From Xanthobacter flavus (GTDB taxonomy: Bacteria; Pseudomonadota; Alphaproteobacteria; Rhizobiales; Xanthobacteraceae), in contig NZ_JAGGML010000001.1 of assembly GCF_017875275.1 (NCBI RefSeq), positions 806,001-870,000 on the forward strand: DNA of 64,000 nt, given 5' to 3'. Below, piece by piece: positions 1-64,000 of the stretch. The position numbers and the translations under genes are program-made. Numbering within the stretch: the stretch's first letter is position 1; each line of letters opens with the position of its first letter. Under the pieces are notes generated by a model. That model searched no databases and was not told where the DNA came from. It saw only the letters and a list, made by a program, of their open reading frames with translations.

Positions 1-1
1 C

Positions 2-556
2 CGCCTGCGCCGGCTCACCGCGCTGGTGTCCCTCGCGGTGCTGATCCTTGCGCTGGCGGTGATCGCCGTCACCGGCATCCGCATGGCCCTGAATGCCAAC
101 GCCAACCGAACGATCGCCGCGCTCGCCTCCGGCCGCGACGTGCCGGTGGCGCCCGATGCGCCGGATCGCCTGCTCCTGGCCCGCGCCCATTTCCTCATGA
201 TCCGCGACCGGCTGGACGAGGCGCAGCCGCTGGTGGACCGGCTGGCGGCGAGCGGCAGCCCGCTCGCGGTCGCCGGCCTCTACGACCTTGCCAACGCCCG
301 TCTCGCCGTCGCCGTCTCGTTTCTGGAGAAGACCGAGATCGACCCCGCCGTGCCGCAGGTGCGCCTCGCCAAGGCCGGCTATCGCGCGTCCCTCGTGCGC
401 GCGCCGGATTTCTGGGACGCCAAGTACAATCTCGACATCGCCATGCGCCTCGTGCGCGATTTCCCGCAGATCGAGCAGGACCAGCAGGACGAGGCGCAGG
501 AGACGCCGAAACGCCTGTGGACCGATCTGCCCGGCCTGCCGAAGGGCCTGCCCTGA
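2..556 (+). CDS. mxaK: MxaK-like protein, 5' end outside the window
   Basis: The frame is open to the left edge of the window, so the gene is probably cut at its 5' end; the first usable start inside is a GTG at 26. The visible protein has one hydrophobic segment near the N-terminus and then a soluble, helix-rich, TPR-like part. MxaK is an accessory protein of the methanol dehydrogenase cluster, thought to help assembly or calcium insertion with MxaA, MxaC and MxaL. The assignment rests mainly on the next genes (mxaL overlapping by one base, then mxaD), which follow the conserved mxaACKLD order. The stop and the next start share a TGATG junction, so the genes are translationally coupled. Confidence 0.72.
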   Translation, partial: RLRRLTALVSLAVLILALAVIAVTGIRMALNANANRTIAALASGRDVPVAPDAPDRLLLARAHFLMIRDRLDEAQPLVDRLAASGSPLAVAGLYDLANARLAVAVSFLEKTEIDPAVPQVRLAKAGYRASLVRAPDFWDAKYNLDIAMRLVRDFPQIEQDQQDEAQETPKRLWTDLPGLPKGLP

Positions 557-1527
557 TGCGGCCGAACCTGCGTACCCTCGCCCTCGCAGCGACCTGCGTG
601 CTGGCCCTTGCGGCCACCATCGCGCCGCACCTCTCCAAGACGACCGACGCTTACCGGCTGCTGGCGGTCGTAGACATCACCGGATCCATGAACGTGCGGG
701 ACTACAGCTTCGAGGGCCGCCCGTCGTCGCGGCTCGACACGGTGAAGCGCGCCCTTGGCGCGCTGGCGGCCCGGCTGCCCTGCGGCTCGCGCATGGGGCT
801 TGGCATGTTCACCGAGCGGCGCACCTTTCTGCTGTTCGAGCCGGTGGAGGTCTGCGCCGATTTCGCCCCGCTGGACGGCGCCATCGGCGCACTCGACTGG
901 CGGATGGCGTGGGAGGGCGACAGCTATATCGCGTCCGGCCTCTATTCCGCCATCGACCTCGCCGGGCCGCTTGACGCCGATCTCCTCTTCTTCACCGACG
1001 GACAGGAGGCACCGCCGCTGCCGGCCTCGGGCGCGCCAGCCTTTTCCGGTGCGCCGGGTAAGGTGCGCGGCCTTATCGTCGGGGTCGGCGGCGAGACGCC
1101 CGCGCCCATCCCCAAGTTCGACCGGGATGGTCGGGAAATCGGCTTCTACGCCATGACCGACGTGCCGCAGGAGAACCGCCACGGCCTGCCGCCCACCGGC
1201 TCCGAGCAGCGCGAGGGCTGGCACCCGCGCAACGCCCCCTGGGGCGCGGAGGACGCCACAGGGCAGGAGCATCTCAGCGCGGTGCGCACCGACCATCTCA
1301 AGGACCTCGCCGCCGCAACGGGCCTTACCTACGCGCCGCTGGCCGATGCCGCGCGCCTCTCCGCAGCAATTAAGGCATCGGCCCGCCCCCGGCCGGTCGA
1401 AGGCACGCTCGACACCGCCCCGCTGCCGGCCACCCTCGCCCTGCTTCTGCTCGCAGCCCTTTATCTGGCGCAGCTGTGGCACCGACGCCCCGATTTTCCG
1501 CGTAACCGAAGGATTTCCCCGTCATGA
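556..1527 (+). CDS. mxaL: MxaL-like von Willebrand factor A domain protein
   Basis: 323-residue protein with a hydrophobic N-terminal segment (about residues 5-20), a von Willebrand A domain and a C-terminal membrane helix (about 295-312). The start of the VWA domain reads VVDITGSMN, a MIDAS-like D-x-(T/S)-x-S variant, and a second metal-site element is seen in FFTDGQEAP. Such domains bind a divalent metal; MxaL is required for active calcium-containing methanol dehydrogenase and works with MxaA, MxaC and MxaK at the cytoplasmic membrane. The ATG at 556 overlaps the mxaK stop by one base and the stop overlaps the mxaD start. The VWA fold is clear; the name MxaL comes from fold plus gene order. 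Confidence 0.8.
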   Translation: MRPNLRTLALAATCVLALAATIAPHLSKTTDAYRLLAVVDITGSMNVRDYSFEGRPSSRLDTVKRALGALAARLPCGSRMGLGMFTERRTFLLFEPVEVCADFAPLDGAIGALDWRMAWEGDSYIASGLYSAIDLAGPLDADLLFFTDGQEAPPLPASGAPAFSGAPGKVRGLIVGVGGETPAPIPKFDRDGREIGFYAMTDVPQENRHGLPPTGSEQREGWHPRNAPWGAEDATGQEHLSAVRTDHLKDLAAATGLTYAPLADAARLSAAIKASARPRPVEGTLDTAPLPATLALLLLAALYLAQLWHRRPDFPRNRRISPS

Positions 1528-2072
1528 TCTTTGCCGCTCTCTGCCGCCACGCGGTGCTGCCTGCCCTCGGCCTCCTGCTCGCGCTCGCCGCTCCCGCGCA
1601 GGCGCACGGGCCGACCCCGCAGAAGGCCGAGGCCAAGGCCGCCGTGGCGGCCGCTCCCGACGCGGTGTGGAAGATCGCTGGGGATTTCGCCGGCATCGGC
1701 GCCTGGCATCCCATGGTGAAGGCGGTGAAGGCCAAGGGCGGCAATGCCGCCGGTGCGGAGCGCGTGCTGGTGCTGGAGAAGGGCGAGATCACCGACGGGC
1801 TCGATGACGTGGACACCGCCCAGCGCAGCCTGTCGTGGCGCCTCAACACCGAGAATGTGGAGGCCATGCCGGTGAGCTTCTACACCATCACCCTCAGCGT
1901 GAGCGACGCCGGCGGGGGCAAGAGCGAGGTGGTGATGGCCGGCCGCTTCTATCGCGGCGATACCTCGAACTTCCCGCCCGACGAGCTCAACGACGAGGCC
2001 GCCGTCGCGGCAATGACCGCCTTCTTCGAGGCGGGGGTCAACGGGCTGAAGGCGAAGGCGGAGGGCAAATGA
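1524..2072 (+). CDS. mxaD: MxaD-like SRPBCC family protein
   Basis: 182-residue exported protein: a signal peptide (about residues 1-26, ending in AAPAQA) followed by a START/SRPBCC (polyketide cyclase-like) fold. The opening of the fold shows the usual pattern of a strand, then APDAVWKIAGDF, and a late aromatic-rich strand. MxaD is a periplasmic protein reported to help electron transfer between methanol dehydrogenase and its cytochrome cL. The ATG overlaps the mxaL stop (ATGA) and its own stop overlaps the next start in the same way. Family and location are seen in the sequence; the MxaD name depends on the position next to mxaK and mxaL. Confidence 0.78.
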   Translation: MIFAALCRHAVLPALGLLLALAAPAQAHGPTPQKAEAKAAVAAAPDAVWKIAGDFAGIGAWHPMVKAVKAKGGNAAGAERVLVLEKGEITDGLDDVDTAQRSLSWRLNTENVEAMPVSFYTITLSVSDAGGGKSEVVMAGRFYRGDTSNFPPDELNDEAAVAAMTAFFEAGVNGLKAKAEGK

Positions 2073-3001
2073 GCTGGCGCGCCGCGCTCGCCATTCTGGC
2101 CTTGGGCTGGAGCGGAACCGCCGCCGCCGGCACGCTCTTGGCGGTGTGCCAGAGTGCGGCGGAGGTGGACGTCATCGACACGGCAGCCCGCACCGTCTCG
2201 GCGCGGGTGAAGGTGGACAAGGTGCCGGCCGGCATCACGCTGTCCCCCGACGGCGCGTCCGCCTTCATCACCCATCCGGACATCGGCCTGCTGACCCACC
2301 TCGACGTGAAGACACGGACGGTGGTCGCCACCGCCCGGATCGGCGGGCAGCCATTCGGCATCGCGGCGGCCCCGGACGGGGAGGCCCTCTACGTCGGTGA
2401 CTGGTCCGGCGACAGGATCCTGCGCGTCGATCCGCGCACCCTTGCCGTCACCGGAACGCTCGCGGTGGGCCGGGCGCCGGCTCACCTCGCCATCGATCCT
2501 GAGGGCCGCACCCTCTACAGCGCCGACCGGGAGAGCGACGCCGTGAGCGTAATCGCCTTGTCCGCCTTCACCCGCATGGCCTCAATCCCCGTCGGCCGCG
2601 CTCCCTACGCCCTCGACGCCACCTCACCCACGCGGGTGGCGGCGGCGGATGTGCGCGGCGGGGATGTGGCGTTGATCACCAAGGAAAATCATGAGGTTAC
2701 GCGTATCGGCGGCATGAAAATGCCCTATGGCGTCGCCTTCGTGCCCGGCCACGATCTGCTGCTCGTCACGGACCAGCAGGGCGGAACGCTCGACTTGATC
2801 GATCTCTCGGCGGGCACCATCACCAAGCGCCTGCGCCTCGGCGGATCGCCGGAAAGCGTACTTGTGGATGGGACGACCGGCCGCGCCTACGTGGCCGAGT
2901 GGTTCTCCAACCGCGTCACCGTCGTGACCCTCGATGATTTCACCATCGCCGCCCGCATCCCGGTCTGCGACGGTCCACGGGTGATGGCATTGATTCCCTG
3001 A
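2069..3001 (+). CDS. Periplasmic YVTN-type beta-propeller protein in the mxaE position
   Basis: 310-residue protein with a signal peptide (about residues 1-19, ending TAAAG) and repeated beta-propeller blades of the YVTN kind: recurring units with 'DTAARTVSARVKVDKVPAG', 'SPDGA' and 'GGSPESVLV'-like strands. Such propellers occur near PQQ-dependent alcohol dehydrogenases. It is the last gene of the mxaK-mxaL-mxaD string and overlaps mxaD by ATGA, so it belongs to the operon. Its place matches mxaE of other methylotrophs, but I cannot confirm orthology by eye, so I leave the symbol empty. No catalytic residues stand out; a structural or cofactor-related role for methanol dehydrogenase is an inference. 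Confidence 0.6.
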   Translation: MSWRAALAILALGWSGTAAAGTLLAVCQSAAEVDVIDTAARTVSARVKVDKVPAGITLSPDGASAFITHPDIGLLTHLDVKTRTVVATARIGGQPFGIAAAPDGEALYVGDWSGDRILRVDPRTLAVTGTLAVGRAPAHLAIDPEGRTLYSADRESDAVSVIALSAFTRMASIPVGRAPYALDATSPTRVAAADVRGGDVALITKENHEVTRIGGMKMPYGVAFVPGHDLLLVTDQQGGTLDLIDLSAGTITKRLRLGGSPESVLVDGTTGRAYVAEWFSNRVTVVTLDDFTIAARIPVCDGPRVMALIP

Positions 3002-3062
3002 AATTCCGCTTGCGCCCAAGCTCCCGCCGCGTTCCGGTTGGACCGGAATGCGGAATGGGGCC

Positions 3063-3968
3063 ATGCACGAGATTTCACTGATCTTCACCTGCCTCTTGAT
3101 CGGCGTCGTATTGCGCTGGTCTGGCCGGCTGCCCGACACCGCCACCAAGGCTTTCGGCGGATGGGTGATCAATGTGGCGTTGCCGGCGACCGCGCTGCAC
3201 AGCGTCCATGGCCTGAAGATGGATGACGGGTGGTGGCTCGCGGCGGCGACGCCGTGGATCGGCGCCATCCTTGCAATCCTTGTCATCGTGCCGCTGTGCC
3301 GGGCCTTCGGCTGGTCGCACCGGCGAGCCGGCGCGCTGCTGCTGGTGGGCGGCTGGGGCAACACATCCTTCGTGGGCCTGCCCATGATCGCGGCCTTCGC
3401 CGGCAGCCAGTGGCTGGGGCTCGGCATCGTCATCGACCTGTTCGGCTCCTACCTCGCCCTCTCCACGCTGGGCCTGGCCATTGCGGCTGTCGCAAGCGCG
3501 GGGCATTTCGACTGGCGGGCCGTGGCGAAGCGGATCGCCACCTTCCCCCCCTTCTGGGCCATCCTAATCGCCTTCGCCACCAACGATCTGCCGCGCCCGG
3601 ATTGGCTCGACCAACTGGTCGAAGCGCTGGCCCGGACGCTCACCCCCATCGCCCTCGCGGCCGTGGGCTATGCCCTTCGTTTTGATCGCATTTCCGGCCG
3701 CCTGGGGGCGCTGGCGGTGGGGCTCGGCTATCGCCTGCTGCTGGCGCCGCTGGCCATCTTCCTGATGTATGCGGCGCTTGGACGAACCAGTGATCCGGTG
3801 GCGCAGGTGGCGATGCTGGAGATGGCCATGCCGCCCATGCTCGGGGCCAGCATCATCGCGCTCGACCACGATCTGGAGCCGGACCTCGTGGCCCTCGTCA
3901 TCGGCATCGGCGTGCCGCTTTCCATGCTCACCGCCTGGATGTGGTGGGGGCTCGTCATCAGTCCATGA
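3063..3968 (+). CDS. AEC family (auxin efflux carrier-like) transporter
   Basis: 301-residue integral membrane protein with about ten hydrophobic segments and two similar halves, as in the AEC family of small organic anion or metabolite transporters. The first half has the conserved 'NVALPATALHSV' motif and a conserved 'GGWGNTSFVGLPM' stretch. I chose the ATG at 3063 because the first membrane segment starts right after it; an in-frame GTG at 3048 would add five residues without a better ribosome site. The gene stands alone after the mxa operon and overlaps the 3' end of the opposing enolase-like gene by 11 bases. The substrate cannot be read from sequence; a link to the neighbouring catabolic genes is possible. 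Confidence 0.85.
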   Translation: MHEISLIFTCLLIGVVLRWSGRLPDTATKAFGGWVINVALPATALHSVHGLKMDDGWWLAAATPWIGAILAILVIVPLCRAFGWSHRRAGALLLVGGWGNTSFVGLPMIAAFAGSQWLGLGIVIDLFGSYLALSTLGLAIAAVASAGHFDWRAVAKRIATFPPFWAILIAFATNDLPRPDWLDQLVEALARTLTPIALAAVGYALRFDRISGRLGALAVGLGYRLLLAPLAIFLMYAALGRTSDPVAQVAMLEMAMPPMLGASIIALDHDLEPDLVALVIGIGVPLSMLTAWMWWGLVISP

Positions 3969-5367
3969 CGGGGATGACGCCCACCGCAAATCCCTGGTAT
4001 TGAAGCGATTTCAGCCTCACCTCCCCATCCGCGACGGCGAGGCGAACCGGCCCTCCTGGGGGCCGGTGATAGAGGTCCGGATGGGCGGCGAGGAAGGTCG
4101 CCTGCTCGTCGTCGGGGGCAAACGACATGCCGTCCAGATAATGGTGGCCGTTGCGCTCGACATGGGTCAGGCCCAGGAGGGAGACGAGGGCGAGGTCCTG
4201 CTGGGTGCTGATGCCGGACCAGGTGCAAAGGTCTTCTGCGGAAAGGAAAAATCGGCTTTCGCCCAGCTCCGAATTGGCCTTGGCGATGCGGGCGGCGTTG
4301 AGGGTGGATTTGTAGAAGCCCTTGCAGGTCTTGCTGGAAACACCCTGATATCCCACAGAGATAGCCTTGGGGAAGGCATCCAGGGTGGCGTCCGATTCGT
4401 CGATCATCACGGGCTTCAGGGATGCCAATGCCCCCACCTCCCGCTCCAGGGCGACGGCGCGGCGGATGGGCTGTTCGATGTAGAGGGTGGAGGCGCAAAG
4501 CCTTGAAAGCGCAGGCATTTCCGACATGCGCCGCCACAGTTCGACGATGCCCTCCACGTCCGAATACTGCTCGTTGCCATCCAGAGTGATGTGATACTGG
4601 GCAGTCCCGGCATCCAGCACCGCGGCAATGCGGGTGAGGCGGTCCAGATCGGCGGCCATGTCGCCGCCGGCCTTCAGCTTGTAGAAGCGGCAGCCGTAAG
4701 TTTTGACAACATCCTCAAGGGTTTGCGGCAGGCCGTCCGGGGGGCCTTCGAGGGGATCGCCGGCGGTCAGCGCGTCCACCATGCCCACGGTGTGGCGCAC
4801 GCCGATGGTATCCTGGGGCTGCAAACTGCCCAGAAACTGGGCGATATCGAAGCCATCAAGGTCCGCGGTCAAGCCGGAGCTAACGGTGATACCTGCCACA
4901 TTGCCCCGCATCATCGCCGCGAAGGACAGCCTCAGCATCCGCCCGGTGGCATCCAGAATGGCTCGGTCCACCAGCGCCGGGCCGTAGGAGGCGACCAGCG
5001 GGTTGAGACCCTGCGCGGCGCAGCGGGCCTGCTGCTCCTTGTAAACGCTTGCGGAAAGGCCGAACGGCGTGTCCGCCGGGAGGGCAGCGTACAGCTCCAG
5101 CGCGATCGCCAGGGACGTCCGCAACTGCTCCACATTGTCGTCGTCGGAGAGCGCGGGATTCTTGTCGAACCATTTGGGCAGAAGGCATTCGGCGGCGATG
5201 CCAACGGCACCGCGCCCGTCCGCCGCCGCGATCCGCACGGTCAATTCCGCCTGCCGCACCTCCCGCAGCGTCGCGACGCCGAAGCGGAAGGGCATGCGCA
5301 GCTTCGCCGCGCGCTCGCGCAGGTTCGCCTCGGCCAGCCGCACGCGCGGCGCCGCGTCTTCTCCCAT
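3958..5367 (-). CDS. Enolase-superfamily enzyme (mandelate racemase/muconate lactonizing-like)
   Basis: 469-residue enzyme with the barrel signatures of the enolase superfamily. A KLK motif lies at residues 230-232, then probable metal ligands in LDGNEQYSD (Asp263), YIEQP (Glu298) and MIDESD (Asp323 or Glu324), followed by SSKTCKG with Lys346 and Lys349 as candidate second base. The fold abstracts a proton next to a carboxylate, giving dehydration, racemisation or cycloisomerisation. It is longer than a typical mandelate racemase-group protein (about 370-400), mostly at the N-terminus. It lies directly downstream of the IclR gene in the same orientation, 25 bases away, next to an epimerase, a fumarylacetoacetase-family hydrolase and an importer, so a sugar-acid or other hydroxy-acid substrate is likely. 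The exact reaction is unknown. Confidence 0.82.
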   Translation of the reverse strand: MGEDAAPRVRLAEANLRERAAKLRMPFRFGVATLREVRQAELTVRIAAADGRGAVGIAAECLLPKWFDKNPALSDDDNVEQLRTSLAIALELYAALPADTPFGLSASVYKEQQARCAAQGLNPLVASYGPALVDRAILDATGRMLRLSFAAMMRGNVAGITVSSGLTADLDGFDIAQFLGSLQPQDTIGVRHTVGMVDALTAGDPLEGPPDGLPQTLEDVVKTYGCRFYKLKAGGDMAADLDRLTRIAAVLDAGTAQYHITLDGNEQYSDVEGIVELWRRMSEMPALSRLCASTLYIEQPIRRAVALEREVGALASLKPVMIDESDATLDAFPKAISVGYQGVSSKTCKGFYKSTLNAARIAKANSELGESRFFLSAEDLCTWSGISTQQDLALVSLLGLTHVERNGHHYLDGMSFAPDDEQATFLAAHPDLYHRPPGGPVRLAVADGEVRLKSLQYQGFAVGVIPVMD

Positions 5368-5392
5368 GATTTTATCCTTGTATTTGCGCTGG

Positions 5393-6247
5393 TTATTCCA
5401 CCATGCGCGGGAAGGCGCCGCTGCGGGCGCGGGCCTCCAGCGGCCAGGTCTCGCCCAGCCGGCGGGTGGTCGCCATCACGAAGGAGCCGCAGCTTTCGAG
5501 GTCCGCCCGGCTCATGCGGTTGGTCGGGGCGGCAAGGCTCACCACGCCCACGCATTCCGGTGCGCCGCCCAGCGTCGAGGCGAGGATGGGGGCGGCGACG
5601 GCGCCCACGCCCAGCTCATTCTCCTCATAGCTCAGCGCGAAGCCGCGCCGCGCCACCTCCTCCAGCTCCGCACGAATGTCGGAGATGGAGGTCTTGGAAT
5701 GCGCGGTGGACGCCTCGATGCCCTGATGCATCAACAGCTTGAGGGCATCGGCGAACGGCAGCGTCGAGAGCCACGCCTTGCCGGTGGCGTGGGTGTGGAG
5801 GCCGATCTCCAGCGTATAGTTGGGATCGATGCGCAGCGACCTCTTGCTGCCCGCAAAGGATTGCACCCAAACGATTCTCTGCCCGCCCGGCTCGACGATG
5901 GCGAGCCGCACCAGCTCGCCCGTCTCTTCCGCCAGCTGCCGCAGCGCCGCCGAGCACTGGTCCAGCAGCCGGCTGGTCTGCAGGTGGCGCAGGCCGAGGT
6001 TGCTGATGCGGTAGGTGAGGTAATAGCGCTGGGCCCGCTCGTCGCGCCACACCAGCATCTGGGACTCCAGCGTATTCAACAGCTTGGAGACGATGGCCTT
6101 GTTCAGGTCGAGGCGACGGGCAATCTCGGCCAGAGGGAAGCCGTCCACGGAATCGGCCAGCATCCCGATGATGTCGAAGGCGCGCTCCACCGAGACGATT
6201 GTCTCGTCGATCTTCTCGGGACGGACCCCGGCCGCAACTTTCGCCAT
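5393..6247 (-). CDS. IclR family transcriptional regulator
   Basis: 284-residue regulator with an N-terminal winged helix (about residues 15-75; helix-turn-helix around AEIARRLDLNKAIVSKLLNTLE) and the IclR effector-binding domain (about 90-265), recognisable by LHTHATGKAWLS and GFALSYEENELGVGAVAAPI. The start at 6247 was chosen because AAGGG sits about ten bases upstream; starts at 6274 (ATG) or 6277 (GTG) are in frame and would add 9-10 residues. A perfect GATAAC-N3-GTTATC palindrome lies just upstream, and a related one precedes the divergent epimerase operon, so autoregulation plus control of the catabolic genes is likely. The effector is unknown. Confidence 0.9.
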   Translation of the reverse strand: MAKVAAGVRPEKIDETIVSVERAFDIIGMLADSVDGFPLAEIARRLDLNKAIVSKLLNTLESQMLVWRDERAQRYYLTYRISNLGLRHLQTSRLLDQCSAALRQLAEETGELVRLAIVEPGGQRIVWVQSFAGSKRSLRIDPNYTLEIGLHTHATGKAWLSTLPFADALKLLMHQGIEASTAHSKTSISDIRAELEEVARRGFALSYEENELGVGAVAAPILASTLGGAPECVGVVSLAAPTNRMSRADLESCGSFVMATTRRLGETWPLEARARSGAFPRMVE

Positions 6248-6278
6248 CTCATCAACCCTTCGACGCACGCGCATCACT

Positions 6279-6293
6279 GATAACGATGTTATC
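6279..6293. promoter_or_regulatory. Palindrome GATAAC-N3-GTTATC, candidate IclR operator 1
   Basis: Perfect inverted repeat with 6-base arms and a GAT spacer, 32 bases upstream of the chosen iclR start. It shares its core, G(A/G)TAAC-N3-GTTA(T/C)C, with a second palindrome at 6397-6415. Position and sharing suggest autoregulation; binding is inferred. Confidence 0.6.
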
Positions 6294-6396
6294 TATCATT
6301 TTGAGCCTGACAAGGCCAGATCGGCGCGCAAACTGCGAAGCTGAACCGAAAATACCCGCTTGACTCCGACTTTGGACGAATCTAGCCCTATAGATA

Positions 6397-6415
6397 TGGG
6401 TAACGGCGTTACCCA
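6397..6415. promoter_or_regulatory. Palindrome TGGGTAAC-N3-GTTACCCA, candidate IclR operator 2
   Basis: Perfect inverted repeat with 8-base arms around GGC, centred 120 bases from operator 1 and 125 bases upstream of the GTG start of the epimerase gene. A TTGACT at 6360-6365 and an AT-rich TATAGAT at 6389-6395 lie just upstream; their 23-base spacing is too long for a standard promoter, so I do not call one. A regulator bound here could control the divergent operon. Confidence 0.6.
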
Positions 6416-6539
6416 ATAAATGAGCAGGCCGGCACCCGAACCCGTCAAGGTTCGAGACGGTTCAGGCCCCGGTTCGGGGCGGTTGAACCGCCTTTTCGGG
6501 TGCCATTCGAGGCCTGTCAGGAAAAATGGGAGCGGATTC

Positions 6540-7583
6540 GTGAGTGAACGCCTGACCTTCGACACCGTGCCGGACCTGATCGAGACCGAGGAGCAGCTCG
6601 AGGAGCTGGTCTCCCGGCCCACCCAGGGGCTGGTGGACGACTTCGCCACTTTGGACGGGGACATCATCGTTCTGGGTGTCGCGGGCAAGGTCGGCCCCTC
6701 CCTCGCCCGCATGGCCAAGAGGGCTGCGCCGGACAAGAGGGTGATCGGGGTGGCGCGCTTCTCTGAAGCCGGGTCCAAGGAGGAGCTGGAGGGTTTCGGC
6801 ATCGAGACCATCCGCTGCGACCTCCTGGATGCCGAGGCCGTCGCGCAGCTGCCCAAGGTGAAGAACGTCGTCTACATGGCTGGCAAGAAGTTCGGCACCA
6901 ATGACGACCCCTCCTTCGCCTGGGCCATGAACACCATGGTGCCCGCCACCGTCGCCTCCCACTTCCGCGACAGCCGCATCGTCGCCTTCTCCACCCTGTG
7001 CGTCTATCCGTTCGGCGTCTTCGCCCATAACGGCTGGGACGAGCGGGTGCAGCCGCGCCCGGTGGGGGACTATGCGAACTCCTGCGTCGGCCGCGAGCGC
7101 GCGTTCGAATATGGCTCCCACGTGCATGGCACGCCCGGCCGCCTCGCCCGGCTGAACTATGCCATCGACCTGCGCTACGGCGTGCTGCACGACATCGCCA
7201 GCTGGGTGCATCGCGGCGAGCCGATCCCCATCCGCACCGGCCATGCGAGCGTGATCTGGCAGGGGGATTCCAACGCGCAGATCCTGCGCTGCCTGAAGCA
7301 CTGCACGGTGCCCACCACCCCCATCAACATCGGCGGGCCGGAGCAGGCGAGCGTGCGGGCCATCGCCCATGCGTTCGGCGAGAAGTTCGGCAAGGCGCCC
7401 ATCTTCGAGGGCGAGGAAGAGCCCACCGGCTGGGCCAACAGCACGTTCCAGGCCCAGCGCCTGTTCGGCTATCCCAACGTGCCGCTCGCCCGGATGATCG
7501 ACTGGGTGGCCCATTGGGTGGAGAAGGGCGGCGCCATCTATGGCAAGCCCACGCGGTACGAAGTCCGCGACGGCCTCTTCTGA
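6540..7583 (+). CDS. NAD-dependent epimerase/dehydratase family protein
   Basis: 347-residue short-chain dehydrogenase of the extended (epimerase/dehydratase) type. The nucleotide site is a variant Rossmann motif, VLGVAGKVGPSLAR (about residues 41-54), rather than the usual GxxGxxG. The expected Ser-x24-Tyr-x3-Lys pattern is not clean: STLCVYPFG is followed by DYANSCVGRER, so the catalytic lysine appears replaced. The GTG at 6540 was chosen because GGGAGCG lies in ribosome-site position and the palindrome at 6397-6415 would leave no room for a start at 6420. It is the first gene of a plus-strand operon with an EthD-like protein, an FAA hydrolase and an ABC importer. It probably oxidises or epimerises the imported substrate. 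Confidence 0.8.
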   Translation: MSERLTFDTVPDLIETEEQLEELVSRPTQGLVDDFATLDGDIIVLGVAGKVGPSLARMAKRAAPDKRVIGVARFSEAGSKEELEGFGIETIRCDLLDAEAVAQLPKVKNVVYMAGKKFGTNDDPSFAWAMNTMVPATVASHFRDSRIVAFSTLCVYPFGVFAHNGWDERVQPRPVGDYANSCVGRERAFEYGSHVHGTPGRLARLNYAIDLRYGVLHDIASWVHRGEPIPIRTGHASVIWQGDSNAQILRCLKHCTVPTTPINIGGPEQASVRAIAHAFGEKFGKAPIFEGEEEPTGWANSTFQAQRLFGYPNVPLARMIDWVAHWVEKGGAIYGKPTRYEVRDGLF

Positions 7584-7594
7584 GCGCCGCCGCC

Positions 7595-8371
7595 ATGACC
7601 CGCGAAGAGCCCCATCCCGGCCCCGCCCTCGGCTTTATGGGCTTCTGGGCCGACATCGATGCGGAGTACGAACTCCGCTATCAGGAATGGCACAATTGCG
7701 AGCACATGCCGGAGCGGGTGGGGATTCCCGGCTTCATCGAGGGGCGGCGCTATCGCGCCGTCCACGGCAGCCCGCGCTTCTTCATGTGCTATGTCACGGA
7801 AGGCCCCGAGGTGCTGGGCAGCGCGGCCTATCTCGCCGCGCTGAACCGGCCAACGCCCTGGACCAGCGAGGCGCTCACCCACTTCCGCAATCCGGTGCGC
7901 TCGCTCTACCGCAACCATTGCCGGGTCGGCTTCGCGGGGGGCTATGCCCCCTACATCCTCCAGCGCCGGTTCGACCATAAGGCCGACGCCGCAACCCTGG
8001 CGGAGATGGTCCGGGCGGCGGTGGCGCAGGACACCTCAGGCGTTCTTTCGGGCACCCTTTCGGGCGGCCTCTATGAGGTGGACGAGGCCATCTCCGGCAT
8101 CATGACGGCGGAGCGCCGCATCTATTCCGGCGGGCCCGGGCGCCAGCAATATCTCTTCACCATCGAGGCCCTCGACCGCGACCAGGCGGAGGCGGCCGGG
8201 CGCCGTCTGGACGCCCTGGTGGCCGAAGGCGCCAGCGAGATCAATCCCGGCCTCTACTGGCTGGAAAACCGCATCCAGTCCGCCCAGCTGCGCCGGCCCG
8301 CCGCCGCGCAGCAGGACGCGCAAGCCGCCACCCCGGCGGACACCCGCATTCCCGAAAGGCTCACCCCATGA
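7595..8371 (+). CDS. Uncharacterised protein with two EthD-like ferredoxin-fold halves
   Basis: 258-residue cytoplasmic protein of unknown function. The first half contains YQEWHNCEHMPERVGIPGF, the pattern seen in EthD/ABM-type alpha-beta barrel proteins, where the conserved His residues face a small pocket. The second half repeats the strand-helix-strand layout without the His motif. The C-terminal tail is Ala/Gln-rich and looks disordered. The start at 7595 follows the epimerase stop by 11 bases and the stop overlaps the next start (ATGA), so it is inside the operon. Relatives catalyse isomerisation, decarboxylation or heme-free oxygenation of small molecules; no reaction can be assigned here. 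Confidence 0.7.
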   Translation: MTREEPHPGPALGFMGFWADIDAEYELRYQEWHNCEHMPERVGIPGFIEGRRYRAVHGSPRFFMCYVTEGPEVLGSAAYLAALNRPTPWTSEALTHFRNPVRSLYRNHCRVGFAGGYAPYILQRRFDHKADAATLAEMVRAAVAQDTSGVLSGTLSGGLYEVDEAISGIMTAERRIYSGGPGRQQYLFTIEALDRDQAEAAGRRLDALVAEGASEINPGLYWLENRIQSAQLRRPAAAQQDAQAATPADTRIPERLTP

Positions 8372-9207
8372 AGCTCCTGCGCCATGGCGCGGCCGGTGCC
8401 GAACGGCCCGGCCTCCTCGCCGCCGACGGCACGGTGCGCGACCTGTCCGACATCGTGCCGGACATCGACGCCGCCTTCATAGCCGATCCCGCCCGCCTTG
8501 CCGCGCTGAAGGCGGTGGACCCGCTCTCCCTGCCGGTGGTGGAGGGGGAGGTGCGCCTCGCGCCGCCCTTCACCGGCATCGGCAAGATTGTGGGGGTGGG
8601 CCTCAATTATCACGACCACGCCCGCGAATGCGGCCTGCCCATTCCCGAAGAGCCCATCCTCTTCATGAAGGCCACCACTTCTCTGTGCGGCCCCTATGAC
8701 GCCATCCGCCTGCCGGAAGGCTCGGAAAAGACCGACTGGGAGGTGGAGCTGGGCGTCGTCATCGGCACCACCGCTCGCAAGGTGTCCGAGGCGGAGGCCC
8801 TCGACCATGTCTTCGGCTATTGCATCGCCCATGACGTGTCCGAGCGCGCCCACCAATTGGAGCACGGCGGGCAGTGGACCAAGGGCAAGAGCCACGACAC
8901 CTTCTGCCCCCTCGGCCCCTGGCTGGTGACGGCGGACGAGGTGGGCGACCCGCAGGCCCTTGATCTGTGGTGCTCGGTGGATGGCGAGATGCGCCAGAAC
9001 AGTTCCACCGGCGACATGATCTTCAAGGTGGCGGAGATCGTCTCCTATGTCAGCCGCTTCATGACGCTGGAGCCCGGCGACCTCATCATCACCGGCACGC
9101 CGGCGGGGGTGGGGCTGGGGCTGAAGCCGCAGGTCTATCTCGCCCGCGGGCAGGAGGTGCGCCTCGGCATCGCCCGCCTCGGCGAGCAGCGCCAATCCGT
9201 GGTCTGA
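8368..9207 (+). CDS. Fumarylacetoacetate hydrolase family protein
   Basis: 279-residue enzyme of the FAH superfamily (hydrolases, decarboxylases and hydratases of 2-keto acids). The N-terminal cap domain (about 1-65) is followed by the mixed beta-sandwich core with KIVGVGLNYHDHARE, the metal ligands in WEVELGVVIG (Glu-x-Glu) and the Asp of AHDVSERAHQ, and the C-terminal ITGTPAGVGLGLKP signature. Family members use Mg2+ or Mn2+ to cleave C-C bonds, or act on 2-keto-3-deoxy acids such as 2,4-diketo-3-deoxyfuconate. Together with the enolase-like and dehydrogenase genes this fits a sugar-acid or aromatic catabolic route. The ATG overlaps the previous stop. Confidence 0.9.
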   Translation: MKLLRHGAAGAERPGLLAADGTVRDLSDIVPDIDAAFIADPARLAALKAVDPLSLPVVEGEVRLAPPFTGIGKIVGVGLNYHDHARECGLPIPEEPILFMKATTSLCGPYDAIRLPEGSEKTDWEVELGVVIGTTARKVSEAEALDHVFGYCIAHDVSERAHQLEHGGQWTKGKSHDTFCPLGPWLVTADEVGDPQALDLWCSVDGEMRQNSSTGDMIFKVAEIVSYVSRFMTLEPGDLIITGTPAGVGLGLKPQVYLARGQEVRLGIARLGEQRQSVV

Positions 9208-9218
9208 GGAGGCATGCC

Positions 9219-10043
9219 ATGACCGACACCCTTCTCGTCCAGTCCACGCGCGCCAACGTGCTCTCCAAGCTCATGAGCATGGATGCCATCCGCCCGCTCA
9301 TCCTCGTCGCGGTGATCCTGGTGGGGTGGGACCTCGCGGTGCGCCTGCTGCGCATTCCGCCCTATCTCATCCCGGCGCCGACGCTGGTGATCGAGCAGGT
9401 CATCGCCCAGTGGCCCATGCTGCTGCGGGAGACGATGCCCACCCTCTACGCCACGCTCGGCGGCTTCGCCCTGAGCGCGCTGGTGGGCATCCCGCTCGCC
9501 ATGCTGATCGCCTCCTCGAAGACGGTGGAGAGCTATCTCTATCCCCTCCTCGTCTTCTCCCAGTCGGTGCCGAAGATCGCGGTGGCGCCGCTGTTCGTGG
9601 TGTGGTTCGGCTTCGGCGTATTGCCGAAGATCATCTCCGCCTTCCTGCTCGGGGTGTTCCCGGTGGTGGTCTCCACCGTGCTCGCCTTCAAGAGCGTGGA
9701 CAAGGAGATGATCGACCTTGCCCGCTCCATGCGCGCCGGGGGCCTGCGCACCTTCATCCGCATCCGCCTGCCCCACGCGCTGCCCGGCATCTTCTCGGGG
9801 CTGAAGGTGGCCATCACGCTCGCCGTGGTGGGCGCGGTGGTGGGCGAGTTCGTCGGCTCCAACTCAGGCATCGGCTACGTGCTGCAGGTGGCGAACGGCA
9901 ATTTCGATTTGCCGCTCATGTTCGCCGCGCTGTTCGTGCTCTCCATGATGGGGGTGATCCTGTTCATGGCGCTGGACGCCATCGAGCACTTCCTCATCCC
10001 CTGGCACGCCTCGCGCCGGCCGGACCCCAACAGCGGGGCGTGA
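9219..10043 (+). CDS. ABC transporter permease, NitT/TauT (SsuC-like) type
   Basis: 274-residue inner-membrane permease with six hydrophobic segments and the permease-ATPase coupling loop around EMIDLARSMRAGGLRTFIRIRLPHALPGIF (about 178-207). The family imports nitrate, taurine, sulfonates, thiamine precursors and aromatic acids. A GAGGAGG ribosome site precedes the ATG at 9219, 11 bases after the FAA hydrolase gene, so the importer is probably co-transcribed with the catabolic enzymes. The substrate is unknown. Confidence 0.9.
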   Translation: MTDTLLVQSTRANVLSKLMSMDAIRPLILVAVILVGWDLAVRLLRIPPYLIPAPTLVIEQVIAQWPMLLRETMPTLYATLGGFALSALVGIPLAMLIASSKTVESYLYPLLVFSQSVPKIAVAPLFVVWFGFGVLPKIISAFLLGVFPVVVSTVLAFKSVDKEMIDLARSMRAGGLRTFIRIRLPHALPGIFSGLKVAITLAVVGAVVGEFVGSNSGIGYVLQVANGNFDLPLMFAALFVLSMMGVILFMALDAIEHFLIPWHASRRPDPNSGA

Positions 10044-10054
10044 GGGCTCCCGCC

Positions 10055-10103
10055 GTCATGCCCCGGCGCGTCCGTGGCCCCCCGCACAAGGCGGGGGGAT
10101 GAC
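10055..10103. repeat. Palindromic intergenic element (BIME-like)
   Basis: Contains a perfect hairpin CCCCCCGC-acaag-GCGGGGGG (10078-10098) next to an ATGCCCCGG half-unit. It belongs to the dispersed family with loops ACAAG/CTTGT seen elsewhere in the window, and sits between the permease and binding-protein genes. Confidence 0.75.
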
Positions 10104-10195
10104 GCGGCAGAGAAGGAAGTTCCGAACCAGGACGTCCCGATCAGAGCAGAGCAACAAGAACCAAAGCAAAACCAGAAAAACCGGTGGAGGAAACC

Positions 10196-11208
10196 ATGAT
10201 CTCTCGAAGGACACTCGCCACGCACCTGTTATCCGGCGCATTCGCCCTCGGCCTTGCCGCCGCATCCGCGCTGCCGGCGGCCGCGCAGGCGGCAAAGACG
10301 CCGGACAAGGCGGTGCTGATGCTCAACTGGTACGTCTATGGCGAGCACGCGCCCTTCATCCTCGGCCTCAAGAAGGGCTATTACGCGGAAGAAGGCATCG
10401 ACCTCGAAATCCAGGAAGGCCGCGGCTCGGCGGTGACCATCCAGGCGGTGGGCGCCGGCACGGCCACCTTCGGCCTCGCCGACATCGGCGTGATGATCAA
10501 GGCGGTGGCCAAGGGCGCACCGGTGAAGACCATCGGCGTCCTGCTCCAGCGCACCCCCGGCGCGGTGGTGGCGCCCGAGGGCAAGATCAACGGCCCCAAG
10601 GACCTGCCCGGCAAGACCATCATGTTCACGCCCGGCGATGCCGTGACGCCCATCTGGCCGCTGTATCTCAAGAAGCTCGGCATCCCCGAAGGTGCGGTGA
10701 AGATGGTGGCGGCGGATGCGCAGGCCAAGCTGAACGCCGTGGTGAACAACCAGGCCGACGGCCTCATCGGCTTCACCACCGAGCAGGGCGCCCGCCTGCC
10801 GGACATCATGAACAAGCCGGTGACCATGCTGCGCTACACCGATGCGGGGGTGAACCTCGTGTCGCTGGGCATCGTCGCCAACACCGACACCCTCGCCAAG
10901 CGCGCCGACATGGTGAAGCGCTTCATGCGCGCCACCACCCGCGCGGTGGAAGAGGCGGAGAAGAACCCCAAGGCCGCCATCGACATCCTCATGGAGGCCT
11001 ATCCCAAGATCGGCCTGCCGGACGCGCAGCTGCGCAGCCTGCAATACTCGCAGGCGCTCTACCGCGCCTCCGACGACAAGAGCACGCGCCCCTTCCGCAT
11101 GAACCCGGCGCTGATGGACGAGAGCCTCGAGATCCTCACCCAGTACGGCGGCCTCGACCCCTCCGCGCGCAGCAAGGCGCAGGATTACTTCACGCTGGAG
11201 TTCCTTCC

Positions 11209-11212
<4 letters not shown>
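10196..11212 (+). CDS. ABC transporter substrate-binding protein, NMT1/THI5-like
   Basis: 338-residue periplasmic binding protein with a signal peptide (about residues 1-30, twin Arg in ISRRT, cleavage near AAAQA) and the NMT1/THI5-like fold: the opening strand MLNWYVYGEHAPF, then YYAEEGIDLEIQEG and the central TFGLADIG. I chose the ATG at 10196 because GGAGG lies six bases upstream; a GTG at 10184 falls inside that ribosome site. The 152-base gap to the permease holds a palindromic repeat. The ligand is likely the substrate of the catabolic operon. The stop overlaps the GTG of the ATPase gene. Confidence 0.9.
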
Positions 11213-12039
<827 letters not shown>

Positions 12040-12076
12040 GCCGTCCGCGCAACACCAGACGGCGCCCGCCCAGAGC

Positions 12077-12182
12077 GCGATCCGATCAAGTTGAATCAAC
12101 TTGATCGGTGAATCGCCCTCTGACTCCAAGAAAGAGAACGCGTTATCCGATCTGATTGCGATGCAATCAGATCGGCGCGTGC
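12077..12182. repeat. Double-palindrome intergenic repeat
   Basis: Two perfect 13-base inverted repeats lie 38 bases apart. The first is CCGATCAAGTTGA-a-TCAACTTGATCGG (12082-12108), the second CCGATCTGATTGC-gat-GCAATCAGATCGG (12147-12175). Both begin and end with CCGATC/GATCGG. The unit looks like a mobile intergenic repeat; on RNA it would fold into two strong stem-loops after the ABC operon and could serve as a terminator for both converging genes. Confidence 0.8.
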
Positions 12183-12205
12183 TCTCGCCCGGCGGGCGTT
12201 TTTTG

Positions 12206-12505
12206 TTACGCGACCAGAGCCATGCGGTGGATCACCCGCTCCGCGATCAGCTCCCGCCCGCCGGCCGCGGCGAAATTGGCAAGGGCGCCGCCGTCGATGT
12301 GCGCACGCCACTTCTCCTCCGTCTCCCAGATCTCGACGAAGATCAGGATGCGCCCGTCGTCCAGCGACTGGTTCAGCTCGTAGCGCAGGCAGCCGTCCTC
12401 CGCGCGCGTCTCGACCACCAGCTTTTCCTGAAGCGCGCGCAGGGCCGCCTCCTGCCCTTCCTTCGCGGTGATGATGGCGATGACGGTGAGGGGCGCTGCG
12501 CTCAT
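12206..12505 (-). CDS. Antibiotic biosynthesis monooxygenase (ABM) domain protein
   Basis: 99-residue single-domain protein of the dimeric alpha-beta barrel ABM type, close in outline to quinol monooxygenase YgiN. It shows the typical TVIAIITAKEG start, LVVETRAEDGCLRYELNQS in the middle and ILIFVEIWETEEKWRAH, where the conserved Trp and His line the pocket. Members oxidise quinols without a cofactor or have unknown roles. It is monocistronic and converges on the ABC operon. Start taken at the ATG at 12505. Confidence 0.85.
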   Translation of the reverse strand: MSAAPLTVIAIITAKEGQEAALRALQEKLVVETRAEDGCLRYELNQSLDDGRILIFVEIWETEEKWRAHIDGGALANFAAAGGRELIAERVIHRMALVA

Positions 12506-12634
12506 TCTTCTGCTCCCGGAACGGCCGCCCGGCGCGGCCGGGGCCACCATAGCGCAAGCCGCACGCGACGCATCCCCACTCCGGCCCCGTTCTTGCTCCG
12601 CTCGTCCCGCACGCCCGCGCCCCGAGGAGCCGTG

Positions 12635-13117
12635 ATGACAAAAGCCGACACCACTGCGACCGCCGCCCGTGCGCGCACCATTGCCTGCCCCGCCTGCCAT
12701 GCCGTGACCTCCGTTCCGGATGGCGCGGACGCCCGCGCGCTTTCCTGCCCGGCCTGCGGCGGGCCGCTCTTCATCGGCAAGCCCATGACGCTCACCGCCG
12801 AGAGCTTCACCGCCCACACGTCGCAGAGCGACCTGCCCCTCGTCATCGACTTCTGGGCGGACTGGTGCGGCCCCTGCAAGAGCATGGCCCCGGTGTTCGA
12901 GGCCCTTGCGGCGGAGTTCGAGCCCCATGTCCGCTTCGCCAAGGTGGACACCGACAAGGAGCGGGAACTGGCCGACTATTTCCGCATCAGCTCCATTCCC
13001 ACCCTGAGCTTCATCGCCAACCGCAATGAGGTGGCGCGGGTGGCGGGCGCCATGTTCGCGGGCGACCTCCGTCGCTGGCTCTATGATGCCCTCTCCCGCG
13101 CCGACGAGGCGAAATAG
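12635..13117 (+). CDS. trxC: Thioredoxin 2 (zinc-containing)
   Basis: 160-residue thioredoxin with an N-terminal zinc ribbon (CPAC about residues 18-21 and CPAC about 39-42) followed by a thioredoxin domain with the active site WCGPC. This two-part architecture defines TrxC, a cytoplasmic disulfide reductase often induced by oxidative stress. The cis-proline motif SIPT is present. The ATG at 12635 has CCGAGGAG upstream. It is followed after 93 bases by a Rieske ferredoxin and then a flavoprotein, all on one strand. Confidence 0.93.
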   Translation: MTKADTTATAARARTIACPACHAVTSVPDGADARALSCPACGGPLFIGKPMTLTAESFTAHTSQSDLPLVIDFWADWCGPCKSMAPVFEALAAEFEPHVRFAKVDTDKERELADYFRISSIPTLSFIANRNEVARVAGAMFAGDLRRWLYDALSRADEAK

Positions 13118-13210
13118 AGCGTCGGATTTCCGACAATTGGGAGGGTTCCAGGCTGGCCCTGATCTTGCGAAGCGCCCTGCCGGAGCCTCACCGGACAGGA
13201 CGCACGCGCC

Positions 13211-13549
13211 ATGGCCTTTACCGTCATCTGCAACAAAGATGCCCTCGCCGAGGGCGCCATGGGCCTCTTTCAGGTGGGCAAGAAGAGCGTGCTGCTGGTG
13301 TGGCCCACGGGCGGGGAGATCAAGGCCTATCGCGGCCGATGCCCCCACGCCGACATGCCGCTGACCGAGTCCACCTTCGACGGCAAGACCCTCATGTGCA
13401 CACACCACATGTGGGGCTTCGACTGCAACACCGGAAAATGCTCCACCCACCTCGTGCGCAATGCGCTGCACCCCTATGAGATCAAGATCGAGGGCGACGA
13501 GATCCAGGTGGATGTCGGCCCGGTGAAGCCCGCCCGCGCGCCCGCCTGA
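13211..13549 (+). CDS. Rieske [2Fe-2S] ferredoxin
   Basis: 112-residue soluble Rieske protein. The cluster ligands form the standard C-x-H-x16-C-x2-H pattern: Cys44 and His46 in RCPHADMP, Cys63 and His66 in CTHHMWGFD. No signal peptide or membrane segment is present, so it is a ferredoxin of the kind that feeds multicomponent oxygenases (TmoC/T4moC-like) rather than a bc1 subunit. No oxygenase gene is next to it; the following flavoprotein could be its reductase partner, which is an inference from position only. Confidence 0.9.
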   Translation: MAFTVICNKDALAEGAMGLFQVGKKSVLLVWPTGGEIKAYRGRCPHADMPLTESTFDGKTLMCTHHMWGFDCNTGKCSTHLVRNALHPYEIKIEGDEIQVDVGPVKPARAPA

Positions 13550-13604
13550 TCCTCATCGCCGGCTCGCCCCGCCTGCCCTATGCTGGCATCGGGAGGCGCC
13601 GGCA

Positions 13605-14828
13605 ATGACACAAGACGCGGGCAAACGACGTATCATTGTGGTGGGCGGCGGGTTCGCCGGGCTCTGGGGAGCAGCGGCGGCGGCGCGGGCGCGGGAGCTG
13701 TTCGGCATCGATCCCGCCGCGCTGGAGATCGCGCTCGTGGCGCCGGAGGCGTTCCATACCATCCGCGTGCGCTGCTATGAGGACGACCTCGCGGCCATCC
13801 GCCTGCCGCTGGACGATCTCCTCGCCCCCATCGGCGTCGCGCGCATCGCGGCGGCGGTGAGCGCCATCGATCCCGCCGGCCGCTCCCTTGCCACCGATGC
13901 CGGGCCGATCTCCTATGATCGTCTGATCCTCGCCGCCGGCAGCGCGCTGACGATGCCGGCCGTGCCCTGCGCGCAGCCCACGTTCGACGTGGACAGCTAT
14001 GCCGGAGCCGAGCGCCTCGCCGCGCACCTTGCCGCGCTGGCCTCCGGCCCGCGCGACGGCGCCGCCGAAACCGCCGTGGTCATCGGCGGCGGGCTGGCGG
14101 GCGTGGAGATCGCCTGCGAGTTGCCGGGCCGGCTGCGCGCGCTGTTGGGCGAGGGCGCTCCTGTGCGCGTCGTGCTGGTGGATCGCCACGAGATCGGTGC
14201 CGCCATGCGGGCCGGCGCGGCCACCGTGCGCGCCGCCCTCGCGGCGGCCGGCGTGGAGGTCCACGATCATTCCGGCATCGCGACCGTGGAAGCGGATGGC
14301 GTGCAGTTGACCGACGGCACGCACATCCCGTCCCGTACCGTCATCTTCACCACCGGCGCCCATGCGAGCCCGCTTGCCGGTCAGCTCGGCGTCCCGCTCG
14401 ACCACCTGGGCCGGGTGGCGGTGGATGCCTTTATGAAGGTGGAGGGCGTCAGCGATGTCTATGCGGCGGGCGATTGCGCGGTGGCGGCGGCGGACGATCT
14501 CGGCCACGTCACCGTCATGTCCTGCCAGCACGCCCGGCCCATGGGCCGCCTCGCCGGCCACAATGCGGTGTGCGACCTCGCCGGCCGGCGTCAGGACCGG
14601 GTGGCCTTCTCCGCGCCGGATTATGTGACGGTGATGGACCTGGGGCCGGCCGGCGCCGTCTACACCTCCGGCTGGGATCGCGGCACGCTGGTGGCGTCGG
14701 GCGCGGAAGCCAAGACGGTGAAGCAGACCATCAATTGCAGCCGCATCTACCCGCCCGTGCCCGCGACGAAAGAGGCCATGTTCGCCGCCGCCGCGCCGGT
14801 GCTGCAGGCGCGGCCTGCGGCGAAGTGA
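13605..14828 (+). CDS. FAD-dependent pyridine nucleotide-disulfide-type oxidoreductase (NDH-2-like)
   Basis: 407-residue flavoprotein with two dinucleotide folds: IIVVGGGFAGL (FAD, about residues 10-20) and AVVIGGGLAGVEIACEL (NAD(P)H, about 158-174). The second FAD contact VYAAGDCAVA (about 285-294) is also present. The architecture matches type II NADH dehydrogenases and related quinone reductases. No redox-active CxxxxC pair is seen, so it is not a disulfide reductase. A C-terminal amphipathic membrane anchor is not obvious. It lies 55 bases after the Rieske ferredoxin gene; it may reduce that ferredoxin or quinone. Confidence 0.85.
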   Translation: MTQDAGKRRIIVVGGGFAGLWGAAAAARARELFGIDPAALEIALVAPEAFHTIRVRCYEDDLAAIRLPLDDLLAPIGVARIAAAVSAIDPAGRSLATDAGPISYDRLILAAGSALTMPAVPCAQPTFDVDSYAGAERLAAHLAALASGPRDGAAETAVVIGGGLAGVEIACELPGRLRALLGEGAPVRVVLVDRHEIGAAMRAGAATVRAALAAAGVEVHDHSGIATVEADGVQLTDGTHIPSRTVIFTTGAHASPLAGQLGVPLDHLGRVAVDAFMKVEGVSDVYAAGDCAVAAADDLGHVTVMSCQHARPMGRLAGHNAVCDLAGRRQDRVAFSAPDYVTVMDLGPAGAVYTSGWDRGTLVASGAEAKTVKQTINCSRIYPPVPATKEAMFAAAAPVLQARPAAK

Positions 14829-14839
14829 GCGCTCCTTCG

Positions 14840-15018
14840 CGCCCCGGACGCATGCAGCGATAGCGGAATGCGAGCCGGCGCCCAGCGCAACATTTCGCCG
14901 AAGGCGCTGCTTCAGCTCCCTCTCCCCCTGTGGGAGAGGGAGAACGGCCCGCTGCGCGGGAGTCTTGCGCTGGCCCCCGGATCGGCGCTCCACCTGCGGT
15001 GTCGCTTGTCCGGGGAAC
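14840..15018. repeat. Long intergenic repeat, copy 1
   Basis: Begins with CCCCGGACGCATGCAGCGA and ends with GTGTCGCTTGTCCGGGG. The same blocks, in the same order, occur at 33811-33977. Copy 1 carries an inserted CTCCCTCTCC...GGGAGAGGGAG hairpin in the middle that copy 2 lacks. Confidence 0.85.
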
Positions 15019-15063
15019 CGGGTCCGCTCTTGCGCCACCGACAGCGAACGATCCATGCGGCTT

Positions 15064-15168
15064 GTCATCGCCCGGCTCGTCCGGGCGATCCACGGTTGGG
15101 CCGGATCGGGTGCCGGAATATCTCGCTAACGGATGAGTGGATTGCCCGGACGAGCCGGGCAATGACGG
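15064..15168. repeat. BIME-like pair of palindromes
   Basis: Two hairpins in opposite orientation: ATCGCCCGG-ctcgt-CCGGGCGAT (15067-15089) and ATTGCCCGG-acgag-CCGGGCAAT (15141-15163), joined by about 50 bases. Lies between the converging flavoprotein and aroKB genes and could act as a two-way terminator. The 359-base gap 14829-15187 consists almost only of this element and the long repeat. Confidence 0.85.
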
Positions 15169-15187
15169 CACTGGGGTGTTCGTCCCC

Positions 15188-16990
15188 TCACCGCATCTCG
15201 GCGAGGAAGGCGCGGACCTCTTGCGGGTTCACGTCTTTCGCGATGAAGGCTTCGCCGATGCCCCGCACGAGGATGAAGGTGAGCGCGCCGCGGCTCACCT
15301 TCTTGTCCTGGGCGATGAGGTCCATCAGCCCGTCCGTGTCGGGCAGCTCGCCGGGCACGTCGGAGATCTTCGTGGGCAGGCCCACGGCCTCCAGATGCCG
15401 GACCACCCGCGTCACGTCCTGCCCCGGGCACAGGCCGAGCTTCGCGGAAAACGCAAAGGCCAAGGCCATGCCGATGGCGACGCCTTCGCCGTGGAGGAGG
15501 CGCTGGGAATAGCCGGCGCCGGCCTCCAGCGCATGGCCGAAGGTGTGGCCGAGATTGAGCAGCGCCCGGTCGCCGGTTTCCTTCTCGTCGCGGGCGACGA
15601 TGGCGGCCTTGGCCATGCAGCTCGCGGCCACGGCGGTGATCCGCTCCGGTCCGCCACCGATCACGCCCGGCCAGTCGCGCTCCAGCGTGTCGAACAGGTC
15701 GCGGTCGCCGAGGAGGCCGTATTTCACCACCTCCGCATAGCCGGCCTTCACCTCGCGCACGGGCAGGGTGTTGAGCGCGGCCGTGTCGGCCAGCACCAGA
15801 ACCGGCTGGTGGAAGGCGCCGATGAGATTCTTCCCCTGGGGCGAGTTGATGCCGGTCTTGCCGCCCACGGAAGAATCGACCTGAGAAAGCAGCGTCGTCG
15901 GCGCCTGCACCACGTCCACGCCCCGGCGCAGCACGGAAGCCGCGAAGCCGGCGAGGTCGCCCACCACGCCGCCGCCGAGCGCGAGCACAAGGTCGCGGCG
16001 CTCGATGCGGGCGGCGATCAGCCCTTCCACCACCTGCTCCAGCCCCGGCCAGCCCTTGGTCTTCTCCCCGGGCGGCACGACGATCGCGGTGTGGGCGATG
16101 CCGGCGGCATCGAGCGAGGCGGCAACGGTGGCGAGATGGCCGGCGGCCACCACGTTCTCGTCGGTGACGATGGCGACGCGCGCGCCCTTGCGCAGCGCCG
16201 TCACATGGGTGCCGGCCTCCGCCAGCAGGCCGGGACCGATATAGATGTCATAGGGCTTGCCGGCCACGTCCACGCGCACGGTGCTGCGGGTGATCTCGCC
16301 CAGTGGGAGGCTTTCGGCCTCGGCGGAGATGGCGGTGGCGGAGGAGAGGGGCGCCATGGCGATGCCTTCGGGATGCGCGACGAGACGGGCCAAAAGATGG
16401 GCATGGACGGCGCCGATCACCTCTTCCACCACCAGCTCATGGACCACGTCGCGGCTGTCCACGGTCACGTCGGCGAGGGCATAGGTGTCGGCCCGCTGGG
16501 CGTGCAGCGCGGCGAGCTTCTGCGCCGGGTCGCCCTGGGCGAGGAGGGGGCGGTCGGTCCGCTTCTTCACGCGCCGCAGGAGGGTGTTGAGATCGGCGCG
16601 CAGCCAGACGGAGACGCCGTGGCGCGCGACCGCGGCCCGCGTCTCCGCATTCATGAAGGCGCCGCCGCCGGTGGCGAGCACGCAGGGGCCGGATTGCAGC
16701 AGGCGCGCGACCACGCGCTTCTCGCCCTCGCGGAACTCGGCCTCGCCATGGCGGGCGAAGATCTCGGGAATGCTCATGCAGGCGGCGCGCTCGATCTCCT
16801 CGTCGGCATCGACGAAGGTGAGCCCCAGCCGCTTCGCCAGCCGCCGCCCCACGGAGGACTTGCCCGCGCCGGGCATGCCAACCAGCACGATGGAGCGCCG
16901 TCCGAGCCTTTTCAGCACCTCGGCGGAGGAGAGCGGCCCCGCCGTCTCGGTCTCGCCGGTGCGGGGCTCGGGGAACTTCTGCGTGTGCAC
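15188..16990 (-). CDS. aroKB: Bifunctional shikimate kinase / 3-dehydroquinate synthase
   Basis: 600-residue fusion of two shikimate-pathway enzymes. The N-terminal part (about residues 20-190) is shikimate kinase, with P-loop GMPGAGKSS, substrate motif DADEEIER and the GGGAF loop. The C-terminal part (about 225-600) is 3-dehydroquinate synthase, with VVPPGEKTK, LALGGGVVGDLAGF, TLLSQVDSSVGGKTGIN and the zinc-site NLGHTFGHALE. Most bacteria encode them as adjacent aroK and aroB genes. The GTG at 16990 was chosen because GAGGA lies about ten bases upstream, and further upstream the frame runs into palindromic repeats; the start remains uncertain. Confidence 0.92.
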   Translation of the reverse strand: MHTQKFPEPRTGETETAGPLSSAEVLKRLGRRSIVLVGMPGAGKSSVGRRLAKRLGLTFVDADEEIERAACMSIPEIFARHGEAEFREGEKRVVARLLQSGPCVLATGGGAFMNAETRAAVARHGVSVWLRADLNTLLRRVKKRTDRPLLAQGDPAQKLAALHAQRADTYALADVTVDSRDVVHELVVEEVIGAVHAHLLARLVAHPEGIAMAPLSSATAISAEAESLPLGEITRSTVRVDVAGKPYDIYIGPGLLAEAGTHVTALRKGARVAIVTDENVVAAGHLATVAASLDAAGIAHTAIVVPPGEKTKGWPGLEQVVEGLIAARIERRDLVLALGGGVVGDLAGFAASVLRRGVDVVQAPTTLLSQVDSSVGGKTGINSPQGKNLIGAFHQPVLVLADTAALNTLPVREVKAGYAEVVKYGLLGDRDLFDTLERDWPGVIGGGPERITAVAASCMAKAAIVARDEKETGDRALLNLGHTFGHALEAGAGYSQRLLHGEGVAIGMALAFAFSAKLGLCPGQDVTRVVRHLEAVGLPTKISDVPGELPDTDGLMDLIAQDKKVSRGALTFILVRGIGEAFIAKDVNPQEVRAFLAEMR

Positions 16991-17109
16991 CGGCTGGTCC
17001 TCGTTGACAGCTCTCGGGTGATGGGGCGGGCCACGGGATGTCCGCCGCTGGCCGAGCCCTGCGGCTCTAGCATCCGCCGCGCGAGCCGGCAATGAGGGGG
17101 CGCGGGCCT

Positions 17110-17284
17110 CCCCTCTCCCCTTGCGGGAGAGGGGTCGGGGGTGAGGGGTGTGCATCCCCGAGGCCGCTTCGGGCTGGAGGCGCCCCGCCCCCTCACCCCA
17201 GCCCTCTCCCGCAAGGGGAGAGGGAGATGGCCGGCGGGCACCGGACAAGCGGCGCCATCGGTCCTCCGATCAAGTCGGAGGACG
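17110..17284. repeat. Composite inverted repeats upstream of aroKB
   Basis: The arms 17110-17148 and about 17189-17226 are near-perfect inverted copies; each contains its own hairpin (CCCCTCTCCC-cttgc-GGGAGAGGGG at 17110-17134 and CCCTCTCCC-gcaag-GGGAGAGGG at 17202-17224). A further hairpin GTCCTCCGA-tcaag-TCGGAGGAC follows at 17261-17283. This fills much of the 564-base gap 16991-17554 between the divergent aroKB and histidine kinase genes, where both promoters must also lie; I recognise no promoter motif there. Confidence 0.8.
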
Positions 17285-17554
17285 ACAGCGAGGGAGGATG
17301 TCGGCGCGACAAGTCCCGGGAGAAAACCGCGCCGCCCCCGCCGCCCTACAGCCGCACCGCTTTCCACACATCACAAACCAAGGCGTGGCCGCAGTTTTGT
17401 GCCTCTTGACTCACGCGGACTCTAGACAACAGCCCTCCGATTCGATTCCAATGGCCATGATTCGGAGAGATGCGGCACGTCCCTCCAGATCGAGGACGTG
17501 GGGGCGTGGGACTTAGGCCGTCCGGTGCCCCCGGAGACCCGGAGGAGACCGGCG

Positions 17555-19876
<2,322 letters not shown>

Positions 19877-19956
19877 GGCGGGCGGGGGAGGATCCCTGCC
19901 TCACGCCGGCCTCGTCGTCATGCCGCGTCCGACACCGTTGCATCCGCCCAATCTGC

Positions 19957-19987
19957 CGTCATCGCCCGCCTTGTGCGGGCGATCCAC
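19957..19987. repeat. Single palindromic unit
   Basis: Hairpin ATCGCCCGC-cttgt-GCGGGCGAT at 19961-19983, flanked by GTC and CCAC as in the other BIME units of the window. It lies between the kinase and serine hydrolase genes. Confidence 0.75.
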
Positions 19988-20138
19988 TTCGGGGCCAGAG
20001 GGCTGCCCGGATTGGTGGCTAGCGCCCCGCCCGGTGCTGCCGCAATGGCACCCTGCCCTTGCGCGCGACCGCGCCCAGCCATTAAGCCTGTCGGCTGCGG
20101 GCGCACGGCACGATGCCCGCCACCGGAGGCCGCCCACG

Positions 20139-21737
20139 ATGACGCCGCACCGCCTCGCCCGCCCTCTCCTCCGCCCGCTCCTCGGCCTCGCCGCCCTCCT
20201 CGCCGCGACCCCGCTCCCCGCCCTCGCCCACGACCCCATCGACGGCTCGAAGCCGCCGCCGCAGACCTCCGGCGTATCCATCGCGCCAGGCCAGATCGGG
20301 CGGGCGGTGAAGGAGATCGACGCTCTGGCGCAGGAGATGATGGCGCGCTCCGGCGTGCCCGGCCTCGCCGTGGTGGTGGTTCAGGACGGCAAGGTGCTGG
20401 CGCTCAAGGGCTACGGCGTGCGCAAGGCGGGCGAGAGCGCGCCCATCGATGCGGACACGGTGTTCCAGCTCGCCTCCCTCTCCAAGGCGGTGGGGGCGGG
20501 CGTCGTGGCGCATGAGGTGGGCCAAGGCCAAGCGGGGAAGGGCCGGGTGCAGTGGGACGCGCCGGTGCGCACCTTCTTGCCCTGGTTCGCCCTCAAGGAC
20601 CCGTGGGTGAGCGACCACGTCACCCTCGGCGATCTCTACAGCCACCGCTCCGGCCTGCCGGACCATGCGGGCGACGAGCTGGAGAGCATCGGCTTCGACC
20701 GCCGGCAGGTGCTGGAGCGCATCAGGCTGCTGCCACTGGCGCCGTTCCGCGCAAGCTATGCCTATACCAATTTCGGCCTCACCGCCGCCGCCGAGGCCGT
20801 CGCCACCGCCGCTGGCAAGGAGTGGGCGGACCTCTCGCAGGAGGCGCTCTACAAGCCCCTCGGCATGGGGGCGACGTCCTCCCGCTTCGCCGATTTCATG
20901 GCCCGCCCCAACCGCGCCATCCCCCATGTGAAGGAGAACGGCCACTTCGTCGCGAAATACCAGCGCGACCCGGATGCGCAGGCGCCGGCGGGCGGGGTGT
21001 CCTCGTCCGCGCGGGACATGGGGAAATGGCTCGCCTTCGTGCTCGGCAACGGCTCCGTTGAGGGCCGCGAGATCGTGCCCGCCGCCGCGCTGCTGCCGGC
21101 CATGCGGGGCGAGACCATCTCCTCCCCCGCTTATGCGGTGGATGCCCGCCCCGGCACCTATGGCTATGGCTTCGGCGTCGGCGTCTCGCCGGCCGGACGG
21201 GTGACGCTCGACCATTCCGGCGCGTTCATCCTCGGCGCGGCAACGAATTTCGTGCTGCTGCCCTCGGAGAAGCTCGGCATCGTGGTGCTCACCAATGCCC
21301 AGCCCACCGGCGCCCCCGAGGCGCTCGCCATGAGCTTCATGGACATCGTGCAGTTCGGCGGGCTGACGCGCGACTGGTACGCCGCCTATCAGCCGCTCAT
21401 CATGCCCATGTACAAGCCGGCCGGGGCGCTGGCCGGCAAGGCGCGGCCGACAAAGCCGGAGCCGGCCAAGCCGCTGGCGAATTATACCGGCACCTATGCC
21501 AACGCCTATTTCGGCGACGCCACGGTGGCGGAGGAGACCGGCGGCCTCGTGCTCATCATCGGCCCCCTGCCCCGCCGCTACACCCTCGCCCACTGGAGCG
21601 GCGACACCTTCACCTTCCGCCCGGAGGGCGAGGAGACGTTCCCGCCGGGCACCGTCTCGCAGGTGACATTCGCCGACGGGCGGATGACGGTGGAGATCTT
21701 CAACGAGAACGGGCTCGGCACGTTTGCGCGCAAATGA
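20139..21737 (+). CDS. Exported serine beta-lactamase-like hydrolase (class C/PBP4* type)
   Basis: 532-residue exported protein. A signal peptide (about residues 1-30, ending PALAH) precedes a beta-lactamase/transpeptidase-like domain with the catalytic SxxK as SLSK and the YxN motif as YTN (in YAYTNFG). A C-terminal beta-rich domain (about 430-532, DUF3471-like, starting PLANYTGTYAN) follows. Members hydrolyse peptides, esters or D-amino-acid bonds in the periplasm, and only some act on beta-lactams. The ATG at 20139 has GGAGG upstream; the longer open frame before it covers a palindromic repeat and was rejected. Confidence 0.88.
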   Translation: MTPHRLARPLLRPLLGLAALLAATPLPALAHDPIDGSKPPPQTSGVSIAPGQIGRAVKEIDALAQEMMARSGVPGLAVVVVQDGKVLALKGYGVRKAGESAPIDADTVFQLASLSKAVGAGVVAHEVGQGQAGKGRVQWDAPVRTFLPWFALKDPWVSDHVTLGDLYSHRSGLPDHAGDELESIGFDRRQVLERIRLLPLAPFRASYAYTNFGLTAAAEAVATAAGKEWADLSQEALYKPLGMGATSSRFADFMARPNRAIPHVKENGHFVAKYQRDPDAQAPAGGVSSSARDMGKWLAFVLGNGSVEGREIVPAAALLPAMRGETISSPAYAVDARPGTYGYGFGVGVSPAGRVTLDHSGAFILGAATNFVLLPSEKLGIVVLTNAQPTGAPEALAMSFMDIVQFGGLTRDWYAAYQPLIMPMYKPAGALAGKARPTKPEPAKPLANYTGTYANAYFGDATVAEETGGLVLIIGPLPRRYTLAHWSGDTFTFRPEGEETFPPGTVSQVTFADGRMTVEIFNENGLGTFARK

Positions 21738-21790
21738 GCGTGTGCGCAAATGAGTGCGCCCACAAGTGACGGGCTGACAGGGAGAGCGCC

Positions 21791-22288
21791 ATGGTCTTCT
21801 GGGTTCCGCTCATCGCCTATGCGGCGGCCGTCCTGCTGGCCGCGCTCTCCGTCGCGCGAAAGCCGGCGCCGCGCCGGCCGCTTGATCTGGCGCGGGCGCT
21901 GCTGCGCTACCTGAACCTCTTCCCCGTGGGCCTTATGGGCCTGTGGGGCGCGCTGGGGCATCTCGTATTCCCGGCGCAGTCCGCCGCTTCCATCGGCTGG
22001 GCGACCAGCCCGTTCCAGACCGAGGTGGGCCTCGCCAATCTCGGCATCGGCCTTGCGGGCGTCATCGCCGCCTTCTGGCGCGACTGGGGCTTCCGCGCCG
22101 CGGTGGCGGTGATGACGGCCGGCTTCCTCGGCGGGGCGGGCCTCAACCACATCATCGAGATCGAAAAGACCGGCAATTTGGCCGCAGGCAATGCCGGCCC
22201 CATTCTCTACACGGACCTCCTCACGCCGCTTTTGCTAGTCATCCTCCTCGCCCTGACCTACCGATCCGACCGGGCCGCGCGCCCGTAG
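21791..22288 (+). CDS. Small integral membrane protein (DUF6790-like)
   Basis: 165-residue membrane protein with four predicted helices (about 3-20, 38-58, 70-92 and 138-158) and a conserved ATSPFQTEVGLANLGIG stretch between helices two and three, which resembles the DUF6790 family. Function unknown. It lies 53 bases after the serine hydrolase and 31 bases before the ABC1 kinase gene, in the same direction, so these may form one transcript. Confidence 0.65.
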   Translation: MVFWVPLIAYAAAVLLAALSVARKPAPRRPLDLARALLRYLNLFPVGLMGLWGALGHLVFPAQSAASIGWATSPFQTEVGLANLGIGLAGVIAAFWRDWGFRAAVAVMTAGFLGGAGLNHIIEIEKTGNLAAGNAGPILYTDLLTPLLLVILLALTYRSDRAARP

Positions 22289-22319
22289 GACTGGAGATAG
22301 CTGGAGCGCCTGGACGGGC

Positions 22320-23669
22320 ATGGTGGACGAGGAAAGAAACCGCTTCTCCGCGCGCGCCGCGCGCTATGCCCGGGTGGGCGCCAATGTGGGCGGGGTCGCC
22401 GCGCGCATCGCCGGTGCCCGCCTCATGGGGCTCGACCGCGACGGCAACAACGCGGCCGCCCTCGCCTCTGCCTTGGGTGGGCTGAAAGGGCCTCTGATGA
22501 AGGTGGCCCAACTCATGGCCACCATCCCGGACGTGCTGCCCCCCGAATATGCCGCCGAGCTTCAGAAGCTGCAGAGCGATGCCACGCCCATGGGCTGGGC
22601 CTTCGTGCGCCGGCGCATGATGGCGGAGCTGGGCCGCGACTGGGAGCAGAAGTTCGCGAGCTTCGAGCACGCCCCCTCCGCCGCCGCCTCCCTCGGGCAG
22701 GTCCACAAGGCGGTGACGCTGGCGGGCGCGCGCGTCGCCTGCAAGCTCCAGTATCCGGACATGCAGGCGGCGGTGGAGGCGGACCTCTCCCAGCTCGACG
22801 TGCTCTTCTCCATCCATCGCCGCATGGACGGCGCCATCGACACCCGCGAGATCGCCCGCGAGATCGGCGAGCGGGTGCGCGAGGAGCTGGACTATCGGCG
22901 CGAGGCCAAGCACGCCGCGCTCTATGCCCATATCCTGAAGGACGAGCCCAAGGTCCGCGTGCCCGGCACCCATGCCGACCTCTCCACCGGCCGGCTCCTC
23001 ACCATGGACTGGCTGGACGGCGAGAAGATCCTCGGCTTCACCGAGCATCCGCTGGCCGAGCGCAATGCGCTGGCGCAGGCCATGTTCGCCGCCTGGTGGC
23101 AGCCCTTCTCGCGGTTCGGGGTGATCCATGGCGATCCCCACCTCGGCAACTACACCGTCTTCTCGGTGGACGGGCGGCCGGCCGGCATCAACCTCCTGGA
23201 CTATGGCTGCATCCGCATCTTCCCGCCGGCCTTCGTGGCCGGCGTGGTGGACCTCTATCGCGGGCTGATGGCCGGGGACGACGCGCGCGTGGTCCATGCC
23301 TACGAGACGTGGGGCTTCAAGGGCCTGAAGCGCGAGCTGATCGATGTCCTGAACATCTGGGCGCGCTTCATCTACGGCCCGCTGATGGACGACCGGGTGC
23401 GCACCATCGCGGATGGCGTGTCGCCCGCATCCTATGGCCGCAAGGAAGCGTTCACCGTCCACACCGCGCTGAAGCAGCTCGGGCCGGTGACGGTGCCGCG
23501 CGAGTTCGTGTTCATGGACCGCGCCGCCATCGGCCTCGGCGGCGTGTTCCTGCATCTCAAGGCGGAACTCAACTTCCACCGCCTGTTCGAGGAGGCCATC
23601 GCCGACTTCTCCGAAGAGGGCGTGGCAGCCCGGCAGGCGGAGGGGCTCAAGGTGGCGGGGCTCGCTTAA
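22320..23669 (+). CDS. ABC1/UbiB-family atypical kinase
   Basis: 449-residue member of the ABC1 (ADCK/UbiB) protein-kinase-like family. Seen in order: a KVAQ variant of the KxGQ motif, the alanine-rich nucleotide loop PSAAASLGQVHKA, the catalytic-loop equivalent HGDPHLGNYT and the metal motif LDYGCI in place of DFG. Relatives support ubiquinone biosynthesis or lipid homeostasis as ATPases. There is no C-terminal membrane pair as in UbiB, so it is closer to the soluble ABC1 group. A BIME-like repeat follows and separates it from a convergent transporter gene. Confidence 0.88.
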   Translation: MVDEERNRFSARAARYARVGANVGGVAARIAGARLMGLDRDGNNAAALASALGGLKGPLMKVAQLMATIPDVLPPEYAAELQKLQSDATPMGWAFVRRRMMAELGRDWEQKFASFEHAPSAAASLGQVHKAVTLAGARVACKLQYPDMQAAVEADLSQLDVLFSIHRRMDGAIDTREIAREIGERVREELDYRREAKHAALYAHILKDEPKVRVPGTHADLSTGRLLTMDWLDGEKILGFTEHPLAERNALAQAMFAAWWQPFSRFGVIHGDPHLGNYTVFSVDGRPAGINLLDYGCIRIFPPAFVAGVVDLYRGLMAGDDARVVHAYETWGFKGLKRELIDVLNIWARFIYGPLMDDRVRTIADGVSPASYGRKEAFTVHTALKQLGPVTVPREFVFMDRAAIGLGGVFLHLKAELNFHRLFEEAIADFSEEGVAARQAEGLKVAGLA

Positions 23670-23685
23670 GCCCGGCCTCTCCATG

Positions 23686-23793
23686 CCGTCGTCCTCCGAC
23701 TTGATCGGAGGACCCATGTCGCCGTTTGTCCCCCGCGCGACCACCTGCTCAATAGCAGCGATGGGCCCTCCGGTCAGGCCGGAGGGCGACGGT
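23686..23793. repeat. BIME-like pair of palindromes
   Basis: Hairpins GTCCTCCGA-cttga-TCGGAGGAC (23691-23713) and GCCCTCCGG-tcagg-CCGGAGGGC (23765-23787) between two convergent genes. Likely serves as a bidirectional terminator. Confidence 0.85.
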
Positions 23794-23804
23794 GGCTTAA
23801 GCGT

Positions 23805-24833
23805 TCACGCCTTTTCCCCCTCCTCCGCCGCCACCCGGCCGGAGAACAGCTCCGCCACGAAGCGCGTGTCGGGGTGGTGGGCGCACAGGGTGAGTGCCGC
23901 GATCAGGATCGGCACGCCGATGAAGGCGCCGGCGATGCCCCACAGGAAGGCGAAGAAGAACACCGCGAACAGCACCAGCACCGGCGAAACCGAGAGCGCC
24001 TTGCCGGCGAGGCGCGGCTCCAGATAGCTGCCCGACAGGAACTGGATGATGTTCAGGCTCACGAAAACGAACACCGCCATCTCCCAGCTCTCGAACTGGG
24101 CCAAAGCGAAGAGCGTCGGCAGCAGCGTCGCCACGAACGGGCCGATGAAGGGGATGTAGTTCAGCGCGAAGGCGATGGCGCCCCAGGCGAGCGCCAGCTC
24201 CAGCCCGGCGGTGAGGGTGAAGGCCCACACCACCGCGCCGGTGGCGATGCTCATGAGCGTGCGCACCGCCATGTAGGTCTGCATCTTGCGGGCGATGTCG
24301 GCGAGCGCGGGGGCGAGAAAGGGCGCGCGGCCGGAGCGGGAGAGGCGCTTGACCTGGCTCTTCATCGCATCCACTTCCAGCAATCCCAGCAGCACATAGA
24401 TGAAGGTGAAGACGAGGAAGCTTGCCATGCCCTGCAGCCGGCCGGAGAGATCCTGAAACAGGCGCAGCAGCCAGCGCACGTCGAAATGCTCGGCCCACAG
24501 GCCGGCGAGCACGAAGCCATGACCCTCCAGCCAGATCGCCGCCTCGCCATAGAGGCGCTGGAAGCGGGAGGCGTTCTGGAACACCCAGGTGGCCACATGG
24601 CTGAAGCCCCACACCACCACCGAGGACACCGCCCCCACCACCGCCAGCGTGATGAGGAGCGTGCCGAGCACGGCGACCATCTTCGGCAGCTTCGCCTCCA
24701 GCCGTGCGAGCAGCGGATGCACCACGGCGATCACGAACAGCGCGAACACCACCGGCGCCAGCAGCGCGTCCGTCACGTAGAGCGCCGCGAACACGACCAC
24801 CGCCGCCGCCAGCCCCACCAATCCCCGCATCAT
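23805..24833 (-). CDS. AI-2E family transporter
   Basis: 342-residue membrane protein of the AI-2 exporter superfamily (TqsA/YhhT/PerM-like). Eight hydrophobic segments are arranged as two helices near the N-terminus, a long soluble stretch (about 85-140) and six more helices. The family signature ALNYIPFIGPFVAT is present (about 225-238), as is GSYLEPRLAGKALSVSPV. Family members export AI-2 or sodium or act in stress responses; the substrate cannot be told. The gene is alone on the minus strand; the 455-base region upstream of it holds the guanidine operon promoter in the other direction. Confidence 0.9.
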   Translation of the reverse strand: MMRGLVGLAAAVVVFAALYVTDALLAPVVFALFVIAVVHPLLARLEAKLPKMVAVLGTLLITLAVVGAVSSVVVWGFSHVATWVFQNASRFQRLYGEAAIWLEGHGFVLAGLWAEHFDVRWLLRLFQDLSGRLQGMASFLVFTFIYVLLGLLEVDAMKSQVKRLSRSGRAPFLAPALADIARKMQTYMAVRTLMSIATGAVVWAFTLTAGLELALAWGAIAFALNYIPFIGPFVATLLPTLFALAQFESWEMAVFVFVSLNIIQFLSGSYLEPRLAGKALSVSPVLVLFAVFFFAFLWGIAGAFIGVPILIAALTLCAHHPDTRFVAELFSGRVAAEEGEKA

Positions 24834-25081
24834 CCCGCCTCCGGTTTCCCGATGGCGATACCTGAGCCGGAGAAGATTGGCGAGCGCTGTCGCCGTCCGC
24901 CCGGGCCAGCCTCCCGAACCCGGATGCGCCGCCCGATCCAGGCCGGCTCAACCGCGCGAATGTATGCAATGCGCACGCAATTCTTCGCTTTTGCACAATT
25001 AATAACCGACCATTGCCCAGCCGAAGCGCAGCCACGGTGCCAGCGGATCCGCCAAGTCATTGGAAAACAACAGGCCGCCTC

Positions 25082-25098
25082 TTGGCACGCCCGTTGCT
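25082..25098 (+). promoter_or_regulatory. Sigma-54 promoter of the guanidine operon
   Basis: TTGGCACG-N4-TTGCT matches the sigma-54 consensus at every key base, with the -24 GG at 25084-25085 and the -12 GC at 25096-25097. Transcription should start near 25108-25112, so the leader RNA would begin just before the riboswitch. This implies activation by an enhancer-binding protein such as NtrC. I did not find a clear NtrC palindrome in 24834-25080, which otherwise shows only an AT-rich patch around 24960-25015. Confidence 0.85.
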
Positions 25099-25117
25099 TT
25101 TAACGATGTCGAGTTGG

Positions 25118-25219
25118 TGGCTAGGGTTCCGGCATCGAACGATGCGCTGGTCCGAGAGCTGCCACCGCGACGGGAGACATCCGGCGCGGGTGCACGGCGG
25201 GATAAAAGCCCGGGAGACC
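25118..25219 (+). promoter_or_regulatory. Guanidine-I (ykkC-type) riboswitch aptamer
   Basis: The conserved blocks of the ykkC-yxkD RNA appear in order: CTAGGGTTCCG (25121-25131), CTGGTCCGAGAG (25147-25158) and ACGGCGGGATAAAAGCCCGGGAGA (25194-25217, given here only for orientation by its core GGATAAAAGCC). The first two are separated by a short hairpin (GCATCG/CGATGC). This class binds free guanidinium and usually turns genes on. It lies in the leader of the importer and carboxylase operon, which agrees with its known targets. Confidence 0.95.
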
Positions 25220-25230
25220 TCAGTGGCCAA

Positions 25231-25285
25231 GGAATTGGCGGCACTGGTCTCGCCAATTCCCAATTCGTTGAAGCGAAGGGGAATT
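25231..25285 (+). promoter_or_regulatory. Riboswitch expression platform: alternative hairpin over the ribosome site
   Basis: GGAATTGGCG (25231-25240) and CGCCAATTCC (25251-25260) form a perfect 10-bp stem. The right arm also contains AATTCCC (25255-25261), which is complementary to GGGAATT (25279-25285) overlapping the ribosome site of the first gene. Forming the 10-bp stem would free the ribosome site; pairing with GGGAATT would block it. There is no U-run, so control is probably translational. This mechanism is inferred. Confidence 0.6.
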
Positions 25286-25288
25286 TGA

Positions 25289-26392
25289 ATGCGCACTCCG
25301 GTTTCGTCCAAACTTCACCGTCTGAAATCCGCCCTCGCCGGGGCCTTCGGCCTCGCGGCGGTCGCCGGCCTCGCGCTCGGCACCGGCCCGGCCGAAGCCG
25401 CGCCGAAGAAGGAATTCAAGGTCGCCTGGTCGATCTATGTGGGCTGGATGCCCTGGGGCTACGCCAACGACACCGGCATCGTGAAGAAGTGGGCCGACAA
25501 GTACGGCATCAAGATCGATGTGGTGCAGTTCAACGATTATGTGGAGAGCATCAACCAGTACACGGCCGGCGCGTTCGACGCCCTCACCGTGACCAATATG
25601 GATGCCCTCTCCGTGCCCGCCGCCGGCGGCGTGGACACCACCGCCGTCATCGTCGGCGACTTCTCCAACGGCAATGACGCCGTGATCCTGAAGGGCAAGA
25701 AGGACCTCGCCAGCATCAAGGGCCAGAAGGTCAACCTCGTCGAGTTCTCCGTCTCCCACTATCTGCTCGCCCGCGCGCTTGAGAGCATCAAGCTCAAGGA
25801 GCGCGACGTGAAGGTTGTGAACACCTCGGACGCCGACATGGTCGCCGCCTACAAGACCAAGGCGGTCACCGCGGTCGTCACCTGGAACCCGCTGGTGTCG
25901 GAAATCCTCACCGACAAGAACGCCCACGCGGTGTTCGATTCGTCCAAGATCCCCGGCGAGATCATGGACCTCCTCGTCGCCAACACCGCCGTGGTGAAGG
26001 ACAACCCGGACTTCGCCAAGGCGCTTGTGGGCATCTGGTACGACACGACCACCCTCTTCACCGCCGACACGCCGGAAGGCAAGGCGGCGCGCGAGGCCAT
26101 GGGCAAGGCCTCCGGTACCGATCTCGCCGGCTTCGACAGCCAGCTCGCCGCCACCAAGCTGTTCGCCAAGGCGCCCGACGCGGTGGCCTTCGTCCGCTCG
26201 CCGGATGTGGGCACCACCATGGACCGCGTGCGCAAGTTCCTGTTCGAGAAGGAGCTGCTCGGCTCCGGCGCCAAGTCCGCCGACGCCGTCGGCATCGAGC
26301 TGCCCGGCGGCAAGGTGCTGGGCGACGCCAAGAACGTGAAGCTGCGCTTCACCGACACCTGGATGGCGATGGTCGCCGACGGGAAGCTGTGA
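25289..26392 (+). CDS. ABC transporter substrate-binding protein of the guanidine operon
   Basis: 367-residue periplasmic binding protein with a signal peptide (about residues 1-38, ending AEAA) and an NMT1/THI5/NitT-like fold: FKVAWSIYVGWMPWGYA at the start, then IKIDVVQFNDYVESINQYTAGAFDALTVTNMDAL. The Trp/Tyr-rich first strand could form an aromatic cage for a small cation. It is the first gene after the guanidine-I riboswitch, with AGGGG seven bases before the ATG. The ligand is most likely guanidine or a close relative; this follows from the riboswitch and downstream enzymes, not from the protein itself. Confidence 0.9.
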   Translation: MRTPVSSKLHRLKSALAGAFGLAAVAGLALGTGPAEAAPKKEFKVAWSIYVGWMPWGYANDTGIVKKWADKYGIKIDVVQFNDYVESINQYTAGAFDALTVTNMDALSVPAAGGVDTTAVIVGDFSNGNDAVILKGKKDLASIKGQKVNLVEFSVSHYLLARALESIKLKERDVKVVNTSDADMVAAYKTKAVTAVVTWNPLVSEILTDKNAHAVFDSSKIPGEIMDLLVANTAVVKDNPDFAKALVGIWYDTTTLFTADTPEGKAAREAMGKASGTDLAGFDSQLAATKLFAKAPDAVAFVRSPDVGTTMDRVRKFLFEKELLGSGAKSADAVGIELPGGKVLGDAKNVKLRFTDTWMAMVADGKL

Positions 26393-26418
26393 GGGGGTAG
26401 TTCCTCCCCCCTCTCCCC

Positions 26419-26444
26419 TTGAAGTCGGCTTTTGCCGACTTCAA
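26419..26444. terminator. Strong hairpin after the binding-protein gene
   Basis: TTGAAGTCGGC-tttt-GCCGACTTCAA, a perfect 11-bp stem with a 4-base loop, 27 bases after the stop. It has no U-run and lies inside the operon, so it may protect the binding-protein mRNA end or attenuate the downstream genes. Confidence 0.55.
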
Positions 26445-26474
26445 ACAGCCCGCCGGGGCGCAGTCCTCAGGATT

Positions 26475-26583
26475 GTCATCCCCCGGCTTGTCCGGGGGAT
26501 CCACGGTCCCGCAAGTCCGCTCGTCGGCACAGTAGAGCCATCCAGCGGAGAAGTGGATGCCCCGGACAAGCCGGGGCCTGACG
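26475..26583. repeat. BIME-like pair of palindromes inside the guanidine operon
   Basis: Hairpins ATCCCCCGG-cttgt-CCGGGGGAT (26478-26500) and ATGCCCCGG-acaag-CCGGGGC (26557-26577) in opposite orientation. Together with the hairpin before it, it fills the 247-base gap between the binding-protein and permease genes. Confidence 0.85.
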
Positions 26584-26639
26584 GCGCGGTCGGATGACGA
26601 CCCGCTCCACGCCCTTCCCACCCTTCAGGAGCAGCGCTG

Positions 26640-27452
26640 ATGCGCCTCATCAATGTCAGGCCGGATCGGGGAACGGCGCTGTTCCTTGCCGTCCTCCCGT
26701 TCGCACTGGTCGTTCTCGCCTACATCCTCGGCTCGGCGGAGCGCCTTGCGGAGAACCCGGACGACAAGCTGCTGCCGAGCCTGCCCTCCCTCGGCAACGC
26801 CATCGTCAAGATGGCCTTCACCGCCGATGCACGCACCGGCGACTACCTGCTGTGGACCGACACCCTCGCCAGCATGGAGCGGCTGCTCTCGGCACTGGCG
26901 ATCGCCACACTCATCGCCCTCGTCATCGGCGTGCTGGTGGGGATGCTGCCCGTCGTGCGGGCGCTGCTGGCGCCGTTTGTCGGCATGGTGTCCATGGTGC
27001 CGCCGCTGGCGCTCCTGCCCATCCTGTTCATCGTCATGGGGCTGGGCGAGGAATCCAAGATCGCCCTCATCACCATCGGCATCACGCCCTATCTGGTGCG
27101 CGACCTCGCCATGCGGGTGGAGGAATTGCCGCGCGAGCAGATGATCAAGGCGCAGACGCTGGGCGCCTCCACCTGGCAGATGGGCCTGCGCGTGGTGCTG
27201 CCGCAGATATTGCCGCGCCTGATGGACGGGCTGCGCCTCTCCCTTGGCCCGGCTTTCCTCTTCCTCATCGCGGCGGAAGCCATCGCCTCGGACTCTGGCC
27301 TCGGCTACCGCATCTTCCTGGTGCGGCGCTATCTCGCCATGGATGTGATCCTGCCCTACGTGGCCTGGATCACCCTCATCGCGGTGGCCATGGACTTCGG
27401 CCTCGCCCGCGCCCGCCGCGCCCTCTTCCCCTGGTTCGGAGCCGCGAAATGA
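26640..27452 (+). CDS. ABC transporter permease of the guanidine operon
   Basis: 270-residue permease with six membrane segments and the ATPase-coupling motif around EELPREQMIKAQTLGASTWQMGLRVVLPQILP (about 160-191). It belongs to the same NitT/TauT-type family as the permease at 9219 but the two are clearly distinct in sequence. GGAGCAGCG lies before the ATG at 26640. The stop overlaps the ATPase start (ATGA). Confidence 0.9.
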   Translation: MRLINVRPDRGTALFLAVLPFALVVLAYILGSAERLAENPDDKLLPSLPSLGNAIVKMAFTADARTGDYLLWTDTLASMERLLSALAIATLIALVIGVLVGMLPVVRALLAPFVGMVSMVPPLALLPILFIVMGLGEESKIALITIGITPYLVRDLAMRVEELPREQMIKAQTLGASTWQMGLRVVLPQILPRLMDGLRLSLGPAFLFLIAAEAIASDSGLGYRIFLVRRYLAMDVILPYVAWITLIAVAMDFGLARARRALFPWFGAAK

Positions 27453-28276
27453 CCGCCATTTCCGTGCGACATCTCTGGAAGGAATATGGCGAGCAGATCG
27501 TGCTCGAGGACATCAACCTCGACTTCGCGCCACGCTCCTTCATCGCCCTTGTCGGCCCCTCCGGCTGCGGCAAGACCACCTTCCTGCGCATCCTCCTCTC
27601 CGAGGAAACCACGACGCGCGGCGAGGTGCTCATCGAGGGCCAGCCCATCGCCCGCGAGCCGGGCGCCGACCGGGGCGTCGTCTTCCAGCGCTATTCGGTG
27701 TTTCCGCATCTGACCGTGCTCGGCAACGTGCTGCTCTCCGCCGAGATGGCGGAGGCGCCCCTGACCGGCCGGCTGTTCGGCGCCCGCCGCCGGCAGGCAC
27801 AGGACGAGGCCCGCGCCCTCATCGAGGAGGTCGGCCTCAAGGGCGCGGAAGACAAATATCCCGCCGCCCTCTCCGGCGGCATGCAGCAGCGCCTTGCGCT
27901 GGCGCAGGCCATCATGAGGAAGCCCAAGATCCTGCTCTTGGACGAGCCGTTCGGCGCGCTCGATCCCGGCATCCGCGCCGACATCCACCAGCTCATGCTG
28001 AAGCTGTGGAACGAGTGCGAGATGACCGTGGTGATGGTGACCCACGACCTCAAGGAGGCCTTCACGCTGGCCACCCGCATCATCGCCTTCGAGCGCCGCC
28101 GCAACCGGCCGGAGGAAAAGGCCCGCTACGGCGCCACCATCGCCAAGGACATCGAGGTCTGGCCCAAGAGAATCGCGGGAACGCGAATCGCCGGCCAGTT
28201 GAAGCTCAAATCCACCGCCCCGGCCGGGACGACCCGGCCATTCCCTCGGGCACCGGCCGGGACGACCCGGCGCTGA
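27449..28276 (+). CDS. ABC transporter ATP-binding protein of the guanidine operon
   Basis: 275-residue ATPase with Walker A GPSGCGKTT, signature LSGGMQQRLALAQA, Walker B ILLLDEPFGALD and switch MVTHDLKEA. It completes the importer. The last 20 residues (APAGTTR repeated) come from two copies of a 19-base palindromic sequence (28220-28238 and 28253-28271) that extend the reading frame; the ATPase fold ends before them. The ATG overlaps the permease stop. Confidence 0.92.
   Translation: MTAISVRHLWKEYGEQIVLEDINLDFAPRSFIALVGPSGCGKTTFLRILLSEETTTRGEVLIEGQPIAREPGADRGVVFQRYSVFPHLTVLGNVLLSAEMAEAPLTGRLFGARRRQAQDEARALIEEVGLKGAEDKYPAALSGGMQQRLALAQAIMRKPKILLLDEPFGALDPGIRADIHQLMLKLWNECEMTVVMVTHDLKEAFTLATRIIAFERRRNRPEEKARYGATIAKDIEVWPKRIAGTRIAGQLKLKSTAPAGTTRPFPRAPAGTTRR
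28220..28271. repeat. 19-bp direct repeat forming the C-terminus of the ATPase gene
   Basis: CCGGCCGGGACGACCCGGC occurs at 28220-28238 and 28253-28271, identical, 33 bases apart and in the same reading frame. It resembles half-units of the intergenic palindromes. Confidence 0.8.
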
Positions 28277-28297
28277 AGACGGCTTGAGGAGACAGCC

Positions 28298-29110
28298 ATG
28301 ACCATCAGCGTCGAAACCCAGACCTTCATCGAAGAGAACAAGCGCCGCTACGAGGAATTGAAGGCGGCCGGCCAGCAGCATGCGCCCAAGGCCCTGCCCG
28401 GCCCCACCCTGCGCGGCTCGGCTTCCATCATGCCCGGCGCGGTGCTGCACACCGAGACCATTCCCGGCGGCTGGTACTGGTCCACGCCGCTGAAGGCGGG
28501 CGAGGCCCTGCGCATCCATCTGGCGCACGGGCCGGCCGCCGTCTCCATGATCGCGTGGTCGGCCACCGACGCCTCCGAGCGGCTGAACTATGCCGACACG
28601 GTGAAGGTGCAGTGGACATCCGCGCTCGGAAAGGGCCGCGTGCTGTTCTCCGACATGGGGCGGGTGATGTTCTCCATGGTCGAGGACACCACCGGCATGC
28701 ACGACGCGCTGGTCGGCGGCTCCACTCCCGCCTCCAACCGCGCCCGCTATGGCGACAAGGTGCTGCGTAACACGCGCGACAACTTCATTCTGGAGGCGCT
28801 GAAGCGCGGCCTCGACAAGCGGGACATCCCCCCCGCCTTGACCTTCTTCGCCCCCGTGCGCACGGACGCGGACGGCAATTTCCGCTGGATCGAGGACGCC
28901 CGCCAGACCGGCGATTTCGTGGACCTGCGCGCGGAGCTGGACCTCGTCGTCGCCCTCTCCAACTGCCCGCACCCCATGGACCCGGCCCCGGACTACGCCC
29001 CGCCCCCGGTGGAGGCCATCCGCCACCAGCCGCCCGCTCCCGCCGCAGACGATCTCTGCCGCACCGCCACCATCGAGGCCGTCCGCGGCTTCGAGAACAA
29101 TGCGCGCTGA
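28298..29110 (+). CDS. DUF1989 urea carboxylase-associated protein 1 (carboxyguanidine deiminase subunit)
   Basis: 270-residue DUF1989 protein. Together with the next gene it matches the pair once called urea carboxylase-associated proteins and since shown to form carboxyguanidine deiminase (CgdA/CgdB), which removes ammonia from carboxyguanidine to give allophanate. Visible features are LNYADTVKVQWT, the GMHDALVGGSTP segment and SNCPHPMDP near the C-terminus, the likely metal-site Cys region. The start is the ATG at 28298 with GAGGAGA upstream. Which of the two genes is CgdA or CgdB I cannot tell by eye. Confidence 0.85.
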   Translation: MTISVETQTFIEENKRRYEELKAAGQQHAPKALPGPTLRGSASIMPGAVLHTETIPGGWYWSTPLKAGEALRIHLAHGPAAVSMIAWSATDASERLNYADTVKVQWTSALGKGRVLFSDMGRVMFSMVEDTTGMHDALVGGSTPASNRARYGDKVLRNTRDNFILEALKRGLDKRDIPPALTFFAPVRTDADGNFRWIEDARQTGDFVDLRAELDLVVALSNCPHPMDPAPDYAPPPVEAIRHQPPAPAADDLCRTATIEAVRGFENNAR

Positions 29111-29121
29111 GGGAGGACGAC

Positions 29122-29769
29122 ATGACCCAGTTCTTTGCTTCTCCCGTCCGCGATGCGTCCTCCGCGCTGCGCGATTACTTCGTGCCCGCCAACGCCCCCT
29201 TCTCCTGCCTCGTGAAGAAGGGCGAGAGCGTGCGCATCGTCGATCTCGAAGGCCAGCAGGCCGTCGATACGCTCTTCTACAAGGCCGACGACTTCACCGA
29301 GCGCTATTCCTCGCAGGATACCCTGCGCGTGCAGGGCTCGGCCTATGTCTCCACCGGCACGAAACTGATTTCGTCCGAGGGCAATGTGATGGCGACCGTG
29401 ATCGCCGACACCTGCGGGCGGCACGACACCTCGGCGGGCGCCTGCTCGTGCGAGGCGAATACGGTGCGCTTCGGCCATCAGGTGAAGTATCTGCACGCCT
29501 GCCGCGAGAATTTCGTCATCGAGGTGTCGAAGCACGGCATGACGAAGCGGGACATCGTGCCCAACATCAACTTCTTCATGAACGTGCCGGTGGAGCCCAC
29601 GGGCGAACTCGCCATCGTGGACGGCATTTCCGGCCCCGGCGACTATGTGGAGCTGCGCGCGGAGATGGATGTGCTCCTCGTGATCTCCAATTGCCCGCAG
29701 ATCAACAATCCCTGCAACGGCTTCAACCCGACGCCCATCCAGGTGCTCGTGTTCGGCGCGGAGGATTGA
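29122..29769 (+). CDS. DUF1989 urea carboxylase-associated protein 2 (carboxyguanidine deiminase subunit)
   Basis: 215-residue partner of the previous protein, with the same DUF1989 core: FSCLVKKGESVRIVDLEGQQAVDTLFY, the DTCGRHDTSAGACSCEANTVRFG cysteine-rich segment (about residues 94-116) and the terminal SNCPQINNPCNGFNPTP. The Cys and His residues in these segments are candidate metal ligands. Eleven bases separate it from the first subunit and six from the carboxylase start, so the three are translated from one transcript. Confidence 0.87.
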   Translation: MTQFFASPVRDASSALRDYFVPANAPFSCLVKKGESVRIVDLEGQQAVDTLFYKADDFTERYSSQDTLRVQGSAYVSTGTKLISSEGNVMATVIADTCGRHDTSAGACSCEANTVRFGHQVKYLHACRENFVIEVSKHGMTKRDIVPNINFFMNVPVEPTGELAIVDGISGPGDYVELRAEMDVLLVISNCPQINNPCNGFNPTPIQVLVFGAED

Positions 29770-29774
29770 GGGCG

Positions 29775-32700
29775 ATGTTCTCGAAAATCCTCATCGCCAA
29801 CCGCGGCGAGATCGCGCGGCGGGTGATCCGCAGCGCCCGTGCCATGGGCATCAAGTCCGTGGCCGTGCATTCGGATGCCGACCGCTTCACGCGCGGCGTG
29901 CTGGAGGCGGACGAGGCCGTGCGCCTCGGCCCGGCGCCGGCCGCCGAGAGCTATCTCAATGTCGATGCCGTCATCGCCGCCTGCAAGGCGACGGGGGCTG
30001 AGGCCGTGCATCCCGGCTATGGCTTCCTGTCCGAGAACGTGCGCTTCGCGCGGCGCCTCGCGGAGGAGGGCATCGCCTTCATCGGCCCGAAGCCGGAGCA
30101 TCTGGAAGCCTTCGGCCTGAAGCACACCGCGCGCGCGCTGGCCAAGGCATCGGGCGTGCCCCTGCTGCCCGGCACCGACCTCCTCGACAGCGCCGAAGAG
30201 GCGCTGAAGGCGGCGGAAGCCATCACCTATCCGGTGATGCTGAAGTCCACCGCCGGCGGCGGCGGCATCGGCATGCAGCTCTGCCACACGCCGGAAGACT
30301 TGCGCGACGTGTTCGAGCGCGTCCAGCGCACGGCCCGCGCCTCCTTCGGCGATGCCCGCGTCTATCTGGAGCGCTTCGTCTCGGAAGCGCGCCATGTGGA
30401 GGTGCAGATCTTCGGCGACGGCAAGGGCAAGGTCGTGGCGCTGGGCGAGCGCGACTGCTCGCTCCAGCGGCGGAACCAGAAGGTGGTGGAGGAGACCCCC
30501 GCCCCCCTCCTCTCCGACGCCGTGCGCGCCCGCCTCCACGCCGCCGCCGTCCAGCTCGGCGAGAGCGTGAAATACGAGAGCGCCGGCACGGTGGAATTCA
30601 TCTACGACCCGGCGCGGCAGGAATTCTATTTCCTTGAGGTGAACACCCGCCTGCAAGTGGAACATCCCGTCACCGAGGCGGTGTTCGGCATCGATCTCGT
30701 GGAGTGGATGATCCGGCAGGCGGCGGGCGAAGACCCCATCGCCGCCGCCGGCCCGCTCTCGCCGAAGGGCGCCGCCATGGAGGTGCGCGTCTATGCGGAA
30801 ATCCCCCACGCCAATTTCCAGCCCTCCGCCGGCCTGCTCACCGAGGTGAAATTCCCGGCGTGGGCGCGCATCGACGGCTGGATCGAGACCGGCACGGAGG
30901 TGACGCCTTATTACGATCCCATGCTCGCCAAGGTGATCGTGAAAGCCGACGACCGCCCCGGCGCCATCGCGGCGCTGCAGAAGGCGCTCAGCGAGACCTC
31001 CATCTGCGGCATCGAGACCAACCTGCAATATCTCTGCGCCATCGCCGCGTCCGACCTGCTGGCGTCCGGCCAGGTGTCGACCACCGCGCTGAAGGATTTC
31101 GCCTTCCGGCCCGCCAGCGTGGAAGTGGTCGTGCCCGGCGCCCAGTCCAGCCTTCAGGAGCTACCGGGGCGGCTGAATTTGTGGCACGTGGGCGTGCCGC
31201 CGTCCGGCCCCATGGACGAACACTCCTTCCGCCGCGCCAACGCCCTGGTGGGAAATCAGGAAACCGCCTGCGCGCTGGAGATGACCGTCAACGGCCCCAC
31301 CCTGCGCTTCCATGACGATGCGGTGGTCGCGATCTCCGGCGCGCATATGCCGGCGCGGCTGGACGGCGCCGTCGTGCCGCATGATGCGGCCTTCCCGGTG
31401 AAGGCCGGGCAGATGCTCGCCATCGGCACCATCGAGGGTGCGGGCCAGCGGGCCTATCTGGCGGTGTCCGGGGCCTTCCAGGCACCGGAGGTGCTGGGCT
31501 CGCGGGCGACCTTCGCGCTCGGCCAGTTCGGCGGCCATGCCACCGGCACGCTGAAGGCGGGCGATGCCCTCCACCTCGCCCCCGCCTCCGCCCGCCCCAC
31601 CGGCCCGGCGGCCGAAATCCCCGCCCCCGCCCCGCTCACCCGAGACTGGCAGATCGGCGTGCTCTACGGCCCCCACGGCGCGCCGGACTTCTTCCAGCCG
31701 GAGGATATCGCGGACCTGTTCTGCGCCACCTACGAGGTGCATTTCAACAGCGCCCGGACCGGCGTGCGCCTGATGGGGCCGACGCCCCGCTGGGCGCGCA
31801 CGGACGGCGGCGAGGCGGGGCTGCACCCCTCCAATTTGCACGACAACGCCTATGCCATCGGCGCCATCGACTTCACCGGCGACATGCCCATCATCCTCGG
31901 CCCGGATGGCCCCTCGCTGGGCGGCTTCGTCTGCCCGGCGGTGATCGCCCGGGACGAGCAGTGGAAGATGGGCCAGTTGAAGCCCGGTGACCGCGTGCGC
32001 TTCGTGCCCCTACCCCGGCCGCAAGACCCCATCGCCGGCCCCGCCATTCTCGGCGCGCCGGAGGAGACCTCCTCCCCCGTCCTCGCCATCCATGAGGATG
32101 GGCCGGTGCGCGTGGTCTACCGCCGGCAGGGCGACGACAACCTTCTCGTCGAGTTCGGCGACATGCACCTCGACGTCGCCCTGCGCCTGCGCGCGCATCT
32201 CATGGCGGAGGCCGTGCAACAGGCGCAGCTCCCCGGCCTCATCGACCTCACCCCCGGCATCCGCTCGCTCCAGATCCATTATGACGGCGCGAGCCTGCCC
32301 CGCGTGAAGCTGCTCGACGCCCTCGCGGAGATCGAGAAGGGCCTGCCGGCGGCTGAGGACGTGGTGGTGCCGAGCCGCATCGTCCATCTGCCGCTTTCCT
32401 GGAACGACCCGCAGGCGGAGCTCGCCATGCGCAAGTATCAGGAGCTGGTGCGGGCCAACGCGCCCTGGTGCCCCGACAACATCGAGTTCATCCGCCGCAT
32501 CAATGGCCTCGCGGACGAGCAGGCGGTGAAGGACATCATCTTCGGCGCGAGCTATCAGGTGCTCGGGCTGGGCGATGTCTATCTCGGCGCGCCGGTGGCC
32601 ACCCCCATCGATCCGCGCCACCGCCTCGTCACCACCAAGTACAACCCGGCCCGCACCTGGACGCCGGAAAACGCGGTGGGCATCGGCGGCGCCTATATGT

Positions 32701-33317
32701 GCATCTATGGCATGGAGGGGCCGGGCGGCTACCAGCTCTTCGGCCGCACCATCCAGATGTGGAACACCTGGCACCGCACGCCGGAATTCCGCGACACGCC
32801 CTGGCTGCTGCGCTTCTTCGACGAGATCCGCTTCGTCCCGGTCTCCCATCAGGAGCTGATGGAGGCGCGCGAAGCCTTCCCGCACGGGGCCTATCCCGTC
32901 CGCATCGAAGAGAGCCGCTTCTCCTATGCGGACTATGCGGCGAACCTTGCCGCCAATTCCCGCGCCATCACGGCCGGCAAGGCGCGCCAGCAGGCCGCCT
33001 TCGAGGCCGAGCGGGCGCGCTGGAAGGCGGAGGGGCTGGACTCTTTCGTCGTCGAGGACGGCGCCGGTCCCTTCAGCGATGGCGAGATGCCGGACGGCTG
33101 CTTCGGCGTCGCCGCCAACGTGCCGGGCAATGTCTGGAAGGTGTTGGTGGAGGCGGAAGCGATGGTCGCCGCAGGCGACACCATCGCCATCATCGAGAGC
33201 ATGAAGATGGAGATTTCCATCATTGCCCATGCCGCCGGCCGCGTCCGCGAGATCCGCGCCGCGCCGGGCCGCACCGTCCGCTCGGGCGATGTGGTGGCCG
33301 TGCTCGAAACCGTGTGA
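29775..33317 (+). CDS. Biotin-dependent guanidine/urea carboxylase
   Basis: 1180-residue carboxylase. Biotin carboxylase domain about residues 1-450 (start MFSKILIANRGEIARRVIR, ATP loop STAGGGGIGMQ, EVNTRLQVEHPVTE). The carboxyltransferase part (about 460-1080) is of the AHS2/AHS1 type, related to 5-oxoprolinase subunits C and B. A C-terminal biotinyl domain carries ESMKME with the biotin Lys at 1144. The enzyme carboxylates guanidine or urea with ATP and bicarbonate. In genomes with a guanidine-I riboswitch and DUF1989 pair, such proteins prefer guanidine, which I think holds here; the specificity residue would need alignment. Confidence 0.93.
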   Translation: MFSKILIANRGEIARRVIRSARAMGIKSVAVHSDADRFTRGVLEADEAVRLGPAPAAESYLNVDAVIAACKATGAEAVHPGYGFLSENVRFARRLAEEGIAFIGPKPEHLEAFGLKHTARALAKASGVPLLPGTDLLDSAEEALKAAEAITYPVMLKSTAGGGGIGMQLCHTPEDLRDVFERVQRTARASFGDARVYLERFVSEARHVEVQIFGDGKGKVVALGERDCSLQRRNQKVVEETPAPLLSDAVRARLHAAAVQLGESVKYESAGTVEFIYDPARQEFYFLEVNTRLQVEHPVTEAVFGIDLVEWMIRQAAGEDPIAAAGPLSPKGAAMEVRVYAEIPHANFQPSAGLLTEVKFPAWARIDGWIETGTEVTPYYDPMLAKVIVKADDRPGAIAALQKALSETSICGIETNLQYLCAIAASDLLASGQVSTTALKDFAFRPASVEVVVPGAQSSLQELPGRLNLWHVGVPPSGPMDEHSFRRANALVGNQETACALEMTVNGPTLRFHDDAVVAISGAHMPARLDGAVVPHDAAFPVKAGQMLAIGTIEGAGQRAYLAVSGAFQAPEVLGSRATFALGQFGGHATGTLKAGDALHLAPASARPTGPAAEIPAPAPLTRDWQIGVLYGPHGAPDFFQPEDIADLFCATYEVHFNSARTGVRLMGPTPRWARTDGGEAGLHPSNLHDNAYAIGAIDFTGDMPIILGPDGPSLGGFVCPAVIARDEQWKMGQLKPGDRVRFVPLPRPQDPIAGPAILGAPEETSSPVLAIHEDGPVRVVYRRQGDDNLLVEFGDMHLDVALRLRAHLMAEAVQQAQLPGLIDLTPGIRSLQIHYDGASLPRVKLLDALAEIEKGLPAAEDVVVPSRIVHLPLSWNDPQAELAMRKYQELVRANAPWCPDNIEFIRRINGLADEQAVKDIIFGASYQVLGLGDVYLGAPVATPIDPRHRLVTTKYNPARTWTPENAVGIGGAYMCIYGMEGPGGYQLFGRTIQMWNTWHRTPEFRDTPWLLRFFDEIRFVPVSHQELMEAREAFPHGAYPVRIEESRFSYADYAANLAANSRAITAGKARQQAAFEAERARWKAEGLDSFVVEDGAGPFSDGEMPDGCFGVAANVPGNVWKVLVEAEAMVAAGDTIAIIESMKMEISIIAHAAGRVREIRAAPGRTVRSGDVVAVLETV

Positions 33318-33325
33318 GGACAAAG

Positions 33326-33781
33326 ATGACCAACGAGACCCCGCTCAGCGGCCCTCGCGCCTCTCTCCCACCGGATGCCGTGCCCATCGCCGTGGTGGGC
33401 GCGCATCTCACGGGCATGCCCCTCAACGGCGAGCTCACCGGCGCCGGTGGCGTGCTGGTGAAAAGCTGCCGCACGGCGCCGGACTATCGCCTGTTCGTGC
33501 TGCCCGACACCACGCCGCGCAAGCCCGGCGTGGTGCGCGCCCCCGGCTTTTCCGGGCCGGGGCTGGAGGTGGAGGTGTGGGCGCTCGCGCCCGCCGCCTT
33601 CGGCCGCTTCGTCGCCGCCATCCCCGCGCCGCTGGGGGTGGGCAAGCTCAAGCTGGAGGACGGCTCGGAAGTCTCCGGCTTCCTCTGCGAGGCCCATGCG
33701 GTCGCGCAGGCGGAGGAAATCACCGCGCTGGGCGGCTGGCGCGCCTATGTGAGCGGCGGGAAGGGCGTGTCGCCGGCCTGA
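33326..33781 (+). CDS. Stand-alone allophanate hydrolase C-terminal domain
   Basis: 151-residue protein that matches only the C-terminal domain of allophanate hydrolase (AtzF/DUR1 type): IAVVGAHLTGMPLNGELTGAGG, then YRLFVLPDT, KPGVVRAPGFSGPGLEVEVWALAPAAFGRFVAAIPAPLGVGKLKLEDGSEVSGFLCE. In the full enzyme the N-terminal amidase domain converts allophanate to N-carboxycarbamate and this domain promotes its breakdown. No amidase frame (Ser-Ser-Lys signature) is found before or after it. It is eight bases after the carboxylase gene and ends the operon. Confidence 0.87.
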   Translation: MTNETPLSGPRASLPPDAVPIAVVGAHLTGMPLNGELTGAGGVLVKSCRTAPDYRLFVLPDTTPRKPGVVRAPGFSGPGLEVEVWALAPAAFGRFVAAIPAPLGVGKLKLEDGSEVSGFLCEAHAVAQAEEITALGGWRAYVSGGKGVSPA

Positions 33782-33810
33782 GCACCGTGGGGGCGGCCCC
33801 CACCACACTC

Positions 33811-33977
33811 GCGTCCCGGACGCATGCAGCGAAAGCGGAATGCGAGCCGGGACCCAGCGCAAGGGGTCGCCGAAGGCGCTTCCGAACCACAACGCTCTCA
33901 GGCATTGCCCACTTGCGCGGGAGTCTTGCGCTGGGCCCCGGATCGGCGCTCCACCTGCGGTGTCGCTTGTCCGGGGC
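33811..33977. repeat. Long intergenic repeat, copy 2
   Basis: Begins with GTCCCGGACGCATGCAGCGA and ends with GTGTCGCTTGTCCGGGG, with the same block order as 14840-15018. It follows the last gene of the guanidine operon. Confidence 0.85.
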
Positions 33978-34343
33978 GCCTACGGCCCGTTCCCCGTGAA
34001 GGTGAGAAAATCCGTGCTGCGGCGCACGCAGCACCCTTCCCCGCCCTCAATCATTACTTCGTGATCCATTAAGACAGCTGAACAAGTGCTGAATCCCCGG
34101 CCGCTCCGCGCGCCCGCGCAGCACCACGGCGCCGCCCAAGCCGCCTTTCTTTTCAACATCATGCGCCGAAAACTTGGCCCCTTCGCAAAATGCGAAAGCG
34201 TGGCCGCATGTTTACGCTTCGGGAAGAACCTGTTCAGCCCCCATTAAGACAAGTAAAAATCCTTTTATTTCCGTGCTTTAGCAAAGTCTTCATCGCCACC
34301 TGCCATCTTCATCGGAGTTGGTTTGAGTAGCAGGTGCGTAGAC
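33978..34343. other. Upstream region of sciP
   Basis: About 365 bases without a gene, markedly richer in A and T than the surroundings from 34190 on. It holds a direct repeat CCATTAAGACA (34066-34076 and 34241-34251), and an imperfect inverted pair CGAAAGCGT/ACGCTTCG around 34192-34221. The TTAA in each repeat recalls a CtrA half-site, but no TTAA-N7-TTAA full site is present. The sciP promoter should lie here. Confidence 0.45.
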
Positions 34344-34619
34344 ATGACCGATGCCTATCGGCCGAGGGTCAAATATGTGATCGGGCCGGACGGGGGACCC
34401 CTGACCATCGCCGACCTGCCGCCGCCGGATACGCGGCGCTGGGTCATCCGCCGCAAGGCGGAGGTGGTGGCCGCCGTGCGCGGCGGGCTTCTCTCGCTCG
34501 AGGAAGCCTGCAAGCGCTACACCCTCACCGTGGACGAATTCCTCTCGTGGCAGGCCTCCATCGACCGCCACGGCCTGCCCGGCTTGCGCACCACGCGCAT
34601 CCAGCACTACCGGCAGTAG
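34344..34619 (+). CDS. sciP: SciP, CtrA inhibitor (DUF1153)
   Basis: 91-residue protein that matches SciP almost along its whole length: VKYVIGPDGGPLTIADLPPP, RWVIRRKAEVVAAVRGGLLSLEEACKRYTLTVDEFLSWQ and a basic tail. SciP is a small helix-turn-helix protein that binds CtrA and prevents activation of its promoters during the swarmer-type phase of the alphaproteobacterial cell cycle. The ATG at 34344 matches the family start; a TTG at 34323 is also in frame. It is monocistronic, ends in a strong hairpin and has an AT-rich upstream region. Confidence 0.93.
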   Translation: MTDAYRPRVKYVIGPDGGPLTIADLPPPDTRRWVIRRKAEVVAAVRGGLLSLEEACKRYTLTVDEFLSWQASIDRHGLPGLRTTRIQHYRQ

Positions 34620-34623
34620 AACC

Positions 34624-34659
34624 AACGGCGCCGGTCAATGACAGGCGCCGTTGAGTTTT
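34624..34659 (+). terminator. Rho-independent terminator of sciP
   Basis: AACGGCGCC (34624-34632) and GGCGCCGTT (34644-34652) form a perfect 9-bp stem with an 11-base loop, followed by GAGTTTT. It starts five bases after the stop. Confidence 0.8.
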
Positions 34660-34723
34660 GCGTTGCTTTCGCTCAGGCGCCGCGCGGGATTTTTGCGTTG
34701 CCTTCGCTCAGGCGCCGCGCGGG
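34656..34723. repeat. 33-bp tandem direct repeat
   Basis: Two copies (34656-34688 and 34691-34723) of TTTTGCGTTGC(T/C)TTCGC followed by TCAGGCGCCGCGCGGG differ at one position and are two bases apart. The first copy begins in the terminator T-run. Confidence 0.8.
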
Positions 34724-34757
34724 CTTGGTGGCGCGCCCGCGAGAAGAATCCCCCGCC

Positions 34758-35687
34758 TCAGCCGTGCATCAGCGCGGTGACGTGGGCGGCGGCGGAGGTG
34801 GCGAGGCCTTCCAGGTCGTAGCCGCCTTCCAGCAGCGAGACCACGCGGCCCTCGCACTTCTTGTCGGCGATCTCCATCAGCCGGCGCGTGATCCAGCCGA
34901 AATCCGTGTCCACGAGGCGCAGCGAGGCGAGCGGATCGCGCACGTGCGCGTCGAAGCCGGCCGAGATCAGGATCAGGTCGGGCGCGAACGAGGTGATGCG
35001 CGGCAGGATGCGTGTCTCCATCGCCTCCTTGAACACCGCGCCGTCGTCGCCCGAGCGCAGCGGGGCGTTGACGATGGTGTTCACCGCCCCCGTCTCGCCC
35101 TGCGCCCCGGTGCCGGGATAGAGCGGCATCTCGTGGGTGGAGCAATAGAGCACGCTGTCGTCGGCCCAGAAGATTTCCTGCGTGCCGTTGCCGTGGTGGA
35201 CGTCGAAATCCACGATGGCCACGCGCTGGAGGCCGTATTTCGCCTGCGCGTGGCGCGCCGCGATGGCCACCTGGTTCATCAGGCAGAAGCCCATGGGCTT
35301 GCGTGTCTCGCAATGGTGGCCCGGCGGGCGCATGGCGACGAAGGCGTTGGTGACCTTGCCTTCCATCACCTCGTCCACCGCGAAGCAGGCGCCGCCCACC
35401 GCGCGCAGCGCGGCTTCCCAGCTGCCGGGCGAGAGGATGGTGTCGGAATCGATGCGGACCAGCCCCTCCTGCGGCACGGCCTCGCCCATGGCGTCCACGA
35501 AGTCGGCGGGATGCACCCGGATGATGTCCTCCCGCTCGCCGCGCGGCGCGAGATCGCGCACCAGATGGGCGAACTTCTCCTGCTCGAAGATGCGATCCAG
35601 CACGCGGAGCCGGTCGGCGCGCTCGGGGTGACCGGCAGGCGTTGCGTGGCTGAGACCAGCGGGATGGGTGACGAGCAGCGTGGACAT
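34758..35687 (-). CDS. Histone deacetylase family protein (acetylpolyamine amidohydrolase-like)
   Basis: 309-residue zinc hydrolase. The active-site blocks are all visible: RPPGHHCETRKPMGFCLMNQVAIAA with the tandem His, DFDVHHGNGTQ and SAGFDAHVRDPL with zinc ligands, and EGGYDLEGL with the substrate loop. Bacterial members deacetylate acetylpolyamines, acetoin-related proteins or small amides. The ATG at 35687 was chosen because the HDAC fold starts right after it and GGAGGG lies about ten bases upstream; 55 in-frame codons further upstream have no support. Confidence 0.92.
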   Translation of the reverse strand: MSTLLVTHPAGLSHATPAGHPERADRLRVLDRIFEQEKFAHLVRDLAPRGEREDIIRVHPADFVDAMGEAVPQEGLVRIDSDTILSPGSWEAALRAVGGACFAVDEVMEGKVTNAFVAMRPPGHHCETRKPMGFCLMNQVAIAARHAQAKYGLQRVAIVDFDVHHGNGTQEIFWADDSVLYCSTHEMPLYPGTGAQGETGAVNTIVNAPLRSGDDGAVFKEAMETRILPRITSFAPDLILISAGFDAHVRDPLASLRLVDTDFGWITRRLMEIADKKCEGRVVSLLEGGYDLEGLATSAAAHVTALMHG

Positions 35688-35848
35688 GGACCGGAACGCC
35701 CTCCCTTGGCGCAATCTTTCCGTTCTTTCTTGTGCCATACCATATTCCAGCGACACCGGGAGGATGTTGCGCCGGATCAAGACTATTGCCGCGGGAGGCC
35801 CAAATGGCCTCATCCCTTTGGGTGCGGCAGCCTCAAAAACACCTTCCC

Positions 35849-36316
35849 TCAATTCCCGTCGAGGCGGCGGGAAAAGACGATGCGCGGCTCCTCCACATAG
35901 CCCTCGGAGGCATAGAAGCCGCGCACCTTCTCGTTGTCCGGGCGCACGAGCAGCATGAGCTTGGGGATGGCGCGGGCGCGCAGCCAGTCCTCCACCGCCC
36001 GCAGCAGCGCCCGGCCGAGGCCCCGGCCCTGCAGGTCCGGCTCCACCGCGAGGTAATAGACCCAGCCCCGGTGCCCGTCGTGCCCCACCATGGCGGAGCC
36101 CAAGATTTTCTCGTCACCCGTGCGTCCGCCGTCCCGCGCCACGAGGATGGTGGAATGCGGCCCGCGCCGGGCCAGCGCGATGTCGGCGTGGGGATCGTTC
36201 CACGGCCGGGTCAGGCCCGCCCGCTCCCAGAGCGCGGCCAGCGCCTCGGTGTCGGCGTCTGTGGCATGGCCGATGGCGATCTGGAGGCCGTCGACATCAA
36301 TCGTCTGGCTGGTCAT
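35849..36316 (-). CDS. GNAT family acetyltransferase
   Basis: 155-residue N-acetyltransferase with the acetyl-CoA loop in YYLAVEPDLQGRGLGRALL (motif Q-x-x-G-x-G/A) and the late KLMLLVRPDNEKVRGFYASEGYVEEPRIVFSR, as in YpeA-like enzymes. Substrate unknown. Its ATG overlaps the stop of the tsaC gene (ATGA), so the two are translated together. Confidence 0.88.
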   Translation of the reverse strand: MTSQTIDVDGLQIAIGHATDADTEALAALWERAGLTRPWNDPHADIALARRGPHSTILVARDGGRTGDEKILGSAMVGHDGHRGWVYYLAVEPDLQGRGLGRALLRAVEDWLRARAIPKLMLLVRPDNEKVRGFYASEGYVEEPRIVFSRRLDGN

Positions 36317-37332
36317 TGCGGCATCTCGGGATCAGAGGGACGGGGGGCGGCGGCGCGGGCGAGGCGGTCGGCGATGGCTTCGCCGAGCCCGTCCCGCGGC
36401 AGGGGAACGATTGCGATGGCGGAAACGCCCGCCGCATCGAGGCCGCGCAGGGCGCCATAGAGGCGCGCCGCGGCTTCGGTGAGGCTGCCGGCGGGGCTGA
36501 GGTCCAGCACGGTCGCAGCGGCCTCGATGCCCGGGGGACGGGCGCCGGCGAAGGTCACAAGCGCCTCGCCGGGCTCCACCGCGTCCACATCGAGCCGCAG
36601 CGCGGCGCGCGGGGCGTAGTGGGAGGCGAGGCGGCCGGGCGACAGCGGCGCGGCATCGCTCTCGGACATGGGGAGCCGCAAAGGCCGGCCCAGCGCCGCC
36701 TCGATGTCCTCGCGCGCGAGCCCACCGGGACGCAGCAGCACGGGATCGGCGCCGGTGCAGTCCACGATGGTCGATTCGACGCCCACCGGCGTCGGCCCGC
36801 CATCCAGCACCGCATGGATGCGGCCGGCGAGGTCGTCCATCACATGGCCGGCCTCAGTGGGCGAGACATGGCCCGAGCGGTTGGCGCTGGGCGCCACCAC
36901 AGCGCCACCGAACGCCGCGAGCAGCGCCCGCGCGTCGGGATGGGACGGCACGCGCAGGCCCACCGTGTCGAGCCCCGCGCGGGCGAGGTCGCAGACGCCT
37001 TCGCCGCCGGTGAACGGCACGATCAGCGTCAGCGGCCCCGGCCAGAAGCGTTCGGCGAGCCGCGCCGCGTCCGCGTTGAAGGCGCCGAGGCGGCGGGCGG
37101 CGGCGGCATCGGCGGTGTGGGCGATGAGCGGGTTGAAGGCCGGGCGGCCCTTGGCGGCATAAAGGGCGGCGACCGCATCCGGGTTCGCGGCATCGGCGCC
37201 GAGGCCGTAGACCGTCTCGGTCGGAAAGGCCACCAGCCCGCCCGCCGCCAGCAGCCGCGCGGCCTCCTCCACCGCGCCCGGCGCGTGGGCGGCGAGGAGC
37301 CGGGTGGAGCGTTCGGGAGCGGACACGGCCAT
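36313..37332 (-). CDS. L-threonylcarbamoyladenylate synthase, long (Sua5) type
   Basis: 339-residue enzyme that makes threonylcarbamoyl-AMP from threonine, bicarbonate and ATP for the t6A37 modification of tRNA. The YrdC/TsaC domain (about 15-205) shows PTETVYGLGADA, KGRPAFNPL and SANRSGHVSPTEAGHV. The C-terminal Sua5 domain (about 235-335) starts after SPGRLASHYAPRA. It is longer than TsaC and matches Sua5 length. The ATG at 37332 was preferred over upstream codons because the fold starts right after it. Confidence 0.92.
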   Translation of the reverse strand: MAVSAPERSTRLLAAHAPGAVEEAARLLAAGGLVAFPTETVYGLGADAANPDAVAALYAAKGRPAFNPLIAHTADAAAARRLGAFNADAARLAERFWPGPLTLIVPFTGGEGVCDLARAGLDTVGLRVPSHPDARALLAAFGGAVVAPSANRSGHVSPTEAGHVMDDLAGRIHAVLDGGPTPVGVESTIVDCTGADPVLLRPGGLAREDIEAALGRPLRLPMSESDAAPLSPGRLASHYAPRAALRLDVDAVEPGEALVTFAGARPPGIEAAATVLDLSPAGSLTEAAARLYGALRGLDAAGVSAIAIVPLPRDGLGEAIADRLARAAAPRPSDPEMPQ

Positions 37333-37484
37333 GGCTTGGAACCCGCCCCCCGACCAAAGGGTCAGGGCGCGCCTCTTGACGTCAGCGGCCGGCACCGCGA
37401 TGTGGGAGACCGGCAATCGCCGTGCTTAGAGCGCGCCCGCCGGGAGCGGTCAAGCCGGCGCCCATAACCGTGAGGGAGGGTTCC

Positions 37485-39275
37485 GTGAGCTATCGCGCGC
37501 CGGTGGAAGAGATTTCCTATTTCCTGAAGACCTCCACCTCGCTCCCCGAGCTGATGGCCCAGGGCCTCGTGGACCTGTCCTTCGACGTGGTGGACGCCGT
37601 TTTGGAGGAGGCCGGCAAGTTCGCCGCCTCCGTCGTCGCGCCCTTCGACCACGCGGCGGACCGGCAGGGCTGCACCATCAAGGACGGCGCCGTGACGACG
37701 CCGGATGGCATGCGCGCCACCTATGAGGCGTGGAGCGAGGCCGGCTGGAGCGGGGTCGCGGCGGAGGAGGAGTTCGGCGGCCAGAACCTGCCCACCTCCG
37801 TCACCTCGGCGCTGACCGAATTCTGGAATTCCGCCTCCCCCGCCTTCGGCATCTGCGGGGTGCTCACCCTCGGCGCCGTCGAGGCGCTCACCGCCCACGG
37901 CACGGCCGAGCTGCAGCACACCTTCCTGCCGAAGATGGTGGCCGGCACCTGGACGGGCACCATGAACCTCACCGAGCCGCAGGCCGGCTCGGACCTCGCC
38001 GCCCTGCGCTCCAAGGCGGTGAAGCAGGCGGACGGCACCTACCGCATCTTCGGCACCAAGATCTTCATCACCTACGGCGAGCACGACATCGCCGACAACA
38101 TCATCCACCTCGTGCTTGCCCGCCTGCCGGACGCGCCGGCCGGCACCAGGGGCATCTCCCTGTTTGTGGTGCCGAAGTTCCTCGTGAACGAGGACGGCAG
38201 CCTCGGCGCCCGCAATGACGTGGTCTGCGCCGGCATCGAGCACAAGCTGGGCCTGCACGGCTCGCCCACCTGCACGATGGTGTTCGGCGAAAAGGGCGAG
38301 GGCGCCATCGGCTACCTCGTCGGCGAGGAGAACCGGGGCCTCGCCTGCATGTTCACCATGATGAATAACGCCCGCCTCGCGGTGGGCGTGCAGGGCGTGG
38401 CGGTGGCCGAGCGCGCCACCCAGCGCGCTTTCGCCTTTGCAAGGGATCGCAAGCAGGGCAAGGCGCCGGGGGTGGAGGGCTCAGCCCCCATCATCGCCCA
38501 TCCGGACGTGAAGCGCATGCTGCTCACCATGCGCGCCGAAACCGACGCCGCCCGCGCGCTGTGCCTGAAGACCGCCGACGCGCTCGACCGCTCGCGCCTC
38601 TTGCCCGACCCCATCGCCCGCGCGGCGGCGCTGGCCGAGGCCAGCCTGCTGACGCCGGTGGCGAAGGCCTTCTCCTCCGATGCCGGCATCGAGGTGTCCT
38701 CCATCGGCGTGCAGGTCCACGGCGGCATGGGCTATGTGGAGGAGACGGGCGCCGCCCAGCACCTGCGCGATGCCCGCATCTTCGCCATCTATGAAGGCAC
38801 CAACGGCATCCAGGCCATCGATCTCGTCACCCGCAAGCTGCCGCAGGAGGGCGGCGACGTGGTGACCGCGCTGATCGCCGACTATCGCGAGACGGCGGAG
38901 GAAGTCTCCGCCCTCAACGCACCGGACTTCGGCCATGCCGGCGCACGCCTCGGGGAGGCGGTGGACGCCCTCGCCCGGGCGACCCGCGTGATGCTGGATC
39001 GCGTCGCCGACGAACCGGCCAAGGCGCTCGCCACGGCCACCCCCTATCTGCGTCTCTACGCCCGCGCGGCCGGCGGCGCCTTCCTCGCCCGCACCGCGCT
39101 CGCCGCTTATGCCGAGCGCGCGGGCGGGGCCACGGACCCCCGGCTTGCCGCCCGTATCGCGGTGGCCCGCTTTTTCGCGGAGAATATCGCGGTGGAGGCG
39201 AAGGGGCTGGAAGAGGCCGTCACCGGCGGCGCTGGCGGCGTGCTGGATGCCGAGGCGGTGATGGCGATCGGGTGA
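37485..39275 (+). CDS. Acyl-CoA dehydrogenase, DmdC/AidB-like long form
   Basis: 596-residue flavoenzyme. The acyl-CoA dehydrogenase signatures are MNLTEPQAGSDLAAL (about 158-172) and GVQVHGGMGYVEETGAAQHLRDARIFAIYEGTNGIQAIDL (about 408-447) with the catalytic Glu in YEGT. An extra N-terminal segment (about 1-40) and a C-terminal domain (about 470-596) mark the long group that includes 3-methylmercaptopropionyl-CoA dehydrogenase DmdC; the substrate is not certain. GTG at 37485 has GAGGGAGG upstream and begins SYRAPVEEI, typical of this group. It diverges from the tsaC gene. Confidence 0.88.
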   Translation: MSYRAPVEEISYFLKTSTSLPELMAQGLVDLSFDVVDAVLEEAGKFAASVVAPFDHAADRQGCTIKDGAVTTPDGMRATYEAWSEAGWSGVAAEEEFGGQNLPTSVTSALTEFWNSASPAFGICGVLTLGAVEALTAHGTAELQHTFLPKMVAGTWTGTMNLTEPQAGSDLAALRSKAVKQADGTYRIFGTKIFITYGEHDIADNIIHLVLARLPDAPAGTRGISLFVVPKFLVNEDGSLGARNDVVCAGIEHKLGLHGSPTCTMVFGEKGEGAIGYLVGEENRGLACMFTMMNNARLAVGVQGVAVAERATQRAFAFARDRKQGKAPGVEGSAPIIAHPDVKRMLLTMRAETDAARALCLKTADALDRSRLLPDPIARAAALAEASLLTPVAKAFSSDAGIEVSSIGVQVHGGMGYVEETGAAQHLRDARIFAIYEGTNGIQAIDLVTRKLPQEGGDVVTALIADYRETAEEVSALNAPDFGHAGARLGEAVDALARATRVMLDRVADEPAKALATATPYLRLYARAAGGAFLARTALAAYAERAGGATDPRLAARIAVARFFAENIAVEAKGLEEAVTGGAGGVLDAEAVMAIG

Positions 39276-39299
39276 GGCGAACCCGGCTGGCCGGCCCGG

Positions 39300-41438
39300 C
39301 TAGGCCGAGGCCGGCGGCCGGCCTTCGGGGCGCAGGCCGGCGCGCGGAAGCGATTGCCGGCGCGGGGTTTCGTGGGCGGCCTCCTCGGCGGTGCGGGCGG
39401 CGATGCCCACCGCGCGCCAGGTGCCGCGCCCGGCATCCTTGGCCGCGTAGAGGGCAGCGTCGGCCTCGGCGATGAGGGCGGCGGCATCCAGCGTGCGGTC
39501 GTCCGCCACCGCCATGCCGAGGGAGAAGGAGGCGGGCAGCACCAGCCCCTCCACCTCCACCGGACGCGACAGGTGCCGATGCAGGCGCTCGGCCATGGCG
39601 GCGAACTCCTCCCGGTGCTTGCCGGCGGCGATGATGGCGAACTCGTCGCCGCCATAGCGGGCCACGAGGTCGCCGGCGCGGATGGCCGATTGCAGCCGCC
39701 GCGCGGCGGTGGTCAGCAGCAGATCGCCGGCGATATGGCCGTGCTGGTCATTGACCGACTTGAAATAATCGATGTCGATGAGCACCACCGCGAATAGCGC
39801 GCCGTCGCGCACGAGGCGGCGGCGCGCCAGCTCCAGCGCGCGATCGAAGCCGCCGCGGTTGGCGAGGCCGGTGAGCGGATCATGCGAGGCGGCGTGCTCC
39901 AGCGCGGCTTCCAGATGCTTGCGCTGGGAAATGTCGGTGATGGTGCCCACCGCGCGGGTGGGCCGGCCCACGGGATCGCGCTCGACGATCTTGCCGCGCA
40001 CCAGCACCCACACCCAGTTGTCGCCGCCCTGGCGCGCGCGCATCTCCGCCTGGAACAGCAGGCGACGGCCGCCCGCATGGTCCTTCAGCGCCTTGGCCAC
40101 GTCCGGCAGATCGTCGGGATGGATCAGCTGGCCATAGTCGGAGAGGCGCCGGTTCGCCTCGTCGGGCTCCATGCCGAGCATCCTGAGCGCGCGGACGCTG
40201 AAGAACACCGCGTCGGATGGCAAATGCCAGTCCCAGATGCCATCGTTGGCGCCTTCCAGCGCATAGGCGAGGCGGCGGCGGTCTTCCTGCACCTCGCGCT
40301 GCTGGCGACCGCGCTGGGACATGATGGCGGCGATGAGCAGCGCCGGCAGCATGATGAGGACGAGGCGCGCCTCCAGGCGCAGCATGACGTCCACGAGATC
40401 GGTCTTGACCGGGGTTGACCAGGTCAGGTGGGGCCACACGCTCGCCATGCCCAGCCCCAGCACCGCCAGCGCATAGAGGCTGGCGGCCACGGCCGTGGCG
40501 AACAGGCCGAGGCGGAAGGCGAACCACAGCAGGATGACGCCGCCAAGGTCGCGCAGCAGCGGCTCGCCGTAATAGGCGCTCGCAACCAGCGCGGTGGCGA
40601 GCGTGAGGCTGGCGAAGGCCAGTTCCTCCTCGCGGGACAGCTTGGGGCGCGTGCCCCCCTGCCCGCGCAGGCCCACGTCATCCTCGCGTCCGTGCCACAG
40701 CAGGAACGGCGGCAACAGCAGCACCACGGCCGCCATCTCGGGAATCCACCACCGCAGCAGCAGGGGCGCAAACGCGGCGTCCGTCGAAAGGTACTGGACG
40801 AAGGCGGTGATGACCGCCCCCGGTAGCGTTCCGGCCACCGCCACCACGCCCAGGCTCACCACCATGGGCACGCTGCGCAGCGCGCCATGCTCCATACCCG
40901 CGCGCACGCAGCCCCAGCCCACCAATGCGAAGGTGAGCCCGTTGGCGCAGCCGACGGCGAGCGCCGAGCCGAGGTCGTGCCCCAGCACCGTGAGGTGGAC
41001 GCCGATGGAGACAAGGGTGACCGCGGCGGCAAGCCGCCCCAGCGCATCCCGGAACATGAGGAAATAGGCACCCACCGCCAGCGCATCGGTAGGCCAGACC
41101 GCCGGATAGATCTCGAGGCGGCGCCCCACCTCGGTGAAGGCAATCACCAGCCCGCCGTAGAACACCGCGAACAGCACGAGGTCGGTGAGAAAGGCGATGA
41201 CGGAGCTGCCCGGCGCGTCCCGTTTCGGCGGCACGGGATTTTGCTGCGCCCCGTCCGTCGCTTGCCCCGCATCCGTCTTTTGCCCCGCCTCCGTCTTTTG
41301 CCCCGCATCCGTCCCGCGCGGCGCAGCCATGCCCTGCGGCGCCGGAACGGCGGCGGCCGCTTCGGCGGAGTTCTGTGGCTGTGGCACCGGCGGGCTCACC
41401 GTCGGCGGCCCTACGGGCTGCATCGTGTGCGGGCGCAT
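39300..41438 (-). CDS. Diguanylate cyclase with MASE1-like membrane sensor and PAS domain
   Basis: About 712-residue protein. A Pro/Gln/Thr-rich N-terminus containing three 6-residue units (QKTDAG-like) precedes a MASE1-like domain of about eight helices (about 85-380). A PAS domain with PAC (about 400-540, WDWHLPSDAVFFS, LIHPDDLPDV) leads to a GGDEF domain (about 550-705) with DPLTGLANR, the intact RYGGDEFA site and metal Asp in LIDIDYFKSVND. It should make cyclic di-GMP. The RxxD product-inhibition site is not evident. The start is uncertain; ATGs at 41438 and 41423 are both possible. Confidence 0.88.
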   Translation of the reverse strand: MRPHTMQPVGPPTVSPPVPQPQNSAEAAAAVPAPQGMAAPRGTDAGQKTEAGQKTDAGQATDGAQQNPVPPKRDAPGSSVIAFLTDLVLFAVFYGGLVIAFTEVGRRLEIYPAVWPTDALAVGAYFLMFRDALGRLAAAVTLVSIGVHLTVLGHDLGSALAVGCANGLTFALVGWGCVRAGMEHGALRSVPMVVSLGVVAVAGTLPGAVITAFVQYLSTDAAFAPLLLRWWIPEMAAVVLLLPPFLLWHGREDDVGLRGQGGTRPKLSREEELAFASLTLATALVASAYYGEPLLRDLGGVILLWFAFRLGLFATAVAASLYALAVLGLGMASVWPHLTWSTPVKTDLVDVMLRLEARLVLIMLPALLIAAIMSQRGRQQREVQEDRRRLAYALEGANDGIWDWHLPSDAVFFSVRALRMLGMEPDEANRRLSDYGQLIHPDDLPDVAKALKDHAGGRRLLFQAEMRARQGGDNWVWVLVRGKIVERDPVGRPTRAVGTITDISQRKHLEAALEHAASHDPLTGLANRGGFDRALELARRRLVRDGALFAVVLIDIDYFKSVNDQHGHIAGDLLLTTAARRLQSAIRAGDLVARYGGDEFAIIAAGKHREEFAAMAERLHRHLSRPVEVEGLVLPASFSLGMAVADDRTLDAAALIAEADAALYAAKDAGRGTWRAVGIAARTAEEAAHETPRRQSLPRAGLRPEGRPPASA
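41262..41315. repeat. Three tandem 18-bp repeats in the diguanylate cyclase gene
   Basis: TTGCCCCGC(A/C)TCCGTCTT occurs at 41262-41279, 41280-41297 and 41298-41315 and encodes the six-residue unit (Q/A)-K/T-rich DAGQKT. Copy number may vary among strains. Confidence 0.85.
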
Positions 41439-41634
41439 TGAACCTGCATGAGGGACAGCCGGCCTCCCGGGACCAGCGCTCTGGATCGCGGCAAGACCCC
41501 TCCCGTCCCACCGCGAACAACAAAGACACGCGAGCCTCAATGCAGTTCCATTGCATCGCGGCTCGTATTTCTCGCACGAATCGCAAAATGCAACAAATCG
41601 CGGTATTATAGGGTAGATTTAGCGCCTGAAGAAA

Positions 41635-42687
41635 TCAGCGCCCCGCGAAGCCGTCGAAGATGAAATCCGGTGCGCTGGTGTTGTGGCGGGAGGGCACGAG
41701 CCGCCCGGCCCACAGCATGGCGACGTTCTGGGCATCGGCGAAGGTCAGCACCGGGGCCTCGCCCATGATGCCGCCGGCCCCGCCCTTGCCGCTGCCGAGG
41801 CTGCGCCATGTGACGCGGGCGACATCGGCATTGCCTTCCGTCACATACATGGAGCGCAGCGCGGCGAACGTGCCGGGCGGCGTGCCGTCCAGCTGGACCT
41901 CGAGGCGCACCTCATCGGACGCGGCCTTCACCACTTGCATGCGCGCCTTGCCGCCGGCCGCGAAATGCAGGGTGAAGGTGCGGGTCTGCGGTGCGAAATC
42001 CAGTTCCTTCAGCCGCACGATGGGGCGTTCCGCCTGCTCCACCGGGCCGACCAGGAAGGAGGAGCCGTAGGCGGTATCGCGCAGGTGCGCCGGCGACATG
42101 GGGCGGGCGCGCCAGTAGCCGTCCGGCGGGTAGACCACCAGCACCTCCTCGGCCTTTCCGTCCACGCGCATCCACAGCTGGATCATGTGCAGCCCCTGCG
42201 TCACCTCCCCGCCGATGCGGACGGGCACGGTCGCCGCCCGCCAGAAGCTGGGGAAGACGAAGCCGGTGAGCCACATGTCCGGCGTCTCGAAGATGGTGAC
42301 GCGCTTGGCAGTCGTCGCGGCGGCGGGCGTGGCGGCCGGCGGGGTCCCGGCGGGCGGAGTCGCGGCGGCGGGCTGGAGCGCCTTGGGATCGGCCGGCACG
42401 ACCGGGTCGCCGGACATGTCGCAGGTTTCCCAATCGGGCGCGGTGTTGTCCATCATCAGCATGCCGAGATAGGCCGGGTGGCGGACGGAGATGTTGAACT
42501 TCCGCACCTGGTCGGACACCAGCTTGAGCGTCACATTGTCTGTCTCGGCGCAGGTTGCGTTGATACTCTCGTTGCGCACCGTGACGCCGACCGGCTCCGC
42601 CCCGGCGGCGGTGATGGCGAGAACTGCGCCGGCGAGGCCGGCAAGCAGGGCTTTGACGCGCGGGGCGCGCGAATCGAAGGCAGGCAT
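41635..42687 (-). CDS. Periplasmic protein of unknown function
   Basis: 350-residue exported protein with a signal peptide (about residues 1-30, LAGAVLAITAAGAEP). A first domain (about 31-95, with two Cys in NATCAETDNV and WETCDMSGD that may form a disulfide) is joined by a Pro/Ala/Thr linker (about 105-125) to a second, beta-rich domain (about 128-350). The second domain has repeated WRA- and LHF-type strands. I do not recognise the family. The ATG at 42687 is preceded by GGAG; a GTG one codon earlier is also open. It is monocistronic. Confidence 0.7.
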   Translation of the reverse strand: MPAFDSRAPRVKALLAGLAGAVLAITAAGAEPVGVTVRNESINATCAETDNVTLKLVSDQVRKFNISVRHPAYLGMLMMDNTAPDWETCDMSGDPVVPADPKALQPAAATPPAGTPPAATPAAATTAKRVTIFETPDMWLTGFVFPSFWRAATVPVRIGGEVTQGLHMIQLWMRVDGKAEEVLVVYPPDGYWRARPMSPAHLRDTAYGSSFLVGPVEQAERPIVRLKELDFAPQTRTFTLHFAAGGKARMQVVKAASDEVRLEVQLDGTPPGTFAALRSMYVTEGNADVARVTWRSLGSGKGGAGGIMGEAPVLTFADAQNVAMLWAGRLVPSRHNTSAPDFIFDGFAGR

Positions 42688-42912
42688 CACGATCTCCGGT
42701 CGGCCGGGGGCGCCGGACCTTAGCAGCGCGGTACACGGCGGGGAATGCGCGAACGCACCTCCGGCACTGTCACGTCTCAGGTTCCTCCGCAGGACATGAC
42801 GTTAGGGAAATTATCAAGCGCCTGCCCCTCGCAAATCGCAGGGCACACCCCCATATGACCTTCGGAAAACGCAGCGGTGCGGCAGTCGCCGCGCGGAGGA
42901 TCGAGGGAACAG

Positions 42913-44046
42913 ATGTCCAGATTTGGCCAAGGGTCGAGCAAGGGGTCGAGCAAGGGGTCCAGCATGGGTTCGCGCAAGGTTTCGGGGATTGCGGCAGTGG
43001 CCGTGGCGATGGCGCTGAGCCTCGTCGTCGCCGATCAGGCTGACGCGCGCCAGGGCGGCTCCTTCGGCAGCCGGGGCACCCGCACCTATACGACGCCGGC
43101 CCCCACCCAGACCGCGCCCAGCACGGCGGCGCCCATCCAGCGCTCCACCACGCCGCAGCCCGGCCCGCAGGCCGCCAATCCCGGTGCCGGCGCGCAGGCG
43201 GCGGCGCGCCCCTCCATGTTCGGCAACGGCTTCGGCGGCGCGCTGATGCGCGGCCTGCTCATCGGCGGCCTCGTGGGCATGCTGTTCGGCGGCGGCCTCG
43301 GCGGCATGGCCGGTATTCTGGGGCTGCTGCTGCAGGTGGCCCTCGTCGGTGGCGTCATCTATCTGGTGATGCGCCTGCTGCGCGGCCGCAGCACCACCCC
43401 CGCCGCCGCCGGCTATGGCCGCTCCATGATGGGCGGCCCGGTTCCCGGCGGCCCCAATGGCGGCCCGGCGAACAACGGGTCCATGTCGGGGGGTCCGATG
43501 TCCGGCCGCCCGATGTCCGGCGGCCCCCTGTCCGGCCTCGGGTTGGGTGGAGGATTGGGTGGCGGAATGGCCGGCGGCCCGGTGCCGCCCCAGCCCTCGC
43601 CCGCATCCCCGGCCCGGGGCGGCAAGACCGACGAGATTGGCATCCTGCCCGCCGACCTCGACACGTTCGAGCGCCTGCTCGCCACCGTCCAGACCGCCTT
43701 CTCCCGCGAGGACCAGGGCGAGCTGAAGGCCAACACCACGCCGGAGATGTTCGGCTTCCTCGCCGACGAGCTGCGCGACAATGCGGAGAAGGGCCTGCGC
43801 AACCAGGTCTCCGATGTGCAGCTGCTGCAGGGCGACGTGGCCGAAGCCTGGCGCGAGGGCTCGCGCGACTACGCCACCGTGGCCATCCGCTACGCAATCA
43901 AGGACCAGATGGTGGACCGCGCCACCGGCCGCGTCGTCTCCGGCAACACCGGCGTGGGCGAGACCACGGAGCTGTGGACCTTCGTGCGCGAGCGCGGCCC
44001 CTTCGGCACCGGGCCGTGGCTGCTCAGCGCCATTCAGGAAACCTGA
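42913..44046 (+). CDS. Tim44-like domain protein
   Basis: 377-residue protein. N-terminal Gly/Ser/Lys repeats (GSSKGSSKGSS) precede a hydrophobic segment (about 25-43) that may be a late signal sequence or anchor. A Pro/Thr-rich stretch leads to a Gly-rich double membrane segment (about 105-155), then Met/Gly/Pro repeats, and a C-terminal Tim44-like domain (about 240-377, ILPADLDTFERLLATVQTAFSREDQGELKANTTPEMFGFLADEL). In mitochondria Tim44 tethers the import motor; in alphaproteobacteria such proteins are inner-membrane factors of unclear role. ATG at 42913 with GAGGGA upstream. Confidence 0.85.
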   Translation: MSRFGQGSSKGSSKGSSMGSRKVSGIAAVAVAMALSLVVADQADARQGGSFGSRGTRTYTTPAPTQTAPSTAAPIQRSTTPQPGPQAANPGAGAQAAARPSMFGNGFGGALMRGLLIGGLVGMLFGGGLGGMAGILGLLLQVALVGGVIYLVMRLLRGRSTTPAAAGYGRSMMGGPVPGGPNGGPANNGSMSGGPMSGRPMSGGPLSGLGLGGGLGGGMAGGPVPPQPSPASPARGGKTDEIGILPADLDTFERLLATVQTAFSREDQGELKANTTPEMFGFLADELRDNAEKGLRNQVSDVQLLQGDVAEAWREGSRDYATVAIRYAIKDQMVDRATGRVVSGNTGVGETTELWTFVRERGPFGTGPWLLSAIQET

Positions 44047-44087
44047 GGGGCGCGGTTCCGTCCTCCCGACGAATTCAGAATTTCCAT

Positions 44088-44111
44088 CCGCCCGGGTCCA
44101 CCCCCGGGCGG
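44088..44111. terminator. GC hairpin between the Tim44-like and ABC genes
   Basis: CCGCCCGGG-N6-CCCGGGCGG is a perfect 9-bp stem, 41 bases after the stop, without a U-run. It may end the Tim44 transcript. Confidence 0.45.
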
Positions 44112-44130
44112 AACGCGTTATAAGGCGCGC

Positions 44131-45087
44131 ATGCCGAACGCCATCACCGCCTCAGACGTCATCAGCGTCTCAGGGCTGAGCAAGACCTACGCCACCGGCC
44201 ACACGGCCCTGAACAATGTCTCGCTGGACATCCGGCGGGGCGAGATCTTCGCCCTTCTCGGTCCCAACGGGGCGGGCAAGACCACGCTCATCTCCATCAT
44301 CTGCGGCCTCGTGAAGCCCACGGCGGGCACTGTCACGGTGTCCGGCTTCGACATCGTCTCCCAATATCGCGAGACCCGCTCGCGCATCGGCCTCGTTCCG
44401 CAGGAGCTGACCGCCGAAGCCTTCGAGAGCGTGTTCGCCACGGTGAGCTTCTCCCGCGGCCTGTTCGGCAAGAAGCCCGATCCCGCCTATGTGGAGAAGG
44501 TCATCCGCAGCCTCTCCCTCTGGGAGAAGCGCGATTCGCGCATCATGACGCTCTCGGGCGGCATGAAGCGGCGCGTGCTCATCGCCAAGGCGCTGGCCCA
44601 CGAACCGGAGGTGCTGTTCCTGGATGAGCCTTCCGCGGGCGTGGACGTGGAGCTGCGCCGCGACATGTGGCGCCTGGTGCGCGAGCTGCGCGATTCCGGC
44701 GTCACCATCATCCTAACCACCCATTATCTGGAAGAGGCCGAGGAGATGGCCGACAGGGTGGGCGTCATCAGCCGGGGCGAGCTGATCCTCGTGGAGGAGA
44801 AGGCCGCGCTGATGAAGACGCTGGGCAAGAAGAAGCTCTCCGTGGAGCTCAACGCGCCGCTGGCCACCATCCCGGCGCGCCTCGCCCCGTTCGACCTCAC
44901 CCTCTCCGACGGCGGCGCCTGCCTGACCTACAGCTATGCGGCGACCGTCGAGGGGACCGAGGGTCGCGACCACGGCATCGCCGACCTCCTGGAGGCGCTG
45001 GCCGCCGAGGGCATCGCCTTCCGCGACCTGCATACGGAGCAAAGCTCGCTCGAGGACATCTTCGTCAGCCTGGTGAGGCGCTCGTGA
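44131..45087 (+). CDS. ABC-2 type exporter ATP-binding protein
   Basis: 318-residue ATPase with Walker [10 protein letters not shown], signature [15 protein letters not shown], Walker [13 protein letters not shown] and switch [11 protein letters not shown]-terminal regulatory segment (about 230-318) ends in LEDIFVSLV, which is typical of the DrrA/CcmA/YadG exporter group. It works with the permease encoded next; the substrate (drug, lipid or polysaccharide) is unknown. The stop overlaps the GTG of the permease gene. Confidence 0.92.
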
Positions 45088-45845
45088 ATTTCCAAGCCAT
45101 CCGCGCCATTTACACCTACGAGATGAACCGCACGCGCCGCACCATCGGCCAGAGCATCGTCTCGCCCGTGCTGTCCACCTCGCTCTATTTCGTCGTGTTC
45201 GGCTCGGCCATCGGCTCGCGCATGTCGGAGGTGGGGGGCGTGCCCTACGGCGCCTTCATCGTGCCCGGCCTGATGATGCTGACGCTGCTGACCCAATCCA
45301 TCAGCAACGCGGCCTTCGCCATCTACTTCCCGCGCTTCACCGGCACCATCTACGAGCTGCTCTCGGCGCCGGTCTCGCCATTCGAGATCGTCGCCGGCTA
45401 TGTGGGGGCGGCGGCGACGAAATCGGTGCTGCTCGGCCTCATCATCCTCGCCACGGCCGCTTTGTTCGTGCCCATGGAAGTGCGGCATCCCTTCTGGATG
45501 CTCACCTTCCTGGTGCTCACCGCCGTCACCTTCTCGCTGTTCGGCTTCATCATCGGCATCTGGGCGGACGGGTTCGAGCGATTGCAGCTCATCCCCATGC
45601 TGGTGATCACGCCCCTCACCTTCCTGGGCGGCACCTTCTATTCGCTGGATATGCTGCCGCCGGTGTGGCGCACCATCACCCTGTTCAACCCGGTCGTCTA
45701 TCTCGTCGCCGGCTTCCGCTGGAGCTTCTTCGGCACCTCGGACGTGCGGGTGGAGGTTAGCGCGGCGATGACGCTGGCCTTCCTCATCGCCTGCCTCCTC
45801 ATCGTGCGCTGGATGTTCCGCACCGGCTACCGGCTGAAGAGCTGA
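45084..45845 (+). CDS. ABC-2 type exporter permease
   Basis: 253-residue membrane protein of the ABC-2 (YadH/DrrB) family: an N-terminal coupling helix and six hydrophobic segments, with [15 protein letters not shown] and [34 protein letters not shown] as the conserved block. The GTG start overlaps the ATPase stop. It forms a half-transporter with the preceding ATPase. Confidence 0.92.
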
Positions 45846-45865
45846 ACCGCCCCGAAAGGCCCATC

Positions 45866-46318
45866 ATGTCCGAAGACTTTTCCCGCCCCACCTACAAGGC
45901 GTTCACCGAGCGTGCGCCGGATATCTATGCCGGCCTTGCCGCCCTCACCAAGGGCGTGGACGCCACCGGCCTCGACAAGGGCCTGACCGAGCTGGTGAAG
46001 GTGCGCGCCTCGCAGCTCAATGGCTGCGCCTTCTGCCTGAAGTTCCATCTCGGCGTCGCCCGCAAGGCCGGCGTCGCACAGGAGAAGCTGGACCTGCTGG
46101 CGGCCTGGGAAGAGGCCTCCGCCTTCTCCGAACGGGAAAAGGCGGCGCTGGCCTGGACCGAGGAGCTGACGCTGCTCGGCACCGGCGCGGCCTCACAGGA
46201 CGCCTGGGAGGCGGTGCTGGAGGAATTCTCGGCGGACGAGGCGCTGTTCCTCACCGTCGCCATCGCCACCATCAACGCCTGGAACCGGATCGGCATCGCC
46301 TTCAATTTCGAGGCGTGA
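45866..46318 (+). CDS. AhpD-like carboxymuconolactone decarboxylase family protein
   Basis: 150-residue all-helical protein with the AhpD-type active site in LNGCAFCLKFH, where the CxxC pair and His form the peroxidase/disulfide relay. Family members reduce peroxides or organic hydroperoxides, or act as gamma-carboxymuconolactone decarboxylases; the CxxC favours the redox role. It lies 20 bases after the ABC permease gene, so may be co-transcribed, and ends at a palindromic repeat. Confidence 0.88.
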   Translation: MSEDFSRPTYKAFTERAPDIYAGLAALTKGVDATGLDKGLTELVKVRASQLNGCAFCLKFHLGVARKAGVAQEKLDLLAAWEEASAFSEREKAALAWTEELTLLGTGAASQDAWEAVLEEFSADEALFLTVAIATINAWNRIGIAFNFEA

Positions 46319-46333
46319 GGGCTCTTAAGGGTC

Positions 46334-46443
46334 GTCATGCCCCGGCTTGTCCGGGGCATCCACCCCGCCGAACGAGGTGCGTTGGAGCACCGACACCGAC
46401 CCGGCCGCACCGTGGATCCCCCGGACAAGCCGGGGGATGACGG
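46334..46443. repeat. BIME-like pair of palindromes
   Basis: Hairpins ATGCCCCGG-cttgt-CCGGGGCAT (46337-46359) and ATCCCCCGG-acaag-CCGGGGGAT (46416-46438) between two convergent genes. Confidence 0.87.
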
Positions 46444-46467
46444 TTTCTAGCTTCCGGCTCTACCGCC

Positions 46468-47946
46468 TCACATCCCGCCCATGCAGACGTACTTGATGTT
46501 CAGATAGTCGTCGCAGCCGTACTTGGAGCCCTCGCGGCCGACGCCGCTCTCCTTGACGCCGCCGAAGGGCGCCACCTCGGTGGTGATGACGCCGGCATTC
46601 ACGCCCACCTGCCCGTACTGCAGCTGCTCGGAGACGCGGAAGGCGCGGCCGAGGTCCTTGGTGAAGAAGTAACAGGCGAGGCCGTATTCGGTGTCGTTGG
46701 CGTAGGAGACGGCCTCCTCCTCCGTCTCGAACTTGAACAGCGGCGCCAGCGGGCCGAAGATCTCGTCGCGGGCGAAGGCCATGTCCTGCGTGGCGTTGGC
46801 GAGCACGGTGGGCTCGAAGAAGGTGCCGCCCAGCGCCGGCTGCTTGCCGCCGGTGAGCACGGTGGCGCCCTTGTCGAGCGCGTCCTTCAGCAGCCGCTCC
46901 ACCTTGGCCAGCGCCCGCGTGTCGATGAGGGGACCGGCGACCACGCCCGCGTCCACGCCATTGCCCACCTTCAGCGTCTTGGAGGCCTCGGCGAACTTGG
47001 CGGCGAAGGCGTCATAGATGCCCGCCTGCACATAGAAGCGGTTGGCGCAGACGCAGGTCTGGCCCACGTTGCGATACTTGGAGGCGATGGCCTGCTCCAC
47101 GGCGAGGTCGAGGTCGGCATCGTCGAAGACGAGGAAGGGCGCGTTGCCGCCCAGCTCCAGCGACACTTTCTTCATGGTGTCGGCGGACTGCTTCATCAGC
47201 AGCTTGCCGACGGGGGTCGAGCCGGTGAACGTCACCTTCTTGACCGCCGGGTTTGAGGTCATCTCCCCGCCGATGGCCGGGGCATCGCCCACCACGATGT
47301 TGACGACGCCGGCCGGAATGCCGGCCATCTCCGCCAGCACGCCCCAGGCGAGGCCGGAATAGGGGGTCAGCTCCGAGGGCTTGCACACCACGGTGCAGCC
47401 GGCCGCCAGCGCCGCGCCGATCTTGCGCGAGAGCATGGAGGAGGGAAAGTTCCACGGCGTCACCGCCGCGCACACGCCCACCGGCTCCTTGGTCACGAGG
47501 ATGCGGCGGTTGGGCCACGGCGAGGGGATCACGTCGCCATAGAGGCGGCGCGCCTCCTCGGCGAACCAGCGCACATAGGCGGCGGAAGCGCCGATCTCGC
47601 CCTTGGCCTCGGCCAGCGGCTTGCCCTGCTCGGTGGTGAGGATGAGGGCCAGCTCGTCGGCATTCTGGGTGATGAGGTCGGCGAGCTTGTGCAGCTTGCC
47701 CGCGCGCTCGGCGGCGGTGGTGGCGCGCCAGGTCTTGAAGGCGGCGGCGGCAGCCTCGATGGCGCGACGCGTCTCGGCGGCACCGGCCTTGGGGATGGTG
47801 CCGATGATCTCGCCCGTGGCCGGATTGTTGACCGCGATGGTCTCGCCGCCGTCGGCATCCACCCAGGCGCCGCCGATGAGCATCTTGTCGCGCAGCAGGG
47901 TGAAGCGGTGGGCCTCGGACGTGAAGGCGGGCTGGGTGGCGGCCAT
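46468..47946 (-). CDS. gabD: NAD(P)-dependent succinate-semialdehyde dehydrogenase
   Basis: 492-residue aldehyde dehydrogenase close to GabD. The catalytic Glu is in VSLELGGNAPF (about residue 264) and the catalytic Cys in NVGQTCVCANRFYV (about 298). The second Cys two residues later is typical of succinate-semialdehyde dehydrogenases of the GabD type. The TPWNFPSSML and GSTPVGKLL cofactor motifs are present. It completes the GABA shunt by oxidising succinate semialdehyde to succinate. Monocistronic, with no gabT nearby. Confidence 0.92.
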   Translation of the reverse strand: MAATQPAFTSEAHRFTLLRDKMLIGGAWVDADGGETIAVNNPATGEIIGTIPKAGAAETRRAIEAAAAAFKTWRATTAAERAGKLHKLADLITQNADELALILTTEQGKPLAEAKGEIGASAAYVRWFAEEARRLYGDVIPSPWPNRRILVTKEPVGVCAAVTPWNFPSSMLSRKIGAALAAGCTVVCKPSELTPYSGLAWGVLAEMAGIPAGVVNIVVGDAPAIGGEMTSNPAVKKVTFTGSTPVGKLLMKQSADTMKKVSLELGGNAPFLVFDDADLDLAVEQAIASKYRNVGQTCVCANRFYVQAGIYDAFAAKFAEASKTLKVGNGVDAGVVAGPLIDTRALAKVERLLKDALDKGATVLTGGKQPALGGTFFEPTVLANATQDMAFARDEIFGPLAPLFKFETEEEAVSYANDTEYGLACYFFTKDLGRAFRVSEQLQYGQVGVNAGVITTEVAPFGGVKESGVGREGSKYGCDDYLNIKYVCMGGM

Positions 47947-48067
47947 GGACGTGCTCCTTGGATCTTGCTTCCTCCAGCCGTGGGCTGCCGGAGGGCGCGC
48001 GCTCGTGCCGGGCGCGGCGGCGTCCGTGGGATATACGATCAGCCCGGCCCGGACCAGTGGGTCGGTA

Positions 48068-48289
48068 TCAACGCACGCAGGTGATGGAGTGGAAGGGCAC
48101 GATCTGCTCCTTCTGCCCGGCCCCCGCCGCCACCTGGCAGCGCAGATAGTCCTTGCCGATGCTCAGGGGCGCAAAGCCGGTGATGGTGTTGCCGCCCACC
48201 ACCTGGATGATGATGGCCTGGCCTTCCTTGTGGCCGACGATGTCGAGGACGGCCTGGCGGAAATCGTCTTCCTTGTTCTGGCACTGCAT
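48068..48289 (-). CDS. Small protein with an Sm-like pattern
   Basis: 73-residue protein of unknown function. A short N-terminal helix (about 4-18, with Cys3) is followed by five predicted strands: AIIIQVVGG, NTITGFAPLSIG, DYLRCQVAAG, KEQIVPFHSITCVR. This order and the G-x-x-x-x-G turns resemble the LSm/Hfq SH3-like barrel, including an ending in 'V-P-x-x-x-I'. The Hfq RNA-binding motif KH is absent. GGAGGGA lies five to eleven bases before the ATG at 48289. Upstream in-frame codons have no support. Sm-like fold is a guess from pattern. Confidence 0.6.
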   Translation of the reverse strand: MQCQNKEDDFRQAVLDIVGHKEGQAIIIQVVGGNTITGFAPLSIGKDYLRCQVAAGAGQKEQIVPFHSITCVR

Positions 48290-48489
48290 CGCGTCCCTCC
48301 CGCGGGAAGCCGGGCGCGCTTGCGGCCCGGCGGGCCGGCGCGTCTGCAGCAACTATAACGCCGAAGGGGCGCCTATGGTCATGCGTAGAACACATGCGAC
48401 ATCGGGCAGCCATCTCCTGTTGATCGGCATCAAAAGGCGCCGTTGGGGAAAGGCGTATCTAGAACAGGTCTGCCTGCGGGAGCCTTGTC

Positions 48490-48696
48490 ATGCTCAAAAT
48501 CGCGATTCTCGTCTGGATCGTTCTCGGCACTACCCTTGCGGGCGTAGCGGTGATGACCGTGCTGTCCATCCCCTCGCTGTCTGGTCAGGACATGCGCCTT
48601 ATTCCCATCGCTGCCGGCATCGGCGCGGTGGTCGCCATTCCGTTTGCGCTCTACATCGCCAAGCGCATCATGACGATCACCGGCAAGAATGCCTGA
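48490..48696 (+). CDS. Small two-helix membrane protein
   Basis: 68-residue protein made of two hydrophobic helices (about 4-28 and 38-60) joined by SLSGQDMRL. A positively charged tail (AKRIMTITGKNA) suggests both ends face the cytoplasm. The family is not known to me. GCGGGAG precedes the ATG. It stands alone between two unrelated genes. Confidence 0.6.
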   Translation: MLKIAILVWIVLGTTLAGVAVMTVLSIPSLSGQDMRLIPIAAGIGAVVAIPFALYIAKRIMTITGKNA

Positions 48697-48781
48697 TGGC
48701 GAAGGAAGCCTGAGGCGCGGTTGACGGCGCCGGAGGACGGCGAGCATCCTCGGTCCACGTCGTGGATGGAGGGGTGGTTTC

Positions 48782-49420
48782 ATGGGCCTTGAAATGGGGC
48801 TGCAGACCTGGGCCGCATTCGCGGCGGCCTCCGCCGTTCTCCTCGTCATCCCCGGCCCCACCGTGCTCTTGGTGGTGTCCTACGCCCTCGGGCAGGGATG
48901 GCGGACGGCTCTGCCCATGGCGGTCGGCGTCGCGCTCGGCGATTTCACGGCCATGACCCTCTCCATGCTGGGGGTGGGTGCGCTGCTGTCCGCCTCCGCG
49001 AGCCTGTTCCTTGCGGTCAAATGGGCCGGCGCGGCATATCTCGTCTATCTCGGCATCAAGCTGTGGCGCGCCGGCGGGACGATGGATGCGGCCCCGCGCA
49101 CCGAACGCTCCGCGCCCGTGAAGATGATGGCCCATGCCTGGCTGGTGACGGCGCTGAACCCCAAGAGCATCACCTTCTTCGTGGCCTTCCTGCCCCAGTT
49201 TCTCGATCCGAAGGCGGACTTCCTGCCGCAATTGCTGGTGTTCCAGGCGACCTTCCTCACCCTCGCCTTCCTGAACGCGCTCGGCTATGCGCTCGCCGCC
49301 GCCCGCGCCCGCCGGGCCGTGCGCAGCCCCCGCGTCATCGGCGTCATCAACAAGGCGGGCGGCTCGCTGCTCATCGGGGCGGGCATCGCCACGGTCGCGG
49401 TGCGCACGGGCAATTCCTGA
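48782..49420 (+). CDS. LysE/RhtB family amino acid exporter
   Basis: 212-residue membrane protein of the LysE/RhtB family with six hydrophobic segments. The N-terminal signature VIPGPTVLLVVSYALGQGWR and the second-half LVTALNPKSITFFVAFLPQFLDP are both typical. Exports an amino acid or homoserine lactone-type compound; the substrate is unclear. It converges with the cobB gene, three bases away. Confidence 0.92.
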   Translation: MGLEMGLQTWAAFAAASAVLLVIPGPTVLLVVSYALGQGWRTALPMAVGVALGDFTAMTLSMLGVGALLSASASLFLAVKWAGAAYLVYLGIKLWRAGGTMDAAPRTERSAPVKMMAHAWLVTALNPKSITFFVAFLPQFLDPKADFLPQLLVFQATFLTLAFLNALGYALAAARARRAVRSPRVIGVINKAGGSLLIGAGIATVAVRTGNS

Positions 49421-49423
49421 TCC

Positions 49424-50758
49424 TCACCCCCGCGCGATGGCGTGGAAGAAGCTGCCGGTGACGCTGCCCCGGCGGCTGCCCGCCGGCCCGAGGGGGCGGC
49501 CTTCGGCATCCGAAAGATCGGCCAGCGGCTGGTCGGCCCCGCGCGAGAGCACGGTCGCGTAATGGAATTCGTGGCCGCGCACCCACGCCCCCTCCGGCCC
49601 CAGCGGCGAGGGTGCGATGAGGCGCGCCTGGCGGTAGCCGAGATTCATCCGGCGCTTGGCGAAGCTGGTTTCCAGCTCGATGAGGCCGAGCATGGCATGG
49701 CGCACGCCCTTGGCATCCACGAGGCCGGCGCCCAGCGCCATGTAGCCCCCGCACTCCCCATGCACCGGCTTTCCCGCCGCGGCGAAGGCATGGACCCCGG
49801 CGCGGAAGCGTTCCGCCGCCGCGAGCCGGCCTGCGTGCAGTTCGGGATAGCCGCCGGGCAGCCAGAGCGCGTCGCAGGACGCATCCGGCGCCGCGTCGGC
49901 GAGCGGCGAGAAGGGCACGATCTCCGCCCCCTGCCCGCGCCAGCCCGCGAGCATGTGGGCATAGACGAAGCCGAAGGCGGCATCCTGCGCCAGCGCGATC
50001 CGCTGGCCCGGCGGCGGCAGCAGCGCCGTGTTGTTTCCCTGCCCCGCCCCTTCAACCGCCCGAAATGGCGCGGCGGCGGCGAGGATGCCGTCGAGGTCCA
50101 GATGGGCCTCGGCAAGATCGGCCAGCGCCGCGAGGCGGGCCGGAAGATCGTCCGTCTCCCCCGCCTGCACGAGGCCGAGATGGCGCTCCGGCAGCACGAT
50201 GTCGGCCGTGCGCGGCAGCGTGCCGAGCACCGGCACACCGAGAGGGGCGACCGCCTCGCGGATCATCCGCTCGTGCCGCTCGCTGCCCAATTTGTTCAGC
50301 ACAACCCCGGCGATGCGCACCGCCGGATCATGCCCGATGAAGCCGCGCAGCACCGCCGCCGCCGTCTGCGACTGGCCGGAGACATCCAGCACCAGCAGCA
50401 CCGGCAGGCCCAGCCGGGCCGCCACATCCGCCCCCGCGCCGGTGCGGCCCTTTTCCACCGCCACGCCGTCGAACAGGCCCATGGCCCCCTCGCCGATGAC
50501 GATCTGTGCCCCCTCCCCCGCCAGCGCGGCGAGATAATCCAGCAGCGCCGGGGGCATGGCCCAGCTGTCGAGGTTCAACCCCGGCCGGCCCGTGGCGGCG
50601 GCATGGAAGGCGGGGTCGATATAGTCCGGCCCGGACTTGATGGCCCGCACCGCCGTGCCGCGCCGCTTGAGCGCGGCGAGGAGGGCGAGCGTCACCGTCG
50701 TCTTGCCCGAGCCCGAGCGCGGGGCGGCGACGAGGAGGCCGCGGGGCGTATCGCTCAT
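49424..50758 (-). CDS. cobB: Cobyrinate/hydrogenobyrinate a,c-diamide synthase
   Basis: 444-residue amidotransferase that amidates the a and c side chains of the corrin ring with glutamine and ATP. An N-terminal CbiA/DTB-synthetase domain (about 1-190, P-loop APRSGSGKTTVTL) is followed by a class I glutaminase domain (about 245-440) with the Cys nucleophile in HGECGGYMALG. It is the leftmost gene of the cobalamin region and diverges from cbiD with a 47-base gap. An ATG three codons upstream (50767) is also open; 50758 matches the usual start. Confidence 0.94.
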   Translation of the reverse strand: MSDTPRGLLVAAPRSGSGKTTVTLALLAALKRRGTAVRAIKSGPDYIDPAFHAAATGRPGLNLDSWAMPPALLDYLAALAGEGAQIVIGEGAMGLFDGVAVEKGRTGAGADVAARLGLPVLLVLDVSGQSQTAAAVLRGFIGHDPAVRIAGVVLNKLGSERHERMIREAVAPLGVPVLGTLPRTADIVLPERHLGLVQAGETDDLPARLAALADLAEAHLDLDGILAAAAPFRAVEGAGQGNNTALLPPPGQRIALAQDAAFGFVYAHMLAGWRGQGAEIVPFSPLADAAPDASCDALWLPGGYPELHAGRLAAAERFRAGVHAFAAAGKPVHGECGGYMALGAGLVDAKGVRHAMLGLIELETSFAKRRMNLGYRQARLIAPSPLGPEGAWVRGHEFHYATVLSRGADQPLADLSDAEGRPLGPAGSRRGSVTGSFFHAIARG

Positions 50759-50805
50759 GACGCGCACCCTTCCTTGCCCGCGTCCGGCCCGCTATCACCA
50801 ACATC

Positions 50806-51927
50806 ATGAGCACGGGCGACACCGCCGACGACGCACCCGACAGGCCGCTGAAACGCGGCTGGACCACCGGCACCTGCGCGGCCGGCGCGGCCAAGGCGGC
50901 GTTCGCGGCGCTGGTCACTGGCGACTTTCCCGATCCGGTCGAGGTGGAGCTGCCCTCCGGCGCCCGCCCGGCCTTCGCTCTCGCCACGCACGAGCGCGCG
51001 GCGGAGATGGCCACCGCCGGCATTGTGAAGGATGCGGGCGATGATCCGGACGTGACCCACGGCGCCCTTGTCCGCGCCACCGTGCGGCGCGGCGCGGCGG
51101 GCGCGGGCATCACCTTCAAGGCCGGCGCGGGCGTCGGCACCGTGACGCGGCCGGGCCTGCCCATCCCGCCCGGCGAGCCGGCCATCAATCCCGTGCCCCG
51201 CCGCATGATCGCCGCCGGCATCGCGGAGGTGGCCGCCGCCCATGGCGTCGCGCCCGACGCGGAGGTGGAGATTTCCATCGAGGACGGCGCGGCGCTGGCG
51301 CTGAAGACGCTCAACCCGCGCCTCGGCATCGTCGGCGGCCTGTCGGTGCTGGGGACGACGGGCATCGTCGTGCCCTATTCCTGCGCGGCGTGGATCCACT
51401 CCATCCATCGCGGCATCGACGTCGCGCGCGCCATGGGGCTCGATCACGTGGCCGGCGCCACCGGTTCGGCCTCCGAGGCGGCGGTGGCGAAGCTGCACGC
51501 CCTCGACGAGGTGGCGCTCATCGACATGGGCGATTTCGTCGGCGGCATGCTGAAATATCTTCACGCCCACCCCGTGCCCAAGGTGACGGTGGCCGGCGGC
51601 GTCGCCAAGATGACCAAGCTCGCGCAGGGCTTCCTCGATCTGCACTCCAAGCGCGGCAGCGCCGATCTTCCCGCCCTCGCCCGCCTCGCCGCCGAAGCGG
51701 GCGCGGAGGCCGATCTCTGCGCCCGCATCGCCGGGGCGAACATGGTGGCGGAAGCCTTCCAGATCGCCAACGCGGCCGGTTTCCCGCTGGGCGATTGCGT
51801 CGCGCGCGCCGCCTGGGCCACCGCCGCCCGCGCCCTCGACCGGGCGGATGTGCTGCTGGAAATCACCGTGTTCGACCGCGACGGCACCCTCATGGGCCGC
51901 GCGCCGCTGTCTGCCGCGAAGCGCTGA
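50806..51927 (+). CDS. cbiD: Cobalt-precorrin-5B C1-methyltransferase
   Basis: 373-residue enzyme with the CbiD start RGWTTGTCAAGAAKAAFAAL and the central INPVPRRMI and GTTGIVVPYSCAAWIHSI blocks. CbiD adds the C1 methyl group in the anaerobic (early-cobalt) route; in the aerobic route this step is done by CobF. It is on the plus strand between cobB and cobM, both on the minus strand, so it has its own promoter. CobG elsewhere in the cluster shows that the host uses the oxygen-dependent route, making this a mixed set. It ends 9 bases before cobM. Confidence 0.94.
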   Translation: MSTGDTADDAPDRPLKRGWTTGTCAAGAAKAAFAALVTGDFPDPVEVELPSGARPAFALATHERAAEMATAGIVKDAGDDPDVTHGALVRATVRRGAAGAGITFKAGAGVGTVTRPGLPIPPGEPAINPVPRRMIAAGIAEVAAAHGVAPDAEVEISIEDGAALALKTLNPRLGIVGGLSVLGTTGIVVPYSCAAWIHSIHRGIDVARAMGLDHVAGATGSASEAAVAKLHALDEVALIDMGDFVGGMLKYLHAHPVPKVTVAGGVAKMTKLAQGFLDLHSKRGSADLPALARLAAEAGAEADLCARIAGANMVAEAFQIANAAGFPLGDCVARAAWATAARALDRADVLLEITVFDRDGTLMGRAPLSAAKR

Positions 51928-51935
51928 ACCGCGCT

Positions 51936-52697
51936 TCATTCCCCGCCCCCGCGGAAGCGGCGGACATAGGCCGTGTCGTACAGCGCGCTCTCGCGGAAAT
52001 CCTCGGCCGCGAGCGCCCGCCCCACGAGAATCAGCGCCGTGCGCGGGATGGGATCTGCGGCGAGCTTCCCGGCGATATCGCCGAGCGTGCCGCGCACCAC
52101 CCGTTCGTTCGGCCACGTCGCGCGCGCCACCACCGCCACCGGGCAGTCGGCGCCCAGCACGGGCACCAGTTCCGCCACCACCTGATCCAGCGCATGGATG
52201 GCGAGATGGATGGCGAGCGTCGCCCCCGTCTGGGCGAAGGCCGCCAGCTTTTCCGCCTCCGGCATGGCCGAGGCGCGGCCGGAGACGCGGGTGATGACGA
52301 GGCTCTGCGCCACTTCCGGCACGGTCAATTCCCGCCCGAGCACGGACGCCGCCGCCGCGAAGGCCGGCACGCCGGGTGTGAGCGTATAGGGAATGCCCCG
52401 CCGCTCGAGGCGCCGCATCTGCTCGGCCACCGCGCTGTAGACCGAGAGGTCGCCCGAATGGAGACGCGCCACGTCCTCCCCGGCCTCGAAGGCGCGGACG
52501 TATTCCGCTTCGATCCGGTCAAGGTCCAGCGGCGCCGTATCGACGATACGCGCGCCCGGCGGGCACCAGCCCAGCATCTCCGCCGGCACGATGGAGCCGG
52601 CATAGAGGCACACCGGGCAGCGGGCGATGAGATCGCGTCCGCGCACGGTGATGAGGTCTGCCGCGCCGGGGCCGGCGCCAATGAAATGGACGGTCAC
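51936..52697 (-). CDS. cobM: Precorrin-4 C11-methyltransferase
   Basis: 253-residue SAM-dependent tetrapyrrole methylase: [22 protein letters not shown] at the start, [16 protein letters not shown] with the SAM-binding loop and [23 protein letters not shown], characteristic of CobM/CbiF. It methylates C11. The GTG start at 52697 overlaps the cobE stop (GTGA). Last gene of the cobL-cobE-cobM string. Confidence 0.94.
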
Positions 52698-53080
52698 ACC
52701 ACGCCCTCCCGCCGCGCCAGCGCGCAGGTGACGGGGCCGAGCGCGAGGCGCGGACCGATGAGGCGGCCGTGCGCCCCCGCCGCCGCCAGCGCTGCCGTCT
52801 CGGCGGCCGAAGGCACGCGCAGCAGCGCAACCACCCGCTCGGAATGGGTCTTGGCCCGGCTGGACGCGGCCTCGAGCTGGCTCTGCGGCACCAGCACCAA
52901 AGGCAGGCCGAGCAGCGCCGCCGCCTCGCTGATGCCCGCCTCCCCGCCTTTGATCGCCGGGGTGGCGACGAGGGACACGTCGTCCCTCTCCAGTTCGGCG
53001 CGCGCGAGGGCAGCGTCGAAGGCGGCGATCACCTCCTCCACCGACACGCCCCGCTTCGAGCCGATCCCGGCGACGATCAT
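52694..53080 (-). CDS. cobE: CobE/CbiG C-terminal-type protein
   Basis: 128-residue protein that corresponds to the C-terminal domain of Cbi[14 protein letters not shown], then [33 protein letters not shown] and a Ser/Arg loop. CobE is required in aerobic cobalamin synthesis, but its role is not firmly established. The ATG at 53080 was chosen because the family begins MIVAGIGS; it overlaps the cobL stop region (ATGA) and the cobM start. Confidence 0.88.
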
Positions 53081-54342
53081 GCGCCCTCTCCCATCGCACC
53101 GGGCTTCACCCAGCGCCATTGCGTCACCGGCATGGCCGGCCGCCAGCCGGTCATGCCCTTCACCGCCACCGACCGCGCCAGCGAAATGCGCGTGAGCGTG
53201 CCGCCGAGGCGGGCATGGGAGGCGATCAGGAGCGCCTCGGTCTCCAGCGTCACCGCATTGGCCACCATCCGCCCGCCCGGCTTCAGCGCTGCCAGAGCCG
53301 TATCGAACACGCCGGGCTCGCTGGCGCCGCCGCCGATGAAGATCACATCCGGCGTGGGCAATCCGGCAAGGGCGCCCGGTGCCGCACCCTCGACGATCTT
53401 GAGGTGCGGCACGCCGAGCTTATGGGCATTGCGGCCGATGCGGGCGGCGCGTTCCCCATGCCCCTCGATGGCGATGGCGGAAAGCGAGGGATGCGCCAGC
53501 AGCCATTCGATGGCGATGGAGCCCGCCCCCGCGCCGATGTCCCACAGCAATTCGCCCCGTCGCGGCGCGAGGGAGGAGAGCGTGAGCGCGCGCACCTCGC
53601 GCTTGGTGATCTGCCCGTCATGCTCGAACAGATCGTCCGCGAGGCCGGCTGCCAGCGGCAGGATGGGGGCGTCGGGGGCCGCCCGCACCTCCAGCGCCAC
53701 CAAATTGAGGGCGGCCACGTCTTTCAGATCGAACGCTTCGGCCGTGGCGCTGCGGATGCGCTCCGCCGGGCCGCCCAGCGCCTCCAGCACCGTGAGGCGC
53801 GCGGCGCCGCAGCCGTGGGCGGTGGCGAAGGCCGCCACCTGCGCCGGGCCGTCGCCGTCCGAGGTCAGCAGCAGCAGCCGCGCGCCGTCCTGCAGGAAGG
53901 GCCGCAGCCGCGCCAGCGGGCGGCCATGGAGGGAGACCATGTCCACCTCCTGCTGCGCCCAGCCCAGCCGCGCAGCAGCCAGCGCGAAGGCGGAGGGGGC
54001 GGGAAAGGCGGCCATCTCCGCCGCCGGCACATGGCGGGCAAGGCTCGCGCCGACGCCGTAGAGAAACGGATCGCCCGAGGCCAGCACGCATACGCTGCGC
54101 CCGCGCGCGACCAGCACGCCGTCCAGGCTAAAGGGGCTCGGCCACACCCGCCCCTCACCCGTCACCAGGTCGCCGGCCAGCGCCAGATGCCGCGCCCCGC
54201 CGAATACGATCTCGGCGGCAGCAATGGCGGCGCGGGCGGCGGGAGAGAGTCCTTCAGCCCCATCCTCGCCAATGCCGACGATGGACAGCCAGCGCCCAGC
54301 CGGGGCAGTGTCGGCGGCGATGGAAACCCCTGCCTCAGCCAT
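53077..54342 (-). CDS. cobL: Precorrin-6Y C5,15-methyltransferase (decarboxylating)
   Basis: 421-residue fusion of a CbiE-type methylase (about 12-210, [28 protein letters not shown]) and a CbiT-type methyltransferase (about 225-410, [31 protein letters not shown]). It methylates C5 and C15 and decarboxylates the C12 side chain. The ATG at 54342 is used by the same bases (CATG) as the divergent cobK start, so each gene's ribosome site lies in the other. First gene of cobL-cobE-cobM. Confidence 0.93.
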
Positions 54343-55114
54343 GAAACCCCACATCCTTCTCCTCGGCGGCACCGGCGATGCCCGCGCGCTCGCGACCCGG
54401 CTTGCGCCGCGAACGGACATCCGCGTCACGCTCTCGCTCGCCGGCCGCACGGAAAATCCGGCGCCGCAGCCCGTGCCGGTGCGCGTCGGCGGCTTCGGCG
54501 GGCCGGCCGGGCTGGAAGACTATCTCAAGGCGGAAGGCATCGCCGCCGTCATCGATGCGACGCATCCCTATGCGGCGCGCATGTCCTTCAACGCGGCGCT
54601 GGCCTGCGCGGCGGCGAGCGTGCCGCTCCTCGCGCTGCGCCGCGCGCCGTGGCAGCCCCAGCCGGGCGACCGCTGGCGCGAAGTGGCGGACGTGCCGGCC
54701 GCCGTGGCGGCGCTGGGGGAGCAACCCCGCCGCGTCTTCCTCGCCCTCGGCCGCAATGAGGTGCGCGCCTTCGAGGCGGCGCCCCAGCACACCTATCTCG
54801 TCCGCAGCGTCGATCCCGTCGCGCCGCCGCTCGCCGTGCCGCAGGCGGATTATGTGCTCGGGCGCGGGCCGTTCGGCGAGGCAGAGGATCATGCTTTGCT
54901 CAAGGCCCATGGCATCGACACCATCGTCGCCAAGAACAGCGGCGGCAGCGCCACCTATGGCAAGATGGCGGCGGCGCGGGCGCTCGCCATCGAGGTGCTC
55001 CTGATCGCCCGCCCCCCGACGCCGGACGTCACCGCCGTGGAACGCCCGGCCGAGGCCGAAGCGTGGCTCGACGGCATCCTCGCTCACGGCGCGGGCGCCG
55101 AGCGCGGCGCATAG
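54341..55114 (+). CDS. cobK: Precorrin-6A reductase
   Basis: 257-residue NADPH-dependent reductase with the CobK/CbiJ start ILLLGGTGDARALA and the DATHPYAARMS and VAKNSGGSATYGKMAAARAL blocks. It reduces precorrin-6A to precorrin-6B. It begins at the ATG at 54341, which shares bases with the cobL start on the other strand. No strong ribosome site is visible. Its 3' end overlaps the opposing cobJ gene by 31 bases. Confidence 0.93.
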   Translation: MKPHILLLGGTGDARALATRLAPRTDIRVTLSLAGRTENPAPQPVPVRVGGFGGPAGLEDYLKAEGIAAVIDATHPYAARMSFNAALACAAASVPLLALRRAPWQPQPGDRWREVADVPAAVAALGEQPRRVFLALGRNEVRAFEAAPQHTYLVRSVDPVAPPLAVPQADYVLGRGPFGEAEDHALLKAHGIDTIVAKNSGGSATYGKMAAARALAIEVLLIARPPTPDVTAVERPAEAEAWLDGILAHGAGAERGA

Positions 55115-55860
55115 ACGAGAGGCGACTTGCCGTCGCGCGGCACGATCCGCGTCTCGGCGGTGCCGATGAGGACGCAGGTCGCCATATCCGCCCGCGCGGG
55201 ATCGGCGTCCGCCAGCGTCGCCAGCGCGATGCGCTCGTCGTCCCGCCCCGCCGCGCGGCCGAACACCACGGGCACGGAGCCCGGCAGCTTTTCGCGCAGC
55301 AGCTCGAACGCGCGGCCGAGCTGCCAGGGCCGCGCCTTGCTGATGGGATTATAGAGGGCGATCACGAAGCCGGCCTCGGCGGCGAGCGCGAGGCGCTTTT
55401 CCACCAGCGGCCAGGGCTTCAGATTGTCCGAAAGGGAGATGGCGCAGAAATCGTGCCCCAAGGGCGCGCCGCAGCGGGCGGCCACCGCCAGCATCGCGGT
55501 GACGCCGGGCACGATCTCGACATCCAGCGCCCGCCATTCCGCCGGGCCATGCTCGATGGCCTCGCACACCGCAGCCGCCATGGCGAACACGCCGGGATCA
55601 CCGCCCGAGACCATCGCCACCTTCGCCCCGGCCACGGCCGCCTCAAGGGCTGCGGACGCACGGGCGATCTCCTCGCGATTGTCCGAGGCGCGCCGCTCCT
55701 GCCCCGGCCGCTCCGGCAGGCGGGCGAGATAGGGCATATAGCCGAAGAGGACATCCGCCGCCGCCACCGCCTCGGCCGCCTCCGGCGTCATCTGCCGCGC
55801 CGAACCCGGGCCGAGGCCGACCACCGTAAGACGACCCGCCACCGTCAGCCGCCCGTTCAC
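55084..55860 (-). CDS. cobJ: Precorrin-3B C17-methyltransferase
   Basis: 258-residue methylase with LTVVGLGPGSARQMTPEA, the SAM loop SGGDPGVFAMAAA, and ALYNPISKARPWQL and FGRAAGRDDE, typical of CobJ/CbiH. It methylates C17 with ring contraction. The GTG start overlaps the cobI stop (GTGA). It is the last gene of the riboswitch-led operon. Confidence 0.93.
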   Translation of the reverse strand: MNGRLTVAGRLTVVGLGPGSARQMTPEAAEAVAAADVLFGYMPYLARLPERPGQERRASDNREEIARASAALEAAVAGAKVAMVSGGDPGVFAMAAAVCEAIEHGPAEWRALDVEIVPGVTAMLAVAARCGAPLGHDFCAISLSDNLKPWPLVEKRLALAAEAGFVIALYNPISKARPWQLGRAFELLREKLPGSVPVVFGRAAGRDDERIALATLADADPARADMATCVLIGTAETRIVPRDGKSPLVYAPRSAPAP

Positions 55861-56582
55861 GCCGCGCGCTCCCAGCCGGGCACCAGCACGATGGCGAAAT
55901 AGGGCGCCGGCCCCTCCGCCCGTTCGGCGAGCGGAATGAGCGCGCAATCGGCCATGGTGCCGCGCTCCACATAGACCGCGCGGTCGAGCCGGCCGGCGGC
56001 GGCGAGCGCGCGGCGGATCTTCGGCAGGTTGCGCCCCACCTTCATGATGACCGCCGCGTCCGCCTCCGCGAGGCGCCGCGCCAGCTCGTCTTCGTCCAGC
56101 GTGCCGGGCAGCACCATCAGCACGTCGTCGCCCTGTGCGATGGGCGCGCCGGCCTCCGACCAGCAGCCGGACATGCCGGTGACGCCGGGGATCACCTGCG
56201 TCTGGAACCGCCCCGCGAGGCGCACATGGATGTGCATGTAGGAGCCGTAGAAGAGCGGGTCGCCCTCGCTCAGCACCGCCACCGTGCGCCCGGCCATGAG
56301 ATGCTCGGCCACCGCGGCCGCGGAGGCGTCGTAGAAGGCGCCGATGGCCGTGCGGTAGGCGTCGTCATGCCGGTGGATCTCGGTGGTGACGGGATAGAGC
56401 AGCGGCAGCTCCACCGCACCCGGCGGGAAGTGGGCGGCGGCCACCGTGCGCGCGTGGCTCACGTTGCCGGCCTTGGCGAAATAGCCCACCACGTCCGCGC
56501 TTTGCAGCGCCTTCACCGCCTTGAGGGTGAGAAGGTCGGGATCGCCCGGGCCGACGCCCACGCCGATGAGATGCCCCTTCAC
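55857..56582 (-). CDS. cobI: Precorrin-2 C20-methyltransferase
   Basis: 241-residue methylase: HLIGVGVGPGDPDLLTLKAV, LSEGDPLFYGSYMHI and VIPGVTGMSGCWSEAGAPI are typical of CobI/CbiL. The GTG start overlaps the cobH stop. The enzyme adds the C20 methyl group to precorrin-2. Confidence 0.93.
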   Translation of the reverse strand: MKGHLIGVGVGPGDPDLLTLKAVKALQSADVVGYFAKAGNVSHARTVAAAHFPPGAVELPLLYPVTTEIHRHDDAYRTAIGAFYDASAAAVAEHLMAGRTVAVLSEGDPLFYGSYMHIHVRLAGRFQTQVIPGVTGMSGCWSEAGAPIAQGDDVLMVLPGTLDEDELARRLAEADAAVIMKVGRNLPKIRRALAAAGRLDRAVYVERGTMADCALIPLAERAEGPAPYFAIVLVPGWERAA

Positions 56583-57214
56583 AGCCCGGCCCTCGCAAGC
56601 GCGTTGACAGCGGCGGAGGTGATGGCGCTGCCGCCGAGCCGCCCGCGCACGATGGCGAAGGGCACGCCGCGCGGATCGTCCGCCAGCGCATCCTTCGATT
56701 CCGCCGCGCCCACGAAGCCCACCGGCATGCCGAGGATGGCCGCCGGCTTGGGCGCGCCGCGATCCAGCATTTCCAGCAGGTGAAAGAGCGCGGTCGGCGC
56801 ATTGCCGATGGCCACCACCGCGCCGGCGAGGCGATCGCCCCACAATTCCAGCGCGGCGGCGGAGCGGGTGGTGCCCAGCTTTTCCGCCAGCGCCGGCACC
56901 GCCGGATCGCGCAGGGTGCAGATCACCTCATTGCCGGCGGGCAGGCGCGCGCGGGTGATACCGTGGGCCACCATCTGCGCGTCGCACAGGATCGGCGCGC
57001 CGGCTTGAAGCGCGGCGCGCGCGGCGGCAACTGAGCCGGGGCCGAACACGAAGTCCCGCGCCGCCTCCACGAGGCCGCAGGCGTGGATCATGCGCACCGC
57101 CACGTCCTCCTCCTCCGGCGCGAAGCGGGAGAGGTCGGCTTCCGCGCGGATGATGGCGAAGGAGCGTTCGTAGATGGCCGTGCCGTCGCGCACGTAATCA
57201 AGGGGAAGGGTCAT
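56579..57214 (-). CDS. cobH: Precorrin-8X methylmutase
   Basis: 211-residue enzyme that moves the methyl group from C11 to C12. It shows the family stretches YERSFAIIRAEADLSRF, RMIHACGLVEAARDF with the substrate His, CDAQMVAHGITR and GMPVGFVGAAESKDAL. The ATG at 57214 overlaps the cobG stop (ATGA), in the usual tight cobG-cobH-cobI-cobJ order. Confidence 0.95.
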   Translation of the reverse strand: MTLPLDYVRDGTAIYERSFAIIRAEADLSRFAPEEEDVAVRMIHACGLVEAARDFVFGPGSVAAARAALQAGAPILCDAQMVAHGITRARLPAGNEVICTLRDPAVPALAEKLGTTRSAAALELWGDRLAGAVVAIGNAPTALFHLLEMLDRGAPKPAAILGMPVGFVGAAESKDALADDPRGVPFAIVRGRLGGSAITSAAVNALARAGL

Positions 57215-58512
57215 TCTGCGCGGCTCGTCACGTCATCATTTCTTTTCGTCGCCGCGCCCGCCCACAGGCCCACCGGATCGAGGCGGGCGAGGAGCGCGCG
57301 GGTGGTTTCGCCCGGCGCGCGCCGGGCCGCCAGCGTCGCGGCGAGGGATGCGACGGCGGCGGGAAAGTCTGCCTCAGGCCGCACCGGGCGCGCCGCGCCG
57401 GAGGCCGGGCCGTCATGCACCAGCGCGACGCCGCCGTCCATGCCCACGAAGGCGAGGGTGGCGGGCGCCGGATGGGCGCAGCCCTTGGTGCAGGCCGAGA
57501 GGTGCAGGGAAACCGTTCCATCCAGCAGCGGCGCGAAGGCCTCCGCCAGAACCGGGCCCAGCGCGCGGGCGGAGACATGCGCGGAGGCGCAGGCCGGCGC
57601 CCCGGCGCAGGCGGCGATGGAGGCACGCGGATCGCCCGGGGCGGTGACGCAGCCGAGCGCGGCGAGGCGCGCGGCGAAGGTGTCGGCGGCGCCTTCCGAC
57701 AGCCCGGTGGCGATGAGCGTGCGTTCGGGCGCGGGGCGAAGATCCCGCACGCCGGCCGCTTCCGCCGCATCGGCGATGGCCGCGAACTGCCCGGCATCGC
57801 CGGCCCCGAACGGCAGGCCGAAGCCGAACGCCAGCGTCCCGTCCGCAAGAGGCATGAGCCCCAGCGGCGGCGCGACCTCGGCAAGGCGCGCCCGGCCGTC
57901 GCAGCCGGGCAGATCAGTGGCGCGCGCGGCGCGGCCCAAGGCGGCGATGGCGGAGAGCGCGGCCAGCGCCTCGGCCGCCGCTTCCGCCTCGGGGAGCACG
58001 CGGGCCGGTCCATTGCCGATGGTGAGTGCCCATTGCCCCGGCCCGGTGGCCACCAGCCGCACATCGGCCTTCTGGCCCGCGAGGCTGACGGCGCCGCCCC
58101 CCTCCACCACCACGGACACCTTCGGCCCCAGTTGCCCCGCCAAATGCTCCGCCCCGGCGAGGATGGCGGCGGCCAGCGGATGGCCATCCGACACCTCGCT
58201 GGGGTCGAGCCCCCCCAATGGCGAGACATCCACCGCCAGCCCGATGCGCGGGGTGATGCCGAGGGCGGCCACTGCCACCTGCAAGGGTCCGACCGTCTCC
58301 GGTGCGAGCCCACGCACCTGAAGGCTGCCGCGCGCCGTCACCTCCATCATGCCATTGCCGAAGCGGCGGGCGGCGTCCGCCAGCCCGCGCAATTGCGCCG
58401 GGGCGAGCCGGCCATCGGCAGGCACGAGCCGCAGGATGAGGCCGTCGCCAGTCTCCATGGGCGCGAGAAAGGCAGGGCAGGCGCCGCGGCGGGTAGGTGG
58501 GATGGGCGTCAT
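57211..58512 (-). CDS. cobG: Precorrin-3B synthase
   Basis: 433-residue sulfite/nitrite reductase-type enzyme. Ferredoxin-like half domains are seen at about 15-80 and 225-280. The Cys set in CAGAPACASAH (about 307-317) and SACTKGCAHP (about 349-358) would hold the iron-sulfur cluster. CobG uses oxygen to hydroxylate precorrin-3A at C20 and form the gamma-lactone, marking the aerobic pathway. The ATG at 58512 overlaps the cobN stop (ATGA). Confidence 0.93.
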   Translation of the reverse strand: MTPIPPTRRGACPAFLAPMETGDGLILRLVPADGRLAPAQLRGLADAARRFGNGMMEVTARGSLQVRGLAPETVGPLQVAVAALGITPRIGLAVDVSPLGGLDPSEVSDGHPLAAAILAGAEHLAGQLGPKVSVVVEGGGAVSLAGQKADVRLVATGPGQWALTIGNGPARVLPEAEAAAEALAALSAIAALGRAARATDLPGCDGRARLAEVAPPLGLMPLADGTLAFGFGLPFGAGDAGQFAAIADAAEAAGVRDLRPAPERTLIATGLSEGAADTFAARLAALGCVTAPGDPRASIAACAGAPACASAHVSARALGPVLAEAFAPLLDGTVSLHLSACTKGCAHPAPATLAFVGMDGGVALVHDGPASGAARPVRPEADFPAAVASLAATLAARRAPGETTRALLARLDPVGLWAGAATKRNDDVTSRAE

Positions 58513-61500
58513 TCCGCAGCCTCCCGGCCCGCGTCGCGGAGCGCTTCGAGATCGGCGTCGAGATCGTTGCGCCGGGCATGCCACAGGCCGCGGCGGCGGG
58601 CATCGGCGAAGCGGCGGGCGATGGCGCGGGCGGCATCGGGGTTCTGCGCGAGGAGGAAAGCCCGCACTGCCGGGTCCATCACATAGGCGGAATGCAGCCG
58701 ATCCAGCAGCGCTGAGGGCACCTGCTCCGTCGTCTCGGCGAAGGCGACGAGGCGGTCCACCGTCTCCGCCAGTTCCGCCGCGCCGCGCGGGCCATGGCGC
58801 ATCTGGCCGGCGATGAAACGGACTGAGACGCGCCCGTGCACCAGCCGCGTCAGCGCCTCCTTCAGCGGCCGGGCGCGGGGACGGTCGGGGTCCGTGGTGT
58901 CGAGCACGACCAGATGGGCCGAGCGCCCGAGCGCCGCACCCGCCGCCGCGAAGCCGCCCATGAAGGCAGCGTCCTCGCTGCCGTCGAGCAGGTCGCGGGC
59001 CGCATCGTCCGCGCCATGCACGAGCGCATCCGCCTCCGCGAGGCGCGCCGCGAACAGGCCGGGCGCCGGGCGCGCCGTTCCATCCGCCCCGCCATAGGCA
59101 TGGGAGGCGGCGGCGAGATAGGCGGCGCCCAATTCCTCCCGCGTCTCGAACGCGCCGCGCTGCAATTGCGCCTCGATGCCCGCGCCATAGGCGCCGGGGG
59201 CGGAGCCGAACAGGCGGGCGAGGTCCTCGCCCTTGCGCCGGGCCGCGGCGAGGGGGTTTTCGCTCTCCTCCTCGTCGCGCGCGGCCACCGCGCGGACGGC
59301 GGCATCGAGCAAAGCGATCTGGGTGGGGAAGATGTCGCGGAACAGGCCGGAGATGCGGAAGGTCACGTCGATGCGCGGGCGGCCGAGCACGGCGGGCGGC
59401 AGCACCTCCACGCCCGTCACGCGGCCGGTCGCCGCCTCCCACACCGGCCGGCAACCGAGGAAGGCGAGCCCCTGGGCGATCTCCTCGCCCCCCGTGCGCA
59501 GGCTGGCGCTGCCCCACAGGTCCAGCACCAGCGCGCGGGGCCAGTCGCCCTGCTCTTGCAGGATGAGGCGCAGCGCCTCGTCCGCCGCCTTGCGGGCGAG
59601 GTCGCAGGCGGTGGGGGTGGGCAGCGTGCGCGGATCGGCGGTGAAGAGATTGCGCCCGGTGGGCAGCACATCCCGCCGCCCCCGCGCCGGGGCGCCGGCC
59701 GGGCCGGCCGGCACGAAGCGGCCGTCGAGGGCCGTGAGCAGCGCGCAGGTTTCCGCGCCCGCCGAGGCGGCGCGCAGCGGGTCGGCCTCGCCCTCGGCCA
59801 TGGCGCCGAAGATGTGGAGGCCGTCCTTCACCGCCAGATCCTTCAGGTCACACAGCCAGGCATCGATGCGGCGCAGCGCCTCGTCGGGATCGGTGGCGGC
59901 GGAAACGCCAGCGGTGGCGGCAAGGCCGGTCTCGGCGGCGGTCTCGACGATGAGCGTGGCCAGACGTTCGCGGCGGCGGCGGTCGAGGCCGTCCGCCTGC
60001 GCATATTCGTCCACCAGCCGCTCCAGCCGCTGCTCGGCCTCGCTGAGGCCCGCACTCGTGAGGGGCGGCGGCAGATGGCCGATGGTGACGGCGGCGAGCC
60101 GGCGCTTGGCCTGTGCCGCCTCGCCGGGATTGGAGACGATGAAGGGATAGACCACCGGCAGCGCGCCCATCACCACCTGCGGGAAACAGGCCGGCGTGAG
60201 CGCCACCGCCTTGCCCGGCAGCCACTCCAGCGTGCCATGGGCGCCGAGATGGACCACCGCATGGGCATCGAGCCCCGCGCGCAGCCACAGGCCGAAGGCG
60301 AGGAGCCCGTGGCGCGGCGGCAGGCTCGCGTCGTGATAATCCGCCCGCCGGTCGAGGCTCGCGCCGCGATCGGGGGCGAAGGCGAGCGTGATGTTTCCAG
60401 AGCGGGCGAGGCGAAAGCGGAAGGCACCGCCGGCAACGTCTGCATCGTCCTCAGGCGCGCCCCAGGCGGCGGTCACGGCGGCCTGCACGGGCTCGGGCAA
60501 AACGGCGAACAGGCGGCGATAGTCGTCCAGCGCCAGTGCCGGTTCCGGCCGGATGGCGGCGAGGAGCGCCTTTGCATCGTCGGGCACGGGGCCCGCGCCA
60601 TATCCAGCCGCCGCGAGTGTCCCAAGCATCCGCCGCGCGCTCTCGGGCACGTCGAGGCCCACCGCATAGCCCGAGCGGCCCTCGGCGCCGGGATAATCCG
60701 GCAGGATCAGCGCGAGGCGCCGCTCTGCGTGCGGCGTGGCGGCGAGGCGGACCAGCGCCGCCGCGCGGTCCGCCACATGGGCCACCGCCTGCGGCTCCGG
60801 CCGGTTGATGGCGGCGGTGAAGGCGAGGTCGGCGTCGGGCGGGGCGAAATCCTTGAAGGAGAGGGCGCCGGCCAGCACACGCCCGTCCAGCTCCGGCAGC
60901 ACCACGTGCATGGCGAGGTCCGCCGCCGAGAAGCCGCGCGGGCTCCCCGCCCACGCCTCCCGCGCCGTGGTCGCGGGCGCGGCCTGAAGCACCGGGGGGC
61001 CACCTTCCGGGAACAGCTCAGCCGCGTCTCCTGCCGCGAAGGCGGTGGTGGTGAGGATGACCGCCGGATCGAGCGCCGCGCAAGCTTCCCGCACGGCGGC
61101 GCGGGCCTCCGGCGCCTTCAGGCTGGGCACGAACAGGCAGTGCGCCGCGATGCCCCGCGCCTCCAGCGCCTCCGCCAGCGCATCCACGGCGGCGGTGTCG
61201 GCGGCGAGCCATTGCGACCGATAGAAGAGGATGAGCGCGTTCGGCCGCCCTTCGCGGGCTCCGCGCACGTCCTCCAGCGTCGCGAGACCCGCGCCGGGGC
61301 GATGGAAGGCGGTGCCCGGAACCGGGCGCGGCGCGGGGATGGGGCCGGGCGCGGCGAAGCCCGCCGCCTCACCCATGGCGGCGAGCAGGGCCGCCATATT
61401 GTCCGGCCCGCCGGCGCGGAAATAACCAAGCCAAAGGGCGAGCGTGTCCTGCGGCAGCGTGGAGAGCGCGGCGAGGCGCGGATCGTCCTGGTCCTCCCCC

Positions 61501-61844
61501 GGCAGGAGCGCGAGGGCGATGCCGCGCGCGCGGGCCATGGCGGCCAATTGCTCGGCGCCATAGCGCCACCAGTCCAGCCCGCCGAGCTGGCGCACCAGCA
61601 CCACCTTCGCCTTGGCCGCGACCTTCTGAACCCACAAATCCACGGACATGGGGTGGCGCAGATCCTTCAGCCGCGCGAGGCGCAGGCTCGGAACCGCAGC
61701 GCCGCGCGCCCGCCAGGCGGCGGACAGGCCGATGAGATCGCTGTCGGTGAAGGAGAGGGCCACCATGTCGCCGGGCGGCTGGGCGAGGTCGACCGGCTCG
61801 GCCAACTCCTCCAGGCTCGTCGATGTGGTGGCGAGGATGTGCAT
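58509..61844 (-). CDS. cobN: Cobaltochelatase subunit CobN
   Basis: 1111-residue large subunit of the ATP-dependent cobalt chelatase, homologous to magnesium chelatase subunit H. The central block contains GAHGTLEWLPGKAVALTPACFPQ, with the His-x-x-Glu of the chelatase, and later MGGFAAAGAALGRSAHLVVLDTTDPDRPRAR. It is somewhat short for CobN (often about 1250). CobS and CobT, the ATPase partners, are not in this window. Three bases separate it from cobW. Confidence 0.93.
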   Translation of the reverse strand: MHILATTSTSLEELAEPVDLAQPPGDMVALSFTDSDLIGLSAAWRARGAAVPSLRLARLKDLRHPMSVDLWVQKVAAKAKVVLVRQLGGLDWWRYGAEQLAAMARARGIALALLPGEDQDDPRLAALSTLPQDTLALWLGYFRAGGPDNMAALLAAMGEAAGFAAPGPIPAPRPVPGTAFHRPGAGLATLEDVRGAREGRPNALILFYRSQWLAADTAAVDALAEALEARGIAAHCLFVPSLKAPEARAAVREACAALDPAVILTTTAFAAGDAAELFPEGGPPVLQAAPATTAREAWAGSPRGFSAADLAMHVVLPELDGRVLAGALSFKDFAPPDADLAFTAAINRPEPQAVAHVADRAAALVRLAATPHAERRLALILPDYPGAEGRSGYAVGLDVPESARRMLGTLAAAGYGAGPVPDDAKALLAAIRPEPALALDDYRRLFAVLPEPVQAAVTAAWGAPEDDADVAGGAFRFRLARSGNITLAFAPDRGASLDRRADYHDASLPPRHGLLAFGLWLRAGLDAHAVVHLGAHGTLEWLPGKAVALTPACFPQVVMGALPVVYPFIVSNPGEAAQAKRRLAAVTIGHLPPPLTSAGLSEAEQRLERLVDEYAQADGLDRRRRERLATLIVETAAETGLAATAGVSAATDPDEALRRIDAWLCDLKDLAVKDGLHIFGAMAEGEADPLRAASAGAETCALLTALDGRFVPAGPAGAPARGRRDVLPTGRNLFTADPRTLPTPTACDLARKAADEALRLILQEQGDWPRALVLDLWGSASLRTGGEEIAQGLAFLGCRPVWEAATGRVTGVEVLPPAVLGRPRIDVTFRISGLFRDIFPTQIALLDAAVRAVAARDEEESENPLAAARRKGEDLARLFGSAPGAYGAGIEAQLQRGAFETREELGAAYLAAASHAYGGADGTARPAPGLFAARLAEADALVHGADDAARDLLDGSEDAAFMGGFAAAGAALGRSAHLVVLDTTDPDRPRARPLKEALTRLVHGRVSVRFIAGQMRHGPRGAAELAETVDRLVAFAETTEQVPSALLDRLHSAYVMDPAVRAFLLAQNPDAARAIARRFADARRRGLWHARRNDLDADLEALRDAGREAAE

Positions 61845-61847
61845 GGC

Positions 61848-62882
61848 CTAGCCGAGGATGGCCTGTTCCACGGCCGCGCGATCGAAGCCCTTGAGGCCGA
61901 TCACCACCAGCGCCCCGCGCCGTGCCTCGCCCGCATTCCATGCGCGATCGAAATGGTGCGACACGCGCGGGCCGACGCCCTGCACCAGCAGGCGCAGCGG
62001 CTTGCCTTCCACGGCGGCGAAGCCCTTCACACGCAGCACGTCCGGCGTCTCCGCCGCCTTCACCACGCGGGCGGCCAAAGCGGCGGGATCGGCGATTTCG
62101 GGCAGCGCCAGCACGATGCTCTCGAACTCGTCGTGATCGTGGTCTTCCTCGTCGTCGTGGTGGGTGCGGCGGGCATCGATAACATCCTCCGCGCCGACGC
62201 CGAGGCCGAGCAGCACCGCCAGATCCACCTTGCCACCGGAAGCGCGCACCAGCTTCACCGCGCGCGGCAGGGCGCCGGCCACGGCCTTCTCGGCGGCGGC
62301 GAAACCGGCCGCGTCCAAGAGGTCGGACTTGGAGAGCACGACGAGATCGGCGCAGGCGATCTGGTCCTCGAACACCTCTTCCACCGGGTCGTCATGGTCG
62401 AGGCTCTCATCCCCGGCCCTTTGCGCATCGAGCGCGGCGAGATCGGGCGCGACGCGGCCTTCGGCCAGCGCCGGGCCATCCACCACGGCGATCACGCCAT
62501 CCACCGTCACCCGGCCCTTGATGGCCGGCCACTGGAAGGCCTGGACCAGGGGCTTGGGCAGCGCGAGGCCGGAGGTCTCGATGAGGATGTGGTCCACTCT
62601 CGGCGCGCGGGCGAGGATCTGGTCCAGCGCCGGCACGAAATCATCCGCCACGGTGCAGCACAGGCAGCCGTTGGCGAGTTCCACGATGCTGGTCTCGTCG
62701 CAGCTCTCGATGCCGCAGCCCTTCAGGATTTCGCCGTCGATGCCCACGTCGCCGAACTCGTTGACGATGACCGCGAGGCGCTTGCCGCCGGCATTCTCGA
62801 GCACATGGCGGATCAGCGTCGTCTTCCCGGCGCCGAGGAAGCCGGTGACGATGGTGCAGGGCACGCGGGCGAGCGAGGTCAT
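61848..62882 (-). CDS. cobW: CobW metal chaperone GTPase
   Basis: 344-residue G3E-family GTPase: P-loop [11 protein letters not shown] (about 14-24), the metal motif NGCLCCTV (CxCC), NKxD replaced by SKSD, and a His/Asp-rich loop THHDDEEDHDHDEFES (about 240-255). The C-terminal CobW_C domain starts after it. CobW is thought to deliver cobalt to the CobNST chelatase. The ATG at 62882 overlaps the stop of the DUF1636 gene (ATGA). Confidence 0.94.
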   Translation of the reverse strand: MTSLARVPCTIVTGFLGAGKTTLIRHVLENAGGKRLAVIVNEFGDVGIDGEILKGCGIESCDETSIVELANGCLCCTVADDFVPALDQILARAPRVDHILIETSGLALPKPLVQAFQWPAIKGRVTVDGVIAVVDGPALAEGRVAPDLAALDAQRAGDESLDHDDPVEEVFEDQIACADLVVLSKSDLLDAAGFAAAEKAVAGALPRAVKLVRASGGKVDLAVLLGLGVGAEDVIDARRTHHDDEEDHDHDEFESIVLALPEIADPAALAARVVKAAETPDVLRVKGFAAVEGKPLRLLVQGVGPRVSHHFDRAWNAGEARRGALVVIGLKGFDRAAVEQAILG

Positions 62883-63349
62883 CGGGTCTCCTTGGGAAGG
62901 GAAAGCGGGGGAATGCGCGCGACCATGCCGCGCTTGAGCGCGTCCGGCCGGCCGCGCCATGGCATCAGGCCGTCCTGCGAGCCGGCGAGAAGCGCGGCGC
63001 CGGCGAGAAGGTCGGCGGCGCTGTCGGGGGAAAGGTCGCCGAACACATAGGTCCAGCCGTCGCGGCGGACCATGGCGGCGGACAGCGCGCGCTTGCAATT
63101 GGCGAGGCAAGAGACGCCCACGACCGCGACGCCGTCGGAGACGGTGGCCGCACAGGCGGAGGCGAGGAGGCGCGCGCCGTCGCGCTCGGCGTCGGGCGGG
63201 GCGTCGTTGCCGGGGGCGCGGCAGGTCGTGCAGATGAGGAGGGTGACGGCGGGAGCGGTATCGCGCGCGGCTTCAGGCGCGCAGCCGGATTCCAGGCTTT
63301 CAGCGCCCGGCTCGGGTGACGTGCTGTCGGGAATCGCGCTGCGCTCCAC
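62879..63349 (-). CDS. DUF1636 CobW-associated metal-binding protein
   Basis: About 156 residues if started at the GTG at 63349. The DUF1636 core begins at VTLLICTTCRAPGND (CxxC) and continues with GVSCLANCKRALSAAM (two Cys) and DGWTYVFGDL, like thioredoxin-fold [2Fe-2S]-type proteins. It sits between the B12 riboswitch and cobW, where such genes often lie, and is proposed to bind a metal or reduce it. No ATG is close; GTGs at 63361 and 63412 are also open, so the start is unsure and the first 30 residues look non-native. Confidence 0.75.
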   Translation of the reverse strand: MERSAIPDSTSPEPGAESLESGCAPEAARDTAPAVTLLICTTCRAPGNDAPPDAERDGARLLASACAATVSDGVAVVGVSCLANCKRALSAAMVRRDGWTYVFGDLSPDSAADLLAGAALLAGSQDGLMPWRGRPDALKRGMVARIPPLSLPKETR

Positions 63350-63430
63350 CGGCCGGTCCACGGGTGCGAGCGCCCACGCGTGCGGGCTCGAAGGGACGCA
63401 GAACCGGAGCACCCCGCCCGGCGCGGACCT

Positions 63431-63610
63431 CGTCGAAGGCAGGTCTCCTGGCTCGCGGATCACCGCCCCTGCCGCCTTCCCGGATGAATCCAGTGGCGTC
63501 TGGCAGGGGCTCACCGCCGACAGTTGCGGGGGCAGCCGCGGCATTGGAGGGTATTCACCTCCGCACCGCATTCCCTTTTTCGCCCGTGTGGGAACACGGG
63601 ACCTTCGACG
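63431..63610 (-). promoter_or_regulatory. Cobalamin riboswitch
   Basis: On the minus strand the conserved blocks occur in order: GGTG-GAAT-type start (near 63560), GCCGCGGCTGCCCCCGCAACTGT (63541 to about 63518, given by its core CCCCGCAACTGT), GCCACTGG, GGGAAGGC and the B12 box GAGCCAGGAGACCTGCC (about 63456-63440). A perfect 9-bp P1, CGTCGAAGG (63610-63602) with CCTTCGACG (63439-63431), encloses it. Adenosylcobalamin binding should lower expression of the DUF1636-cobW-cobN-cobG-cobH-cobI-cobJ operon. Confidence 0.95.
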
Positions 63611-63747
63611 CCGCCACTAAAGGCAGGGCGGGCGGGATTGTCAAATGAGGGACGGGAACCACGTTCGCACGTCGGACAGCAACGGCGCAGCCGGAGCGGC
63701 AGCCGTGCACCGGGCACGCGGCGGTTCATCGGCCGGGTTCCGCGCCT

Positions 63748-64000
63748 CTAGATCTGCCGGAACCGCGCCCGGATTCGCCGTTCCAGCTCGTCGCGCACCT
63801 GCCGGTAGGCGTCGAGGCGCTGCTCGCGGTTGCCGCCTTCGCCGGTGGGGTCGGGGGTGGGCCAGTATTCCACCTTGAGGGCGTTGGTGCGGGTCAGCTC
63901 CAGCGCGCGGTGGTGGGCGTCGGGGGAGAGGGAGATGGCGAGGTCGAAATTCAGCCCCTCATACTCCTCCAGATCCTCGACGCTCTGCGGCCGGTGCTTC
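63748..64000 (-). CDS. Low-molecular-weight phosphatase/arsenate reductase-like protein, 5' end outside the window
   Basis: The last 83 residues of a protein that enters from the right edge: HRPQSVEDL, NFDLAISLSPDAHHRALE, VEYWPTPDPTGEGGNREQRLDAYRQVRDELERRI. This matches the C-terminal half of LMW-PTP-like proteins of the ArsC/Wzb group; the YWPTPDPT element corresponds to the Asp-Pro (DP) loop that supplies the catalytic acid. The active-site Cys loop lies outside. It may act on a phosphotyrosine protein or arsenate; undetermined. Confidence 0.8.
   Translation of the reverse strand, partial: KHRPQSVEDLEEYEGLNFDLAISLSPDAHHRALELTRTNALKVEYWPTPDPTGEGGNREQRLDAYRQVRDELERRIRARFRQI

Follow-up and report, generated by a model that had tools for sequence, protein, structure and literature searches.

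A sigma-54 promoter adjoining a guanidine-I riboswitch in Xanthobacter flavus suggests joint control of guanidine assimilation by nitrogen limitation and guanidine in Pseudomonadota

Does a bacterium that senses guanidine through a riboswitch use the compound whenever it is present, or only when nitrogen is short? The question is raised by a 64,000-nucleotide stretch of the Xanthobacter flavus genome (the window), in which a guanidine-I riboswitch precedes transporter and carboxylase genes. An earlier note on this DNA had proposed that a sigma-54 promoter feeds the riboswitch directly, that nitrogen limitation would switch on transcription and guanidine would open translation, and that the genes serve the use of guanidine as a nitrogen source.

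Promoter, riboswitch and operon of the window

Inspection of the region upstream of the riboswitch revealed a sigma-54 promoter, TGGCACGCCCGTTGCT, at 25083-25098 on the plus strand, which is a perfect match to the consensus used for scoring (TGGCACG-N4-TTGC, which we take to be the standard form) and whose position is kept in relatives. Its -24 GG lies at 25084-25085 and its -12 GC at 25096-25097, with 10 bases separating GG from GC, in agreement with the consensus-perfect elements that the earlier note had placed at 25084 and 25096. The 15-nt core TGGCACGCCCGTTGC (25083-25097) is the sole mismatch-free match within the 64-kb window; when up to two mismatches were allowed, there were 29 matches compared with 31 in shuffled sequence. 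The consensus is printed as GGcacg-N4-ttGC in the portion of PMC5491218 consulted.

When the pattern was relaxed slightly, to TGGCAYRNNNNTTGC, the 5.35 Mb genome yielded 23 sites, compared with one for the reversed control, and the window site is one of the 23. The genes behind these sites, identified by eye from their translations, include nifH twice, nifB, nifV, fixA, a hydrogenase, glnII, nrtA-like and urtA-like genes and amt; the remainder comprises some apparently non-nitrogen genes and some sites without a convincing gene. Because many members are nitrogen genes, the site of the guanidine operon belongs to a nitrogen-rich set. The genome encodes rpoN (TIGR02395, G000:C1:2154679-2156178, 418.8 bits), and no sigma-70-like promoter pair was found within 24840-25300. 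At the level of sequence, we consider the sigma-54 promoter of the window to be confirmed as real.

The covariance model RF00442 located the guanidine-I aptamer at 25110-25218 on the plus strand (80.5 bits, E 9.6e-13, gathering score 63); no other match in the genome passed E 0.001. Counting the C of GC as -12, the transcription start is predicted at 25109 on the same strand, 1 base before aptamer position 1 and 7 before stem P1. The post-aptamer leader, or expression platform, extends over 25219-25288 (plus strand) and contains no run of four T. Folding predicted its ribosome-binding site, AAGGGG, to be paired; the site was about 14% unpaired in the whole leader and also 14% in the post-aptamer part alone, which served as a proxy for the guanidine-bound state. 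A hairpin followed by TTTT between the aptamer and the first gene appeared in 15 of 132 sigma-54 leaders, and by that crude test classical terminators do not seem to be the rule in such guanidine-I leaders.

Directly behind the leader, on the same plus strand as all the genes described here, lies a gene for an ABC transporter substrate-binding protein annotated as 'putative urea' (25289-26392; TIGR03427, 550.5 bits, cut-off 333.9), whose substrate is probably guanidine, judging by the riboswitch and by analogy with published operons. Then follow a permease (26640-27452), TauC/SsuC/NtrB-like though under the curated cut-offs, and an ATPase (27449-28276; PF00005, 114.9 bits, matched on the longer open frame 26594-28276). 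About 250 bp separate the binding-protein gene from the permease gene (26393-26639), and this interval holds an inverted repeat recognized by eye, GAAGTCGGC TTTT GCCGACTTC, which possibly reduces expression of the genes downstream.

The ATPase gene contains, in its 3' coding end, a guanidine-II aptamer (28221-28270, plus strand; RF01068, 46.5 bits, gathering 32), 27 nt upstream of the start of UAAP1. An aptamer of the same class occupies the equivalent place in Rhizobium etli p42e (L354, 9119-9168; Rfam, 40.6 bits). This locus of strain CFN 42 is laid out like the window operon, with a sigma-54 site scoring 14.2, an NtrC-like site of 19.2 bits and a guanidine-I aptamer of 94.1 bits; mutants of R. 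etli in ntrC and rpoN1 were employed in PMC3188799. With a simple pattern, such a pair was found in at least 11 of 22 sigma-54 operons of the order that hold a binding-protein and a carboxylase gene, a figure that is a lower bound since Rfam detects further copies, in L032 and L054, that the pattern overlooked.

The two DUF1989 proteins, UAAP1 (28298-29110; TIGR03425, 278.1 bits) and UAAP2 (29122-29769; TIGR03424, 327.9 bits), are presumably, by analogy, the subunits of carboxyguanidine deiminase. They are followed by a urea/guanidine carboxylase (29775-33317; TIGR02712, 1795.8 bits), which the riboswitches and the published operons lead us to infer prefers guanidine over urea. Probably the last gene of the operon is a stand-alone allophanate hydrolase C-terminal domain, AH_C (33326-33781; PF21986, 156.9 bits, matched on the longer frame 32468-33781 with an ATG at 33326), which covers only positions 427-562 of TIGR02713. 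The operon holds no full allophanate hydrolase, only this domain at 33326-33781; elsewhere the genome has one full-length match (4542740-4544404) and one confined to the N-terminal part (4202688-4203923). An ABC transporter, two DUF1989 proteins and a urea/guanidine carboxylase are the genes by which a guanidine carboxylase operon is recognized. Since they encode uptake and carboxylation and not efflux, the proposal that guanidine is used as a nitrogen source rather than merely detoxified is supported. The window also contains a cobalamin riboswitch (63421-63621, minus strand, 125.8 bits).

Guanidine-I leaders in other Pseudomonadota

The earlier note had named other guanidine-I leaders as the place to look for the -24/-12 motif. 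RF00442 was searched in overlapping samples of the order (397 genomes, 77 over the cut-off), the class (385, 27) and the phylum (398, 41). Every over-cut-off match was taken once and one was dropped, its contig starting at the aptamer, leaving 162 leaders: 122 from alphaproteobacteria and 40 from the rest of the phylum, labelled gamma/beta. Sub-cut-off matches were not counted; of the two that were scored, one carried a sigma-54 site. The sigma-54 score, which put ad hoc weights on the standard consensus and was drawn up once some of the leaders had been inspected, was applied over -150 to +10 with a threshold of 13 and a maximum of 14.9.

A sigma-54 site reached the threshold in 140 of the 162 leaders (103/122 alpha, 37/40 others), spread over 41 of 48 families and 67 of 81 genera, and the strict spacing GG-N10-GC was kept in 138 of the 140. 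Equal-length control windows elsewhere contained a site in 1/162, 1/162, 0/162, 0/160 and 1/159 cases. An exact pattern free of weights (TGGCAY-N6-TGC or TGGCAY-N5-TYGC) matched 129 of the 162. Among the alphas, 102 of 103 sites begin 20-31 nt upstream of aptamer position 1; in 105 of the 106 leaders with a site of at least 12.5, a set that includes one leader under the riboswitch cut-off, the start is predicted 0-11 nt before P1, and no predicted start falls inside that stem. In the non-alpha group the distance from site to aptamer is 49-99 nt. The direct wiring claimed for the window, where the predicted start abuts the aptamer, thus stands, and the pairing is conserved in relatives.

Sorted by first gene, a site is present before 113 of 123 binding-protein genes, 11 of 15 UAAP1 genes, 6 of 9 permeases, 5 of 5 ATPases and 5 of 10 genes of none of these classes. 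Two leaders of one genus (L168 and L103, in G719 and G640) carry guanidine-I and a sigma-54 site before a gene that by eye is TonB-dependent receptor-like, a possible route of outer-membrane uptake for guanidine compounds. Six more (L073, L049, L056, L080, L082 and L088) precede other transporter-like genes that are distantly like those of the window, or unlike them.

A joint sigma-54/aptamer pattern found at least 119 stretches in a named genome collection, a count that is not a rate, as the stretches were selected by the pattern itself. Rhizobium, Bradyrhizobium, Mesorhizobium, Azospirillum, Devosia, Hyphomicrobium, Acinetobacter and Solimonas are among them. An Rfam check of five such loci gave guanidine-I over threshold in L203, L218 and L238 and no guanidine-I match in L233 (Nodosilinea, a cyanobacterium) or L185 (Zoogloea); with two of five lacking the aptamer, the scan contains some false or doubtful matches. 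A Caballeronia plasmid likewise has a guanidine-I match with a sigma-54 site scoring 13.4. Taken together, the comparison indicates that the pairing generalizes well beyond this genome.

In 22 of the 162 leaders, from 22 genomes, the site scored below threshold. Two come close, at 12.8 and 12.7, with TTGA instead of TTGC in the right place. The others include four UAAP1-first leaders of genus g40, three leaders of genus g184, three of family f74, and five with the binding-protein gene first (family f11 twice, f175, f244 and f233); two precede genes that look agmatinase-like by eye, two precede other genes and one has no gene in view. Some site-less leaders carry NtrC-like sites above 10 bits. 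The agmatinase-like genes, behind L039 and L042 (G326 and G077), are perhaps guanidine hydrolases; NtrC-like sites score 15.9 and 11.7 bits in their leaders, which lack a sigma-54 site. Loss of rpoN was considered as the cause of the missing sites and rejected, since 18 of the 22 site-less genomes have rpoN over the cut-off; in a search of 57 genomes that included all 22, the figure was 53. It fits family f74 only, where the search of the three genomes yielded nothing in one, a 39-bit fragment in another and two sub-cut-off matches in the third. In G358 (f11) the rpoN match is split in three pieces, not over the cut-off. Thioclava and SC52 (Rhodobacterales) and Sinorhizobium fredii CCBAU 25509 also have the riboswitch with no sigma-54 site of 13 or more, and the binding-protein relatives in Vibrio rotiferianus and Asticcacaulis excentricus showed no over-threshold guanidine-I aptamer and no site scoring at least 13.

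Two other riboswitch classes served as controls. Among cobalamin leaders of the same order, none of 26 had a sigma-54 site (30 were fetched and 4 dropped at contig edges), and none of 30 guanidine-II leaders of the phylum had one, the best score being 12.1. Thirteen of these guanidine-II leaders precede a carboxylase and three UAAP1; these 16 are probably operon-internal, where a promoter is not expected. The remaining 14 matched neither gene; ten of them were judged by eye to precede SMR efflux proteins and one more, in this genome, was confirmed, which makes the efflux control about a dozen guanidine-II leaders. The second guanidine-II aptamer of this genome (G000:C1:5184608-5184657, L395) precedes such an SMR gene (PF00893; SugE-like at 120.6 bits, just below the curated 126), and its leader has no sigma-54 site (score 9.9).

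The activator signal and alternative explanations

Upstream of the window promoter we located an NtrC-like activator site, TTGCACAATTAATAACCGA, at 24991-25009, which scored 14.0 bits with a matrix trained solely on other genera. It lies 92 bp upstream of the sigma-54 site and has a good left half and a weak right half; three positions in the whole 64-kb window reach 12 bits with this matrix. The matrix derives from a signal common to the relatives. The dyad TGC-N11-GCA occurs in 42 of 106 alpha upstream regions, compared with 10 expected, and is prominent at spacing 11 only. Palindromic motif searches, begun from three related starting dyads, converged on TGCccAAa.tTTggGCA in the alphas and GCaCCa...tGGtGC in the gamma/beta group, both far above shuffles; the latter we take to be the NtrC consensus. 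In leave-one-family-out scoring at 8 bits or more, a site was found in 48 of the 54 alpha genera and 11 of the 15 gamma/beta genera, whereas a control region 300 nt further upstream gave 7 and 3, respectively. The palindromes lie mostly 60-140 bp upstream of the promoter. Among the 119 listed stretches, 93 have an upstream site of at least 9 bits by either activator matrix, with stretches of less than 170 nt upstream being unscorable and counted as misses.

The alpha matrix, trained solely on guanidine promoters, was also applied to ammonium transporter genes. Of 30 amt loci fetched, 14 had no usable sigma-54 site or flank and were dropped; among the 16 promoters that remained, 14 reached at least 9 bits, compared with 8% of shuffles. 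Within this genome it scored 11.5 before urtA, 8.6 before glnII, 5.2 before one amt gene and -0.4 before nrtA. The genome encodes ntrC (TIGR01818, G000:C1:5031494-5032891, 726.6 bits, cut-off 558.6). These comparisons support the view that the activator signal upstream of guanidine-I promoters is of the NtrC type.

Three other explanations have to be weighed against control by NtrC and guanidine together. The promoter may be real and yet answer to another enhancer-binding protein (NifA, NtrX, a DctD-like or an unnamed one), the input then being something other than general nitrogen limitation. The genome has 12 TIGR01818 matches above 250 bits with only one over the cut-off, the window palindrome is imperfect, and the alpha matrix gives 8.7 bits for fixA, presumably a NifA target. 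Against this, both nifH sites, nifB and nifV score at or below zero, while the matrix detects a site at 14 of 16 amt promoters; the NifA-type dyad, TGT-N10-ACA, is not enriched (2 of 106 alpha regions compared with 2 expected, 2 of 37 others compared with 1), and the motif that we take to be the NtrC consensus recurs in the gamma/beta group. We therefore hold a different activator to be quite unlikely. Chance likeness to a sigma-54 site beside the aptamer could be suggested by the abundance of loose matches in the window, yet the single perfect site there, the narrow spacing shared by 102 alpha leaders and the nearly empty control windows make it extremely improbable for this locus, and as a general account it is refuted by the comparison across relatives.

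An additional sigma-70-type promoter could feed the riboswitch, so that guanidine alone would suffice and nitrogen limitation would merely boost expression. By eye, TATA-like boxes lie just upstream of the aptamer in site-less leaders of families f11 and f94, which means that sigma-70 promoters may occupy this place in some relatives. The lack of a sigma-70-like pair around the window promoter speaks against it, as does the Vreelandella boliviensis operon, which has guanidine-I and an internal guanidine-II switch and most of whose proteins went undetected on ammonium in the part of PMC12508155 consulted; guanidine was also absent on ammonium, however, and the contrast between ammonium and guanidine does not separate the two gates. 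A second promoter at this place strikes us as unlikely.

Proposed two-gate control and known systems

We consider it highly probable, by sequence and comparison, that nitrogen limitation, through NtrC and sigma-54, and guanidine, through the riboswitch, are both required to express this assimilation operon. The AND logic put forward in the earlier note is well supported by the direct and conserved wiring, the NtrC-type signal and the uptake and carboxylase genes. In the proposed sequence of events, nitrogen shortage would lead phosphorylated NtrC to bind upstream, and sigma-54 RNA polymerase would initiate near 25109, giving an RNA that would begin with the guanidine-I aptamer. Binding of guanidine to this aptamer would then allow the rest of the message to be expressed, at the level of translation or transcription, with the transporter first; the deiminase subunits and the carboxylase would follow behind a second riboswitch, of the guanidine-II class.

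A broader reading, which we regard as probable, is that the NtrC/sigma-54 and guanidine-I gate is the default for guanidine assimilation in Pseudomonadota, with efflux governed by guanidine alone; that many NtrC-dependent operons named for 'urea carboxylase' or 'urea ABC transporter' are guanidine operons; and that guanidine is a routinely scavenged nitrogen source. Pseudomonadota with guanidine-I operons appear to treat guanidine as a last-resort nitrogen source, its use being controlled like ammonium transport and separately from detoxification, which bears on what guanidine means to bacteria. The arrangement is a natural two-input switch, each half of which can be tested separately, and it suggests a re-reading of published nitrogen regulons that name these genes as urea genes.

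We found no description of the pairing in the open-licence literature, a body that most subscription papers lie outside; within it, the claim that the pairing is undescribed held, and two pieces are in print, unjoined, in the portions of PMC5491218 and PMC12316311 consulted. In Burkholderia cenocepacia H111 grown under nitrogen limitation, loss of ntrC reduced expression of I35_7283-7286, genes named for a 'urea carboxylase' and a related transporter (PMC5491218). This like-named operon is thus also NtrC-dependent, the likeness being one of names only. In that paper it is read as serving urea use, the text mentions neither guanidine nor a riboswitch, and its expression may therefore not need guanidine. 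A sigma-54 regulon prediction lists 102 COG3665 genes, 59% of them named urea carboxylase (PMC12316311); the part consulted files them as poorly characterised, with no guanidine in the text and riboswitch only in the references. Term searches of the main text returned no NtrC, rpoN, sigma54 or sigma-54 in PMC12186494 and PMC12508155, and no NtrC, rpoN or sigma-54 in the comammox paper PMC11410670.

The guanidine-I carboxylase operons of Raoultella and Vreelandella, as described in the parts of PMC12186494 and PMC12508155 consulted, share with the window the same aptamer (RF00442, ykkC subtype 1), the same kind of operon and a downstream guanidine-II switch; the window differs from these published operons in that transcription appears to be tied to nitrogen control. 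The NtrC/sigma-54 promoters of the amt type likewise have a -24/-12 element and a palindrome at mostly the same upstream distance. Compared with them, the transcript of the window would open with a ligand-sensing RNA, which would add a check for the substrate after initiation.
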